A stretch of DNA of 64,000 bases from Nitzschia sp. pyKryTriq1 (lineage: Eukaryota > Bacillariophyta > Bacillariophyceae > Bacillariales > Bacillariaceae), in assembly GCA_956465555.1 (NCBI GenBank), contig OY101115.1, positions 2,914,001-2,978,000 on the forward strand. Direction: 5' to 3'. The notes beneath the pieces are model-generated. The model had not been told where the DNA came from. It saw only the letters and a program-made list of their open reading frames with translations, and ran no database searches. Shown in pieces: positions 1 through 64,000 of this stretch (the first letter of the stretch is position 1; each line of letters starts with the position of its first letter). Made by a program: the position numbers and the translations under genes.

Positions 1-1897
1 TCTTTCTTCTTAGTGGCGGCAGGTTTCTTGGGGGTATTGGGGGCGGGTTTTGACGCGGGTGCTTTTCGAGCCGGGGCTGGGGCTGGTGCCGGGGGCTCGC
101 TGCTACCAAGACCCAGAGAACCTCTAGTGTTTGCCATGGCGACATCCTCCAGCACACTTGCCTGTTGCTGTTGTTGGAGTTGCTGTTGCTGTTGCTGCAA
201 CTGTTGCTGTTGATACAAATTCATCATCAGCGTTGTCTCTTGGATTTCATTGAGCAAATTCATGTGATGGAGCTTCAACATTCTGAATATTTGAAAGGAA
301 AAAATATGAGTTAGCTTTCGAAATTGAGAGAAACAAAGAACAAAATCTTTCTGGGATGGCACTTACTCGTAGTGTCTGCACGAATGTGTAAGGAACGAAA
401 CAATGGAACTCGCTGGTGAGATACTCCTCAATGAATGGTGTAAGACTTCCGGCAGAATTTCATGACTTACTGGTTGGGGTTCACAGACAGGCCCATTTGC
501 ATACCACTTCCACCACCCATGCTCAGACCCAGACCAGATGCCCGCCGCTGTTGTTCTTCACGCTTTTGAGCGTAGTGATCCGCACGAGCGGCTTCGTAAG
601 CGGCTGCTGAGCCCCCTCCCACCAAGGGGCGATGGGGCGGCATGGACGTTTCATGCGAATCCACCAAACCCAAGACTGGACCAAGTGAACCTAGCGAGCC
701 TCTACGATTGAGATCCCTATCGCTCATCATAGAAAGTCCCAATGAAGACGAGCGTCGTTGCATAAGGCTGTCCAACTCGGCAGTGGAGGACGACCAGCCC
801 ATATTCATGACACCTGCGGCTGGTTGCTGAGAACTCCCGCCGCCGCTGGTTGTTGGGATCGGGGCTGCACACAAAGGGATGTGGTGAGGTAAAGGTGATT
901 GGCAGGTATGGATACATCTCAACACAAACTGCAAGGAACTAAACTCACCACTAGCTGGTTTCTTTTCGAGGACCGGCTCATGCTCGTCGTCTTCACCTGC
1001 TTTTCGACCTAGCCGACCACTCACAACACGGACCCCCAGACTCTCTAGTTCCAGCATGACCCAATCCCTGCTAGGTTTTGGTCGCATTGTGCTGCGCCAT
1101 GCCCGAGTCAGTGCTTTGGCTCTGGCGCATTTTTCATCGGCTTCGGCCGAAGGAAACGTTCCGAGAGCAATCGTTTTTCCAGCCCACTGAAATCAAAATG
1201 TGAGGATCGATCGAGAACAACATGAGTGTGGGCAAAAAAATATCAAAATATGTCTGAGATGACGTCGAAGATGTGCCCAAACGATCCTGACGGGCGGTTT
1301 CACAACGGCGATACGTCAGCATCCGAACAGCCCATTTAACGAAATCACGCCACCAAACAGTAATATAACGCCCGATTCTAGAGGTCGGGGTCACAAACAG
1401 AAAACAGCGGCGTCGAAAATGGCTTCGTCTCGAGGCATTTTGAGCGGAAAACCTACTAGGAAGTCGTAGAATGTACGAAGTACCATGAATGGAGACGATG
1501 ACCCGTTTTCGTGCTCAACAACCTCCTCATGATGACTTCAAGAAGTCTTTTTCGTTTTTCGGCCCGGTCATCTCAAAACAAAGTCATTGTGTGGAACGAC
1601 AACATACAAACAGCTCTGTCACAAATTGGAGAAGCCGTCGCAATTTTCGAAACTCTGTTTCATCGGCATTCGATCTTCCCAGCAGTTTCTCATGTAGCAC
1701 AAAATAATATTGAACCCGCTATAAACCCGTGATATAATATTGGATTGCACGTTCGTCGTAATCCAACGTAATTTGCCCGAATAAGCGAAAACAAACCTGT
1801 AGGCGCCAACGAGGGGGGGGGGGCTCACCTTTACATGGACCGCTTTCTTTCCCGGTCCACTTCCATTATTAAAACTTCCTGATTGGGTAACGCTCAT
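1..1897 (-). CDS. AP2/ERF-like domain protein with polyQ tail (3' end outside window)
   Basis: Spliced model, minus strand: 1897-1829, 1186-949, 864-471, an optional 9-nt exon 375-367, and 282 running off the window start. All junctions are GT-AG and keep phase. The first splice joins KKAVHVK to WAGKTIALGTFPSAEA, which reads like the second half of an AP2/ERF DNA-binding domain (GK..LGTF..AE..A). It is followed by a basic segment (ELESLGVRVVSGRLGR), a Ser/Gly-rich middle, a helical MLKLHHMNLLNEIQ segment, a long Gln tract (about 230-170) and a Pro/Ala/Lys-rich tail. A transcription-related role is inferred from the domain resemblance only. The first intron is long (642 nt) and has an 11-G run just inside its donor. 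Confidence 0.55.
170..230 (-). repeat. CAG/CAA repeat coding polyglutamine
   Basis: A run of CAA/CAG codons on the minus strand (CTG/TTG on plus) codes an almost pure Gln stretch, broken by Leu, in the AP2-like protein. Tracts like this are prone to length change. Confidence 0.8.
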
Positions 1898-3117
1898 CGT
1901 GATTTTCCACGTACTTCCGTTGAGAACGGCGTTTTAAATTAATTATGTTGCGTTCCGGACCACGAATGCTGCAGACCTGCGTAGTAATAGCTACGTCTCC
2001 GGGGACCAGGGAGGACGGTTTTAGAAATAGCTTTAGAGGAATGATGGGAGGTAAAGTTGCGTCGTCGCTAATCTTGTCAACAACGAATTGATTTGATCCG
2101 GAAGCGAGGCAATCAATCGACCATCGATCTGCTCGCCATCTTGCTTCGCTGAAAGTTGAAGGTGCTTTTTCTTCACTAACAACGTGTTGCGTTGAAACTT
2201 GAGGTTTGGACTCCTTCGACTGACTGATTACGCAGAACGCAGCGCGCATGCCAGGCTGCTATCTCATCATCAAACAATGGGTACCGGTACCGGTACGGTA
2301 CAAGTACCGCCGGTACCCAGGTACCAGTACCGGTGTATAATATTAGCCCCGCCTGCTGCGGTGTACGGCAAAGAGCGTCTGCCCTTCACTCCTTATTCTG
2401 TTACTCGGAGTAGTCGCTCCTCACGGCGTTCAGTTCGGTGGAACAAATAATGAATGAACTCTCTGCTATTGCGAGTAGACGACTCGTCTACTACTAGTCC
2501 AGTGCAGATAGAGAAAAAGAGAATTCGAATACTCTTCTGTCTCTACTACTAGAAGATATATGCACAATATGATCTACTCTACGAGTACAGTAGACTAGAG
2601 CCTTGGCCTGCAGCAATCCTTTGATTACTATCCGTTTGCTCTACAACGTGACCCTGGAGAGCTAGCTAGCGAGCCCTTGCAGGGTTCTCGAGATCCTAAA
2701 CTATGATGGCGGATCCTATGAACTCCTAGTGGTTTTAAAATTTCGTTCCGTGACGACAGTTGCTAGTACCAAGAACCGTGCGTCGTGGTTGAGGTGTCTA
2801 GTAGAGTGCTGTTTTGTCTGGAGGATCGCTATATTATGGCTCTGAAGTGCGACTTTTTCTTTGACATTAACCGTAAAATTAGTCAATTTACGCATAGGTG
2901 GGAGGAACTGCGGAATACAAAAAACTAATCCGTCTAATTTTGAAGCTTCAGCTTGTATTATCAGAGGTACCGGAAATGGACCAAGCAAACACGTTGGTCC
3001 TGGGGTGATTGGCGGGTTTTAGTATCATACCAAGACGCCACATGCGGTCGCGATCCCGATTACCGAGTTATTGTTGGATGCATATTAGCACTCCCATGTG
3101 ATGATTCTTCTCCCTCG
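1898..3117. other. intergenic region with GTAC palindromes
   Basis: No supported gene. Around 2279-2335 lies a dense run of GGTACC/ACCGGTAC palindromes, and 2460-2610 is rich in CTACTACT/AGTAGAG. Open frames here (for example minus 2249-1869 and 2988-2716) have no recognisable protein features. Confidence 0.5.
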
Positions 3118-3321
3118 TTACCAGATGTTGATCAGATCAAACCAACTAGCTGGCGCCGGCTCTGTGAACATGCCGAGAATTACAACACCTGGAGCGATCC
3201 CGTACAGCAACAATGTCTTTGTTTTCTGGAAAACGAAATCAATATCGAACAATTTCAAAATATTCGTTGGGGACATCAAGGCAACGATCCCTTGCGGCTT
3301 TCGTCTTCTCGGCACGGGCAT
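3118..3321 (-). CDS. TOM7-like mitochondrial import receptor subunit
   Basis: A 67-residue frame ending at 3118; a second ATG at 3276 would give 52 residues, closer to usual TOM7 length. It holds one membrane segment (TLLLYGIAPGVVILGMF) followed by the short polar tail TEPAPASWFDLINIW. The pattern of a Lys-rich turn, Y-G-x-x-P-x-V-I-x-x-G-M, then x-E/D-P-x-P with a hydrophobic end matches the core of TOM7, which stabilises the outer-membrane TOM pore. No other feature competes on this strand. The call rests on the short conserved core, so it is moderate. The longer plus-strand frame 2953-3330 is taken as its shadow. Confidence 0.55.
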   Translation of the reverse strand: MPVPRRRKPQGIVALMSPTNILKLFDIDFVFQKTKTLLLYGIAPGVVILGMFTEPAPASWFDLINIW

Positions 3322-4080
3322 GATTTCTGAATATCTACACGAGTTAAGAGGATGCGGGTAAGAATACAGCTTTGCAAATTCAGGCGCAACTTGATTGTTA
3401 GAACAATGCTCACCTAAGGAAGTTGACGATATTGTTGTCTTGACTCCGAGGTCAATATGAGAGCTGGGAAAACAGGTGGTTGGTTCGTTGTGGCAGTGGA
3501 AATGAACTCGCCGTCCTCACTCCTCACTGTAAAATACGATGGGAGGCAACGCGCAACAACGGGGCACGGGGCGGTGCGCGGAGGAGCATCCTCGCCATCA
3601 TACGTAGTGGTAAATAAAGCGTACTTCGTACCACTGAACGTATGGATACTGGTACTGGAGTGGTGGGATCCCCTCGTTTTTTGTGAGGGCAGTGGGCAGA
3701 ATAAAATAATGGACAGGGATCCAGCTGTTGCGCGCGAAGTGATTGCGCACGTGTGCCCTGGGCCCCTGTGTTGTGTGTGCCCGTTCACTTTTAAAAAATA
3801 ATAGCAATCCAAAACTTGCTTGAAATACCAGAGGGGTATCTTTAAAACGACAAACAATAGGGAAAATGTTCCCACTCTCTCTACCGAGTTGTCTCTAGAG
3901 TAGCTACAGAAAACGTTGTTTGGATCAGGTGATGGATATTAGTTACCAGCTGTAAATAGCATTAGCCAGCAGAACCATACAAAGACATACCCGACGGGGC
4001 GCCACGCAAAATCCCCTACCGTGCCGACGTTTCTACAGCATACGTAGAAGATGATGCCTTCCACATTCATCGTTCATCCC
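3322..4080. other. intergenic region
   Basis: It lies between the TOM7-like gene and the 3' end of the kinase. A 153-codon minus frame (3875-3414) has no family features and is not called. I see no repeat or RNA gene here. Confidence 0.45.
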
Positions 4081-6257
4081 TCATAGTTTTCGCAAGCATT
4101 CCCTTGCAGTAGCCCGTTCATCAGGATCTGTCACTAGTATACGGCGCAATAACCGAAGAAACCACGTTTCCGCCCCCCGGGTCAAGGACTCCAATGATCC
4201 AATCCGCTTGACATACGCCAAGCTTTCTGGTGGCAGCACGCGTTCCATCCGATGGACCCCCATACTATCAAAGGCCTCATCGACAAGTTCGGTATTCTTG
4301 GCCCGCTTTAGCATGCGGCGAGGAAAGGGTCCAACGACTTGTTCGATCAGAGCCAGGTGCTCGACATTATCATGAGTGGCAAACAAAAGTTCTCCTTGGT
4401 ATAGCTCTGCCAAAATACATCCTGTTTAAAAAAAGTACTGGTGAGGATTCACATTCACAAATGACACTGATCTTCCACTCACTCCTGTCCCAAACCAAGA
4501 AGGAAACAAACGAGTTGTTCTGCCTTACCGATAGACCATAAATCTGAGGGCATACTCCACCCCACCCCCAAGATGACTTCTGGGGCCCGATATTGTCTTG
4601 TATTCACCACAGAAGACTTCTTTTCGTTATCGTACGTCGCTCCTCCGAAATCAATCACTTTGATTCGAGTAGATTCTGGAATAGTGCGACCCTTATAGTT
4701 GACTTCGCGATCATTGAGAAGTAAAATATTCTCTGGTTTCAAATCGGTATGAATGAGCCGAAAACTGTGTAGAAATTCCAAAGTCTCGAGTAGTTGCTTG
4801 GCAAAGTCCCGGACACACATGAGCGGAAAGGGTCGATACTTTTGTCGTTTTTGAAAGTCATAGAGGGAGGGTCCCAATCGTTCAAAGACCATACAATAAT
4901 GTCCAGCAAAGGTAAAGGCGTCGTACATGACAGCACAGTGTGAAATCCCTCTTCCACCACGACGATTGACATCTTCCACAATATCCGCTTCAATGAGCGC
5001 CGACTCGTAGTAGCGTTTGACGTTTCGCACAATTTTGATCGCGACTACATTTTTGTCCTGCCTATCCCGACGATTCGAACGAGCAAGTCGTTTCAAGTCC
5101 AGGCACTCGACGACTCTTCCAAAAGTTCCGACGCCCACTTCCTTTTGAATTCGATATCGATCGGCAACAAGCGTCCCTTCTCTTCCCTTGAAATGCCCAG
5201 TGGTATCATCGTGACTAGAGGAATGACTGCTTCGCTTCTTGGTTACAGGCCACGACGCGCGACTGGCTTCATTATTATTCTGCCTTGATGGTGCTGTTGG
5301 TGCCTGCTGCGGTGGCGGAGGAATTCCATTGTCCGATGGAGGATGCTGATTATGATGATGACGAGCCCCATCGTCGTCATCGGTGACCACTCCTGCCCGA
5401 GGAGGCACATCGTTGGCTACTCCTCCTGGATGATGATGCCGTGGTTCCGAACGAGGTGAATAATGACTGCTCCGGCTGCCACGATTATTTCCGCGGCGTC
5501 GTCGATGCGGGCGGCGTCGTCGTTTGCGCCTTCGGTCCCTCCGATTATTATTATTATTATTATTTCTACTATCAGGAGAAGAAGAAGAAGAAGACGATAA
5601 AGAAGTGTTGACGGATCGATTGTTGATGGAAGACTCTCTCCCTCGTCGTTGTCGTCGTCGAGGTGATATGGATCGAGAGCCACCTCGTCTCCGAGGAGAA
5701 GAGTAGGAGGACGATCGTCGTCGTCTTCGTCGCCTCGATCGATGACGCCTTCGTCCCTCCTCCTCCCCACTCCCATCATCATCGCGTGACGGTGAATACC
5801 GTCGTGAGGTTGTTCCCCGATCGCGATGACGATGACGACGACCACCACGATGATTCGAAGGACTGCGAGGAGAAGGCGAGTCGTCTCGGCGTCGTTTTCG
5901 ATCCCCTCGGCGCGCTGGTGAAGGCGGGTGCTGTGGAGGCGGTGGAATGGGCAGTGAACTCTCTTGTGGTTGTTGATTCTCTTGCTGCTGCTCTTGCTGA
6001 TGTTGTTGTTCAGGTTGTTCAGGTGGTTGTTGCATTGTTGGCGGTTGGGGATCGTGTGGTGGTGACCGATGATGATGGAAATGAATACTGGAAGCAGGCT
6101 TTCGATTTCGATCCTCTAAAGATCGATCTTGATCTCGATCTCGATGCCGACTGCGGCGACGCCGACTACCATTACCCGTATTACTCTTTCCCTCGTCTTG
6201 TGATGATCTCCTATTACTCGGAGGACGACGACGGCGATCCTCTTCGCGAGACGCCAT
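4081..6257 (-). CDS. LAMMER/CLK-type dual-specificity kinase with RS-rich N-terminus
   Basis: Two exons, 6257-4529 and 4421-4081, phase 1, giving 689 residues; the splice restores WSIGCILAELYQG. Residues 1 to about 350 are Arg/Ser/Pro-rich with Gln, His and Asn runs, an RS-like region typical of kinases that phosphorylate SR splicing factors. The kinase domain follows: a Gly loop (GVGTFGRVV), the VAIKIV lysine, the catalytic loop HTDLKPENILL, the DFGGAT metal site, then RQYRAPEVILG. The family signature EHLAMMER appears as EHLALIEQ, with the GPFP that follows kept. A nuclear splicing-control kinase is the likely role. The long plus-strand frame at 5663-6259 is an antisense shadow of the repeat-rich N-terminus. 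Confidence 0.88.
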
Positions 6258-7892
6258 GATGACTTTTACTGGTTGGTTGGCTGGATCGATGATGGATTGA
6301 TTGATTCGTACGTACCACAGTGGCTAGCTGTACTAACTGTCCTGTAAATGTAACGCTCTCTTTCTTTCAATCTACGCCCCGCCTCTTAAAGGGCGATTAC
6401 AACCAATGCAGAGAGTGAGCAAAAGTTGAAAGTGCTACAAGGCAATCTGAGATAATTCTCACAACAGATGTCCCAATGCCCTACCGGTACCGGTACAACT
6501 TCGGGGTCGTTGGGCTTGGGGGGGGGGGGGGGTTGTACCGGTATATGTACCGGTAGGTAGGTTTGCTCGTTGTTTAGCGTGGTGGTGGTGGTTAGTCGAG
6601 TTTTACTCGTACATACGAGTACCGAGTATTTTCTGTGCGTGCTACTGCGAGACTTGCACGGGCGGGGCACGGCTGGCCCGGAGCGGATTCGCACCCCAAC
6701 GAAAGACGGACAGACCAGAAGTCGACCAAAGCGCGCCAAGAATTGGAAATTAACCAACCGACCGACGAGAGACGACCGATGATCACACAAGATCATCGAT
6801 CGAACGAACATCACTTCGACATAGCTACAGTACTATTAGTAGTACTAGAGTAGTATGACTGTCCGTATTCTACTACTACCTACCATCCACAAATACTATA
6901 CTTCATTTCTTCCAACTTGCACGGTGGGAGTGAGTGAGTCATCAGACAATCAGTCCAATTCAATTGGGAGTCGATGATTTGACGGCTACGACGGAGCAAG
7001 GAGGGAGCGAGGGAGCGATGGGGAATATCATCTATTAAATGGCCAAACCTTCAAGAGCCAGTTCAAACAAAAGGTCCATTATCATGACATTTCCAACCGG
7101 TTCCTTCTAGCGATGGTCTTCCGCAAACTCGAGTTTGAGGCTGGTACGATTCAACGCGCAAAGAGCACCTACGTTGCAGAGCTTATGTCGTCGTCTTTCA
7201 CCAAGACGGCCACACTCAAAAACACCACCTATTTCAAACGGATCTGTGATGAATTGGTATTATCCATTTTTCGACTTTCGGAGTTTTTAAACTGGAAATG
7301 GCTGCACCGCAAACCCCGAACCGAGCTCTAGAGAGTAGTGGACTAGCTAGAGCTATAAGCCTTACCGGTGCCGGTATCATGGAAGTCGAAAGTGTAGAGA
7401 AAACGCAAATAACAACAAGAATATTGTTCATCGATACATCTATGAGAACATCTTTCATACTAAACTCTCTCTACAGTAGAGTACATGTAGTCTAGAGTCT
7501 ACAAGTAGACTACTATCGTAAAGCAGCGAAAAAGTGCTCTATTATGTATGTACTTACTACTCTCTCTACTCTACTACTCTAGTAGAGAATCATAGAAAGC
7601 TGTCGAGCGAATTGTCGATTTTAGTCGAATAGATCGTCAGACAATCAGACGACGTACAGACGACAGGCGTCGATTGGTGGGAACTTTTCAACCACGCTTT
7701 TCATCCCGGGACGCAAAACCACAAAAGATTTTCCCCGCATAAACAACAAGGGATGTGGATGGCTGATGGCTGTTGGCTGTTGTGGCTGCCATGTCAATAC
7801 ACTTCGAAGAAGGAAGAACGGAAACCTCCAAAGCTACTTGAGCATTTAGTGTCACGCACCACGAGTCCCACTGCTCGAGTTTCACAATCAGT
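6258..7892. other. divergent intergenic region between kinase and URB2
   Basis: A 1.6-kb head-to-head spacer. It contains ACCGGTAC tracts at 6482-6496 and 6536-6556 around a 15-G run (6518-6532), and CTACTCT/AGTAGAG tracts at 6830-6870 and 7460-7600. Within these, 7515-7528 matches the hairpin arm of the duplicated element near 62.4 kb. Small frames (7113-7331, 7298-7495) are not supported as genes. Confidence 0.5.
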
Positions 7893-10800
7893 ATGAGCAA
7901 ACGAAAACGATCAGCCTCCGATCATTATTTACATGATGATTCGACGACATCAAGTTGCAATCCGTTTCTCAAATTCGTGCAACAATCCAATGATATAGCC
8001 CTACAGGAAGATCCTTCTATCCGCAAGAACGACCAGGATGAAGTTTTTCCCATGGTAGTATCTTTTCTGGAGCTCACACGGAAAAGGAAAGGAAGAAATT
8101 TAAAAAGTAGCCGACTCCCGGACGAGAATGTTTCTTCATTAGAGGCAGACGATACTCGCATCGCTCGACAATTGGTGGAAACTTTGAACAAAGAGACAAC
8201 TGCTATGAATCTACCATTACACCGACGACGAATCATTTCTACAGAGGATGTAGCGAGTCTGCTGTTACCCTGGGCGATCAAAAGGTTGTTGTATGCCAAT
8301 GGGTCGTCCTCGAACGACAAAACATCGGAAATGGAACTGGAATGGGAAATTCTCTCAAAATGCACCGATCTAGTACTTGTATCACAACAACAGCATACCG
8401 GTATGCACAGCAACAACGGCAAGAAGAGTATGGGCCACGAACTATCGAATCATTTCTCCCTTAGCGCTCTGCACAAGTTGGTTCCGCTGGCTGGATCTGT
8501 TGCTTGGGGGGAGGTCAGCAAAGAGAATGGTGCTACATCCACTAGCTGCCGCCAAATGGCGGCAACATGCTACTGTGCCTGGGTGCAGGATCTTTATCGA
8601 CCGCCTTTTGATACCGTTTGTGAGACTTTGCTTCCACTTGTAGGTGAAGATGCTCGTCGAAGACTAGCGTCGCTTTGTTCCGGTACGAGCAGTATACAAG
8701 CTACACCTATCCTCTCAGCGGATGGGAATCATCATCCAAATATGGCCACGGCAACGCTGCTGCTTTTGCAGGAATCTCTCAAGAAAGCGAATCCCAAACG
8801 AGCGTTTCAATCCTTGACACGATGTCATACGGTATCAGCATTGTCGGACATTTATTCCTCCAACCCGAGTGATGAAAACATCCAGTCCTTGATTCGGAGC
8901 TTGCTCGATGATGGATTATATCATCTAGACCATCATATGGATGGTTTTCGTTCCCTTCAGATTGTTTTGCCCGATCTGGGTGGTACCGACGACAAGAATG
9001 ACACCGATGCAATAGAAGTCGAGGTGGACACACCCACCAAGAAATCTTTCCACTGCTACCAAGAGAGCCTACCGACCATGATTGAAGAAGCGTTTTCCTT
9101 CTCAGGTGCATCTACGATTGAAAAAGAAAGAGAAGGGTTGGCTTCGATGAATTCCATCGGTCGAATTGTTCCTTTGCTTCTAGATGGCTTCGTCAAGCAA
9201 AGTAACGACATTCAACACCACAAATCGAAAGGAAAAGAAAGTGCAGGGAAGCAAAAGATTGCTATGAAGAAGATCTTGCAATTACAATTCCTGTTCTTTG
9301 CGCATCTTACAGCTCCGATGATAGGTGCCACCAATCGTCTTGACCCTACGAAGCACGGAACCAGCGTGGAAATTATACTTCAATCACTCGGTCAATGCGT
9401 CCATTCTCTACTGAAGCATGACGTGTACCTACCCGCCAATGACGACGCCGATGACAAGAACTTCTCTTACCTACAGTCTGTATCCCAGATGCTGGTGCGA
9501 TACGCGTCCTCTCCCCGCGGAGCTGATAGTGGTATATCGATGAGAGTGCTTCCGATCCTTGCCAGTACGCTACAGCTGAATCATTTGATTTTTCACGCCA
9601 ACCTCTCTAGAACAATATCCTCGTGCTTAACACTGACCAGGAGTGCAACCGAAGTGCCAGAGGAGGCCATCGGCTTCTTCTGCACCGTGATTTCGACGTA
9701 TAAGAGGCTCCGACAGCTAGACTACCTCTGTGCTTCACTGGTCGAAGCCACATCCTATCTCCGTGACCAGGACGATGTTAATGGATTACATGCTCTATTC
9801 CAGTTGGTCGAGAATTCAAAGGTCATCGATCAGTTTGGAGAGGCTGTACAGAGTAGCCCAATTCATCAAATCAAACAAGTTGTTTCAAATTTCAACGAAT
9901 GGATTCTTCAATCAGCTGTTCCTACTTCGTGGACAAGCGAACAGAATGGCGCAAGGAATGCATCGATTGCACTAGTTGTCAGTGTCTTCTGCCTCCTTTT
10001 GAAGACTACGAGGATCGATGCTTCGTCGGGATCTGACTTAAGCCCACTTTGCCTCGAAATTGGTTCGTCTATTCAAGCCCTAATGGGAACTACAGCGTCG
10101 CTCGAATCGGTAGATTTTCTAGCCAAACGTGGATTGCAACTATGTGGTTGGACCATCGACCTAAAAAATCGCTGCGATTTTTGGCTCCGAAACAGTCGGG
10201 AGGAAGAGACGCACCACGACTTCGCAATTCCCGACGCAGTTTCTGCCGTCTTAGCAGAAGCTGTCGAGGAGGTTGTGGAGGGCGCAGAAAACAAGGGCGG
10301 AAACGCTCTAGAAGAGCTCCAATTGTTGGCTTGTCACCGCCTACAACAACTGCATGGTAACATTCACGAGAAACAACGAGTTGCGTTCGCGACAGAGGCG
10401 GAAGAGTTTGGCTTTGCGATCGATGTAAAGGAGACCAAACAAATCGCCACCTTTGCTTTAAAGGCACTTCAACTGGAGAAAGACGAAGGATCTGTTTTCA
10501 ATCGTCAATGGAACCTTTTGATAAGATCTCTTCCCTCGTGGGCTCCTTATGTTGAAGACACTGACATGCGATGGTTCCTTTCTCGATTCTTCCTGAGGGT
10601 GTGCGCAACTCGCGCCTCTGATCGAAACGAGGATCCCACTCTATGGCTGTTGCGTGATGCCAGCTTCTTGGAGACACCCAATGTACTCAAGAATTTCGCT
10701 TTATCTGGAGTATCGTTTGTTGCTAGGGCAGTCCAAGAGATGTTTCATGGCGAGTCAGCGAAGCACAGTCGGCGTTTGCACGAGCATGCATGTCCACCGG

Positions 10801-12623
10801 AAAGCGATGGGTGGAAGCCTCTGAGTCCATCGGAGCTGAACGAGGTTCTGGAACAACGGCTGGAACCGACATCTACTGGTAGGAACAGATCTCTGGGCAA
10901 CCAAGTCTCACCTCTTCAAAATGCACTAGAGTGTGTGCAACTTCTGAACAACGTCCCAGGCTCAATTTGGGGTTTTTGTGGCTTTCCAGCAGACACCCTC
11001 TTCGAATCATGCTTGAGGTTAGACTATGTCTGCCGCGATATTGCAAGGCAGAAAGGAAGTAGCCAGCCCGCTGCATTTGAAGTGGTCGCCTCCCTACGTA
11101 AAATGCTTGCGACGATTTTGAAGGATGCCGGGCCATCGCCCAATATTTTGGCTCAATCTTCCAGGATCTTGTCAGGCCTTTTTCTCTCCACGCGCGATAT
11201 GATGAATTTCGTTTACGTACCCTTAGATTTGAGGAGAAACGTCTTGGATTGCACCAAGGAAGCTGTCGCTCAACTTCTGTCGTATGCTCGGGGTGCTGGT
11301 TTGCTGTCGGACATCTCGCTAGTGATCAAGAAACACTACCAGGACGACTGCTCTTCTGTCAGTCAGTCAGAGGCCCTCATACTGATATCATTCGGACTCT
11401 CCATTGTGTCGGGACTCTCCCGTGTAGCGGGACCCGGTGATACCGATGGTGCCACTAGTATTATTGAAGGCATTTGTGAAAGCGTATGGAACACAGCAAT
11501 CTCCTTGGCGCTTAGCACAAAGGAAACGGACAAAACAAGTCGGAGAACGGCTGTTCACTTCATATCAGAAGTGCTGCGAAGCGACTGCGTAGATCCCGCG
11601 AAGGTTCAAGATCGACTGATGTCGATTGAGGCCCCTCTCATCGAGAAAATCGATCAGTCGATTCACTATGAGGTCTCGACGGGAGAACTACAGTACACGG
11701 CATATGTCATCGCATCGTATGCCGCAGCGAAGCCCCCCAAAGAGTCAAGACAGAGTTTGTTTGATGTACTGACGATGAAACCAGGAATCATGCTTCCCTC
11801 TATCATTCAAGACGCACTGTGTCAACTGACTATAGAAATGGAATCGGACGAACTGCGTGAATGCCTCGTGAAGTTGACTTCAGCGGAACATGCTAGTCAA
11901 AGTCTATGCTCACGTCTTCGTCTTTTGAGGTTGATCATTCTCAACGCGAAGTCGGAGGATCAAATCCAGGTGATTTCGAAGTCTTCTCGGCGTTTTCTTT
12001 CGCTGTCACTTGGCGCCATGATCTCGAATGGGAAATATACCAATGGAATCCACGATGGAGTGGAACTTATCCAGGAAATGGCAAGCAGCAGACAAATTAT
12101 TTCTATCCGAGAGCGGGATCTCTGCCTTATTTTAGCCCATGTGGTTGGTGCGATGCAAACGGAAGAAGGTCAACTGTCAGTGAGCAACGAGATTTTCAAT
12201 TCGTGCTTTTCAGTTGTGTCGTTTGTGCTCCAGCGATTCTCGAAACAACTTCACAACTGCATACCCTCTGTTGTCAGTTGTATGACCGTGATACTGGAAC
12301 ACTCCTTGTACGCCGATCTTCCAGACTTGGAGATTATTGATCGAGGCCAAAAGGTTAGCAGATTGTGCGAGCTGCTCCTTCCTCACGGGGAGGTATACAA
12401 GAAACACGTGCTTTGCCTTGTCGTCGAGTTTGTGGAAGCTTTGAAACGCAACATGGATCCCACCCGTAGACACGCTCTCTCTCCCGGGATTTACTGTCTG
12501 TTGGACATTCTGCAACAGCATGAGACAACGCAACTCAATGCCATGCTAGATGACATGGGGCGGGCATTGCTACGCACAGTGCACGAGAGTTACAAGAAGC
12601 AACATGTGTACAAAGGCCAGTAA
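7893..12623 (+). CDS. URB2: URB2/NPA2-like nucleolar pre-60S assembly factor
   Basis: A single open frame of 1576 residues, ATG at 7893, with no intron. The body is a long helical array with no catalytic motif, as expected for a HEAT/ARM-like scaffold. The best evidence is the C-terminus: a segment reading LSPGIYCLLDILQQ, then LNAMLDDMGRALLRTVHESY and a final KKQHVYKGQ. This is the layout of the Urb2/Npa2 C-terminal domain (GIYALLD, then LD..GR.LF..L...Y.K). Yeast Urb2 acts in early 60S precursors and 27S rRNA processing in the nucleolus. The N-terminus begins with a basic MSKRKR. The length is in the range of large Urb2 proteins. The rest of the protein diverges too much to assign by eye. 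Confidence 0.75.
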   Translation: MSKRKRSASDHYLHDDSTTSSCNPFLKFVQQSNDIALQEDPSIRKNDQDEVFPMVVSFLELTRKRKGRNLKSSRLPDENVSSLEADDTRIARQLVETLNKETTAMNLPLHRRRIISTEDVASLLLPWAIKRLLYANGSSSNDKTSEMELEWEILSKCTDLVLVSQQQHTGMHSNNGKKSMGHELSNHFSLSALHKLVPLAGSVAWGEVSKENGATSTSCRQMAATCYCAWVQDLYRPPFDTVCETLLPLVGEDARRRLASLCSGTSSIQATPILSADGNHHPNMATATLLLLQESLKKANPKRAFQSLTRCHTVSALSDIYSSNPSDENIQSLIRSLLDDGLYHLDHHMDGFRSLQIVLPDLGGTDDKNDTDAIEVEVDTPTKKSFHCYQESLPTMIEEAFSFSGASTIEKEREGLASMNSIGRIVPLLLDGFVKQSNDIQHHKSKGKESAGKQKIAMKKILQLQFLFFAHLTAPMIGATNRLDPTKHGTSVEIILQSLGQCVHSLLKHDVYLPANDDADDKNFSYLQSVSQMLVRYASSPRGADSGISMRVLPILASTLQLNHLIFHANLSRTISSCLTLTRSATEVPEEAIGFFCTVISTYKRLRQLDYLCASLVEATSYLRDQDDVNGLHALFQLVENSKVIDQFGEAVQSSPIHQIKQVVSNFNEWILQSAVPTSWTSEQNGARNASIALVVSVFCLLLKTTRIDASSGSDLSPLCLEIGSSIQALMGTTASLESVDFLAKRGLQLCGWTIDLKNRCDFWLRNSREEETHHDFAIPDAVSAVLAEAVEEVVEGAENKGGNALEELQLLACHRLQQLHGNIHEKQRVAFATEAEEFGFAIDVKETKQIATFALKALQLEKDEGSVFNRQWNLLIRSLPSWAPYVEDTDMRWFLSRFFLRVCATRASDRNEDPTLWLLRDASFLETPNVLKNFALSGVSFVARAVQEMFHGESAKHSRRLHEHACPPESDGWKPLSPSELNEVLEQRLEPTSTGRNRSLGNQVSPLQNALECVQLLNNVPGSIWGFCGFPADTLFESCLRLDYVCRDIARQKGSSQPAAFEVVASLRKMLATILKDAGPSPNILAQSSRILSGLFLSTRDMMNFVYVPLDLRRNVLDCTKEAVAQLLSYARGAGLLSDISLVIKKHYQDDCSSVSQSEALILISFGLSIVSGLSRVAGPGDTDGATSIIEGICESVWNTAISLALSTKETDKTSRRTAVHFISEVLRSDCVDPAKVQDRLMSIEAPLIEKIDQSIHYEVSTGELQYTAYVIASYAAAKPPKESRQSLFDVLTMKPGIMLPSIIQDALCQLTIEMESDELRECLVKLTSAEHASQSLCSRLRLLRLIILNAKSEDQIQVISKSSRRFLSLSLGAMISNGKYTNGIHDGVELIQEMASSRQIISIRERDLCLILAHVVGAMQTEEGQLSVSNEIFNSCFSVVSFVLQRFSKQLHNCIPSVVSCMTVILEHSLYADLPDLEIIDRGQKVSRLCELLLPHGEVYKKHVLCLVVEFVEALKRNMDPTRRHALSPGIYCLLDILQQHETTQLNAMLDDMGRALLRTVHESYKKQHVYKGQ

Positions 12624-12892
12624 CATGGAAGCGACAGCTACCGTACTATAGTCATTGTGGCTGGGTGTTGCAACTCCAGTGATCCTTGTTGTCAGGTAGT
12701 TACTTTTATCTAGCTACTGGATAACACAGTAGTCCAGAATGACATTTTGGGATATTCGAATCTGGTGGCCATGCTTCTCATGAAAAGATCGTGACTGTTT
12801 TCTCCAGAGTCCTCCTTCACAGACAACACAAAGCAATTTTGACATGCACGTTCCGTTCCTAAGTGTTCCCATAAAACGAACATGCGCAGCTA

Positions 12893-14004
12893 CTACTTGT
12901 TAAGTTTGTGTAGTTCACCTAGCTTGAGTAGACAATCTTCAACATCCATTTCCTCGAGCGCGTCAAAGACGCTTCCGCTAGCAGACGACTCGTCGATTTT
13001 TATTTGTGGATCTTTGAACCAAGCCATAATCTTCGCGTTGGAAAGTCCAGCATCGAGCAATGCTTTACCGAAGGAATCTTCATCCACCTTCTTACCGAGC
13101 CAGTTGAACTTTTCCGCAAGACCTTCAAATGGACTAGCCGATGCATGTACTCCATTGTCGCTATTGTTCGGAACTGATTGGAGTCCCAATTTCTTGTATC
13201 GGTCAAGAATCGTCCTTCGGATAGATCCCTTGGGAGCTTCCATTGGGTTTGTCGGACTGTGAGCCCGTGAGACGACATTTGATTCGAAGCATCATGATAT
13301 CACGTACACCATCATCGGTTTGAGATGATAACTACTTACCCTAGGACCTTGTTTCGAAAAGCAGACCAGGATAAGACGGAAGGGTCCCATTCCACGACGT
13401 AGCAGTGAATAGAGTTGTCACCTACAAATTTCGCTCGCATGGCCATGAAGAAAGCATTAAAGACGTAAAGCTCAGGCTTGTCGTTTACCGATATCTTGGC
13501 GCAATAAAATCCACCTCCAAATTTGACCGCCTTTGCCTTTTGCCACACTGCATTTAGTTCATCAGGTGTGCATTCGAAACGCTTGCAAGCCTCCATGGCG
13601 TTACAAGCTCTTTTTTCCTTGAGAACTTTCTTCCACGATTCTCCAAAAGAAGCTTCAAACTTTTCGGGTGGGACGGGAATCTTTTCTGCAGGGAGAATGG
13701 TCGCCTTGGAGGCGATGGCATAATAGTGCTGGTCGATGTAGCCTTCCTTGTCAATGGTCTCGCCGTCAATGTCCATTTCTGAAAGGATGCTGATTCCGGC
13801 CTTTGTCAGCTTCTCATGCACTAGGTCTCTGGTAGCCTGTGTGTTTGCGTGTGGTTTTACAAAGACGAAAGCAGAATTGCGCAATATATTACTTGTCGTG
13901 GCGACATCGCAGGTGTCAGGATCGCCCGAAACAAGTCCATGGAAACGAACAAGGACGGCACAAAACAGCACGAGTAGGAAGTTGCAGCTCAAACGGTCAA
14001 ACAT
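12893..14004 (-). CDS. secreted nucleoside-diphosphate-kinase-like protein
   Basis: Two exons, 14004-13340 and 13256-12893, phase 2, giving 342 residues; the splice yields VLGPTNPMEAPKGSIRR, the expected NDPK stretch. A signal peptide (residues 1-27, FLLVLFCAVLV core, cut near VSG) comes first, then the NDPK start FVFVKPHANT. The active-site region reads NGVHASASPFEGLAE against the family NIIHGSDS, so the phospho-accepting His is kept while the following residues differ. An insert of about 70 residues sits between the first strand and GPTNP, and a C-terminal extension of about 60 residues follows. Transfer of gamma-phosphate between NTP and NDP is the family reaction; location in the secretory path or plastid is inferred. 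Activity is uncertain. Confidence 0.72.
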
Positions 14005-14668
14005 GACAGCTGAATTCCTTTAGTGTCGCGAGAGTGCAGAAAAGCAGGGACTTGGTCTTACAGTAGAGAGAGGTGAGAGGTGAGACAAGGAGCCTCAAAG
14101 GTTACACATCGGACATACGAATAGTTGATGTCAACTTTTTATGATGGTTGGGTGTTGGGTTGGTACAATTTACAAGGGTATCACATCGCCGAAAACTACT
14201 GGCTGAATATTATTCACGTGGCGCACGCGCCCTTGACTCTCTGGAGGACGATAAACCACGATGGAACTGTAAATAGTAAAATATGAACTACTCACTCTAC
14301 TACGGACGGCGAGAGAGGACTAGATGGGCACGGGGCAAGGAATAATAAAAACCAAGATGATCTGCAAGATGAAGATTATATGTAATATAGAAAGCTATGT
14401 ACTTTTTCACAAAACACCAACGGCGCATGCAACGAAAAAGTCAGAGGAATCAGCAGCTGGAGGGGGGAGGGGCACTCAAGCCTTATCCCTACAGCACCAC
14501 AATAAAAGCATCATCCGCTCAACATGAATCAAAGTTAACCCATCCACTCGTTGGTGGTTGATAATATGATCTGCATTGACGGCAACAACGGAATGATATT
14601 ATGAGACAAGCGATGCCCGAGGCACGATGCATCCGGGATGCCGTGCTGGTCGAATTTGTATTCACAAC
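14005..14668. other. spacer between the NDPK-like and HMG-box genes
   Basis: Both genes run on the minus strand, so this holds the NDPK-like promoter and the HMG-gene 3' end. I see no gene, RNA or repeat. Confidence 0.45.
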
Positions 14669-15868
14669 TTACCCTTGTGGCCCTCGAGTGACCACTCCGC
14701 CATTCATCTCCATATACTGCGGTTGCTGCCAAGACGATGGCATTTGGCTCCTCCTTTCTTTGCTCTGCTCTGCACCCATGCTTTCGATGTATTTCCTAGC
14801 TGCATCACGGCTCATGGAATAACAAGTGTATTTAACTTTGTACTTTCGATCCTGGCCCGTTCGATCGCTGAGCACGATCTCCATACCCGGCGGCATGTGA
14901 AATGAGCTGGGTGTAGGCACTCGTTCCGCTCCTTGGGGTGGCGAGGGGACGGACATTTGCTGAGCGCCATGTGAAGTAGCAATCCTCTGGATGCCACTGT
15001 CATATTGCGAGTGGTAGGCAATGGATGACATACCATCTACCGGAGCACGTTCCACCTGTTGCTGACGAGGTGGTCCAGAGAATGTAGCAGAAGCCTCTGG
15101 AGCGGTCATGGCGTGAATCCTAGAGAATTCTTCATGGGATGATATCGCAAGGCCTTGTGCTGGCGCAGCCACCACAAGCATTTGTTCAGTGGTGGAAGAT
15201 GGCTGTCGCGAGAAAGTATCACCATCGAACGAACGCTGAAAGTTTTCTTGATCGAACGATGTTTCAACCAGGGGTGCGGAGGAAGCGATTCTTTCTTGCT
15301 CCTCAATCTTTTTGGTTTTGAGATCGTTGTAGGTTTCCATCTCCGCCCGGTACCTCTGCGTGTCCTTGTCGGCCAACTTATCATACATTTTGCGCTCTAC
15401 AGCAGTGAGCTCTTTCCATTTCTTCCCGATGATCTTCCCCAAGCCTTCAAAGCCGATCTTTTCACCAGTTCCTTGTGCTACTTCTTGAATTTTAGTTCTT
15501 TCGGACTGAAAGAACAGGTTGTATGCCGACAAAGGACGCTTCGGCATACCCTTCGGCTTCTTCTTGCGTCTCGTGATCAGTACGCTGGTCTCAGATAGTT
15601 GACTATCGATGGAGCAGAGACTCCGCTTGCGGTTATCCCAAGTTACAGGCGAAGGCTTTGATAGATCTCCAGGTTTGGAAACGGCGGAGAAATCTAAAGT
15701 TTCATCGGCCGCGAGAGATGCCTCGTTCCCGTCCATGAAAGGATCCAAAACATCAAGCTTACTTTTTGGATCAATGAGATCTTCACCCCACTCGAAGTTG
15801 AGAGGCGAGCCCATCTTGTCTCTCTTGTTTATCTCATCCATTCTGATAATTTGTTCTGTTAACAACAT
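14669..15868 (-). CDS. HMG-box DNA-binding protein
   Basis: One exon, about 399 residues from ATG 15868 (a second ATG at 15841 is also plausible). After an acidic N-terminal third, a basic RRKKKPKGMPKRPLSAY leads into a full HMG box: PLSAYNLFF, then a second helix with GLGKIIGKKWKEL, then a third helix around ERKMYDKLADKDTQRY with the usual aromatic and basic residues. The C-terminal half is Gln/Ser/Pro-rich, with a compact segment near residues 335-370 (EIVLSDRTGQDRKYKVKY) that recurs in no family I can name. A nuclear chromatin or transcription role follows from the box. The stop at 14671-14669 overlaps a donor-like GGTAAG, so a further 3' exon cannot be ruled out. Confidence 0.85.
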   Translation of the reverse strand: MLLTEQIIRMDEINKRDKMGSPLNFEWGEDLIDPKSKLDVLDPFMDGNEASLAADETLDFSAVSKPGDLSKPSPVTWDNRKRSLCSIDSQLSETSVLITRRKKKPKGMPKRPLSAYNLFFQSERTKIQEVAQGTGEKIGFEGLGKIIGKKWKELTAVERKMYDKLADKDTQRYRAEMETYNDLKTKKIEEQERIASSAPLVETSFDQENFQRSFDGDTFSRQPSSTTEQMLVVAAPAQGLAISSHEEFSRIHAMTAPEASATFSGPPRQQQVERAPVDGMSSIAYHSQYDSGIQRIATSHGAQQMSVPSPPQGAERVPTPSSFHMPPGMEIVLSDRTGQDRKYKVKYTCYSMSRDAARKYIESMGAEQSKERRSQMPSSWQQPQYMEMNGGVVTRGPQG

Positions 15869-17321
15869 GCGGAACGAGAACACACAACGATAGAGTTACC
15901 GGTAATCGTAAGAACACGTGATGCGCCTGCTAGCTTTATGACATTTGCAGCTGGCTGCTGCTGCGGATATTCAAAATAATATGCACGCTATGGGAAGGCT
16001 ACCACCGTACCAGGTAACTGTACCGGTATCGATCATGGCCAAATTTTTTCTCCGCACGTATTTTGATAGAAAGGTTCCTCGCTCCTCGCTCTCTCCGTTC
16101 CCCCCACGTTGATTTTGTACTAAAGCCTACATCAAGAGCGAACAGATGATTCGTTACCAAGTCCTGGTACAGTACATACTCGAGTACCGGTGTTACCCCC
16201 AGTATGCTGTGCAGGTATGTACATAAATCTAAAAAAGAGTAGACTACAGTACTTCTTGTACCAGCAGGAAATGCACGATTGTATGTGTTGACGCCAGCAG
16301 GTTGCCACCGCCGCCGCCTTTCCCTTCTTGATGCTGTTCGCGAATGAGAATTCTCACCGACCATGTACTGCAGAGTACTTATTGCACAGTACCGGCACTT
16401 CCGTAGGTGGTGATGATGATGATTCCTCTTCAAGTTGGTACGGCCGCCTGGCACGCACAAGTACACGTACTAACGTGTACAGTACTGTACGTCACGTCCA
16501 CGGAGAGCACTGCACTACGAGCATGACTGCGAGTAGCACTGTAGTTCAGTACGGGACTAAGGTTTTTCCGAATAACAATTTCTATTCTCTTTACTTAATG
16601 AATAATTATAGCGACCAATGAAAATCGCAGAATAGTAGGAGAACGAATGACGTCATACCACGAACGCATAGACAGTTGCTGCCATGTGATGCTTACTAGG
16701 GTACTTTAATTGCTGTATTGATTGGAAAGGTCTTGAGGCTTATCTCTCTCTCGTACAAAGATTCGGCTAACAACGAAGCAGAACTCCACAATAAGAATGT
16801 TCGCGTTCTCACCATTCGAGAAATTTGTCTTTTCCACGGACACAGAAACCTGCTCCAGTACCATCTAACGAGCGAATGAGTGGAAAATGCCCTCGATCAC
16901 GACTTTCTCCCCGGGTTTCTCCCCGTCCGCCCGCCGGCCCATCACCAACCGACCAATCAATCATAACCCCCCCACGGCACGCGAAACGACGAAGAAAATC
17001 GAAGAAGATCATCATCACAATCACCATCATCGTCGTCGAAGAAGAATCTGAATCGAATCACCATCATCATCATCATCGGTCGGTCGGTGGACGGATGTCG
17101 TGAATGGGATTCACGATGTACAGAAACAGTCCCAAATAAAGATCCAATCGGATGAGTCGGCCATCCAATCGGAATAATAAGGCCTATCCTTGGAAGTGAG
17201 GCTCCGGCGGAGACTATTGTTTTTTAGAATACCTGAAGATTCTTGGTCTATATACTAAACAATACATCAAGGTAAAGCATTATTATGTTCTATCATCAAT
17301 GTTATGCGATCAAAGTAGTAC

Positions 17322-17566
17322 GATTACAACGAACAAATACAATAGAGTGAGAGCGAGATACAAAGTGACGTCGTGTGAGAGCGAGGAGATGATACAAAGC
17401 GACGTCAACCGAAGAGTCATGTAGTCTCAAATAGTTTACTAGTATTAGCAGCTAGAGTATGATTACAACGAACAAATACAATAGAGTGAAGTGAGAGCAA
17501 GATACAAAGCGACGTTGATGAAGAGTGATGTAGTCATGAATAGTGTTCTAGTAGTGTTAGTATTAT
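17322..17566. repeat. imperfect tandem duplication, period about 139 bp
   Basis: Two units start GATTACAACGAACAAATACA at 17322 and 17461 and continue with AATAGAGTGA, AGATACAAAG.GACGT and GAAGAGT.ATGTAGTC. Unit 1 carries an extra internal partial copy of the GATACAAAGCGACGTC block. Confidence 0.75.
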
Positions 17567-17571
17567 TTTAA

Positions 17572-17714
17572 TGTCATGATGAAGCACGAGAAAAAGCTCG
17601 CATTATTGTTGTATGTCATGCTGGAGCACATATTTTTATGTCATGAAGCACGAGAAAAAGCACGCATTATTATTGTATGTCATGGAGCACAAGAAAAAGC
17701 ATGCATTATTATTT
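17572..17714. repeat. three-copy tandem repeat around AAGCACGAGAAAAAGC
   Basis: Three imperfect copies of a TGTCATG, AGCACGAGAAAAAGC, GCATTATT block follow each other. Each copy has an in-frame ATG, but they do not form a convincing protein. Confidence 0.7.
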
Positions 17715-17950
17715 GTTATTTGAGGTTCCTGGTCATTTTGAGTACTCGCCCCTCTCTACATATTGTCACTGTAGTTACTTATTGATACGGATGACAGACA
17801 AACGGTACAAGAAGTCTTGTACTTTCCAGGCTCACTCATACGTACTGTATACAGTTAGTCGTTCTTGTGGCTCATATCCTGTTGTGGTGACGAATGACAG
17901 ACTGCAAGGACCAGTCTACAGTCTACCACTCAACCACCAACCAAAAATAC

Positions 17951-17986
17951 CAGAAAGAGCAGAAAGAGCAGAAAGAGCAGAAAGAT
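17951..17986. repeat. CAGAAAGAG microsatellite-like repeat
   Basis: Four near-perfect 9-bp CAGAAAGAG units, about 130 bp upstream of the BRX1 start. Confidence 0.75.
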
Positions 17987-18118
17987 CTTCTCTTGCCTCT
18001 TGCCAAAGAAAAATAGAACGAGCAACAGAACATCATCATCACCTCGACACAAGAAGTGTTGCACAACTGTTACTGTTACTGCATCGAATATAAGCTAATA
18101 ATTGATTGATCCAAAATA

Positions 18119-19282
18119 ATGGCCAAGTCCAAAAGCAAGCGACAAAGCATTGAAAAGAAAGAAGAGACAGAAAAGATGGTTTCGAAAGACGATAAATACA
18201 CAAATTCCCAAGAAATCGTCGCCGACGAAAAGAGCAAGGAGCTTGTCAGCGATGGAAAATATCGGAACAAACAAAGATGTCTAGTTTTGTGCTTGCGGGG
18301 AGCGACGGCTCGCTATCGCCATTTGTTGGAAGATCTTCGCACACTTTTGCCTCACCACAAGAAAGAGTCCAAACTTGACCCAGGAAAGACGGGCACAGGC
18401 CGCGCAATCAATGATATTGCCGAAATGAGGAGCTGCAATACCGTGCTATTTCTTGAATGCCGAAAGCACCAAGACGCCTACCTCTGGGTTGGACGTGTGG
18501 GCGAAAAGGCGGGACCCAGTGCCAAGTTTCATATTTCGAATGTTCACACGATGGATGAGCTTCGACTCACGGGCAACTGCATGAAGGGTAGTCGACCTAT
18601 CTTGTCTTTTGATGAGTCTTTTCAACGCTTAGGTCATCTGAAGATTTTGAAAGAACTCTTCATTGACATTTTCGGCACACCGAGGGGCCACCCAAAATCA
18701 AAACCATTCGTGGATCGTGTGATGGCTTTCTACTACGCTGACAATAAGGTGAGTTTGTATCGGCGCATAGTACCGAAAGGAGTTCAAGTCCCTGATTACA
18801 ACATTGATGAGCGTATGTCAGACCTGCGGGAGTGAGAAAACACATCATAAATAGACTACGATGGAATGAGACTTGTTTAATTTGCAGCGAACAACATACT
18901 TGTGTGATCCGTGAATCCCCAAACTCACCGATTTTCTTTTCCTCAGATTTGGGTACGAAACTACCAAATTCTAGAACAGCAACCCACAAACGCACTGGAG
19001 GCTCACCTCGCAAAGAAGCAATTAGGACAAGAAGAAGCTACATCACTAGTGGAGATCGGGCCGCGTTTTGTCATGAACCCAATTCGAATCTTCCGTGGTT
19101 CTTTCGGTGGTCAGACACTTTTCCAGAATCCCGAATTTGTGTCCCCTAACGAGATCCGTGCGATGCAGCACAAACGAAAAAGCTCTACTTATGTTCAGAG
19201 AAAGGAATCCGAAAAGAAGAGAAAGATCAGAAAGGAGGAATTGGTTGTACCTGAGGATCCTCTGGACTCTGTCTTTCGCTAG
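18119..19282 (+). CDS. BRX1: BRX1 ribosome biogenesis protein (Brix domain)
   Basis: Two exons, 18119-18748 and 18947-19282, phase 0, giving 321 residues. The N-terminal 45 residues are Lys/Ser-rich and disordered. The Brix domain follows: RCLVLCLRGATARYRHLLEDL, then LFLECRKHQDAYLWV, then GSRPILSFDESF and HLKILKELFIDIFGTP. The splice joins FYYADNK to IWVRNYQI, the expected BRX1 order, and the C-terminal half carries EIGPRFVMNPIRIFRGSFGG and NPEFVSPNEIR, close to yeast and human BRX1. It works in the nucleolus in pre-60S assembly. Its stop lies 53 bp from that of the convergent VOC gene. Confidence 0.93.
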
Positions 19283-19335
19283 CAAACTTTCAAGCATAGA
19301 TGTGAAACCAAGAAATAAGTAGCAGATAATCGGGT

Positions 19336-20648
19336 CTATCTAGTCATCTTTTCTTCCTTCGAGAAATCGTCTACTGGTTGGAATCTTATAGAGAGACCTG
19401 AGAGATCCTTCAAAACCATATCTTCGCTGCTGACCGATTCCCCAGCCGGGGGGGTGTAGACAATATTTAACGAACTAAAGGCTGGATTTGGTGTAGTTTT
19501 CTTCCTGCCTTTGTTTTGCAAAAGCAATACTCCCATGCAATTGGGCGAAGGAGCCATGTATACGGCATTTTTTGGCTTATCGGGCTCGAATATAGTAGTA
19601 CCTTTTGATGGTCGCGAAAAGGGGTAGTCCTAAAAGAGAAGAAAGAGTTGAGCCGACTAGTATACGACAGCCCCAAATCTGAATGATGAATGTCTTACCT
19701 GTTCAACAAATCCAAGTCGTTCATAAAATGCTGCACTCTCCTTCATATTTTCGCAGTTGATGGCGAGAAGCATGATCGGATCGGGGCTGATTCCAACAAT
19801 TCCACGCATCGGAAGACCACAAGGTGATACCACATTCACCAGTCCGTATGCATCTAAAACATTGCCACCTGCAGCTACCATCTGAGAAATCCTATATCCT
19901 GGCACCCCGACTTTTGGGAGCAAAACCAGAAAGATTAAGACATGCTCCCTGATACATGAATCGCCAACACCATAGCTACTCACCTTGTAGAAATGCTATG
20001 TTGTCACCGGGGGCGTTGTCACCAACCCTATACAAAGGTGCAGTCGTCTGTGAATCGTACCGAACACATATTGAGGCGTGACCACCGTAGCCGGCGAACG
20101 AAGAGACTGGGATTTCGAAGTCTTCTGGTATACTTAGTTGCTCAGGACCAAACCCCAACCACTGTAGGTGGCAAAATTTCGATGGAAAACGGTCAGAACA
20201 TGCACCAAAACACGGCCGTTGCTTCTTGGCAGATTTGTCAACGTACCGTTTCTTCGACAGAGTTAGCGATTCGTTTCCTAAGTACTTTGAAGTCAAATCC
20301 ATTTACCAAAAAACTAATCATGGCATCTTGTTGTGGTTTGTCTGCAACGTTGACTGTAATTCCTTGAATAATCGCGTTGGTGTCTTGAAACTCGGGAAGA
20401 GCGCCGACTGCTGCGCCTGTTGGCTCCGGCAAAGACTGTAATCCCGTGACGAAGGCAAAAGATGCAACGAGAGTGTGGAGAAAATCACGACGGGCTGACG
20501 CGTATTCCTCTTCCAGAGAATCACCATGACTGTGCAGCGTATGTAGCGCCGCTCGACTTGGTTTGGACAGAGACATCTGAAATCCAGTCACCAGGCCAAA
20601 AAGAAGGAAAACACAAGCCGTTTTCAGCCCCACCCTTTCAATCCTCAT
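19336..20648 (-). CDS. plastid (probably lumenal) VOC/glyoxalase-like protein
   Basis: Four exons: 20648-20247, 20161-19984, 19910-19699 and 19629-19336, all GT-AG and in phase, giving 361 residues. The leader is bipartite: a signal peptide (ACVFLLFGLVTG) followed by FQ, an ASAFAP-like site, then a second leader with twin arginines before a hydrophobic run (ARRDFLHTLVASFAFVTG), which suggests Tat delivery to the thylakoid lumen. The mature part has two vicinal-oxygen-chelate half domains, GITVNVADKPQQDAMISFLV through IAFLQVGVPGYRI, and GISPDPIMLLAINC through ESAAFYERLGFVEQ and GVLLLQ. The family includes glyoxalases and dioxygenases; the metal ligands and substrate cannot be fixed by eye. Confidence 0.75.
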
Positions 20649-20965
20649 CTCTCCACACCTTTTCCGAAGTCTACTTGCCAATATCTATTCAATGACTACA
20701 ACGTTTCAAAAGAAGAGTGAGATAATGGTTCTGCAGTAGGTCATCTCATCACTTCGTGTTTGCCCACTGCCCATTTTTCATCGACACCGCCATCGTCCAT
20801 CATCGATTTCATGGATTGGTGATCGGATATCGGTATCTCTCGTCGGTTTGGATCACGACCGAAGAAAGTGAAAGTACGTCATTAGTGCCTAATAAGTCAG
20901 CGCAGCAAGTCGCAGTTGTCACGTCAAGCCTGCGCGCGCGGCATACTCGTAATGGCACCCCTAAT

Positions 20966-21554
20966 ATATCTAACTTCTAATTTACGGTCATCCAACTTCT
21001 AATTTACTTAACGGAATCTACTCTGCCTACGTCATCGCAAGACACCCAAAAATAAAAATGACCACGTCCGTGATTCGAACGTGACCCAATTACTCCATCA
21101 TTTTTGAGCTCCCAAATGCCCTTTCCCCCCCCACCCAAATGCACCCAAAAACACTCATTTTTCGACTTCTTGTGTTTTCGAAGGCCGATCGTGGTTGGGA
21201 CCGGAAGCGCGTTAAAAACCATCGCCAATGTGCCCCTCTCCTGCTTTGGATTTCCAAGGTAGTTCTCGCAGGGAATTGCTACACACTTGTTGGCTGGTGG
21301 TGCAATCCGGTGGGCCATTCGTTGGAGGTGGAATGGCGCCCCAAATGTCTCCGCAAAATAAAAATCACGCTGTCCAGCACATTTCGGTGCGACTCCGTAT
21401 TTACGCTCGCTCCGCTCGCAGAGCGGAAAAAAAGACATTTGAAAAGGCCCTAAGGGAGCGATGGTCAGACATTAGACGTTAGATTAGCGGAGATAAAAGT
21501 TGGATTAGCGTGAAAGTGCGCGGTGCACCGTGTTGTGCGTTAAAAGTTAGATAT
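20966..21554. mobile_element. MITE-like non-autonomous DNA element
   Basis: A 589-bp segment bounded by inverted repeats: ATATCTAACTTCTAA at 20966-20980 and its near-perfect reverse complement at 21540-21554 (14 of 15 match). Just inside each end are further related motifs (CATCCAACTTCTAATT on the left, AAAGTTGGATTAG on the right), a subterminal arrangement common in MITEs. No transposase is present; the long frames inside (minus 21438-21004, plus 21139-21453) resemble no protein I know. The target duplication is not clear, TA or AT at most. Confidence 0.5.
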
Positions 21555-22045
21555 GCTTATGAAGCCTCGTAATGGTACCGGTACCGGTACTGGGTATGTA
21601 CTGTGCTGCGGTACCGGTACAGGTACTGGTACTGGTACAGTACTGGCAGGTAATACAGTGTCGTTCGGTGGTCGTCCGTCCCCCTTACGTTACACGTGGC
21701 AGTTACATTGTGTGTTGTTGGCTCATTACCACAGGCGACGACTACTGGTACGGGTACAAGTACCTGGTAACGGTAGTACTCACTCTCTACCGGCAGCTCT
21801 ATTCTACTACTAGTAGTAGAGCGACTACAGTACTGTAGAGTAGAGTACAAGTAGAGAGTAGATAATATTTACTACCGGTGCAGATACTACAGACAGTACT
21901 CCGGAGTAAGAATTTTCCCACCAAAAAGCTCGGTAAGTAATTACGGACTCAATTGACCATAGCGTGGGGACTACTAGCTAGTGTAGAAACTAGACACTTG
22001 AGGCTACTACTGCTAAAAAGAGGCTCTGAGAGGATTGGAACGCAG

Positions 22046-23187
22046 CTAAGCCACCACAGGGACCGTTGGCAGATGACGTGTTTCATCAATCCGTATCACA
22101 TGACAGATCGGGACTTCGATAGCAAAATCTTCTGTGGGAACTCCACCGAAGAATTTGGCTCTCTTGCCAAGACGCCGTGTCTTCACATCTCGAGGTACAT
22201 CGATGACAGAAATGCACCCGTTAACTACACTCATAGATGCTGCTTCGAAAAGTGGAACATTAGATACCAACGCCAAAAGTATTCTTAAAAAGGTAGAATG
22301 CGTCACAGCCACGCAACACCCCTTGTCGGATTTTGATGCTGCAGCTGCCAAAGTACCAATAGAATCGACGGCTCGTTCAAGTACCTTGTCAAGACGTATC
22401 GACAACATGTGAAGTGTAACAAAAATGACTTGTTAGAGAACTTATGAGGGACACACCCACGTGTTGCAATATAATAATAAACAGTAGGACTTACTTCTCG
22501 CCCACTATCGCCACCTTCCTGTGGTCGAAAGTCTACGTTTCCAATCGCCCATGCTGCGTAAGTCGCCTGCATACCTGCTTTGGCCAGAGCGACAGGCCGG
22601 CCCTCCGCTATTGGCCCAAAATCAACTTCAGCAAGAGAATCCAGTTGTCGCACCTTGAGGTTTGAGTCAATTTCAGCTGCCGCTATTCGGGCAGTCATTT
22701 GGGCTCGCTGAAGATTGGAACTGAAGAATATGTTCGGTGTTGGATCCAGACGCCGGAGAGTTTTCCCCAAATTAATTGCTTGCTCAGCGCCATTTGGATT
22801 TATTGGCGGATCAACTCGTGCCCCTTGAACTTTTCGTAATCGATTGTTCTCAGTCTGACCGTGTCGACACAGAAATATTCGAACGCAGCCCTGCGTGATC
22901 GGTGGAAGATCTAACAACGCATCGAAGTTTGCAGTCGTTTCAACGTCTGCTACAGCGACGCCAGGCTGCTGCAAAAGGAACAGAGTCGATCCAAAAAATG
23001 TACGCCGCCTCCAACAAGATAATTCATGGTCCTCGACTCCGATTTCAAAGTCACTCAACCCAAACTTCAGCTGCCGCACCTCGCGCTTGCCTTGGTGAGT
23101 GAAGGCGTGGTAACTATCGTTTCTTATAATAAGAGCATGGACAAGCAGCAGTCCATTCAAAAGCTGCAGCAACGAGGAGGAACCCAT
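22046..23187 (-). CDS. plastid histidine phosphatase (phosphoglycerate-mutase fold)
   Basis: Two exons, 23187-22495 and 22384-22046, phase 0, giving 343 residues; the splice gives GGDSGREVLERAVDSIG, the usual family order. The leader is bipartite: a signal peptide (LLQLLNGLLLVHA) then FTHQ, and a later WRRRTFFGSTLFLL with twin arginines, again like a thylakoid-lumen Tat signal. The catalytic motif is FLCRHGQTENN, with SSNLQRAQMTA and a Glu in SLAEVDFG, and the second catalytic His in VAVTHSTFLRIL. It removes or moves phosphate from a small molecule or protein; the substrate is unknown. It neighbours another gene with the same style of leader, across the MITE-like insertion. Confidence 0.82.
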
Positions 23188-23334
23188 GGGGTAGGGAGCA
23201 GCTTTTCGAGAGAGTAAGATATTAGTAGTTGCTCATGTGACATACTCTAGCCCATGCACCTCGAGAAGAGGTGAAATGTGAAATAGATCCAAGGTGCGAT
23301 GCGACTCGCTACCGGTACCAGGGTACGGTACCAG

Positions 23335-23683
23335 TGTTCGAATATCTACATCGAACGTCCACGGAACGACGGACGGACGCGACCAGCGTTCGCAATTACG
23401 CACGATCACGCACGACGCACGTTTCGATCACGACCCAGAGATTCATCCTAAGACCCTCTGAGACAGTCTATGATCCTCCAAGAAACTATAAGAAGCCCAC
23501 AGACTTCTATCGAAATACATGTCAACGATTCAAGAAAAGTAGAAATGAACAAAAGTTCATTTCATCAGTTAGAGCAAGAGCTCATTAATTTATGTTAGCG
23601 CACTTCGTTAACCCACAGTCAAATTAGTCCTTTAGCCCGAATCCCTGAGCCGCTAGCCACTGCCTAGAACTCACGGATTTTAA
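23335..23683 (+). repeat. left LTR of the copia element
   Basis: It starts TGTTCGAATATC, shared almost base for base with 24522-24870. Confidence 0.9.
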
Positions 23684-24521
23684 AGAGTTAACTCGCACCG
23701 AATTACTCCACGCCAAACGGTTGTGGCCGCAAGAGATCTCCGCAAACTTATGGCCGTACGCGCTCCGCATGGCCAACGAAAGCATCAATGCAACGCCGAA
23801 CATGGCGGACAAAACACGAAGGACTCCAAACCAAATGTTCTCCGGCAGCGACGTCGCCGACAATCCCAAGAACTGGAGACACTTCGGTTGCCCAACGTAC
23901 GTGCTCGACAGGGCGCTACGCGGTTCTACCGGGATCCATCACAAGTGGAGGGACAACCCGACGCAACGAAATCACTGGAGGTCTACGTCGATGCAGATTT
24001 CGCAGGAAACTGGGATCCGGAGCTTGCAGGTAAAGATCGTTCCACCGCGCGATCAAGGCACGGTTATTTCATTTGCTACGCGGGAATTCCCATCGCATGG
24101 AAATCTACACTACTGCAGCAAGAAATCGCCTTATCTTCGACAGAAAGCGAAATCACCGGCTTATCATATGCCCTCCGAGAAGCCATCCCAATTATTAGCT
24201 TATTACGGGAAATGAAGAAGCGTGGTTTCGAGATAAACACTTCACGCACCGAAGTGCACTGCAAGGTGTTTGAGGATAATTCCGGGGCTATCGAGATCGC
24301 ACGATACCACAAGTTCCGCCCCGAACCAAATTCCTCAACAACAAACTCTTCCACTTTAGAAGCTACGTCACGAAGGGTTGGATCTCAATCCATCCTATTG
24401 GTACCTACGACCAACCGGCAGACATACTGACCAAACCGTTGAACGAGCCGGATTTCAAGCGTCACCGAAAGAGCATGAACGGATGGTAATCGACTCCTCA
24501 CTGCCTACTCGCGAGAGGGAG

Positions 24522-24872
24522 TGTTCGAATATCTACATCGAACGTCCACGGAACGACGGACGGACGCGACCAGCGTTCGCAATTACGCACGATCACGCAC
24601 GACGCACGTTTCGATCACGACCCAGAGATTCATCCTAAGACCCTCTGAGACAGTCTATGATCCTCCAAGAAACTATAAGAAGCCCACAGACTTCTATCGA
24701 TATACATGTCAACGATTCAAGAAAAGTAGAAATGAACAAAAGTTCATTTCATCAGTTAGAGCAAGAGCTCATTAATTTATGTTAGCGCACTTCGTTAACC
24801 CACAGTCAAATTAGTCCTTTAGCCCGAATCCCTGAGCCGCTAGCCACTGCCTAGAACTCACGGATTTTAACA
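24522..24872 (+). repeat. right LTR of the copia element
   Basis: It starts TGTTCGAATATC and ends TTTTAACA, followed by TACCAG, the proposed target duplication. Confidence 0.9.
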
Positions 24873-25315
24873 TACCAGTACGTCTACCGGTACATGATCT
24901 TCTTTCATCACCATGAACGTCGCAAACGTCATCGGCGGTTCAACAAAATAAACACGTCTCGAATTTTCTGAAAGGTTACTGGGAACGTATTTGTGTGTGG
25001 TTTCACGTATGTGACATTTGTACTGCGACCTCCATCCAAAATTTCCTCCTATTCCTCATTATTTTGCGCCCGCATTTTGCCCGTTTTGCCCATTTCGCCC
25101 ATTCTGCCATAGAGAGCAGATGTTCATGTTGCTACGCTGTTTCTTCTGCCATCTGTGGTAAAGCTATCATCGCTTTACATCGCAGCTATCAGCCGTGTTT
25201 CTCTATCTGAGGCACTGAAAGCCAAACTCAGAGACAGCCGTCCATACCTACAAGGGCAGCTTTTAAAATAGCATTGCACGATACCAACGTTTCGACATCT
25301 AGTGAACTACCAATC
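24873..25315. other. short upstream region of the plastid membrane protein
   Basis: It begins in the remainder of the GTAC tract (24873-24896) interrupted by the copia element. No gene is seen. Confidence 0.45.
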
Positions 25316-26225
25316 ATGCACACTCGAAATGGTCTTCTCGTGTGGGTATGCATCTTGATGCAAGTATGGTCCAATCACTCCTTTGTTGTACATACAAGTA
25401 ATAATGTACCGCTAGCTGCACTTCCCAGCGGTGGCACCCACTGCAAATACCAAGGACGACCAATGTTGCCTGATGCAAGCTCCATGATTGCTGCCATCGA
25501 AGTGTTCGATGGCTCAACGATCGTCGATCCAGTTGTGGTATCGGACGTGTTCTGGGCTAGTTTGAAAGGAAAGATTATTGCCATCCTTATAGGACAAGCA
25601 CTGGCAACCGTAGCCTTTGGTTTGCTATCCTGGTTTCTATCCTCTCAGATATCCCAGCTTGGTGGTTTCGTCGCCCAGTCCTTTTCTTCCAAGGATAGTA
25701 GTATCAGTGAAAAGAACCCTCCATCAAAGTTCATGAAAGCCAACGAAATACCATCATTCATCAGACCTGCTCCGGACTTTGGCAAACTCTTGATTTGCTT
25801 GGCGATTGACATTCTAGGAAGTTCCTCCGAAGTGATTCCTTTCCTAGGCGAAGTGACTGACATCCTATATGCACCAATCGCAGCCACCGTCCTTCGCAAT
25901 CTGTATGGAAATAACAATATTCTGTTCGGATTAGAATTTGCCGAAGAAATATTGCCCTTTACAGACATTTTACCGTTGGCAACGATATGGTGAGTGGAAC
26001 ATGCTTAGCAGGGATGTCAAATAACAAGGAAGCTTTTTATCCGTTAGGTCTGACACTTCTGCTTCCCCTTGAACTAGCTGGGTGGTCGATACCTACTTAC
26101 CCGAGTCGGATATAGCTAAGCTATTGAAACTTGGCTCCTACAGCTCAAAACGATTGCAAGAGGATTCGATTGACGTGACGGCCGAGGTGTCCAAATCTCG
26201 GAAGGATAGCTCCGACAGAAGATGA
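25316..26225 (+). CDS. predicted plastid membrane protein, unknown function
   Basis: Two exons, 25316-25989 and 26078-26225, phase 2, giving 273 residues from the first ATG. A signal peptide (LLVWVCILMQVWS) is followed by a Phe within a few residues (SFVVHT), compatible with a plastid bipartite address, though the site is not textbook. The mature part has a membrane segment (IIAILIGQALATVAFGLLSWFL) and a conserved-looking block, LLICLAIDILGSSSEVIPFLGE then TDILYAPIAATVL, ending in FTDILPLATICWVVDTY across the splice. The D-x-x-G-x-x-x-x-x-x-P-x-x-G-E-x-x-D pattern resembles small membrane proteins shared by plastids and cyanobacteria, but I cannot name the family. Confidence 0.6.
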
Positions 26226-26545
26226 TGATGGCAAGAAAAAATAGTAATTTCATAACGACTGCTACATATCCACTAAAAGTGCTGAATGAGCGGTCTAAGC
26301 AATCGACCAACCATGCTGAACTCAGGATCCGATTAACGTCACTTCCGAATGAATCAATCAATCAACCAGAAGCAATGCAAGTAGTCGACACAACCCACGA
26401 GGCAGGCTTCTCGGTTATAAAAAAAGTAACACTGAATAAATTTAGCAGCTGAAACTTTTCTTTCATTCTCAATCCGCATGATGATATGTATCTCTCCAGG
26501 CACTTGTTGCTTTGTGTCCCATCTTTGTCGCATATTTGTAGTCTA

Positions 26546-26878
26546 TTATTTCTTCACTCGCCGATCCGGCACCGATTCCAGCCACTTCACGGGATGTCTG
26601 TTGTAGAAAGGCCAGTCTGGGACACACAACTGATGAAAGACAAGACGAAGGGACAAAAGCGAAATGTTAGTCATTCCAAAATAAAATTCTTAAGCATACA
26701 AAAAAGAAGAAGAAAGTGCTTGACTTACCAACACCGAAATGACAACCCCCACAAGCCAACATTGAAAGACAATAGTGAAATCTTGTCGGAAATACCCAAT
26801 GATCCATCCGACTCCCCCGAATGCCAGGATGATCCAATAGAAAAAGAGCTCAGAAAGTCTTTGGCCTTCGTAGTCCAT
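26546..26878 (-). CDS. SPCS1: signal peptidase complex subunit 1 (SPC12)
   Basis: Two exons, 26878-26729 and 26629-26546, phase 0, giving 77 residues, the usual small size for this family. Exon 1 codes MDYEGQRLSELFFYWIILAF and two membrane segments; exon 2 gives VPDWPFYNRHPVKWLESVPD. The opening M-D-x-x-G-Q and the closing P-x-W-P-x-Y-N-R-H-P-x-K-W are the family hallmarks. It is a non-catalytic subunit of the ER signal peptidase and sits in the ER membrane. The small second exon is easily missed by gene finders. Confidence 0.9.
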
Positions 26879-27801
26879 GATTATTATTATAGAAGATGCA
26901 GCAGTTTATTTGCGAATGATTGATCAGTGCGAATTTGTTGGAGAGAGAGGGTACAGGTAAAAGAGAGAGGACAGGAGCGCCATTGTCGAGATCGCCGCTT
27001 TTTTGCCGTTTTCCAGTTTGCTGGGACGGGCGCAGGTCCAAGGGGTACTGTACGGTCTGTACCCGTACGGTAGTGGGAGCGGACAGCGGACGGGGACGGC
27101 GACGGGGAACCCTCCACGAGTTTCCACGCGGAAGTGCGTAGAGTACCAGTACGAACGGTACCTGGTACAGTACTTCTACCGGTACCTGGTACAGTACTCG
27201 TACCGCCTGTACCGGTACAGTACTGTATGGGGACAACGGTATAGTACAGTACATATTACTGCGCCAGGTACACGTACGTGTACAGGTACAGTACCTCTGG
27301 TACGCAGTATCTGTACGTACTTGTACTGTACCCTTTGTACCACCGTGCTACAAACGGTAGACTTACTGAAGATCAATTATGATTCGTACGACTACTAAGA
27401 AATCGCCGAAAAAAGCCGACAGTCCCGACACCGACCATGATGATCGATTGGATTCTTCTTCTGATGATGCGTTTTTGCTGTTGGCTGTTCGCGACACTAT
27501 GTGACGCCACGCGGATCGAGATCGGACATCGGACATCGATCGACATATTATCCTGTTTTCGTTGATGAACGATACCTGGTACGGTCTCCTCTTAGACTAC
27601 CACATAGAATCTACGAGAATCCATCTCTGGCTCACGGCCACCGAACCAGAGGGCGCTCGTGCTTGTGTTTGTGTGCTTTTCAAAAAGATATCTGATATCT
27701 TCGTTACCCGACGGCCCACCACCACACGTCATCGATCGTGATCACTTCACTTTCTCCGTCCTCACCCACGTATTTAGCTTTTAACGTAGCGAAACACAAG
27801 C
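26879..27801. other. divergent promoter region with the densest GTAC tract
   Basis: 27030-27345 is a nearly continuous run of GTAC, GGTACC and GTACCGGTAC units with short spacers. Nothing in it reads as a gene. It separates the SPC12 and USP39 starts. Confidence 0.55.
27030..27345. repeat. GTAC/GGTACC palindromic tract
   Basis: About 300 bp in which GTAC recurs every few bases, often as ACCGGTAC or GGTACAGTAC. It could form many alternative hairpins. The same motif family recurs upstream of many genes in this window. Confidence 0.8.
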
Positions 27802-29600
27802 ATGTCCTCAAATAACAATAACGATGAGCGGAAACGAAAATCGGGGCTTTCGGATGAAACTACGGACTGTCCGTATTTGGATACGATTCAACGCAGTTTG
27901 CTGGACTTTGACTTTGAGCCTTCCTGTTCCGTCTCTCTCGAGTCGGGACCACATGTCTACGGGTGCTTGGTCTGTGGCAAGTACTTTCGCGGAAGGGGGC
28001 GCCAGACACCGGCGTACACGCACTCGGTAGACGAGGGGCATTATGTTTACGTGCATCTCTCTCGGGGCACGTTTCACTGTCTGCCCGATGACTACGAGAT
28101 CCATGATGCGAGTTTGTCGGATATTTCGGCCGCCTTGCATCCTACCTTTACTGGGACAGAAATTTCCAAAATCGACTCCAACACGGGTCTTGCTAGAGAC
28201 CTGTTCGGTCGACGATACCTTCCAGGCTACGTGGGCTTGAACAATCTGCATAAAACAGATTGTGCCAATGCGGTTGTACAGGCGCTAGTGCATGTACGTC
28301 CTCTGCGAGACTTCTTTCTACGGAGAACCCACCAGGATATCACGATACCGACGAAAAAGGGCAAACCACCACATCGCATGTCACATCTAGCGCAATGCTT
28401 CGGCGAGCTCGTAAGGAAGATCTGGAGTGACAAGCGATTCAAAAGTCATGTGGATCCGCATATGCTCATCCAAGCGATCAGTGAATCTTCCAAGAAGCGG
28501 TTCCGCGTGGGTCTGCAAGTCGAAGCGGGGGAGTTTCTTTCCTGGTTTCTCAACATGCTACATATGGGATTGGGGGGAAGTCGGAAACCTGGATCTAGTA
28601 TCATTTACAAATGTTTCCAGGGCAAGGTCGAAGTCACCACACGGCAGAGGAAGACGAAATCCGAAGAAACGAATTCAAAAGACGACGACGAGGCCGACGG
28701 CGTAAATGGAAATCAGGACAAGGATCAGCCAATGAATGAGCCGGATACTCCGGATACTCCGGAAGAAGTTGAGATTGAAGAGACAACGGCGGAAACAAAC
28801 TTTTTACAATTGACGCTCGACATTCCAGAAAAGCCGCTGTTTCGAGATGACGAGGGTGGTCTAGTGATTCCACAAGAGCCTCTTGTATCTGTGTTGAAGA
28901 AGTTCGATGGAATCAGTTTTTCGGACGCCCTTAGCAAAAGTGGAGCCGCACAACGAAAGCGATACGTATTGCGGGAATTGCCACCATATCTTATTCTTCA
29001 TTTGGCCAGATTCAGAACGAACCGTTATTCGATGGAAAAGAATCCTACTATCGTCGCGTTTCCCGTCAAGAATCTTGATCTTGGTTCGTACACGTTTCCA
29101 AAAGATGGCAAGGAAAGCCCACCCTCGGAGGGCGAAGTTCGAAAGATGGACGTAAGTAATCTTTTGTAGTGTGTGGGGAGTTCGACCTTGACTGAATTCC
29201 ATTTTCTAATAAAGTACTGTATTGGTTGATTTTGTAGGTCAAGTCGCTGAAGGAGCTCTTAGTCAAGTACGGCAGAGGGGATCTTGCGCAGCACGCGGTT
29301 GAAAAGGAAGAATTGGTGGAAGCCACGGTTGACTTCGTGTCGACACGTCTTCCGGACCTCCTTGCGGACAAGTATGACTTGGTAGCTAATATCACACATG
29401 AAAGCCCCGCAGATGTTGGGAGGGAGGGAAAGCACGATCCGCTACAGGAGGGTTCTTACAAATGCCATGTGCAACACAAAGCTTCGAATCAGTGGTACGA
29501 GATGCAAGACCTTCATGTCCAGGAAATCATGCCACAGCTCATTGGCGTGTCGGAAAGTTATGTTCTTATCTTTGAACGCAAGTCGGCACAAGTTGTGTGA
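27802..29600 (+). CDS. USP39: USP39/SAD1 U4/U6.U5 tri-snRNP protein (inactive ubiquitin-protease fold)
   Basis: Two exons, 27802-29151 and 29238-29600, phase 0, giving 570 residues. The N-terminal zinc-finger UBP domain begins DCPYLDTIQRSLLDFDFEPS and contains CLVCGKYFRGRG, THSVDEGHYV and FHCLPDDYEI. The peptidase-like domain opens with YLPGYVGLNNLHKTDCANAV. At the place of the catalytic Cys of true proteases there is Asp, as in human USP39, so it is expected to be inactive. The end (ANITHES, SYKCHVQHKASNQWYEMQDL, LIFERK) matches SAD1. It is needed for spliceosome maturation in the nucleus. An acidic insert lies near residues 285-335. The stop is 46 bp from the next convergent gene. Confidence 0.93.
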
Positions 29601-29646
29601 AGCATGTTGCGATTCCGTGGAAGTGCCTAGCACTGTCAGTAACAAT

Positions 29647-30864
29647 TTAGACTGCCATCATTCTAGGTTTCTTGTTGGCAGGTTCCTCCGACTGTTGCAC
29701 AGTAATATCACCACCACCACTTGCACGAGGAGCCCGTTTTCTTTTGTATTTCTTGGCGACCAGGAAAAGGTCCAGCAATTCCTTATTTTCGGCGAGCACT
29801 GTCTTGTTGTTCTTGCACACGTCCTCAAAGATCTGGTGCACTACATGCTTATTCCCACGGACCTGGAATCCCTTGTCGCCTCGGGTTCCACAGGACCGAA
29901 TTGGGTCTCTTACAAGCGGAATTCCAGTGTCTGGCACCATACCCTGGGACACCATTTTCAGCATCGCCTCTTCGGGTGGAAGAGTCCAAGCGGAGAAAGA
30001 AGTTTCATCTTCTGGTAGATTTCTGGGGTCGAACTTGATTGGCTGGTTCGATATTGGATGCAATAACGACACCTCTGATATGGGTGCAAGAAGGGTCTCG
30101 TCCTTGCTGGGCTTTGCTTCCAGTTGCCTACAACGAAGAACGTGACAGCCTGCGAGAGGTAGTAGAGAGGCAGTGATGATCTCCTCCATTATCATACCAA
30201 TAGCCACGAGTGCCGAGTCCTCAAAAGAAGTATACAACCCCTCATGAAATTCCGGCACATTGGTGGCCCGATGGGCAAAGTAGTTCAAGAATGATAGCGG
30301 TAACGGTGTGTTTACCAAATGCAGTAGCGGATTGTTGCGCATCATCGCTTCCTCATCTTCTTGGCCTGTCTCTGGAAGCAGGGTTCCCACGTGAGCATGG
30401 CTGCTAGCGGGCGCCGTTGTACTAGTACCAGAATGCGCCCAAGCAACTAGCGACTCAACTTGGTTGGCTTCCATATTTTCGAAAAGCGATCGTCTCCCCG
30501 ATTCGCTATCCGCATTGATTTCCAAGTCAAATGGTTCTCGTTCTTCTCGGATCCCTCGTATGGGTATGTTGTGCTCGTACGAATTGTCCGAGTCGGAATA
30601 TGATCTTTCTTGTCGTTTTCTTGCCAGTACTGCGTCATGCTTTGACTTGGGTTTTCTGAGAAAGCCATTGTATTTGATCGATTCTAGTCGGTTTGCCATC
30701 CAAGGTCCATCTGGAACCACCGACCCCGTGTCGTCTTCGGAAGAATCATCACTCGTTGCGGAAGAGGAGGAGGAGCACGACGACGACGACGACGACTTCT
30801 TGGACGCAGGTATTAGTGGGCGTCGAAAGTCTTCCGTTTCAGTTTCAGTTTCGCTAGAACTCAT
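29647..30864 (-). CDS. unknown Ser-rich nuclear protein, possibly ADA1/TADA1-like
   Basis: One exon, 405 residues from ATG 30864. The first 50 residues are a Ser/Glu/Asp run, followed by a basic stretch (GFLRKPKSKHDAVLARKRQE). The middle has an ordered segment, LSFLNYFAHRATNVPEFHEG then SALVAIGMIMEEIITASLL, that looks like a short histone-fold helix set. The tail is basic (KKYKRKRAPRAS and ANKKPRMMAV), suggesting a nuclear protein. The helix pattern recalls the ADA1/TADA1 subunit of SAGA, but that is a guess from secondary structure only. Confidence 0.55.
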   Translation of the reverse strand: MSSSETETETEDFRRPLIPASKKSSSSSSCSSSSSATSDDSSEDDTGSVVPDGPWMANRLESIKYNGFLRKPKSKHDAVLARKRQERSYSDSDNSYEHNIPIRGIREEREPFDLEINADSESGRRSLFENMEANQVESLVAWAHSGTSTTAPASSHAHVGTLLPETGQEDEEAMMRNNPLLHLVNTPLPLSFLNYFAHRATNVPEFHEGLYTSFEDSALVAIGMIMEEIITASLLPLAGCHVLRCRQLEAKPSKDETLLAPISEVSLLHPISNQPIKFDPRNLPEDETSFSAWTLPPEEAMLKMVSQGMVPDTGIPLVRDPIRSCGTRGDKGFQVRGNKHVVHQIFEDVCKNNKTVLAENKELLDLFLVAKKYKRKRAPRASGGGDITVQQSEEPANKKPRMMAV

Positions 30865-32298
30865 TGCACTCCTGTCCACTGGCTATCACTCAGGGCGAAT
30901 GGTAACTGAAGTATGATACAGCAGTCGCAAGACCAACACTACTCTCGAGATGTGCAACGAAAGAGAATGAATACCTGTACGCTTTAATGGAGCCGCAGTG
31001 GTCTTGCACCCGAAGGCAGTATCTCCACGATCCGTCCCCGCAAAGACCCCGGGCTGCACAGACAGTGTCACCGGATTGTCCTTTTTTCAATTAGTTTTTA
31101 TACGTCAACGAAGCTCACGATATTTGTTGCGCTGGCAGGTACGCGTTTTCGGCGAGTAACGATATACAGACATGACATTATTGCAATGATCCCGACATGG
31201 GAATTTCAGACATTTAACGAAGCTTCACCCGTTGAGATCGCACCGTTCGACCGCGACCGTTGAGAGATACATACAGATACTGTACCTTGTACTGTGCCGA
31301 TACTCGTACCTGTACGTACGGTACTGTACTGGTACCGGTACAGTAGGTCAGTTGTGTCGTTGAGATGACCTCCGTTGTAATGGAAAGAACCCGGATATAC
31401 AATTTTAACGAGCCCGGATATAATTTTTTGTTAAATTAACAAAAAATTTATTCTATCTGTTAGATTACTATAATAAAACAAACAGGAAATTGCTGAAAGA
31501 GGCATTGCCTAAAATTCAAAAGCTCGTGTCTCCATACATTGACGAGGTGTCTATTGTCCAAAATAAATTCGTTGTCCAGCAAAAAAAGTATAAATTAAAG
31601 GCAGTTACGTATGTAATTTTTTGTCAATTTAACAAAATATTTCATCCGATGTACAAGATTATATTTCATTTTTCCTCGTCGGTCAATGTATGCGACTAAT
31701 ATGACTTTCTTTCTTCTACCTTCCGCCCAAATCCGTCTTTTATTTGGCAGAGCCACCAATTATGCTACAAGAATCTCTGTCCTTCTGTCCCCACTGCGGC
31801 GTGAGGGGTGGTACCAATGTCGGAGACACATACATCCTTCCCAGTACGTCAACCCCCACCTCTCGCGCTCAGCGACGACGCACTTTTAGTGCTACTTGTA
31901 CAGTAGACTAGGAGTATTCGTTCTTCGTAGAGAAAGAGCAAAATCGCTGTTGTACGCGTATCTGTACGATACCGGTAGAATACTACGAGAGTACGGAACA
32001 AAATCTACTATGTCGACCGATCCGATTAAAACTTGCGGAGAAACTTCATCGGTAATACACTGTATTTTAGACATCTCTCTCTACCCCGCCGGTACGAGTA
32101 CGTACATACCGGTACAGACAGTGCTTGTACTCATACATTACGGGAGTATTGCGTAGAGTAGACAGAGATGTACTGTCGCGGAGATATAGTACCCTGATAC
32201 TGTACTGTACATCAATCAACTTTGAACTGTCCGGGAGTTTGAGGGTGCTCTAATACTTTATCATGAAGAGCTTCTGCTAGTCTACTAGTTTCTTTTGC
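30865..32298. other. intergenic region with palindromes
   Basis: It contains a GTAC tract at 31290-31345 and 32095-32115, a perfect 13-bp-arm palindrome at 31422-31448 and an AT-rich stretch to about 31690. The frames here (for example plus 31490-31699 and 31896-32156) show no protein features. Confidence 0.45.
31422..31448. repeat. A/T-rich perfect palindrome
   Basis: Arms AATTTTTTGTTAA and TTAACAAAAAATT are separated by one base. Just upstream, CCCGGATATA is repeated at 31390 and 31413. Confidence 0.75.
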
Positions 32299-33224
32299 TT
32301 AGACAGCGACGGCAACCATCGCAGCTCGGATCAATGTTTCTCCAAGTTTGAAGCCCTTCTGGAATTCTTCACAAACGATACCCTCCTCATACTCATCACT
32401 AGGCTTCTGCATCACTGCCTGGTGCCACTCATAGTCAAACTCGGTTCCGACCGTCGCGACTTCCTCTACTCCTAGACCCGCAATCGCCTCCATCACCGTC
32501 TGATAGGCTTCCTTGTACTCGGCTTCAATCGCCTTCTCAGCATCGGTCTCGGGTTTAATCGACGTAAAGGCGCGATCGAAGTTGTCCAACAAGTCGAGCA
32601 TTTCTCTGACTACACTTCGAATAACCTCCATGTCTTTGAACTCACTTTGCCCAGCCATTCGTGCTTGAATATTCTTGTACTGTTAATACCAATCAATCAA
32701 TCAATCAATCGTCATAACAATCCATCAACGTTTTGGAGAAAGAAACACATCAGTTGTGAGTCGCGAGGTCTGCATAAAACTAACTAGAAGCAAAGAAGGT
32801 ATTACAAGATATATATTGCTTGATACTGACTCACCTCTTCACGAAGAGAATCCAATTGAGGTCCCCATTCTGCCTTTCCAACTTCGACGCGCGCTCGGGC
32901 CTCTTCGGTTTCCTTCTCGGTGGCCTCAATGTCACTCTTGAGCACTTCGATCTTTCGCTTCAAAAACGCAGGGGAACTCAAAATATCAGTCTCCACGCTT
33001 GCAGCCGGTGCAGCTTCCCCCGACGCTACAGTGTCATCAACACTGGGAGCAGCCTCTGTTTCTTTATTTTCTTCCTCGGCAAACAAGCATGTTGTCGTTG
33101 CCACAGGGGGAACCGACGATGAAATGGCCAGGAACGACGACGAAGGACACCTGACCGCAAAGGAGTCAACTGATGCCGAGATAGCACTTAAGATTAGGAA
33201 CAGTAGGGATTTTTGAACGGACAT
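32299..33224 (-). CDS. plastid GrpE nucleotide exchange factor
   Basis: Two exons, 33224-32835 and 32679-32299, phase 0, giving 256 residues. It starts with a signal peptide (SLLFLILSAISASVDS) followed by FAVR, a good ASAFAP-type site, so plastid import is likely. A Glu/Ala-rich segment precedes a long coiled coil (LKRKIEVLKSDIEATEKETE), which leads into the GrpE core: YKNIQARM, VIRSVVREMLDLLDNFDRAF, VMEAIAGLGVEEV, and the C-terminal beta part EEGIVCEEFQKGFKLGETLI and RAAMVAV. GrpE releases ADP from Hsp70; this copy would serve the stromal Hsp70. The length fits a precursor plus GrpE. Confidence 0.93.
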
Positions 33225-33697
33225 GGTAAAAGAACAAAGATGGAATATAATATGTCGACCGTGACAGTAAATATAAAAGAGATGGGCTGGAGAGGAGTCT
33301 GGAGTCTGGAGTCTCTCGCTTTCATCGTCGGATGGTCGATGGTGTGATGGCCAGTGAAAAAATCATCGATGGAAATCGATCATCGCCCGGACGGTGCTTG
33401 AAAGCATCCACGTGTCGGTCACGGCACCATAACGAAATTTCTAACAGCGCGCTGTCGATCTATGCGACCAAAAGGGCTTTTCGACTAAGACGACTTCCTG
33501 CAAAAATACCTCGATTTTTTTGTATTTTATTGTGCTCTATTATTTTATTGTGATTTTGTGGATGCATGTCGTTGATGGCAGTATCATTGTCATTACTCGT
33601 ATTGTCAAAAGGAACCCTCTTACCATATGCTGTGTTCACCACGAGGTTCATCCAAGGCTACCACTCGCGGGGATGAAGAGTTACCGTCGTCCAAGCT
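33225..33697. other. divergent spacer between GrpE and sulfotransferase genes
   Basis: It contains a short GAGTCTG triplication at 33294-33313. No gene is seen. Confidence 0.4.
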
Positions 33698-35026
33698 ATG
33701 AAAGAAAGAGATGCGAGGAGAATCATTCTGGCGCTTCTGGGGTCGGCTCTGATTTCAACATGGTGGGTCGCGTTTTCGCTCCCCCCGCCAGGGCATCCCA
33801 TCCTTGACGAGCCTTCTTCGAGTATTCGTACTCATTTGAACGCAACGCTAAAAGCGAGTACCTCGAAACGTGATTCAGCCAGAAAGCCGTTCTTTGTTCT
33901 TCATGTGGGGCCACCGAAAACTGCGACCACAAGTATTCAGTGTGGACTTGAGGCGTTGAGCGCTGACTTAGCAAAAGAAGATTCCTATTATTTTGTCGGG
34001 AAACGTTGTCCGGGATCGAAGAACAAGACTATGGACAATGGAGAAAGTAGCATCCCTGGTCACCATTTGATGATGGGTTTGATCAGTGCCAACCCAAACT
34101 CTCGAGGATTTGAGAAGCTCAAGGAACGATTGGATCATCACTACTCCCTGGGAAACAACATGATATATAGCCTTGAAGCCATGTCGAATCACCTAGAAGA
34201 TCGGCCCGAGACGTGGGCGCTCTTTCTTTCACTATTTGAGGGATGGGAAGTCCGCATTGTTGTTGCGTATCGGCACTATTTTGATTGGATCAGAAGCATG
34301 TACTTTCAGCAACACATTGGGAAGAAATACAAAAGGTTATGGCCCCACCAACGGGGCTTGGCAATTCCTTCCTTTCGTCAGTTTCTAGCTAATCATTTGC
34401 ACCGATGGAGTGAAGGGAATCCAAGCAATGACGCAGATTCCTGGGGACAGCACCTAACACTTTACACCATTCAGTACTTTTTGAAGCACTTCGAGGACGT
34501 TCGAGTGTTCGATTTGCACCAAGAAGGAGACGTTCTGACGAATTTTGTCTGCCAGATGATGCCTGGTGCTGACACTGTGTGCCATCGCCTACGAAATGAA
34601 GCATTTGTGGAGGCGATTGTGAAACGAGAATCCCATAGCTTCGATGCAGATCACCTGGCGTTGGCGGCCTATGAAGGTGGTATGCTCGACAAGGACGTAT
34701 TCAGGGGAGATGCTATTAAAAGTATCGAACAGCATCTACAGACAACGAATGATTTATCAAATCCAAACAATATGGCTTGCCTATCGAAGGAACTCTCTGC
34801 GATGTTTCTCAATGCATCACTTTGGTTCGAACGAGAAGTGGCGGCTTCGATACCAGGAGGCGGAGACCTTAGAGCTGTCTTCAAAAGGGATAATTCTGAT
34901 CACAAGGCTCTCTTTAACAGGGCTAGCGATTCTGGTAAATTTTGCGAGATCAATTCCAAGAATGTTCTGGAGCTTGAACATTGGAGAAAATTAATTGCGG
35001 ACATCGGGGCGAAGAAAAAGAAATAA
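33698..35026 (+). CDS. membrane-anchored sulfotransferase-like protein
   Basis: A single exon of 442 residues. Residues 8-28 form a type II membrane anchor (IILALLGSALISTWWVAFSL). The PAPS 5'-phosphosulfate loop is clear in FFVLHVGPPKTATTSIQCGL, with the Lys and Thr of the P-K-T-x-T-T pattern. A 3'-phosphate-binding type segment follows, IVVAYRHYFDWIRSMYF (R..... S). These are the landmarks of the Golgi carbohydrate sulfotransferase superfamily. It probably adds sulfate to glycans or to a small acceptor in the Golgi lumen; the acceptor is unknown. The stop is only 24 bp from the convergent SDR stop. Confidence 0.82.
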   Translation: MKERDARRIILALLGSALISTWWVAFSLPPPGHPILDEPSSSIRTHLNATLKASTSKRDSARKPFFVLHVGPPKTATTSIQCGLEALSADLAKEDSYYFVGKRCPGSKNKTMDNGESSIPGHHLMMGLISANPNSRGFEKLKERLDHHYSLGNNMIYSLEAMSNHLEDRPETWALFLSLFEGWEVRIVVAYRHYFDWIRSMYFQQHIGKKYKRLWPHQRGLAIPSFRQFLANHLHRWSEGNPSNDADSWGQHLTLYTIQYFLKHFEDVRVFDLHQEGDVLTNFVCQMMPGADTVCHRLRNEAFVEAIVKRESHSFDADHLALAAYEGGMLDKDVFRGDAIKSIEQHLQTTNDLSNPNNMACLSKELSAMFLNASLWFEREVAASIPGGGDLRAVFKRDNSDHKALFNRASDSGKFCEINSKNVLELEHWRKLIADIGAKKKK

Positions 35027-35050
35027 TGGCAGTGATTTGTCTGGTTTACA

Positions 35051-36171
35051 TTAAAATGGAATGGCCTTTCCTGCCCAGTCATACAACCCGCCGCTGTTCT
35101 CATCTTCCATTGCGTTAACGACTTTGAGGAGACTCTCGACGGTGAAATCGACCGGGAAAAGCCTTCCCTCGGCAACGTTCTTTTGGAAAGGCTTGGACAG
35201 GTCTGTATCGGTGGTACCCGGATGCAGTGCAATGCACCAAATGGATTGTCGCTTCAACTCGTGAGCCATGGTCCTTGTAGCCTGATTCAACGCAGATTTG
35301 CTCATTCGATATGAATACCACCCACCAAGACTATTATCAGAGACGGAACCAACACGTGCACTTAGATTGGCGATGACAGAATTTGGACGAGAGGAAGGCA
35401 TTTCGCCCTTGCTTCCGCGACGTCGTTGCGCCATGAGCGGGGCCAACTCCTTGCTCAACATGACAGGGCCAAAAACATTGACGCTGAATGTTTTCTCTAG
35501 CCAGTCCCTGTCTATTTTGGTGATACTTCTTTCTGGTCCAGGGGTCGTCGTCCCGTCACCCAGCAATCCCGCCACGTTGAGAAGGATGTCGACTCTGCTA
35601 AACTTTGACTTGATTTCATTGGCAGCCGATTCGATCGAAGATTGGTCCTCCAAATCCATCTGCACTAAGTTGATACGGGCTTTGTCTGTTTCTGGTAGTC
35701 CAGCAATCAGGGAGCTCAAACCTTCTGAAGAATTCGGATCTCTGCAACATGCCACGATTGTACCCTGAAGTTCAGAGGTCGTGTTAGCGAACCGAAATAA
35801 TGGTATATATTGAATTTCACCGTACAACACAAATAGCGCACCTTTGTATCAAGAAGTAGACTCTTGACAAACTGAAGCCCGATGCCTCTAGAAGCCCCAG
35901 ATACAACAAAAACTGCATCGGGATCAGAATTCCTCGGGGAATCCTGTGGAGAAGAAGTGACATCGATATCCCGGTAAACTGCTTCACCCTTCGATTGTGG
36001 TGGCACAGGGGGCTGAAATGAAGAGAATAATCGGCTGTTGCATCTTTCACCAGGCAAACTGGTAGACGACGAGAATCCGTAGAGAGCCATTCGCTGTAGG
36101 GAAGCGGTACGAGAAAACCCCACGACAAATGCCGTGCAGGTTCGCTTGAGTACGCTGGATACAAGGGACAT
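35051..36171 (-). CDS. short-chain dehydrogenase/reductase, probably organelle-targeted
   Basis: Two exons, 36171-35842 and 35764-35051, phase 0, giving 347 residues. The first 60 or so residues are Ser/Arg-rich with few acids (MSLVSSVLKRTCTAF...), like a mitochondrial presequence. The SDR core shows the dinucleotide motif VVSGASRGIGLQF, an acidic residue in VQMDLEDQ, ILLNVAGLLG in place of NNAG, the catalytic Ser in IANLSARVGS, and YSYRMSKSALN as the Y-x-x-x-K pair. HPGTTDTDLSKPF closes the active site, as in the C-factor/sniffer subgroup of carbonyl reductases. The substrate cannot be told from sequence. Confidence 0.88.
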
Positions 36172-36683
36172 GGTGAGGAGGCGCTGATGACTCTTCAATA
36201 TTTTGTCTATATTTCGGAGTTTTCAAAAATACAGAATCGCGCTCGAAGCTTCAATGTATTCGATGCTTCCTCTCGACTATTCAGTGACCATGATAAATTG
36301 CAAAATGTGTCCAACAGAAGCGGTCGATGATGACTGATGAAGTGAGAATGAATCATTCTTCATCTCATCGTCATCGCGAAGAAAGATCGAAGCGAATGAT
36401 GTCATTAGTGAATCGTTTTAGTCACGAAACGAACGACCCTACTGTACCGTTACGTGCAGATAGTACGGTACGGTAGGGATCGCAGAATAGTGGTCTATGT
36501 TGTACAGTATGTAAAATGCAGAAATCTATCAATGAAAAAATGATGAAAATACCTGATGATTACAACTACACATAGTGTGACAGAGATTTAGAAGTCCAAT
36601 GGTTTTCGTTTCGACAGGTTCCACGACGTGGTGTCGCAGAATAGTCATCATCACGTTATTATATGCTCAATGGATTCTTCTTC
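36172..36683. other. intergenic region
   Basis: It contains a short GTAC/ACGGTA run at 36440-36480. No gene is seen. Confidence 0.4.
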
Positions 36684-37617
36684 TTATGGGTCGGGACTTC
36701 GAGTGTAAACTGCGGCATCTTCGCCGTCCTGAACTCTTACTTGTACAGGCGTAGGAATCGCGGTGGAAACAAGTGGATCATTTGTAGAGAGGAACGCCTT
36801 GGAGGTAAAACGGTCCAGGCAAAAGAGTCCAAAGACAAAGTAGGTGATGGCACAGAGACCACTGAATGGCGAAACAAGTAGTAGTTTGAAGTAGTGTCAG
36901 AAACACCACGCCAACCGAATGAAGCATGACATCATCCAAACAAACTTACAGAATGAACGAGGTAACCATTTGGAATACCACAGCACTTTGAGGGATTTCC
37001 AATGCAGAGTACAAATCGTCGCCATAGTAGGCATCATCGTCTCCGGCGTATGCGTCATCATCGTGCGATTGGTTCATTCGTTGAATGTGCAATGGGCGAG
37101 CTCCAGTGATTGCCGAGATGAAAAAGTACAGCAAGCCACGTGGGATGAAGCCTTTGAAGCCATAAAAGGATTTGACCACCGCAGTGTAATCCAATTCTAT
37201 GCAAATCGCTACTACCGCAAGGAAAACACCATAGATGCGTATTATCAGGTCTCTGCGACCCCCAGCAAGATCAGCGATCTCTTTTTCGGCAGTGATCTCC
37301 AAAAATACAATGTACATCATGTCAGCAGCCAAGTTGAGAATCAAGAAGCAGAACGTGATTGCCTTTAGAATCCTGAGCACAATCAACAGGCGACGCGGCG
37401 TGACGAACTGTCCCACGCAACCAGTGATCGTCCGAGTGACTTTCGCGTCGACAGAGTTGTCAGCATTCCCCACGTTAAGAAAAGTAGTGTCCAGACGATC
37501 ATTCAAGCTAGTAGTCGTTCGTGGCGTTCGTGGCGACGCAGTGGATACTCTGCCTTGACTCCCGGATGGAGTATACGGTGACGGTGACCCTAGTGGCGTC
37601 CTGGGTGTGTTTTCCAT
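36684..37617 (-). CDS. four-span membrane protein, TVP15/COPI-associated family-like
   Basis: Two exons, 37617-36950 and 36861-36684, phase 2, giving 281 residues. A cytosolic N-terminus rich in Ser/Thr-Pro (RTPLGSPSPYTPSGS) is followed by four membrane segments: RILKAITFCFLILNLAADMM, IYGVFLAVVAICIEL, RGLLYFFISAITGA and VTSFILGLCAITYFVFGLF; the last spans the splice. The order with an E-L after span 2 and F-Y-G-F-K-G-F-I-P-R-G-L-L-Y-F-F before span 3 resembles the COPI-associated/TVP15 family of late-Golgi proteins. The charged loop SHDDDAYAGDDDAYYGDD is unusual. The many TP/SP sites may be phosphorylated. Confidence 0.55.
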
Positions 37618-38664
37618 TGTCTTGAATTCTTCAGTCGATTTCCCTATCGATATGAGTAAACAAGTGAACTCTTCGGATCTATTTTTCAAATCCTGCACCA
37701 ACAGGCATCCCTCAGTCTATTGGACAGAAAGGAAGGATCAATCGATACTTGCACGATACGAGACACCTTTTTACGTGCTTGTCTTATTGGGACTTGGGAG
37801 GTGTCGCATCGTCGATCGTCGTCGAGATCGAAAAAAAGCACGAGAAAAAGAAAATATTCACCGACCCGTTGGAAACTTTTGAATGTGTTACGAGGATGCC
37901 AGCTAGATTCTTCAATAATTCTACATAAATTCACGAGGGAAAAAATGGATATCTTAATTTATGAAGATTAAATATTTACAAATGCAATTTCCGAGCCGGG
38001 CGGGCTACCAGTTTTTAGTCCAACTAGTCGTCATAGGGCGGGCGGCGGGCGGGCGGCGGTACTGTAGAACACTGGTTCAATGATGATGATCTTCTTCGTT
38101 CGCTCGGTTCTCTCGGCGTCGACCCGCGGTGAGAGCCGAGAGGCCCTACAAAAAACCAGAACCCCTGCGATTTTGCCGCTGGTCACGTTCCCTGGACAAA
38201 ATGCCGATCTTTACAATGCCAATGGTCCAATCTTCATTCACAAATAATAACACGATAACAATGAAACAATGATAGGTGACATTTTTTAAAACCCGCATCT
38301 ATGATGTTTTGTTGCAACATCAAAAGTTCATTTTGACATGCCCCTCCTCTCTGTTGACGAACTTGTTCCTTGCTCGGTGATTTTCAATCACGAGTGGCCG
38401 ACACCGGATTTCTCCGGGGTTCCTCGCGTTCTTCGTAGCGAACGCGAAGACATCGTATTGCCCTTCTACGAGTACTCGTACCTGGTACTTCTACCGGTAC
38501 AGTATTACCTCCTCGTTATTTCGCACGTTTGGGCGCGGGCTCCAAAAATTCACACGAAACAGTCATAAAAACAGAAACAAGGCATCAAGACTCAAGACAT
38601 CAAAAAACATCAAGACTATCACCTCTCTCCTCTATTGGCCTCATTTTCATAAAACACAAACACA
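37618..38664. other. intergenic region between the TVP15-like and CX9C genes
   Basis: It contains a GC-rich part (38035-38065, GGGCGG repeats), a GC-rich hairpin with CTCTCGGC and GCCGAGAG arms at 38110-38142, a second inverted repeat CGCGTTC/GAACGCG near 38425, and a GTAC tract at 38467-38505. No gene is seen. Confidence 0.45.
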
Positions 38665-38955
38665 ATGTTTCCGAACATGATGATGAAAGGCAACGACGAC
38701 AACAGCAACTCCCACACCGACGACACCGGACTTCTTCCACAAATTACTTCTGTCCGAGTCCTTCCTCGCAACACACGTGCACGATGGTCCCACAGCCCAA
38801 TCGTGACGGCCATGCTGACCGGAAATACCCTACAATCCTGTGAGGCTGTCGAGGCATTACTTGCGGAATGCTACGAATCAAACTCAGATGACCGAATATG
38901 CCAAGCTGCCGCTCGGCAATTCGCACGCTGCATACCGCTACAAGAACAAAAATAG
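38665..38955 (+). CDS. twin CX9C (CHCH) protein, mitochondrial intermembrane space
   Basis: One exon, 96 residues. Two Cys pairs, each spaced by exactly nine residues (CEAVEALLAEC and CQAAARQFARC), are separated by nine residues, the coiled-coil-helix fold oxidised by Mia40 in the intermembrane space. The Cys residues lie near positions 57, 67, 77 and 87. The N-terminal half is Asn/Asp-rich and then basic (VRVLPRNTRARW). Members serve as cytochrome oxidase assembly factors, complex I subunits or MICOS parts; which one cannot be told. Confidence 0.8.
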   Translation: MFPNMMMKGNDDNSNSHTDDTGLLPQITSVRVLPRNTRARWSHSPIVTAMLTGNTLQSCEAVEALLAECYESNSDDRICQAAARQFARCIPLQEQK

Positions 38956-39159
38956 GAAACACCCGAGAGCTACAGTAAAAAGGACAATCTCTACGAAAAG
39001 CCAACGCTACGACCAGACTGCTCCATGAAAGTGGTATCACGTTACTGTTTGTCGACCGAAAATATAATAGAATCATAATCTAGAGATACGAATCAGCGCA
39101 TATAATTATCAAGGCTACGTTGCATTCTTTGGAAATAGAACTCGTAGCATGGGATGTTC

Positions 39160-40590
39160 TCATTCGCAAGCATCTCCCAGATGGCCCGATGATTCGACTA
39201 TGCCGACCGGTGTAATCTCAAAGGAAATCGTTGTTGAGGGCATCCAATTGCTCTTAATCACATTCAAGCTCCGCAACTGGGTCTTATCGTCATCAGAATA
39301 CTGGGGTTGTCGGCCATCCCGGTGGGGGTCCACTTCATGATCCACAAGAATTCTGGTCGACACGCAATGGTGCCACGACGTCCCCAGCGCTGCCCGCACT
39401 GCTACTTGATCGTGGCGCCAGCCGCCAGTTGCAGTGGAGGACGCTGACGGACCACCTTCCAGCCCCACTTGGTTTATTACAATGACTGCCAAGTGCAATT
39501 GTTCGGCATACCTCTTCAATGTTTGGGCAATGGAAAAGGCTGTTGCAGCACGCTGGGGAACCGCGTTGGAACCAAAGTCACGCTTCAAAGGAGCAGCGAT
39601 ACTATCAACGATCAGAATACGAACGGGAAAGCTAGCCTGTTGGTTTCGATGCAAAATTTCCTCTTCCGCTGATTCCAATACCCTGAGCAATTCCTCGGTG
39701 GAGTTTGGCTGCCTCACTGTCATGTTCCGAAGGACATCTTCAGGGTGTTTGAACGTAAAAGGCGTGACGTTGCTAGGACTTCCGGAAGCTTCTGGCCCGC
39801 CAATAACCTCGTTGTCTGACCAGCGCTGAGAAGCCATATCTCTTAGTCGCTCAAGAATCAGCTTCTTTTCGGTATCAATATACATGGCCCCTTGGTCATA
39901 TTTCGCCGCCATCAACACCAACTGAAGTGCGAATTGGGTCTTCCCGGCCCCCGCCCGTCCCACTACTTCCGTGATACTCCCTAGTCGAATTCCACCGGCA
40001 CCATTTCGATCGAGAGACTGCAGCCCCGTCGGTAAAAAGCGCATCCGGTCTCCGACAGATGAATTGGATATGGATGGTTCTTGTTGGGATTGGGTCAAGA
40101 GTGGCTGATAGCACGACCGAGACCGAACGAGCTCCTCCAGATTAGTCGATGTCCGTGCCAACAGCGTCGAGCAAGTCACAGGTCGAGCACCACACTGATG
40201 GCAAATCCGTTTGAGCATCAATTCGATTTCTCCTGAAATAGCGTGAATAGGTTCAGGGGATTGTGAGATGACTCGAAAGACAAAAGGTACAAATCCAGCG
40301 AAAAATCAAAAATAATTATTCTTCATTCTTCTTCCTTTCTTACCGAATGTGAGTAACGGGTCCAGTGCTTGAAGTAGCGTAAAACGAGGAGTGCGAAGCA
40401 AGTCACCCACGGTTTTCAGCGACACTGTTGTCGCTCCACCATGTCGAGAGCGAACGCGAAAGCGTTTGAGTTTCTCGCAAATCGCCGAGCGCAAGTCTTG
40501 TGGTGTCAAATTTTGTTCTTCCAGGGTCACCAACAGATCCTCGAAGACTTCCAGTGGCAGTCGAGCTAGTTTACGGTGCGAAGCGCTCAT
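39160..40590 (-). CDS. XRCC3: XRCC3-like RAD51 paralogue
   Basis: Two exons, 40590-40344 and 40232-39160, phase 1, giving 439 residues. The N-terminal helical region is followed by the RecA core. Walker A is GRAGAGKTQ inside GSITEVVGRAGAGKTQFALQ, and Walker B is ILIVDSIAAPLKRDFG. YIDTEKK, AVIVINQV and AALGTSWHHCVSTRILVD follow in order. GRxxAGKTQ-ALQL, VDSIAAP..R.F and ALG..W....TR match XRCC3 better than RAD51B, C or D. An extra Ser-rich insert lies between Walker A and B. It acts in homologous-recombination repair in the nucleus. Assignment among paralogues is tentative; RAD51 superfamily membership is firm. Confidence 0.82.
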
Positions 40591-41611
40591 GTTGTCAATG
40601 GAAGACAACTCTAAATGGAAGCATATGATATGAAGTGTGGGGGACCCGCCGCACGATGAAGCGGTATCATACCGTATGAGTACTTGTACCAGGTATGTAA
40701 TCTACTTCTTGGTACTTCGCTGTTCGCTACCTATGTACCGTACCGGTAGCTGTTTTGTCGGCGCTCGCCGTCATTGTCCCGCCGCCATGGCGATGTTTAG
40801 TTTTTGGCGCGCGTCGATTGACGACTAAGACGACTGATTACGACCATGCGAATAGGAATTCGGAATTCGGAATCCAACAATCAACAAATCACATCACATT
40901 TTTTGTAACTGGTTCGACGGAACCAAACATTCTTCGTTCTTGTTTCTTCTCGCTACGATACTACGGGTAGCTCTACAGTAGTAGTAGTAGAGCGGAGAAA
41001 ACCTGAAGAACTCAACTACCGGTAGCTCTCAAGTAGAGCTAGATTATGCCAAGTGGAAAATGTTGAAGTAGGCCCGGCTCTATGTAGTCTACTCTCTATC
41101 ATTATGTATCTTCTCTGAGCTCTCTACAAGGGGTCTCTAGCGAGAGCTGCTATAAAGTTTACAGTGTTCGGCACCTCTTGTGGTTCTCCGAATGTATAGG
41201 ACGAGTAGCTAGGAGTACAAACGACAACAAGGCTCTCTAGAGTACTACTGAGCAAAACGTGAACAGCTGAGCGGGGTAGTTTGTGAAGCGGTGAAGACTG
41301 CCCGTGATGCCGTGTTCGCTCAGCACACCCTCTTTGCTATATCCTTAGGATTCACAGCAGGGATCATGACCTTGCGTCATCTCCGAAGCTTGTGCCAAAC
41401 CGTCCATGGGAAAGTTCACACCTCTTATCGAAAGCCGCATTTATAAAAACTTCAAAGGGAGTCGGCTATCCACTTTCCAGCACAAGCTCTAAAAATAAAT
41501 AAACAATCTTTTTTCTAAACCAAATCACCAACCTTTGACCTTCGTGGTATTCAAAATATATCATGTAGCGTGCTCCTCTTGATTTCATATTTGATTGAAC
41601 TATTATAATGC
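40591..41611. other. intergenic region rich in GTAC and CTACTCT tracts
   Basis: A GTAC tract at 40676-40750 and AGTAGTAG/GAGCTCTCTACA stretches at 40970-41130. No gene is seen. Confidence 0.45.
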
Positions 41612-42190
41612 TTACACCTGGAAACCACGCGATCGACGACGACCACGAGCCTGCTCGAACTTGCGTCCCTTGGATCGGACGTAAGGCTTGACACCATCGT
41701 GAGTGTGGGGATTGCTGACGGAAGTATTGTGTCCGAAGTGTGCCAAAGCTTCTCGGGACTTGGGTCCGCGAAGCAATACAGTGCCAGATCCCGTTGGCGC
41801 CTTGAGGGCGAGTTGATCGAATGTTAGGCACTCTCCACCAGCGGCGACAATTCGCTTTCGGGCATTTTCAGTGAAACCAAGGGCGCAAACCGACATTTTG
41901 GGGCAGTCCAACATGCGCACATCGTCGGTGACCTTAGCGACGACAACAGCTGTCTTTCCTTCCTTCTTCGACATGTATTTCGAAAGGCGGTGAAGACCAA
42001 TAGGAGGCTGGTTGACCTTACTCATGTGAAGACGTTTCAAGACAGTTGCACAGAACTTGGAGTCGGTTCTGCGGGACAAGAACTTGTAGAGCTTGATCAA
42101 GAGACGGTTGTAAGGATTCTTGGTCTTGACAACCTTCATGGAGCTCTTGTGCCCCGTGCGGCGTCCACCAGCTTTCAAATCGATACCCAT
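41612..42190 (-). CDS. RPL18: 60S ribosomal protein eL18
   Basis: One exon, 192 residues, a full-length eL18. It begins MGIDLKAGGRRTGHKSS and carries NPYNRLLIKLYKFLSRRT, then MSKVNQPPIGLHRLSKYM, AVVVAKVTDDVRML, the central GGECLTFDQLALKAPTGSGT, and the basic tail GRKFEQARGRRRSRGFQV, all very close to yeast and plant eL18. It is a structural protein of the large cytosolic subunit. The start is fixed by TAAAAATGGG and the conserved MGID. An acceptor-like TGTGAACAG just upstream may mark a 5' UTR intron. Confidence 0.97.
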   Translation of the reverse strand: MGIDLKAGGRRTGHKSSMKVVKTKNPYNRLLIKLYKFLSRRTDSKFCATVLKRLHMSKVNQPPIGLHRLSKYMSKKEGKTAVVVAKVTDDVRMLDCPKMSVCALGFTENARKRIVAAGGECLTFDQLALKAPTGSGTVLLRGPKSREALAHFGHNTSVSNPHTHDGVKPYVRSKGRKFEQARGRRRSRGFQV

Positions 42191-43400
42191 TTTTAGTTAT
42201 TTCTGTTCACAAAGGGAAAGAGAAAAGATAAGTGAGATATTTTCGATGTTGCCGCCGTGTACAGTGCCCTAGAACATGCGTTGCAGCCAACGGTAGCCCC
42301 CAACACATAACCGCGACAAATTTCTCAACAGGGATAACTCCATCTACTGGCGTGGAAATCTGCAGAATACATAAGCATCAAGATTCCTCTTCTATAGAGC
42401 TACTCCCTCCACACACCTTGTTTTGCTAAAGTGGATAAACAGATCACGATGATAATCGACGATGATGCTCCTGCAGCCGAAGAGGAACCAGCCAGAGGCG
42501 ATACTGTAGACCGCGGCTTGGTCGAGAGGCGCTCTTGCAAGATCAACGACGACACAGCTTTTTGGTGGAGAAAGGTGCTCATTTGCAATCGAAGCGGTCA
42601 TTTGTAGTAAGAGGTAAACAGCAACGAACAGAATGGCGACGGGGGCGCGATTGATGATTCTGCGGCGGACGGCATCCAGACGGTCCAAAACTGCCTTCTC
42701 GCGATAATTCTTAAAAGCGCGCGTACGCGCGTAGGCTCTCTCTCTATCTCGGTAACGGTACATACGTGCTGGTACCAGTACTCTACCGGTACCGTATATA
42801 CGTGGTACTACCGGTACCAATAGAGGGAGAGAGGGGGGCCGAGACAGGGCCTCTTTCTACTAACTACTCTCTACAGTAGAGAGCGAGACAGAGATAGAGA
42901 CCCGTACAGGGCGTACGAGAAGATGTGTGAAGACGACGTGTAGATAAAAAGTGCAAGGTACTATGGATAAATCACGTTCTATCGGTAGTAGAGTACATGT
43001 ATGCGCTGCGCCTATAAGATAGATCGGATCGGATGGATCGGATTTGACCACCAGTTAGTAGTTATTACGTACCGGTACAGTTTGCTTGGATTTGGGCCCG
43101 CGCCACAAGCAGTAGACGTATTTGATGTACTCGTAGTAGTAGCCCAAACATCTATTAACGATAGATCCCGCCTCTCTCTATCAACAATAAAAAGCAATCA
43201 GCCATCTCATCTCATATTATGTTTCTGTAGAGCTAAATAACGAAGTAGGAGTAGAACTATTCATCACACCTTACAGCAGAGAGAGCTTTAGCTTTCTGTC
43301 GTGTGTTAGTTTTGTTCGAAGAACATCTGAAGTCGGTCTCTCTGTCGAGTAGTATCCACTCTTCTCCGATTAATGTAGTGTATGTAGCGTTCTTGCTCGA
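42191..43400. other. intergenic region with a doubtful small membrane frame
   Basis: GTAC/ACCGGT tract at 42765-42825, AGAGAG tracts after that, and an open minus frame 42820-42392 with one hydrophobic stretch (PVAILFVAVYLLLQM). The frame starts inside the repeat tract and matches nothing I know, so it is not called as a gene. Confidence 0.4.
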
Positions 43401-46400
43401 TCACAAGTCCTCCGGGCGTTCTTCAGCTGACAGAACTTTCCTTGCCGTGTCGCCCACCACGCTGTCAGCGACTTGCAGCTTCTTCCCGACAAGTTTCTCC
43501 ACTGCTTGGGTGAGGGCAGTGGCATCAAAACCGTACTCTCTCATGAGATATTCACAGCTCGCCCCATGAGCATAGACCCCGGGGACACCCAGTCGTACAA
43601 GTTTCTTACCAATACCATGTTCGGCGAGGACTTCGGCTGTTGCCGATCCAACACCTCCAACGACACTGTGATTCTCCATGACGATAATTCCATATTTCGC
43701 CTTCTTGGCTGCTTCGATGACGTTATGCACAGGGAATGGAACTATCGTGGACAAGTGAAGATGGTAAATTGACACCCCTGACGACTCGAACGTTGCCATG
43801 ACCTTAAGCGCTTCTTCTGTGCAAAGGCCAGACGAAACTAGTGCCACATCAGTTCCGTCCGATAACATGCGCGCAACGCCATATTTCATTGGAGCTGTCT
43901 TGGGGAAAAGCCTTGGAACTTGACCTCTCCACATGCGAATGTAGACCGGGCCATTGATGGATTCGGCCACATCCAGGACTGATTCTACTTCGGTGGCATC
44001 CCCGACTTCTAGGATCCGCATGTTCGGAATTGCTCTCATGAGTGCCACATCGTCAATCGCTTGATGCGTAACACCACCGGGAGTCGTCAAACCTGGCAAG
44101 AATCCTAACAATCTCACTGGAAGGTTCGGCACGCCAATCGACATGGCGACTTGATCGAAAGGACGCCTCGTTACAAAAACAGCAAAGGTATGAATATAAG
44201 GATGATAGCCTTCCCGTGCTAGGCCACCCGCGAAGCTCATCATGTTCTGTTCTGCCATTCCAAGAGACATGTATTGATTAGGAAGTTCGTCTCGCAATAG
44301 ATCCGCCTCGCAGGATGAGGTCAAGTCAGAAGTTATAACAATGGCTTTCGGATGTGACTTTGCCCATTTTAGAAGATTCGTGCGGTGTGGCCTAGTAACC
44401 ATTTCGGAAGTACTCCATGTGGGAACAACCTCTGCCACGGACGACTCTGATTCCGTTGCAAGGCCACCCACTCTCTTCTTGACAGGCGCAGACATTTCTG
44501 ACACATCTAACTTTCGCTTGATTTGACTTCTGCCCTCCTTGTCCTTAGACTTCTTCTCTTCTCCCCTACTACAAGTAGGGGTCTTTTCATTGGACCCATG
44601 ACTTCCATCTTTCATCTCCACGTCCATTTTTGCTAGAATTTCTTTCCAAGTGTTTTTCTCTTTCGCATCGTTGAATCGAACATAGTGTAGCTTAGGCGCT
44701 CGTTCTTTCAGCAGAGGAAACCCCTTGCAGGGATCTGTGTAGCAGAGGACTACCGTTGGCCTGGTTTCGTCGTGAGACTTTACAGCTGCTTCAACCTCTG
44801 CCACATCGTGCCCGTCCACTTCCTTGACAATGGCACCAAAGGCCTCGAGCCTGCGCGCTAGATTTCCAATGTCCATCACGTCGGACATTTTACCGTCACA
44901 TTGTTGCCCATTGACATCCACAACCGCGGAGAGATTTCCAATTTTGTGGAAGATCGCAGCTTGTATGGCTTCCCAAACCTGTCCTTCTTGAAATTCACCA
45001 TCGGACATGTAAACAAAAACACGACCAGTGTGTCCCTTCAATTTACGGGCGTATGCGATGCCGGCTGCCTGGCTCAATGCTTGCGCTAAACTGCCCGCAG
45101 TCACGGCATGACCGGGAGAATGTTCTGCTCCGATCAGCTCCACCGTACTTCCGTCCTTATTGTAGCTGCGAAGGGCGGTACTGTTCAACCGGCCCACTTC
45201 GACGAGTAGCGAGTACAAGACCAAGGCATAATGGACGGGGGAAAAGATGAGGCGATCCAAGCTTGGATCATTGAAATCGCCATTGTGTCCTTCTCCTGTA
45301 ATGGTCTCGACCGTGGGACCTGGGCAACCCCGAAATGGTCCCGGCATGTCTGACGCAATACTTGGCCCAAAGTTGAGAGCACGAAGATACAGGGTTGCCA
45401 ATGTTTCAGCCGAAGAGCAAGCTTGGCTTAGGTAGCCTCCATTGTTGTAGAGAGTGTATTCGAGGACACGTCTCCGCACGGCCATGGCAACTTTCTCGAC
45501 GTGATCAATGGAAGGAATCTTTCCCGTTTCGGTTGCAGGTTCTTTGGAAGGTGGTGTAACAACGGAGGGAAGCTCATCTTTAGCCTTACCGAGTGCATGG
45601 TAGGGTTGATCCCGACCAGCAAAGTGCCCAAACAGATTGGCATCGGCTTGTAGATCCGGGCCTTGCTCCAAAAGAGCCCCTCCAATGAGAAAAAGAGTAT
45701 CATCACCAAATGTTCTGCGCATGTCTTCGACCCTTGGCAACTTCATTCCTCCCGCAGGACTGGGTAGGATGGGGCGCATGCGTCCCATTGGCCTCCGACA
45801 TCCCTCGGCAACGGCTTGACATTCTTTTGGTGTAAATTGGAAACGGCCTCCCGCATTTGGAAAAATGACGGCGTCTGCACCACAGAGTCTTGGTAGAACA
45901 CCGAACAAGAATTCATGAGACAACCCATGGGGATGATGGATATGACTAGACAAACTCAAGTCGTCCTCATCGTCCTCACTTTCGAGCCATCCTCCCAATA
46001 GAGCTGGATGCACGAGAATGGGTAGATTGAAGTCTGGGTCGGCTGCCAATTCTCGCAAGACATCCCAACCCGAAATGCCCGGCAACACCATGGCAGCTCC
46101 CGCGCCAACTTGTTTGGCATATCGAGCCCGTTCGAGAATCTTGCCGACAGCTGCATTTAAACAGGGGGCATACAAAGATGTTTTGCCGGTTTCCTTGTTG
46201 GCTTTGAGAACCGCCTCGGCACATAATTTGACGCGTTCTTCAAAGGGTGCCCACACCTGATTAGCGAGCCCATGATCGTCCTTGATTATATCAATTCCTC
46301 GTTTGGCCAGGGAGTAGGCCATTTTGGCAAAGTCTTGTGCCGACGCTCCCATTGGCTTTAATGCAGTACAGAGAAGCGGCGCTTGGGGCACTCCCAGCAA

Positions 46401-46859
46401 GTCCCGCAAGCCTTGAATGCCGAACTTTGGTCCAGGAAACATTTGCGTATCTAATTTGAACTGATCGCTGAGCCTAATATTGGCCACCGATACGCCTTTT
46501 TTGAGTGACGTATTACCAAAAACAACGTTCAAGAACTGCGTCAACTCGTTTCCTGCGGTCGCATTCGGAAATCCTACTGTGACGCGATACAATTTATTCT
46601 TCTGCTGATTCTTCGAAACAGAAGCGACAGAAGTAACCTCCTGAACGAGCTCAACTTTACCCACCGTATACGCTTCGACTTGTTTGACGACATCAATCTG
46701 TCCCGGCAGCTCAACAGTTTGTTCCAGACACAGTTCTCTCCCCAATTTACGGGCATGTGCTGCCGAGTCGGCTTCCATGACATAGTCCACCCAAAATCGT
46801 TCGGGGTGAGGGACCTTCGCGGCCGCATAGCGGCTCTTCTTGTTTTCGAGGGAGTTCAT
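43401..46859 (-). CDS. fusion of RuBisCO-like protein (form IV) and transketolase
   Basis: One uninterrupted frame of 1152 residues, no intron. Residues about 20-430 are a RuBisCO-like protein: LLCTALKPMGA holds the K175-type Lys (168); DIIKDDHGLANQ holds the K201 Lys (193) and D203 (195), with His where E204 would be; then VHPALLGGW, AVIFPNAGGRFQF, PSPAGGMKL and LIGGALL. The K334 loop-6 Lys is absent, so CO2 fixation is not expected. This KDDHG pattern resembles bacterial form IV proteins such as 3-oxo-isoapionate-4-phosphate decarboxylases. Residues 455-735 are a transketolase TPP domain (AEHSPGHAVTAGSLAQALS; SDGEFQEG; VDVNGQQ). A charged linker (740-815) follows, then the pyrimidine domain with catalytic Glu870 in GMAEQNM, TPGGVTHQAIDD, and the C-terminal domain. 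No targeting signal is seen, so it is probably cytosolic. Confidence 0.92.
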   Translation of the reverse strand: MNSLENKKSRYAAAKVPHPERFWVDYVMEADSAAHARKLGRELCLEQTVELPGQIDVVKQVEAYTVGKVELVQEVTSVASVSKNQQKNKLYRVTVGFPNATAGNELTQFLNVVFGNTSLKKGVSVANIRLSDQFKLDTQMFPGPKFGIQGLRDLLGVPQAPLLCTALKPMGASAQDFAKMAYSLAKRGIDIIKDDHGLANQVWAPFEERVKLCAEAVLKANKETGKTSLYAPCLNAAVGKILERARYAKQVGAGAAMVLPGISGWDVLRELAADPDFNLPILVHPALLGGWLESEDDEDDLSLSSHIHHPHGLSHEFLFGVLPRLCGADAVIFPNAGGRFQFTPKECQAVAEGCRRPMGRMRPILPSPAGGMKLPRVEDMRRTFGDDTLFLIGGALLEQGPDLQADANLFGHFAGRDQPYHALGKAKDELPSVVTPPSKEPATETGKIPSIDHVEKVAMAVRRRVLEYTLYNNGGYLSQACSSAETLATLYLRALNFGPSIASDMPGPFRGCPGPTVETITGEGHNGDFNDPSLDRLIFSPVHYALVLYSLLVEVGRLNSTALRSYNKDGSTVELIGAEHSPGHAVTAGSLAQALSQAAGIAYARKLKGHTGRVFVYMSDGEFQEGQVWEAIQAAIFHKIGNLSAVVDVNGQQCDGKMSDVMDIGNLARRLEAFGAIVKEVDGHDVAEVEAAVKSHDETRPTVVLCYTDPCKGFPLLKERAPKLHYVRFNDAKEKNTWKEILAKMDVEMKDGSHGSNEKTPTCSRGEEKKSKDKEGRSQIKRKLDVSEMSAPVKKRVGGLATESESSVAEVVPTWSTSEMVTRPHRTNLLKWAKSHPKAIVITSDLTSSCEADLLRDELPNQYMSLGMAEQNMMSFAGGLAREGYHPYIHTFAVFVTRRPFDQVAMSIGVPNLPVRLLGFLPGLTTPGGVTHQAIDDVALMRAIPNMRILEVGDATEVESVLDVAESINGPVYIRMWRGQVPRLFPKTAPMKYGVARMLSDGTDVALVSSGLCTEEALKVMATFESSGVSIYHLHLSTIVPFPVHNVIEAAKKAKYGIIVMENHSVVGGVGSATAEVLAEHGIGKKLVRLGVPGVYAHGASCEYLMREYGFDATALTQAVEKLVGKKLQVADSVVGDTARKVLSAEERPEDL

Positions 46860-48716
46860 CTCTCTGCTACTAGTACTCGTATTGCCAACTAGGATTATGA
46901 CGAGATACCGGCACTATTGATTTCTGTGTTGTACGAATCGAGCAGTTCATTCTAATTTCGTGTTCGCATCCAACTAAACTCGGCGCATGAGGGTTCTCAT
47001 GCTTCATGGATGGTTCTCATGAAACGCATCACAGGCGACATGTGCATGTGCATGTGCATGTGCAGGAGAGGCATGATAAATGTCGACTGGTATTTGTATG
47101 GTGTTGTCGCTGCAAGAGTATTAAAAAAAAAGACAGTAGACTATGAAGTCTACAAAGGACAGGTACGAGTAAAGAGCGCATCGATCAATAAATTTCCCAT
47201 GATTGGCGTGGCTGTAGTCGACATGTTCAGGTACGATAAAGCAAATAACGTTGATTTTAGTATTTAGGGCTTCTCTACTACAGAGAGGCGGTCGTCAGCA
47301 GAAAGATTTCTCGGATGAAGAAGAAGTATGCATACACGGTACAGGTAGAAGAGTACTGGTACTGTACTTGTATGATACGACTATTCACGACCTGATTTTT
47401 GTCGTAGCGAACGCTACATAACATCTTTCAATATTTTCCTTATGTAATTGAAGTTCTCGAGAGACAGCCGATAGTACGAGTACAGTAAATGTGTGATTCA
47501 TTTGGATTTTGAAATTGGAATGAGTGAAGGCAAACAGGCAGCCCTCCGGTCTGGTTCGTGGCATTGCTACTCGCACTCGTACGAGCACGAATTCATTGCT
47601 GCAAGAGCCTTCTGATTTCGTACCCTCTAGTAGCTTGTCCGCAATCCCATTTTCATCATCGCTACCTCTTCACACATTTTCGAACAAAGGTTTCCATTCA
47701 CTCATCACCATACTATCTATACTTCTCGCGATCCCTCCACTCCTACTACTATTCCTACGGCACCAAACAAGCAAGAACATTGATTCATTCCATCATCATG
47801 ATTTCTTTCCTCATCAACAAGCGTCGTCGACGGGAAGCGTGGTCGGATTTTCATCGCAAATATCATTCCGAAAAGTTTCATTTTTCGGCCGACAACTTTC
47901 GAAATCTTGGCAAGAACAAGGGAAGAACTACTAAACGGCGGCACCATACTACTTATCAGTTCTACCAGTACAACAATGATGGTTTTCTGGCCAGACTTTG
48001 AGTAAGCATCCATGCACCTATGCATGCTCTCTTCCTTCGTTCGACTGGATCGGGGGTTTCGAGCGTGCACAGCGGCAGGGATACACTCCACTACTGCGCG
48101 CAGCAGTAGTACAGCATGCTTCCATCCATCCATCCATCCATTCATTCTGGCACCATTTGTAACGTTGTCTTTCGTGAAGAAACACAATGACCTGAATGAC
48201 AGCACCCACCAGTATTCGATTATTGCTACGATTTGGCGATTGATGGATGGTTCATTCATTCGGGAGGGACAGAAATTCAGCGGCAGGGGCGCCGCAGCGA
48301 CGACTCTTGTGGGGAGAACGAGCCGTCTTTGGGGTTTTGAGAGGGGAGGGGAACTATAAAAGTAGAGACGCATTGGGGTAGCTCGTTTCTCACCAGCCAA
48401 AAGGATCTCTCAGATAGAGTTGCAACTCAACCGAACATCTGATCGTACTAGCAGTCCTGTAGTTGAATTGTACTGTACTGTATGTAGTCCATCACAGCAC
48501 ACGATTTTGGATCCAGAACATTCTAACGTTTAGCAGGCCCCAGTTTGTGATGTTGCGCGCGAGAGCGACATTTGCATTTCTACTTCTTGTTACATGGGCG
48601 TACTGCCACTGATTGGCTGTACCTGGTACCGGTAGAACCATCCGTACAGTACTGCGCAGTCGTCCACTTCCTTGCAAATGGCGTGGACTCCCACGGATGA
48701 CGTTGACGACTCCTTC
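46860..48716. other. intergenic region between the fusion gene and YIF1
   Basis: It holds a TGTGCA repeat (47038-47064), a TCCA repeat (48121-48142), GTAC tracts at 47338-47372 and 48620-48655. Open frames at 47524-48001 (including one from ATG 47798 coding 67 basic residues) are not supported by any family feature. Confidence 0.45.
47038..47064. repeat. TGTGCA short tandem repeat
   Basis: Four and a half units of TGTGCA/CATGTG. Confidence 0.8.
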
Positions 48717-49889
48717 CTATAAGAATTTCGTCTGGCTGACAAACCACATCGACGCCGCCTGCGAGACGGCGAAAGCCAGCACCATCACTTCGCGTTTGGG
48801 ACCACTCGAGGCCGTTTCGGTAGGAATATTGTTGGCCATGGTCTTGAGCATGAAAAAGAACGCCGCGGATGCCGTCCACAAAAACGTAATGTAAAATCCA
48901 GAAGTCCCATATCCTAGCTGTCCCAGCATCAACCCAAACAGCATATTGCAAGTCAAACCCAAGTATTTGTAGCCAGTGTAGCTAAAGAGGTCCAAGAAGG
49001 GAACCGGGGCCTGCATCATGTAAAATCCAAATCGAATGAGCAAGACTTCCAAAACTTGTGTGATGAAGCATTTGGTGGTGACATCGGCAATCACTTCGGG
49101 ATTGAATTGACCTGAAGTCCCGTAAGTCAGCGCACAGAGTAAACAATACGTAATCAAGCTCATAACTGGCAAGTACAAATCGGGGGCATTTTCATCCGAG
49201 TTTGGCAGTGCATAGTTGACCATTTCGGGTCCTTCGACAAGCTACAGTACAATAATAGTAACAGTAATAAGCATGAAGCGAGAGAGAATGAGTATCAGTG
49301 GACAAAGGCAATACCCAAAAGACTCTGTAGAAGACAAGGATTGATACAGTATATTTTCACTCACCATCCGCCGCCACTGCTTGGACAAAAAGGGAAAGAG
49401 GACCTTGCGCATTTTGAGTTGCACGTATCGATTGTCTACGGCAAAGTAAGCTCGCAGTGAGATCATGGCAGCATCCAATCCAGGCACTATGCTACGAGGC
49501 GTCCAATTAGGGGGGACAGGTACGATATTGATCACATTGTCAAAAGCTTGTTGTGTCGTCATTCCTCCGGACATGGCTTGTGCCGCGAGACCCGCCATGG
49601 CCATGGAAGAAGAGGGGTTCCAAAAGTTTTGGGGTTGGGCTGGTTGTTGCTGCTGCTGCTGCCGTTGCCCTGGTTGCTGCATGCTCGACTGTTGAGATGG
49701 TGCCTGCCATTGATTGGCCGTGGAATAGCTCGATTGTTGCTGTTGTTGAGACTGCTGCTGCTGATCCTGCTGTGGTTGTTGAAAATGCTGGTATTGGTCT
49801 CCACCACCACCAGCAGCATAGCCTCCAGCGTTGTAGAAGCCGCCACTAGCTCCACCTCCCGAGGAGCTTTGATTGTAAAATGATGCCAT
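48717..49889 (-). CDS. YIF1: YIF1 family ER-Golgi membrane protein
   Basis: Two exons, 49889-49365 and 49241-48717, phase 0, giving 349 residues. The N-terminal 110 residues are Gly then Gln-rich (QQDQQQQSQQQQQSSYS). The YIF1 core then runs: SLRAYFAVDNRYVQLKMRKV, LFPFLSKQWRRM, and across the splice LVEGPEMVNYALPNSDENAP then DLYLPVMSLITYCLLCAL. Five membrane segments follow. The phrase D-L-Y-x-P-x-M-x-x-x-T-Y is diagnostic. With Yip1 it supports ER-to-Golgi vesicle traffic. The start ATG follows from where the ordered Gly/Gln leader begins; upstream codons lie in the GTAC tract. Confidence 0.92.
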
Positions 49890-50562
49890 GGGAGATCTAA
49901 TGAATGAGAATGGGCTACAAGTACCTGTATGATACCTACCGGTAGAATAGTTGCTGTTTGTGGTAACGGCAACTGCGAACATGTACCTCTGCCCAAGTTC
50001 GAAGTCGACGCGGTCATTGTCGTCAAAAACGCTCGACTCGTACCCCCGGTAGACAGTAGACAACACATATATTCTTCGTATGATACAGTACATACTGTAC
50101 AAGTACAGTACGTGCGTGTACTGGTATATACTGTACGAGTACCAGTGCAGTACGTAATGTATCAGTACTTGTACAACGTACAAGCGCAAAAGACACCGTC
50201 GCGCGCGGCGTCGATGCGCCACGCATCGGCTGGGTACAATTAGTCGGTTGAGTCGATTATTCGTCGTCGGACTTGCGACCTGTTCGATCACAGAGTAATT
50301 CTTTCTTCTTTTACAGAAAAAAAGGAACGTTGGAAGCAGAATTTTGTCGACGTGACGTGCCCACGACTGCGCAAACGCACGCGAATAATACAGAAGAAAT
50401 ATCGGTACCGGTATGTATGTGAGGGACTACTCCTACCGGTACCGGTACCACTCCTCCTTCCTTCATGTATGTACACGTCTATTCGTACAACACAGAGGAA
50501 CACAGAAGCAAACAAGTGAATTGCTTGCTTGCTTCACATACCGGTATCCCCCTAGAGTCATC
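49890..50562. other. divergent promoter region between YIF1 and AAAP transporter 1
   Basis: GTAC-rich tracts at 50080-50185 and 50403-50455, with a purine/pyrimidine mix elsewhere. An in-frame ATG at 50413 upstream of the transporter lies inside the repeat and is not used. Confidence 0.5.
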
Positions 50563-52167
50563 ATGGCAACGACTTTGCCAGGAAGTGAGCCAGATCCTGA
50601 GGTTGCTGGTCTCGTCGCCGGCGACGAAGAATCGTCAACTCCTACCGTAGAGCTATTGGCATGTGATGATGCACATGCACATACACATGCACACGCGGAA
50701 GGCAATCATCCGACGGATGGCAGTGCGACGGCGGAACATGGATCAACCGTATCCGAGGCCACGTTCAATTTCACCAATTCGATTATTGGTGCTGGTGCCA
50801 TCGGCTTGGGAGGTGCCATGGCTGTTTCGGGGGGTTTGATTTCGGTCGTACTGATTTTGTTCTTTGGTTATTTGACCAAACGGTCTTTGGACATGATCAT
50901 TCGACTGTCGATAGAGACCGAAGGAGCACACGGTTCCTACGAAGACCTAGCTCAGGTTGGACTAGGACGTCCAGGCAGATTGTTGGTCATGGTCTGCAAG
51001 CTTCTTTATTCCTTTGGATGCTTGGTGGCCTACATTGTGGTCATCAAGGATAATTGCGCCCCTGCGCTTCGAAACTTAATATACGGAGCCAGTGATCATC
51101 ACAGCAGGGAGGACTGGTTTCACGAGATACTAACAAGCAACTCATGGTTCACTTGGTTGGTCAGTCTCGTTTTCATTCTCCCTCTATGTCTCTTACGAGA
51201 CATGACGCCTCTGGCCAGCTTGTCCGTCGTGAGTGTCGCCTCCATGATCTCGATCGTCGGCATAGTCGTCTACATGTACTTTTTCTGTCCAGAAATTGAC
51301 CTTGCTGGTGGCTCTTTCTACGATAAATGGATTCAAGTCCGGCCGGGGGTCTTGGAGAGCCTGGGAACATTTGTCTTTACATTTGTTTCGCAGCATACGG
51401 TTCATTTGGTATTCGACTCCCTCAAACCGTCGCTGCGCACAGTGCCCAAATGGAAAATTGTTTCCACCTACTCCTTGGGCAGCGCCACAGCAGTATCACT
51501 CTCTGTGGGTGTTTTTGTGTACATGACATTCTGGGAGGCCACCAAATCAGATGTCTTTGAGATCTACCCACAGGGGTGGATGATCGATGCGGCAAAGCTT
51601 TTGCTTTGTGTCACCATGGTCTTGACCTTTCCTCTTCCCTTTTTTACCTGTCGGGACTTACTGATCGTTACCTTTATCCATCCTTTCTGTGGTATTAGCC
51701 ATAATGTAGAAGACTCAACGGATCCCTCTGATATGGTCGAGAATGAATTGCAGGTACCGTTGTTGGACACTAGCACAGACGAGGCGTCCAACGATAGCAA
51801 CATCTCTGGAAATGCGTCGATAGCAACAGAGATCTCTCGACGAATCCGGGATACTGTTACCCCCAAGAATTGGTTGCTACCCGATGACAACCGCCAACTA
51901 CAGTTTGTTGGTCATGTCGGACTGACAGTGAAGCTTTGGATTATCACCACGGGGTTGGCCATTGCGGCTCCTTCCCTTGGCGACGTCTTGAATTTGGTGG
52001 GATGCGCCACGGGCACCATTATTGCCTTTTTGTTACCTGCCCTGCTGTCGTTCAAACTTGAAGGGTATTCTCATATTGCCATGGTTATCTTTGTGGTGGG
52101 CGCTGTCGTCGGAACAGTGGGCACGTTCTTCAGTCTCAAGAAACTTTTCCAAGATTTAAAGATATAG
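50563..52167 (+). CDS. amino acid/auxin permease family (AAAP, SLC38-like) transporter, copy 1
   Basis: One exon, 534 residues from ATG 50563. A cytosolic acidic and His-rich N-terminus (DDAHAHTHAHAEGNH) precedes the first span with the family start motif FNFTNSIIGAGAIGLGGAM. About eleven membrane segments follow, including GRLLVMVCKLLYSFGCLVAY, ILPLCLLRDMTPLASL and LNLVGCATGTIIAFLLPALL. The unwound first helix with N-x-x-x-G-x-G and the late L-x-x-x-G-x-x-x-G-x-x-x-x-F-x-L-P are typical of Na/H-coupled amino-acid carriers. The substrate and membrane are unknown. The His-rich N-terminus may bind metal, which is a guess. Its stop is 37 bp from the convergent glycosyltransferase stop. Paralogue at 55488-57096. 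Confidence 0.88.
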   Translation: MATTLPGSEPDPEVAGLVAGDEESSTPTVELLACDDAHAHTHAHAEGNHPTDGSATAEHGSTVSEATFNFTNSIIGAGAIGLGGAMAVSGGLISVVLILFFGYLTKRSLDMIIRLSIETEGAHGSYEDLAQVGLGRPGRLLVMVCKLLYSFGCLVAYIVVIKDNCAPALRNLIYGASDHHSREDWFHEILTSNSWFTWLVSLVFILPLCLLRDMTPLASLSVVSVASMISIVGIVVYMYFFCPEIDLAGGSFYDKWIQVRPGVLESLGTFVFTFVSQHTVHLVFDSLKPSLRTVPKWKIVSTYSLGSATAVSLSVGVFVYMTFWEATKSDVFEIYPQGWMIDAAKLLLCVTMVLTFPLPFFTCRDLLIVTFIHPFCGISHNVEDSTDPSDMVENELQVPLLDTSTDEASNDSNISGNASIATEISRRIRDTVTPKNWLLPDDNRQLQFVGHVGLTVKLWIITTGLAIAAPSLGDVLNLVGCATGTIIAFLLPALLSFKLEGYSHIAMVIFVVGAVVGTVGTFFSLKKLFQDLKI

Positions 52168-52204
52168 AAATACTATGTACAAACGGTTAATATACTTCTT
52201 GTTG

Positions 52205-54909
52205 TCATCTGGTTGGTGCTGCAACCGATTTCATATCAATATAACGCTGGTGTTGTTTCAGCATCGAGGCTTCTTCTTTGAACGGATGCATGGCAACCAT
52301 CCACTCCAGTTTAGCATCCTTTATGAAAGGCTCTTCGTTTTTAAAATTGTTTCGGAATACCCGTTTCTTGTCGTAGTCATCATCGCTCCAACAACCAGTG
52401 CCCGTCTGTTTCTGAACACACATTCCGATGACGACATCCGAGTGCCAGAGGTATTCCCGGTAAGGCGAGATATCAGCTTCTTGAACACACTCGTCCATCC
52501 CGACGGCGGCTCGCTTCAAGGTGGGACGGGAAAAGATGTACCCCGGACCCCCAGTACAGTATGGTTTCACTAGTCCGCCCTTTTCAAGCCCATCAAGATC
52601 CTCTGGACGTCCGTTCCCCCGTTCTCCATACACATGGTAGCCAACAGGGTTTCGCTTCTTGACAAATCGAAGTAGTCCATTGAGATTAACATAGGCATCA
52701 TCGTCCACTTTGTAGACCCATTGGAATGTTGATGCTGCAGTTGCATCGTTTTCATAAGTCGAAACAATCTCGTCCAAATGCCGAATCATTGCTGAATTCT
52801 TTCGAACTGGTGGGTATTCGTTGTCGACAACATCTTTCATCACCTGAATCATCGAGATGTCCTCAATTCCTGCATCCCTTGCTAGGTTCTCAATGTCTTC
52901 CTCTGAACCACTTAACGAATCGCCAATACTTTCTGCACAACCCACAAAGAATTTGATAGTGATCCCAGTGGGAACGAGTTCTCGTGCGCCCCAGGTTTTC
53001 ATTATCGTAGGTACTCTCGTCTTGAGGTTTTCTCTTGAGGTGATGACGGCAATAAGAACGGATACCTTTTCGGATTCTGTATCCTCGTTATCTTCTTCGA
53101 GCGGTTGAGCCAACGTATCAACTTTCGTACTTTTGACCTGCATAATGGCATCAAAGAGTTCCTTATTCTCGCTTCGAAGTGATCTAAGATACAAGCCAAG
53201 CTGGGAACCCTCTGTATGAGCCTTGGCGCCGACGCTTCAAAGACAGAAGAAATGAGCTCCAGTATGATAATATCGATCCGAAAGAACAATCCGTCGCAGT
53301 TGAATATGTACCGGTAGGTCGTACTTACCATGCCTTGAAAAAATCATTCTCGACAAAGGAACCGAGCTGGCAATCTTTCTCGTGCCAGACATGTGTCAAT
53401 CCCTTTTCATGCATCCGAATGATGTTGAGATTTTCTCCCACACGAGCAAAAAAGTCGTTGTCCTACAGTAGTAAATTGGGGTCAAACGGCATTGTTGTTG
53501 GTCTCAAGTCGCGGCTACAGCTTCTTCACGCACAGAGAGAACCTTCTTACTACGTACCTCTCCTCCCCAACCCACAAATTTCTCATCCATGGAAAGACGC
53601 GCGGCATCAGACCCAGCGATAACATACATTCCAAATGATGACTTTCGCCAGTATCCCTGAACGACGATGAAAGATACAGAAAATTGCAGCAAGAAATCTA
53701 AAGTGAGAACAAAGGCTGTACCGGTTCATGCAACCCATGCCCCGGTAAAGTCGCTAGAGATAGTATTATACATTCCCAGCCAGCGAAAACACTTACATGG
53801 TGGTCGGTAAACTTCCATTGGGCACTTTCTGTCAAGAATTTATCGGCTAGATCCACCGTCTCGGGGTTGAACTCGGACCACATGATTGGAAAATACGCAG
53901 CAGCACCAGGAAATGGGAGCACCAGTGCATTACGAAGGAATTTTGAAGTAATGTACATATCCACGTCGGTACACGCCAAAACACAATCATTATGGTGACA
54001 AGCCACAGCGTGCAAGGCATTCACTGCCTTGGCCCGACTGAAGGAAGCTTGGTCTACCGCCACAAACTCCACAGCATCTCCAGGACGGTCGAGCTCGGCA
54101 TTCTTGATCAATAAGTTCTGAAAAGCCTGCATGGCTTCCTCCGACTCAAATTGTTCATTTTGGAACCTCGTAATGAGAAGACGGATTGCAATGCGGTTTC
54201 CTTGGAGGCCTTCCCGGAACTTCTTTATGGATGATCCTAGGTGGAGTGCAAATAGCCTTAACTTTTCGTCCTGACCTGAGATTGGAACCGCAATTTCTAG
54301 CTGCTGGTAGATATAGGGACCGTCATTGTAAAAGGGATACGAAAGAGACATGTCTTGTTCTGCTTTCCCAAAGACTGACCCGGTGACGGAAGACGCCACA
54401 TACCAGCTTCCATCCAGTTCGGAGCAAGTCGAACACTTCCAAAGTTCCAGGCCTATATCGCATTTGTTGGCATCGTATTTGGTAGTGGCGAACTTCTTGC
54501 TCCGCTTACACAATCGGTCCAATAAGAGCTTCTGGACTTCGCGGTGTCGATCCAGGTCAAATGCTTGAGGCATTAAGCCATAATCGGACAAGCGAGTCAC
54601 TTCCGAGAACACAAAGGATCTCGGATAGGAACGTCCGTCTTTCTGGATCAGTTTCGTCCACGGTGCAATGACAGGTTTGACGGGCGTTGCTCTCCTCAGC
54701 TGAGGGGCATTAATTTTATTGGTGTCTGACTGACCATGATAATTAATATTGCTATTGAGTTGATTATGCATCAATCCATGAAATCCTTCTCCTCGGTGAA
54801 TAAGATTGGTGGCATCTTGGTCGATGCGATCGTACGTTGAGAGAATCGATAGTAGCGTCGAAAAAGTTACAGCCACGCCATACAGCACAAGCCGACAAGA
54901 TCCAATCAT
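52205..54909 (-). CDS. two-domain chondroitin-synthase-like glycosyltransferase (GT7 then GT31)
   Basis: Four exons, 54909-53797, 53656-53558, 53462-53329 and 53234-52205, all in phase, giving 791 residues. A type II anchor (LVLYGVAVTFSTLLSIL) starts it. The N-terminal catalytic half follows the chondroitin GalNAc-transferase plan: IAVPISGQDEKL, EFVAVDQASFSRAKAVN, the D-x-D in CVLACTDVDMYI, YFPIMWSEFNP, GYWRKSSFGM, FVGWGGEDNDFFARV, THVWHEKDC and KACVGAKAHTEGS. After a short linker, from about residue 506, comes a GT31/Fringe-like domain: VSVLIAVITSRENLK, WVYKVDDDAYVN, PYCTGGPGYIFSR and HSDVVIGMCV. Animal chondroitin synthases carry the same two families in the opposite order. It probably builds a glycan in the Golgi lumen; the polymer is unknown. 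Confidence 0.85.
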
Positions 54910-55487
54910 GACGTTGACGAATCCTCACTCCGTACGAATGTTGACGGCAATGAGTGCTTGTATGTAACAACGATACAATAGTATTACTGTAGTTGATGAA
55001 CTTTGGCATGTTTTAACAGCTATATCTCGCGCGTCCTTCGTTGCATTATTCACAACATCATCATGAGATTTTGTCGTCCTCCGTCCGCTCCCCCCGAAAA
55101 AATTCGAATTTGAGGGTTGGCCGGCCGGCGTAAAATTCCCGCCGACTGGCGCAAATACACGCATGAAGCACGGCTAAACACTGTAGAGCTTGAATGAAGC
55201 TTGAGACTGGATCACACCACGACTTCTTTCAAGCCTACAAAGATATTATTTTCACGATCTAGCTACTGTATGGTCTTCAGGTCTTCTCCCTCCAGTATTC
55301 TCCAGTATCCGCATCCTCCTCCCTTTCGTTTGTTTCTCTCCCCCTCTACTCAAACTAAAAGAGCCAGTCGTCGTCCACAAATACAGTATATCACGGTTCG
55401 AGTAGCTTCACAGCTTCTCTCGTCGGCGGCGAGGCTCAAGAACCAAATCGTTCTTGTTGCCCATCAAAGCAGTTGATCTGGTTTGAT
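54910..55487. other. divergent spacer between the GT7-GT31 gene and AAAP transporter 2
   Basis: No gene is seen. It includes GC-rich GGCCGGCCGGCG at 55121-55132 and a pyrimidine-rich stretch at 55270-55350, about 140 bp before the transporter start. Confidence 0.45.
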
Positions 55488-57096
55488 ATGACTACCGAGG
55501 CGTTGTTTCATCATCGAGGACATGCGGATCATAACGAGTACGGATCTATCCATGAAGAACAATCATCAAACAGGCCTTCCAGCAGCGGAGAAGACACGGT
55601 GCCACTTCAGCTCGGCACTTTGGATTCGAGCGACAATCTGCAAGCGGATCATGATGATGATCCAGGTTCGGGGTGGGTCGGAGCCGCTTTCAATCTCACG
55701 AGTGCTATAGTGGGGGCAGGATGCATCGGCCTCGGGGGTGCCATTGCAAATTCTGGTGGTCTTGTTTCGTTTGTGGCCATTTCGGTGTTTGCCGTATTAA
55801 GCAAATACTCCTTCGATTTGGTGGTGGATCTTGCCATCGAGTCGCAAGATGCTAGGGCAACCAACTACGAGAGTCTGGGACTAGTGACGTACGGGCACGT
55901 GGGCAAAATGACCGTCATCATTTCCAAGGGTCTCTACTCGTTCGGATGTTTGGTGGCCTATATGGTGATTGTCAAGGAAAATTTTGCCTTGGCATTGTCA
56001 CATTTGCTATTTGGATGTAATACGGACGACGACGACGACAGCAGTGCGGACGATCATGTCGTGCCAACAGGTGCTCTCGAAAATATTCTGACAAATCAGT
56101 ACTTTGTCACCATTTTCTTTTGTACAGCTGTCATGCTGCCACTATCTATGCTGCGGGACATGACACCGTTGGAACGGTTTTCGGCTTTGAAGATTACAGT
56201 TGTTTGTTTTATTGTGGTTATTGTGATCTACCTATTCTTTGTTGTCAGTGATCGTCGACAAGAGACTGATTTTGTGAATCACTGGCTAGTCATTCATGGG
56301 GGAGTCTTTGAAAGGTGGGTGCCCGCAAAAGTTAGACTTTCTCGGCGCTCGACATACTTTCCCTTCTAACATCGTCAAATCACGGATACTCATCAGTTTG
56401 GGTACCTTTGTCTTTGCATTCGCCGCACAAAACGTTATCCATTTGGTATATCAGTCGCTCAAAAGAAGTCAACAAAAAAACTTTTCAAAAACGACTACAT
56501 TGGGTACAATTTTGAGTACGATGATCTCGCTGTCCATTGGATTCTTTGTGTACATGACATTCTGGGAGGCCACTACATCAGATATATTTTACCTGTACCC
56601 AAATTCCAGGGCAGTCGACATGTGTCGCATGCTGCTTTGCATATCTATGCTATTGACGTATCCATTTCCATTCCTGACTGTGAGGGAGCTTTTGGTATTG
56701 CTATACGTTGGTGGTGCCAATGACCTACAAGGAGTACATGGCGGTGATCGACAATCGATTGATGGAACACAACCGTTGGTTGGAAACACTTTCCACGACG
56801 AGAGCGACTCGTGGCTTCTTCCTGGAAGCGATCGACAACTGAAACAAAAGTATCATATTATTCTTACCTTTCTGCTTTGGCTTTTTACGCTCATTCTTGC
56901 TCTGGGAGCTTCAAGCCTGGGGACGGTACTGAATCTCACGGGATGTGCGACGGGAACTATTATCTCCTACATCCTTCCAGCTTTGTTTTCTCTAAAACTT
57001 AGAGGACATACTGCTCTGGGGAGTCTCCTCTTTCTACTGGGTGGCTCCGTGGGTATTGTTGGAACCTACTACAGTGTACTCGCTCTTTTTCAATAA
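55488..57096 (+). CDS. AAAP (SLC38-like) transporter, copy 2
   Basis: Two exons, 55488-56314 and 56397-57096, phase 2, giving 508 residues from the first ATG. The splice restores GGVFESLGTFVFAFAAQN, matching copy 1 at the same site (VLESLGTFVFTFVSQH). The first span reads FNLTSAIVGAGCIGLGGAI, and later blocks (LYSFGCLVAYMVIVKEN, LPLSMLRDMTPLERFS, GFFVYMTFWEATTSDIF, LNLTGCATGTIISYILPAL) are colinear with copy 1. The cytosolic N-terminus is His/Asp-rich but different. Copy 1 lacks this intron, so it was gained or lost after duplication. Stop codon 11 bp from that of convergent NMD3. Confidence 0.9.
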
Positions 57097-57107
57097 TAGA
57101 AAGCTAT

Positions 57108-59003
57108 TTAGAGAAATTTGAAGTCATCCATTTCGAAGTTCTTGCCGAAACTTGATTGAGGCACGGCAACTTCCCTGTCACGCAATTGTCTAGCATCATC
57201 GCGTCCAACAAATTTGATTCCGTCCTTAGCGGCCTTTTCTCCTTCTTCGTAGGTAAACGGGCCCTCTACTTCTTCTTGAGCATCTTCCTCATCCGGACCC
57301 GCATCCATCGCCAAAGCATCGAGAAGCTCGTCCAGCTTGATCTCTTGATCATCCTCATCGTCGTCATCATCTTTTTCGCCAGCTACCTCTTCCTTCATGG
57401 CATCGTCTCCTGTCGCAGCCTTGGCCTCGAGTAGCTTGCTCTTGTACAAATTCATTTGGCTTCTCATTTCCTTATCGGCTTCGACTTCGCGCATGAAATC
57501 TTCCTCATCCATGTCGTCCGTCTCCGCCTTGTTCTTGGCAGCTTTTGCACTCTTCATGTCGTCTGCGATTTCCACATCCAATCGCTTTAGTTGCCATATT
57601 CTCTTCTTCGCGGCGTTTGCTTCATCGTTAGCCACTGCTCCGTACAGTTTGCGAATCACAATAACGTCCGGCAACTTTCCCGATGAACGCATTTCTTCGG
57701 CTTCATCTTCAACAAACTGTGTCTCAGTCAAGTCATAACCTACGCAAATATCCCCAGACTTCATCAAGTACCCGACGTGTGAGTTTTCTTCAAACTGTTT
57801 GTCGTTGACACCCAAGTCGTCCTCCCTTGCCAGCGTGAGAGTAGCCAACTGATTGCGCAATTTTCTTGTGGCTGATCGTTTTGATACATTTCGTTGAAGC
57901 ACTACGGGCTCTTTCCCCAAAACCATGAAGCGAGTCATTCTGGACCGAGCTGCTGTGATGACAGGCCGAATGGGATCCCGCCAAAAGGCATCCTCCAAGA
58001 GCTGCGCTGTCTGACCAGTCAATGGATCCAACAAGTGAATCACGTTCGAAATAGCCTTCACGATTACAAGTCTAGAAATGTTCCCGAGATTTCGTGCTGT
58101 CCTTGCTGGGAGGTATAAAAGGTCATCCTTACAAAGGGGGCAGATTTCGACAAGATTCGTGTATTTAAAGTTGCTGATATTGCTCTTGTCGTCAGTTCCA
58201 ATCAATTTTTTGGACGTTTTAACCTGCAGAAAATAAAACAAGAAAACATGAGACCACGAGCGAAATATCGCAAAAATGCATTATACTGAATTGCATGATC
58301 CGTTGCCTACCTTGGTGGGAACAACATTTTCGAGAAACGAGATGAATCTGGAGGCTTTTCCCTTGTCAGGAAAGTAGAAATCCATACCATCCCGGAACAC
58401 TTCAATACTGAGACAACCACGGTGCGCCCCATGCTTGAGAATCAACTGTTCCAGATACAAAAATGTGCGCTTGTGGGCAACACGCTGTCTCACTTGCACC
58501 AAAGATCTCCATGAACCCTGTCGAAATTCGGACTGACATTCGATGCATTGTTGGTTTCGAACGATGAAAACGACTGTGAAAGCTTGCTGAAGAATGGTTC
58601 CCTGGTCTACTTCTCTTTGAATCGTCAATCGAACTTTAAGTCTCATCGAGTGCGGTTCGGTCCAGATCCAGCTCGCATCAACCAGTCTCACTCTGTTTCC
58701 ACTGTTCTTCGAGGGCTTGAGACCACTGACATTTCCCAAACATAGCGCCATCAATTCGCGGCTCTCCAAGGCACAGGCCATCCACTTTCCAGCCTCCTTA
58801 TGCCACCTCTGACAGCCCTTACATTGGTGTATAGTGACTTCCGTGCTGATTCCTTTTGTAATGTCTGCAGTGCTTGCCAAGCAGGTAGCACAAGTATTCG
58901 CGGCATTTGGTGCGATTGGGATACCGCAAACACAACAAAGAACCTGGACAAAGTTGGACACAGATGGATCTCCACCGCCGCCTACTGCTTCTGGGGCTTC
59001 CAT
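57108..59003 (-). CDS. NMD3: NMD3 60S ribosomal subunit export adaptor
   Basis: Two exons, 59003-58311 and 58223-57108, phase 0, giving 602 residues. The zinc-binding N-terminus has CCVCGIPIAPNAANTCATCL and, later, HQCKGCQRWHKEAGKW and QQCIECQSEFRQGSW, the Cys pairs of NMD3. The rest follows the family order: RTFLYLEQLILKHGAH, FYFPDKGKASRFISFLE, then across the splice VKTSKKLIGTDDKSNISNFK, VEICPLCKDDLLYLP. The C-terminal third is very acidic (GEKDDDDDEDDQEIKLDE), where yeast NMD3 carries its nuclear export signals. NMD3 binds late 60S particles and recruits Crm1 for export. Confidence 0.95.
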
Positions 59004-59543
59004 TTTGATTTGACTGGTATTTACTCGTATGCCAGTTAAACTTGAATAACAAAAGACGATCGGAAGGATACTGTATGAGGCTTGTGATCAACTTTTGCAA
59101 TAGATAGAAAGAAAAGAAATCAAGAACCAAGAACGAGAGTGTGGTTGGTTGGAGGTTTGGAGCAGAAGAAAAAACGGTTGGCCGCGGAACGGTTGAAAAG
59201 CGCGATCGCGCATTCTAAAGTCGAGGTAGTCATTGGTCACACATTGGCGGTTGGCGGGTGCCGTACTATCAGCAGTCGGATGGATCAAAAGCGCGCAAAC
59301 CGCCCGACGCTGTCCCGGCATATTACCGGTACCGGTAGACTATATTTTAGACGCTCAAACAAGGCCCAAAATGTTCTTGTTGTCGATATCGAACGTGTGG
59401 TACCATATACTATCTACCGGTACTAGAGCTACTATCGCTCAAATAGATTCAGATCCCAAAGGTCGTCTTCAATAACAGAAGGGCTACTGCACTGTGTGTC
59501 TGAGTATTGTTGAAACATTGTGCTGAAGGAGATATACAACAAC
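59004..59543. other. divergent spacer between NMD3 and the F-box-like gene
   Basis: A GTAC/ACCGGT tract at 59323-59425. No gene is seen. Confidence 0.45.
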
Positions 59544-60407
59544 ATGTCTTCCTCAGAAACTAAATCTACGAAAAGTTCCTTTCGAATGTGGGAGCTTCCC
59601 GAGGTGCTTCTCTATCACATCGCTTGCTTTGCCGCTCCAAGAACGTCTCGAGCAGCCTTCCTTTGCCAGCAGATTGCGCCTCTTTGTAAAACCTCCTACA
59701 AGTCGGTTATGGAAGAAGAAAAAAGTGTCGGGCTTTGGGATTTGGTACTGGCTGGGGACTACGGGGTCGAACAGTATGGCGGGAACAACACCAAGGGCGG
59801 GCCCCAACGTCGATCGTGCAAACGCTTGCGTCGATGCCCGGTAGACAAAGTGCGAGATGCCCACAAATCGGTAAAAGACAATACTGAGATTGCCTACTTT
59901 TATTTATGGGAGCTTTCTTACTCGAACAACAAGAATAGCCTCACGAAATCGAAATTACAAGGAATCTTGAACGAGTATGGACCCAATTTGATGATCAATC
60001 GGACAATGTCCAGTGGAGGTACTTTTCTGGTGGAGATTTGTCGGTCCAAAAATACTTCGCAGTACATTATTCTTCTTTGTGTTCAAGAGTTGGTAGAACG
60101 ACACGGAGCCATGGTCGACATACCTAGCAACGAATCGGCAAACTCCTTTCTAACTGCCCTGTGCGTCGCGGCAGTCCGTGCTATGCCCAAAGTCGTCGAA
60201 TATTTGCTATCACAAGGTGCCTCTAAAGATGTCCGATGTTCTGCTAGGTTTCGGCTGTTTATCAAGAAGTCAAAATACGTGAGATGTACAAGAGCAACAC
60301 CCCTTGAGTTTGCACAACAGATGATGGATTCTGAAAAGGCAGAGGGTGCGACCGATCAAGACGTAAGAGACTTGAAAAGATGCATAGAGCTGCTCTCGAA
60401 AAGCTAG
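59544..60407 (+). CDS. hypothetical F-box/ankyrin-like protein
   Basis: One exon, 287 residues from ATG 59544. The N-terminal MWELPEVLLYHIACFAAPRT looks like the first helices of an F-box (LP.E.L..I..F). The middle is basic. The C-terminal part contains what looks like one or two ankyrin-type helical pairs: LTALCVAAVRAMPKVVEYLL then SQGASKDVRC, and ATPLEFAQQM. Proteins with an F-box-like start and a few ankyrin repeats are expanded in diatoms. A role as a substrate adaptor is possible but unproven. Confidence 0.6.
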   Translation: MSSSETKSTKSSFRMWELPEVLLYHIACFAAPRTSRAAFLCQQIAPLCKTSYKSVMEEEKSVGLWDLVLAGDYGVEQYGGNNTKGGPQRRSCKRLRRCPVDKVRDAHKSVKDNTEIAYFYLWELSYSNNKNSLTKSKLQGILNEYGPNLMINRTMSSGGTFLVEICRSKNTSQYIILLCVQELVERHGAMVDIPSNESANSFLTALCVAAVRAMPKVVEYLLSQGASKDVRCSARFRLFIKKSKYVRCTRATPLEFAQQMMDSEKAEGATDQDVRDLKRCIELLSKS

Positions 60408-60662
60408 TGGAAAGTGAAGATTGGATTCTGAGGTTCCTTTGAAAATATTTGCCTTTACCGGTATGATGCTAAGTAGCGCTATATAAACTGCCTACTGACA
60501 GTCTGGGAGATTTCAACATTCAGAGTGAGCTGCACGGCAAAATGCAGCAGACATCCAGTCGTTATGCCCCTTCCAATCGAGATAAGCAGCAACACACGGT
60601 ACAGCAAGAACACAGCATGTTATTTTCCTCGCGAGCGCAATCAGCGGCTAGTCTAATAAGTC

Positions 60663-61166
60663 CTATGTAAAGTCAGCTGTGCAGAAGAAATCCAAATCTC
60701 CAGATAGGTTCCAATTTTCTCCTACTCGTACAAAAAGTGTGTTCGACTCCGGGCACGACCGCTTCATCGGAGGAAGAAGATTCATCGTTTTCCTCCTCGT
60801 CTCCTGACGATCTAGTATCTCGGTCGTGGTGTCCTCTCGACGACTTCGAGGAAGAGGACTCGGCGAAATAGGATGATTGGATGATGACGATGATGACGAT
60901 GATGACGATGATGACGATGATGACGATGATGACGATGCATTCACATTCGCATCCACATCCACGTCATCATCTTTATTCTTTGCTTTCTTCCCCTTGTTCC
61001 TTTGGCGGCTCCGACCTTTTTGCATCGCATCTTCGCTCAATGCGTACGGCGTGGTGGTGCTAATAGCGTCTGTGCTGGCTGCTGGTGCGGCATCTTGTTG
61101 GTCATCTTTCAAAAGTTGCCCATATGTATGTGCGCTTGAGTACAAGTGGAGGTTGTTGTTGGACAC
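60663..61166 (-). CDS. Ser-rich low-complexity frame, uncertain
   Basis: An open frame of 167 codons with no in-frame ATG near its 5' end (the first codon listed is GTG). A donor-like GTAAGA lies just upstream, so an upstream exon may supply the start. It codes a basic stretch (KGRSRQRNKGKKAKNKDD) followed by about 19 consecutive Ser from a 9-bp repeat, then an ordered-looking tail (LFVRVGENWNLSGDLDFF). It could be the last exon of a gene or a chance frame kept open by the repeat. Confidence 0.3.
   Translation of the reverse strand: MSNNNLHLYSSAHTYGQLLKDDQQDAAPAASTDAISTTTPYALSEDAMQKGRSRQRNKGKKAKNKDDDVDVDANVNASSSSSSSSSSSSSSSSSSSNHPISPSPLPRSRREDTTTEILDRQETRRKTMNLLPPMKRSCPESNTLFVRVGENWNLSGDLDFFCTADFT
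60881..60937. repeat. GATGATGAC minisatellite
   Basis: Six or so perfect 9-bp units; reading on minus gives a polyserine tract. Confidence 0.85.
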
Positions 61167-61763
61167 GGTGCTCTTACTTTGTCAGTTGAGATGAAGACAA
61201 TGAAATGCATCTGAAATCTGAAGTATGTTTCAATTTTCAATGATAATGTCAAATTGAAAATCCAAGATCCTCTAGATCCAAAAGATCCATCACACCGCCT
61301 GCCTGCCTATTTCCGGTACGTTACCGGTACTGTACCGGTACATTATGTCATTTCTATTACTGTACGTACATACCGGTACATAACCCTGAAAAATCTACCG
61401 AAGTCGTACTTTTCTACCAGATGCGGATTTCCCGTATGTAGAAATAGGTCTACGGTGACTGAAGAAAGTAGATTTCGGACGGTAGCTGAAAAATAAATCT
61501 ACCGCCGCGTCGCTCGTTTCGTCGCCTTTTGCGACGTTTTATTCTACCCGACAAAGAACAGACGCTGCACGATAACAACACGCACGTTCACAACCCCTCA
61601 AAACGTTCACGCACTACTTTGTAGTTGAAAAAAATTCTACTGTACCGTACTGTCTGTGCGCCGCAAATCGATTTCCGCGTCGCTCGTTTTCATCGCATTT
61701 TTCGACAAAACAATTCACACCAACGCAATAACAATAATGCTCGTCATGATAAAGGACGACGGT

Positions 61764-61794
<31 letters not shown>

Positions 61795-61799
61795 CGTGA
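61167..61799. other. region with duplicated leader-like sequence
   Basis: GTAC/ACCGGT tract at 61313-61385. Two related blocks follow, each with CCGCGTCGCTCGTTT (61504 and 61676), then a T-rich TTTTGCGAC/TTTTTCGAC and an AACAAC.ACGCA-type piece, suggesting a local duplication about 170 bp apart. It ends in the AGC microsatellite. Confidence 0.45.
61767..61793. repeat. AGC trinucleotide repeat
   Basis: Nine uninterrupted AGC units. Confidence 0.9.
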
Positions 61800-62361
61800 G
61801 AATCTTCATACGGCGGCCCCACGAATTTTATTCCATGCCAAGCTTCTTCTCGAGGAACAGCAAATGGCACCCAAAGAAACATAAAAGAAAGCACCGCGCA
61901 TTCCTGTTGCTGTCAAATCAGCAGAAGCAGCACAACGAGAGAGCAGAGGAAATGACACAGCGCAACCACCTCCAGAAGCCGCACTGGTGGTGAAGAATAA
62001 TGAGGATGATATTGACGACGACAATGATGAGGATGACAACGAAGAAGAAATCATTCTGCCCGATCCGAGTCCAGGCATTGCAGCTACTCCAGGAGAAGCA
62101 TTCCTCAAAAGGAAAAATCTCTCATCATCGTCAGAGGAAGAATACTGCTAGCTTTCAACAGGGGGAAGAAGAACAATACCAGCAGCAAAACGAAAGAAGC
62201 CTCATCCATCATTGAGCAGCTAGTACCGCCGGAGGGAATACCTACCACTGCTGACCGAATACGAGATCAAGCAAGCAAATGGCAGAGGAAGATGCCTATC
62301 AAAAAGAAGAAGCCCGTCGTCTCAAGCAGGATAAACAAGCCACATAGTAGTAGTACTGTGT
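61800..62361 (+). pseudogene. decayed protein-coding region, family unknown
   Basis: Three stretches with protein-like composition follow each other in different plus-strand frames with stops between: 61815-61890 (AKLLLEEQQMAPKE), 61890-62150 (PRIPVAVKSAEAAQRESR, an acidic run, IILPDPSPGIAATPGEAF) and 62150-62361 (SSIIEQLVPPEGIPTTADRI and RDQASKWQRKMPIKKKKP, closed by a stop). Such a frame pattern is what a decayed gene leaves, but unrecognised short introns could also explain part of it. The last block has the look of a helical DNA-binding segment. No family is recognised. Confidence 0.4.
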
Positions 62362-62404
62362 AGTGCCATCAGCGAGCAAGCTAGCGACTCTCTAGAATTA
62401 TTTT

Positions 62405-62680
62405 TAGTCAGTACTTGTAATATCGTAAAGCAGCCACAGAGTGTAGTAGTACTAGTACTTCGCTGCTTTACGATATAGTACTTAGTACTACTAGAGTGAC
62501 AGTAGTTACTAAATTACCTCAGCTCTCTACTCTACTACTAGCTAGTCAGTACTTGTAATATCGTAAAGCAGCCACAGAGTGTAGTAGTACTAGTACTTCG
62601 CTGCTTTACGATATAGTACTTAGTACTACTAGAGTGACAGTAGTTACTAAATTACCTCAGCTCTCTACTCTACTACTAGC
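62405..62680. repeat. 138-bp perfect tandem duplication carrying a 15-bp-arm hairpin
   Basis: Units 62405-62542 and 62543-62680 look identical by eye. Each holds the inverted repeat ATATCGTAAAGCAGC / GCTGCTTTACGATAT with a 27-nt loop (first unit arms 62420-62434 and 62462-62476). The half-arm TATCGTAAAGCAGC also occurs at 7515-7528. Confidence 0.9.
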
Positions 62681-62682
62681 TA

Positions 62683-63222
62683 GTAGCTCTAGCTAGAGTA
62701 GAGACGAGTACAAGTACAAGTAGTTGTACAAGTACTGCTACGAGATGCATCATAATACTAGCTACTGTTGTGTTTCGCGACTTGTTGACACCGCGTGCCC
62801 ACCGTGTGCTTTCGGCTCTCCAACCGACTTGACGCATTTCGCGTCCAAAAGGGGTGAGAGCGCACCGACTTGTACGATTTCGGAGATGAGAACCCCGTGT
62901 TATTGTTAGTAGATTTTATGGTAGATTATTTTTCGACTACATTCACAGTATTTTTCACCCCGAAGATATTTGTGGGGAACCCCCTTCTGTGCTTCGAAAA
63001 AGGGGACAGCGACAGCGAAGGTCATCGATCGCTTTGTCGCAACGACGTGCAACGGGCGGAAACCGGAAACTGCCGAGATTCTTCGATTCTTGCCGGCTTC
63101 TATTTTACTGTATTTCCACGCTTCTTCGTCAGAGAAGACAACAGACAACATAAAACAATTGAAGCCCTGCACCGTCATCGCATGCATCTAAAGATATTGA
63201 GGCATCTATCAAGAGCAGAATA
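62683..63222. other. upstream region of the last gene
   Basis: It starts in AGTACAAGTAG-type repeats and then has mixed composition. Open frames at 62870-63223 and 63187-62906 lack features. Confidence 0.4.
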
Positions 63223-63717
63223 ATGACGATCGAAGAGGTTCAATCATCACAACGGAGGGAGACCGCTTCACCCAATGTTGTAAACATTGAAAATCTAGTA
63301 GACGAACCACCGCAAGCTGGTACTCGTACGGAGGAAGGTGATAGTCATGGGGGATCCGCAGATGAACATCATGGAGATGAAGACGACGACATGACGGTGA
63401 TTATTTTGGAACAAGGTATGGACAATGGGGACAATGGTCCAGCTGTGTGGGATCAGGATTCTCAAGAAATGGAAGAGCGCCGCCGCAATGTGTTGTTGCG
63501 GGAGTTACAGCGAGTCCAAAGAGCGAGTTTCATCCACTTTTTGATTCTTTGCTTGATTCCTACATCGCTGCTGTTCATCGTAATCGCTACTGTCCTTGGA
63601 GAAGAAGAAGACTGCGAATCCACAGCGACAACCTGCGAGAAAGAACCAAGAACTTTCATCAACGCCTTCACCACTCGATGTATCTGTGAAGCGATCACAG
63701 TTGTTCAGGACCCATAA
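63223..63717 (+). CDS. single-span membrane protein of unknown function
   Basis: One exon, 164 residues. A disordered acidic N-terminus (residues 1-85, with GDEDDDMTVIILEQ) precedes a basic helix (RRRNVLLRELQRVQRASF), one membrane span (HFLILCLIPTSLLFIVIATVLG) and a short Cys-rich end with ten or so residues between Cys (DCESTATTCEK, TRCICEA). The block from LLRELQRVQ through TRCICEA is compact enough to be a domain, and similar small proteins occur in diatoms as far as I recall, but no function is known. Topology with the Cys-rich end in a lumen is inferred from the positive-inside rule. Confidence 0.65.
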   Translation: MTIEEVQSSQRRETASPNVVNIENLVDEPPQAGTRTEEGDSHGGSADEHHGDEDDDMTVIILEQGMDNGDNGPAVWDQDSQEMEERRRNVLLRELQRVQRASFIHFLILCLIPTSLLFIVIATVLGEEEDCESTATTCEKEPRTFINAFTTRCICEAITVVQDP

Positions 63718-64000
63718 ACCATTTGGGCCACCATTTTGCTCTTTCTCCACTTCACTCTAAGTGTTACCTGCCAACCCAAGGATTCGATTCACATACATAA
63801 ACTACTATCTACTACTGTAATATCCAATCTCAACAATTCATGTGATCGTGGGGCCTCTTACGCCCTCCGGAGTATTGTACTCGTATGTAGTTAGATTCCT
63901 GGCATTCAGTCTACTAAGAGTACAATACAGCCGGTAGACACTCAACAGTAAGGTTCATCATGAAAAGCTAAAAAATCCTTAGTCGAATCTACCCGGTACA

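Follow-up and report, generated by a model that had tools for sequence, protein, structure and literature searches.

The closest described counterpart of the gene reported here is the methylthioadenosine (MTA)-isoprenoid shunt of Rhodospirillum rubrum and Rhodopseudomonas palustris, which employs a RuBisCO-like protein (RLP) of the DeepYkr type, RLP1, together with a cupin, 1-methylthioxylulose-5-P methylsulfurylase; the chemistry of RLP1 and the subsequent cupin step are covered in PMC5893883. OiaX, the 3-oxo-isoapionate-4-P decarboxylase, belongs to the same form IV RLP superfamily but to a different clade, and its genes are neighbored by those for a sugar transporter and aldo/keto reductases. 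With respect to transketolases (TKs), the relevant comparisons are with ordinary TK (EC 2.2.1.1) and with the split-chain TK of Carboxydothermus hydrogenoformans (PDB 6yaj, 6yak), which, like most of the bacterial RLP operons considered here, has two TK chains. The gene, which lies in a 64-kb stretch of diatom DNA (the window), encodes an RLP of the same clade, and with the same catalytic-type residues, as that of the shunt; the likeness extends upstream, to the MtnA product, and no clear ARD is present in the bacterial genomes searched. It differs in that a TPP-dependent, TK-like enzyme stands in the place of the cupin, with both steps in one polypeptide, and a different reaction is therefore expected. 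We propose that the fusion is probably a two-step enzyme of MTA salvage, the RLP half of which would make 1-methylthioxylulose-5-P and the TPP half of which would cleave it to glyceraldehyde-3-P.

The fusion is confirmed as a genuine gene, sited amid eukaryotic genes, with a eukaryotic eL18 gene at a distance of 1.2 kb. It is read as a single ATG-to-stop frame (Table 1), which is unbroken and contains no N; an earlier note on this DNA had described an RLP and a TK fused in one intronless gene, and the last term stands for one open frame, which is all that the word covers here. Both sets of domains were found on searching Pfam/NCBIfam, i.e. a RuBisCO large-chain catalytic domain (residues 147-395, 8e-23) and TK domains (residues 534-716, 829-981 and 994-1114), with no cupin domain in the same search. 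The codon usage of the whole fusion correlates with that of six pooled genes of the window at 0.91, compared with 0.73-0.95 for the members of the pool taken singly (values that are inflated by membership) and 0.58 for eL18, which is outside the pool. The lower value for the RLP half alone (0.72) than for the TK half (0.90) favors an artefact, i.e. two genes joined in the assembly or a bacterial contig, but the uninterrupted frame, the codon usage of the fusion as a whole, the nearby eL18 gene, and the recurrence of the RLP-then-tkN order in two bacterial loci make such an origin highly improbable. No relative was found in the viral contigs searched.

Table 1. Features of the fusion gene, in window coordinates. 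The operon alignments hold 54 sequences each, from 57 tkN and 58 tkC proteins, the remainder being outside the length limits.
Feature	Coordinates	Strand	Basis
Complete fusion gene (1152 codons and a stop)	43401..46859	minus	open frame and Pfam/NCBIfam
RLP half, residues about 20-415, DeepYkr type	45615..46802	minus	search, tree, clade residues
His196, clade mark at RuBisCO Glu204 site	46272..46274	minus	alignment column
RLP-TK linker, residues 416-455, frame open throughout	45495..45614	minus	
tkN (TPP-binding) part, residues 456-735	44655..45494	minus	
Tyr476 at human TK His37 site	45432..45434	minus	Tyr in 54/54 aligned operon tkN
Ile576 at human TK His110 site	45132..45134	minus	Ile in 54/54 aligned operon tkN
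SDGE, TPP/Mg motif, residues 619-622	44994..45005	minus	
tkN-tkC linker, lysine-rich, residues 736-822	44394..44654	minus	sequence reading
tkC (pyrimidine-binding and C-terminal) part, residues 823-1135	43455..44393	minus	
Glu870, TPP-activating, equivalent to human Glu366	44250..44252	minus	
Leu921 at human His416 site	44097..44099	minus	Leu in 54/54 aligned operon tkC
Gly928 at human Asp424 site	44076..44078	minus	Gly in 54/54 aligned operon tkC

Judged by its sequence, the first half is a form IV RLP, as had been proposed, of the DeepYkr-type clade that includes the cupin-linked RLPs and PDB 3qfw, which we take to be R. palustris RLP1. Phylogenetic trees unite it with these proteins to the exclusion of MtnW, Photo, OiaX, and form I; the clade, of 21 rows, has support of 100/99, with the MtnW rows as its sister (100/98), and support of 100/100 in a second tree built from 97 of 122 rows after nearly identical sequences and excess outsiders had been dropped. 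All of the clade residues are present (K168, K193, D195, H196, R339-F340, and C347), including the three and the His at the Glu204 site picked out in the earlier note; the His196 column has His in 93/93 other clade rows and Glu in 28/28 RuBisCO-family rows outside the clade, OiaX included. The catalytic-type residues of 13 cupin-linked rows match those of 74 further rows; a TK is present in the locus or genome of 73 of the latter, and none was found for the remaining one (L065). Assignment of the window RLP as MtnW, the DK-MTP-1P enolase, is contradicted by a score of 146 bits, below the cut-off of 513.6, with the TIGR03332 model and by His196 replacing Glu. We infer that the RLP half is a 5-methylthioribulose-1-P 1,3-isomerase.

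Relatives of both halves are present in bacteria, as the earlier note led one to expect, and commonly as neighboring genes: tkN and/or tkC occur in 54/80 loci of the closest bacterial relatives of the window RLP, 47 of 52 same-strand tkC matches have the RLP gene within 350 bases of their end, and the view that the two enzymes are functionally linked is supported. By clustering, mtnA is present in 18/80 and mtnK in 10/80 of these loci, 14 and 8 of which, respectively, also have a TK. In Clostridium ljungdahlii the RLP gene row includes MtnK and MtnA, both above cut-offs, the kinases of loci L008 and L085 are above the methylthioribose kinase cut-off, and the order mtnK-mtnA-tkN-tkC-RLP is found on four annotated Rhizobiaceae plasmids. 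The majority of the RLP loci, many of them on short contigs, have no mtnA or mtnK within reach, and no host MtnA or MtnK is in view within the window. At the genome level, MtnA is present in 49/50 RLP-bearing genomes (above cut-off in 48), ARD in 3/50 at only ~28 bits, and MtnB above cut-off in 1/50, a contrast that is weakened by 14 control genomes, of which 2, 2, and 8 have ARD, MtnB, and MtnA, respectively, above cut-off. Because bacteria pair the two genes, in some cases beside methionine-salvage genes, recycling of a sulfur-containing sugar is probable, rather than the D-apiose role that was suggested at first. Both protein families do have members involved in apiose breakdown (on the RLP side, according to PMC6302742), but the window RLP lies outside the OiaX group at full support, scores 92 bits with the OiaX model, compared with a cut-off of 700, and has bacterial relatives that neighbor methylthioribose genes (mtnK and mtnA) in genomes nearly all of which have mtnA; channelling of apiose or another branched sugar is, on this evidence from the RLP and its neighbors, very unlikely.

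The TK and the cupin come close to excluding one another. Among 70 genomes, which are related and in many cases incomplete, one has both, 12 have the cupin only, 52 the TK only, and 5 neither (Fisher p = 7e-9), TK being counted as a tkC match with at least 58% identity or E <= 1e-90, and cupin at E <= 1e-17 or so (weakest 1.2e-17), a cut chosen after the table had been seen; a looser cupin cut gives 3/12/50/5 (p = 2e-7). Four genomes covered by the cupin search only (G341, G357, G383, and G417) were excluded. The genome with both, G029, and the five with neither by the queries used count against the MTA-salvage proposal; G465, scored as having neither, has a tkN piece at a contig end (L050), and the cupin match of G004 contains an internal stop. 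No weight is placed on the 10 partner changes seen on the RLP tree, because it leaves many of its forks unresolved and the TK label was in a few cases given by default. A Nitrospirae MAG encodes an RLP-cupin fusion (L072, 7884-9605), with no TK match at 1e-40 in its genome; in this protein an RLP of the same clade is likewise joined to the putative next enzyme, the partner being a cupin rather than a TK-like enzyme.

The second half is, on sequence grounds, a member of the TK subfamily found as split genes beside the closest bacterial RLPs. Its fold family, domain order, and catalytic Glu are as in the Carboxydothermus TK, but the groups to which the two belong are split at an SH-aLRT value of 100, and the His and Asp that Carboxydothermus keeps at the human 416 and 424 sites are Leu and Gly in the window subfamily. 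Relative to ordinary TK, the TPP/Mg motif and catalytic Glu are kept, as are human TK Ser345 and Arg474; His37, His110, His416, and Asp424 are all replaced, and the earlier description of a complete TK is therefore true of the TPP core only. These four pocket residues are listed in an active-site model around the X5P-TPP adduct in PMC8016368. Ordinary tkN paralogues, analyzed as controls, retain the donor-site His37 and His110 in 13/13 cases, the window being gapped at the His110 column in this smaller alignment; at the other two sites the ordinary paralogues vary (His416 in 7/14, Asp424 in 10/14). The loss of His416, presumably a phosphate-side residue, would be unexpected were the 5-phosphate bound in the usual manner, and counts against the MTA-salvage proposal.

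In the proposed MTA-salvage mechanism, the RLP half would convert 5-methylthioribulose-1-P to 1-methylthioxylulose-5-P, as its clade suggests and as R. palustris RLP1 does. The latter compound is an analogue of xylulose-5-P. Acting in place of the cupin methylsulfurylase, the TPP half would add TPP to its C2 and, to judge from the gene neighbors, the near exclusion, and the pocket residues, break the C2-C3 bond, so freeing glyceraldehyde-3-P. The remaining enamine might then lose methanethiolate from C1 to give acetyl-TPP, in a manner analogous to phosphoketolase, which expels water, with acetyl-TPP proceeding to acetate, acetyl-P, or acetyl-CoA. Tentatively, the TPP half may be a new enzyme, a methanethiol-releasing ketolase (1-methylthioxylulose-5-P to glyceraldehyde-3-P, an acetyl unit, and methanethiol), acting in an oxygen-independent MTA salvage pathway in many bacterial phyla that is fused, and perhaps channelled, in a eukaryote. 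Neither a paper linking the RLP to the TK nor an assay of a protein of the combined module was found.

It is also conceivable, if unlikely, that after cleavage of 1-methylthioxylulose-5-P the intermediate is protonated to 2-(methylthio)acetaldehyde, or that an acceptor aldehyde takes up the C2 unit, with methanethiol being released later or never. Such an outcome fits ordinary TK chemistry, 2-(methylthio)acetaldehyde being a known product of a parallel aldolase route (PMC5893883), and aldolase/dehydrogenase genes are present in several RLP gene rows; they include the four Rhizobiaceae rows, where an aldolase/dehydrogenase that might cleave the same sugar phosphate counts against the proposed role of the TPP half. 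Direct release of methanethiol is, by contrast, weakly favored by an O-acetylhomoserine sulfhydrylase homologue (cluster C12) in 4/80 RLP loci (L016 by model scan, the others by clustering), two of which have a TK in the locus, with the remaining two having a TK elsewhere in the genome (L077) or a cupin (L026). A substrate of the 5-deoxyribose series, derived from 5'-deoxyadenosine, would be converted by the RLP to 1-deoxyxylulose-5-P and cleaved by the TPP half in a DXS-like reaction run in reverse. MSP enzymes show promiscuity toward 5-deoxyribose phosphates (PMC8102628), and the Ile at the C1-OH site would accommodate either a methyl or a methylthio group equally well, but the exchange partner is a cupin resembling the one whose known substrate is the methylthio compound (PMC5893883). 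The L008 and L085 kinases also speak for a methylthio sugar, and we consider a 5-deoxyribose substrate quite unlikely.

The synthesis of very long-chain polyamines yields MTA, and the host, being a diatom, would therefore have a plain demand for MTA salvage. Diatoms make such polyamines for silica, as set out in PMC6302742. The RLP and TK pair would represent an unrecognized branch of the salvage of sulfur and carbon, one that operates without an oxygenase, extends from Clostridium to Rhizobium, and is present in a eukaryote as one gene. If this is true, methanethiol would gain a biological source, and TPP enzymology a new reaction.

The earlier note had claimed a single frame fusing a RuBisCO-like protein (RLP) to a transketolase (TK), and this frame was confirmed, running from ATG to stop without N. 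The genes around it are eukaryotic in type (Urb2, HMG box, UCH/zf-UBP protease, Rad51-like and YIF1), and a ribosomal eL18 gene, the top PDB matches of which are eukaryotic ribosomal proteins, lies 1.2 kb downstream. Codon usage of the fusion (GC3 0.50) correlates at 0.91 with that of six pooled window genes (RLP half 0.72, TK half 0.90); single pool genes give 0.73-0.95 against their own pool, values inflated by membership, and eL18, outside the pool, gives 0.58.

Features of the window and of bacterial loci around RLP relatives (L numbers)
Feature	Location	Strand	Remarks
RLP-TK fusion gene	43401-46859	-	1152 codons
RuBisCO large-chain domain	fusion residues 147-395		Pfam, 8e-23
Three transketolase domains	fusion residues 534-716, 829-981, 994-1114		Pfam
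Lysine-rich linker between TK parts	44394-44654		nuclear-localisation-type look by eye
Amino acid transporter genes beside fusion	50413-52167, 55473-57096	+	two similar genes by appearance; Pfam scan covered the first
Frame resembling copia-type retrotransposon RNase H	23723-24430		by eye
Phosphoribulokinase/uridine kinase-family gene	L118:3542-4588		immediately ahead of cupin-linked RLP
RLP + cupin frame	L072:7884-9605		573 codons
LsrF-like thiolase	L048:10069-10857		408 bits (cut-off 297)
Pyruvate dehydrogenase E1 + E2 genes	L040:9521-14189		after RLP; Pfam scan

The solved structure closest to the window RLP is 3qfw (4e-56), followed by MtnW 2zvi (3e-37). Scanning GTDB genomes with the window RLP and 3qfw confirmed at least 541 relatives, of which the best 80 were kept. 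The window RLP falls inside a clade of these bacterial relatives and 3qfw (78 of 97 rows, support 100/100); in a form I-rooted tree, its 21-row clade (100/99) is sister to the MtnW rows (100/98), with Photo, OiaX-like and form I rows all distant. The form-tree check proposed for this half groups it with 3qfw, beside MtnW and away from form I, in trees where no row is known as form II or III and several outside rows carry no label. His196 is common to all 93 other clade rows, with Glu there in 28/28 rows outside the clade. Because the position of the window RLP within the clade is poorly resolved, no donor phylum can be named.

Among the loci of the best 80 of at least 541 relatives, 54 contain the TPP-binding TK part (tkN) and/or the pyrimidine-binding and C-terminal part (tkC), 49 of them both, mostly directly upstream of RLP. 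The fusion order is RLP-tkN-tkC, versus tkN-tkC-RLP as the common bacterial order, from which L050 and L068 (RLP then tkN) also depart. No RLP-TK fusion was found among 55 bacterial loci having RLP, tkN and tkC; L058 has tkN fused to tkC.

In the TK-C tree the window TK half groups with 54 operon rows, apart from 15 ordinary rows, several of them long branches (SH-aLRT 100). Relative to human transketolase, the window TK half and 54/54 aligned operon proteins (54 of 57 tkN and 54 of 58 tkC aligned) carry Tyr in place of His37, Ile for His110, Leu for His416 and Gly for Asp424, and retain Glu366, Asp155 and Asn185; Ser345 is Ser in 53/54 and Arg474 is Arg in 54/54 operon proteins. In ordinary paralogues from 14 hand-chosen places in the same genomes, His37, Lys75 and His110 are intact (13/13 tkN), with His416 (7/14) and Asp424 (10/14) less constant. 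Excerpts of PMC8016368 include these pocket residues in an active-site model around the xylulose-5-P adduct.

The gene row of C. ljungdahlii reads sugar ABC transporter, MtnK, MtnA, tkN, tkC, RLP, and four annotated Rhizobiaceae plasmids carry a regulator, aldolase/SDR, ABC transporter (other strand), mtnK, mtnA, tkN, tkC and RLP. By clustering, in the best 80 of at least 541 relatives, mtnA occurs in 18 loci (14 with TK) and mtnK in 10 (8 with TK). We surveyed 50 of the 80 RLP genomes, picked mainly for long contigs, and 14 controls. MtnA is present in 49/50 versus 9/14; ARD in 3/50 (all ~25-28 bits, two above the 27-bit cut-off) versus 5/14 (two above); and MtnB above cut-off in 1/50 versus 2/14, some MtnB match, mostly a weak class II aldolase hit, occurring in 35/50. 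The oxygen-dependent standard route thus appears incomplete beyond 5-methylthioribulose-1-P in the surveyed RLP genomes, which is support rather than proof, since ARD and MtnB are rare in controls too. RLP would act at this point; R. palustris RLP1 yields 1-methylthioxylulose-5-P, which a cupin then converts to methanethiol and DXP, according to excerpts of PMC5893883.

Other neighbours were observed. The LsrF-like thiolase near the RLP/TK module of L048 belongs to cluster C13, found by clustering also in L018, L036 and L043, and an LsrR/DeoR-type regulator (cluster C9) was scanned in L038; a tie to AI-2-phosphate-like breakdown is possible. Pyruvate dehydrogenase E1 and E2 genes follow RLP in three Chromatiaceae (purple sulfur bacteria), L040 and, by clustering, L051 (with one small intervening frame) and L054. 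A class II aldolase adjoins RLP in Lachnospiraceae L070 (scanned) and L079 (clustering); the genome search of G041, the L070 genome, matched neither RLP-linked TK nor cupin.

Excerpts from the full-text literature, which covers no preprints and few subscription journals, contained no paper joining RLP with transketolase, and within that scope the module is undescribed. Two papers matching both RLP and diatoms name RLPs solely among their cited references. Excerpts of PMC8102628 mention a promiscuous transketolase for 5-deoxyribose salvage, a related yet different idea.

The L118 RLP, the tree neighbour of 3qfw (97/84), is directly followed by a cupin, and no TK was found in the 12 kb read or, at 1e-40, genome-wide. 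With the L118 cupin and C. ljungdahlii tkC as queries, 70 genomes (sets of 51 and 19) gave TK only in 52, cupin only in 12, both in 1 and neither in 5 (p = 7e-9). A Nitrospirae MAG encodes RLP and cupin as a single frame (L072), with no genome-wide TK match at 1e-40. Catalytic-type RLP residues in 13 cupin-linked rows (12 found, plus 3qfw, which we take to be cupin-linked) match those of the 74 remaining rows, and for 73 of these 74 a TK is present in the locus or genome.

Xylulose-5-P is the usual transketolase donor, and 1-methylthioxylulose-5-P, in which methylthio replaces the C1 hydroxyl, is a candidate substrate of the TPP half. Human His110 and Gln428 face the donor C1 hydroxyl; a TPP enzyme in which that histidine has become Ile suits this compound. 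Cleavage would release glyceraldehyde-3-P, and for the remaining C2 unit phosphoketolase-like loss of methanethiolate is tentatively favoured, on the chemistry and on OAH sulfhydrylase homologues in 4 loci of the best 80 of at least 541 relatives (model scan for L016 alone). On the simplest reading, cupin and TK, each seen once fused to RLP, are alternative second enzymes for the same RLP product.
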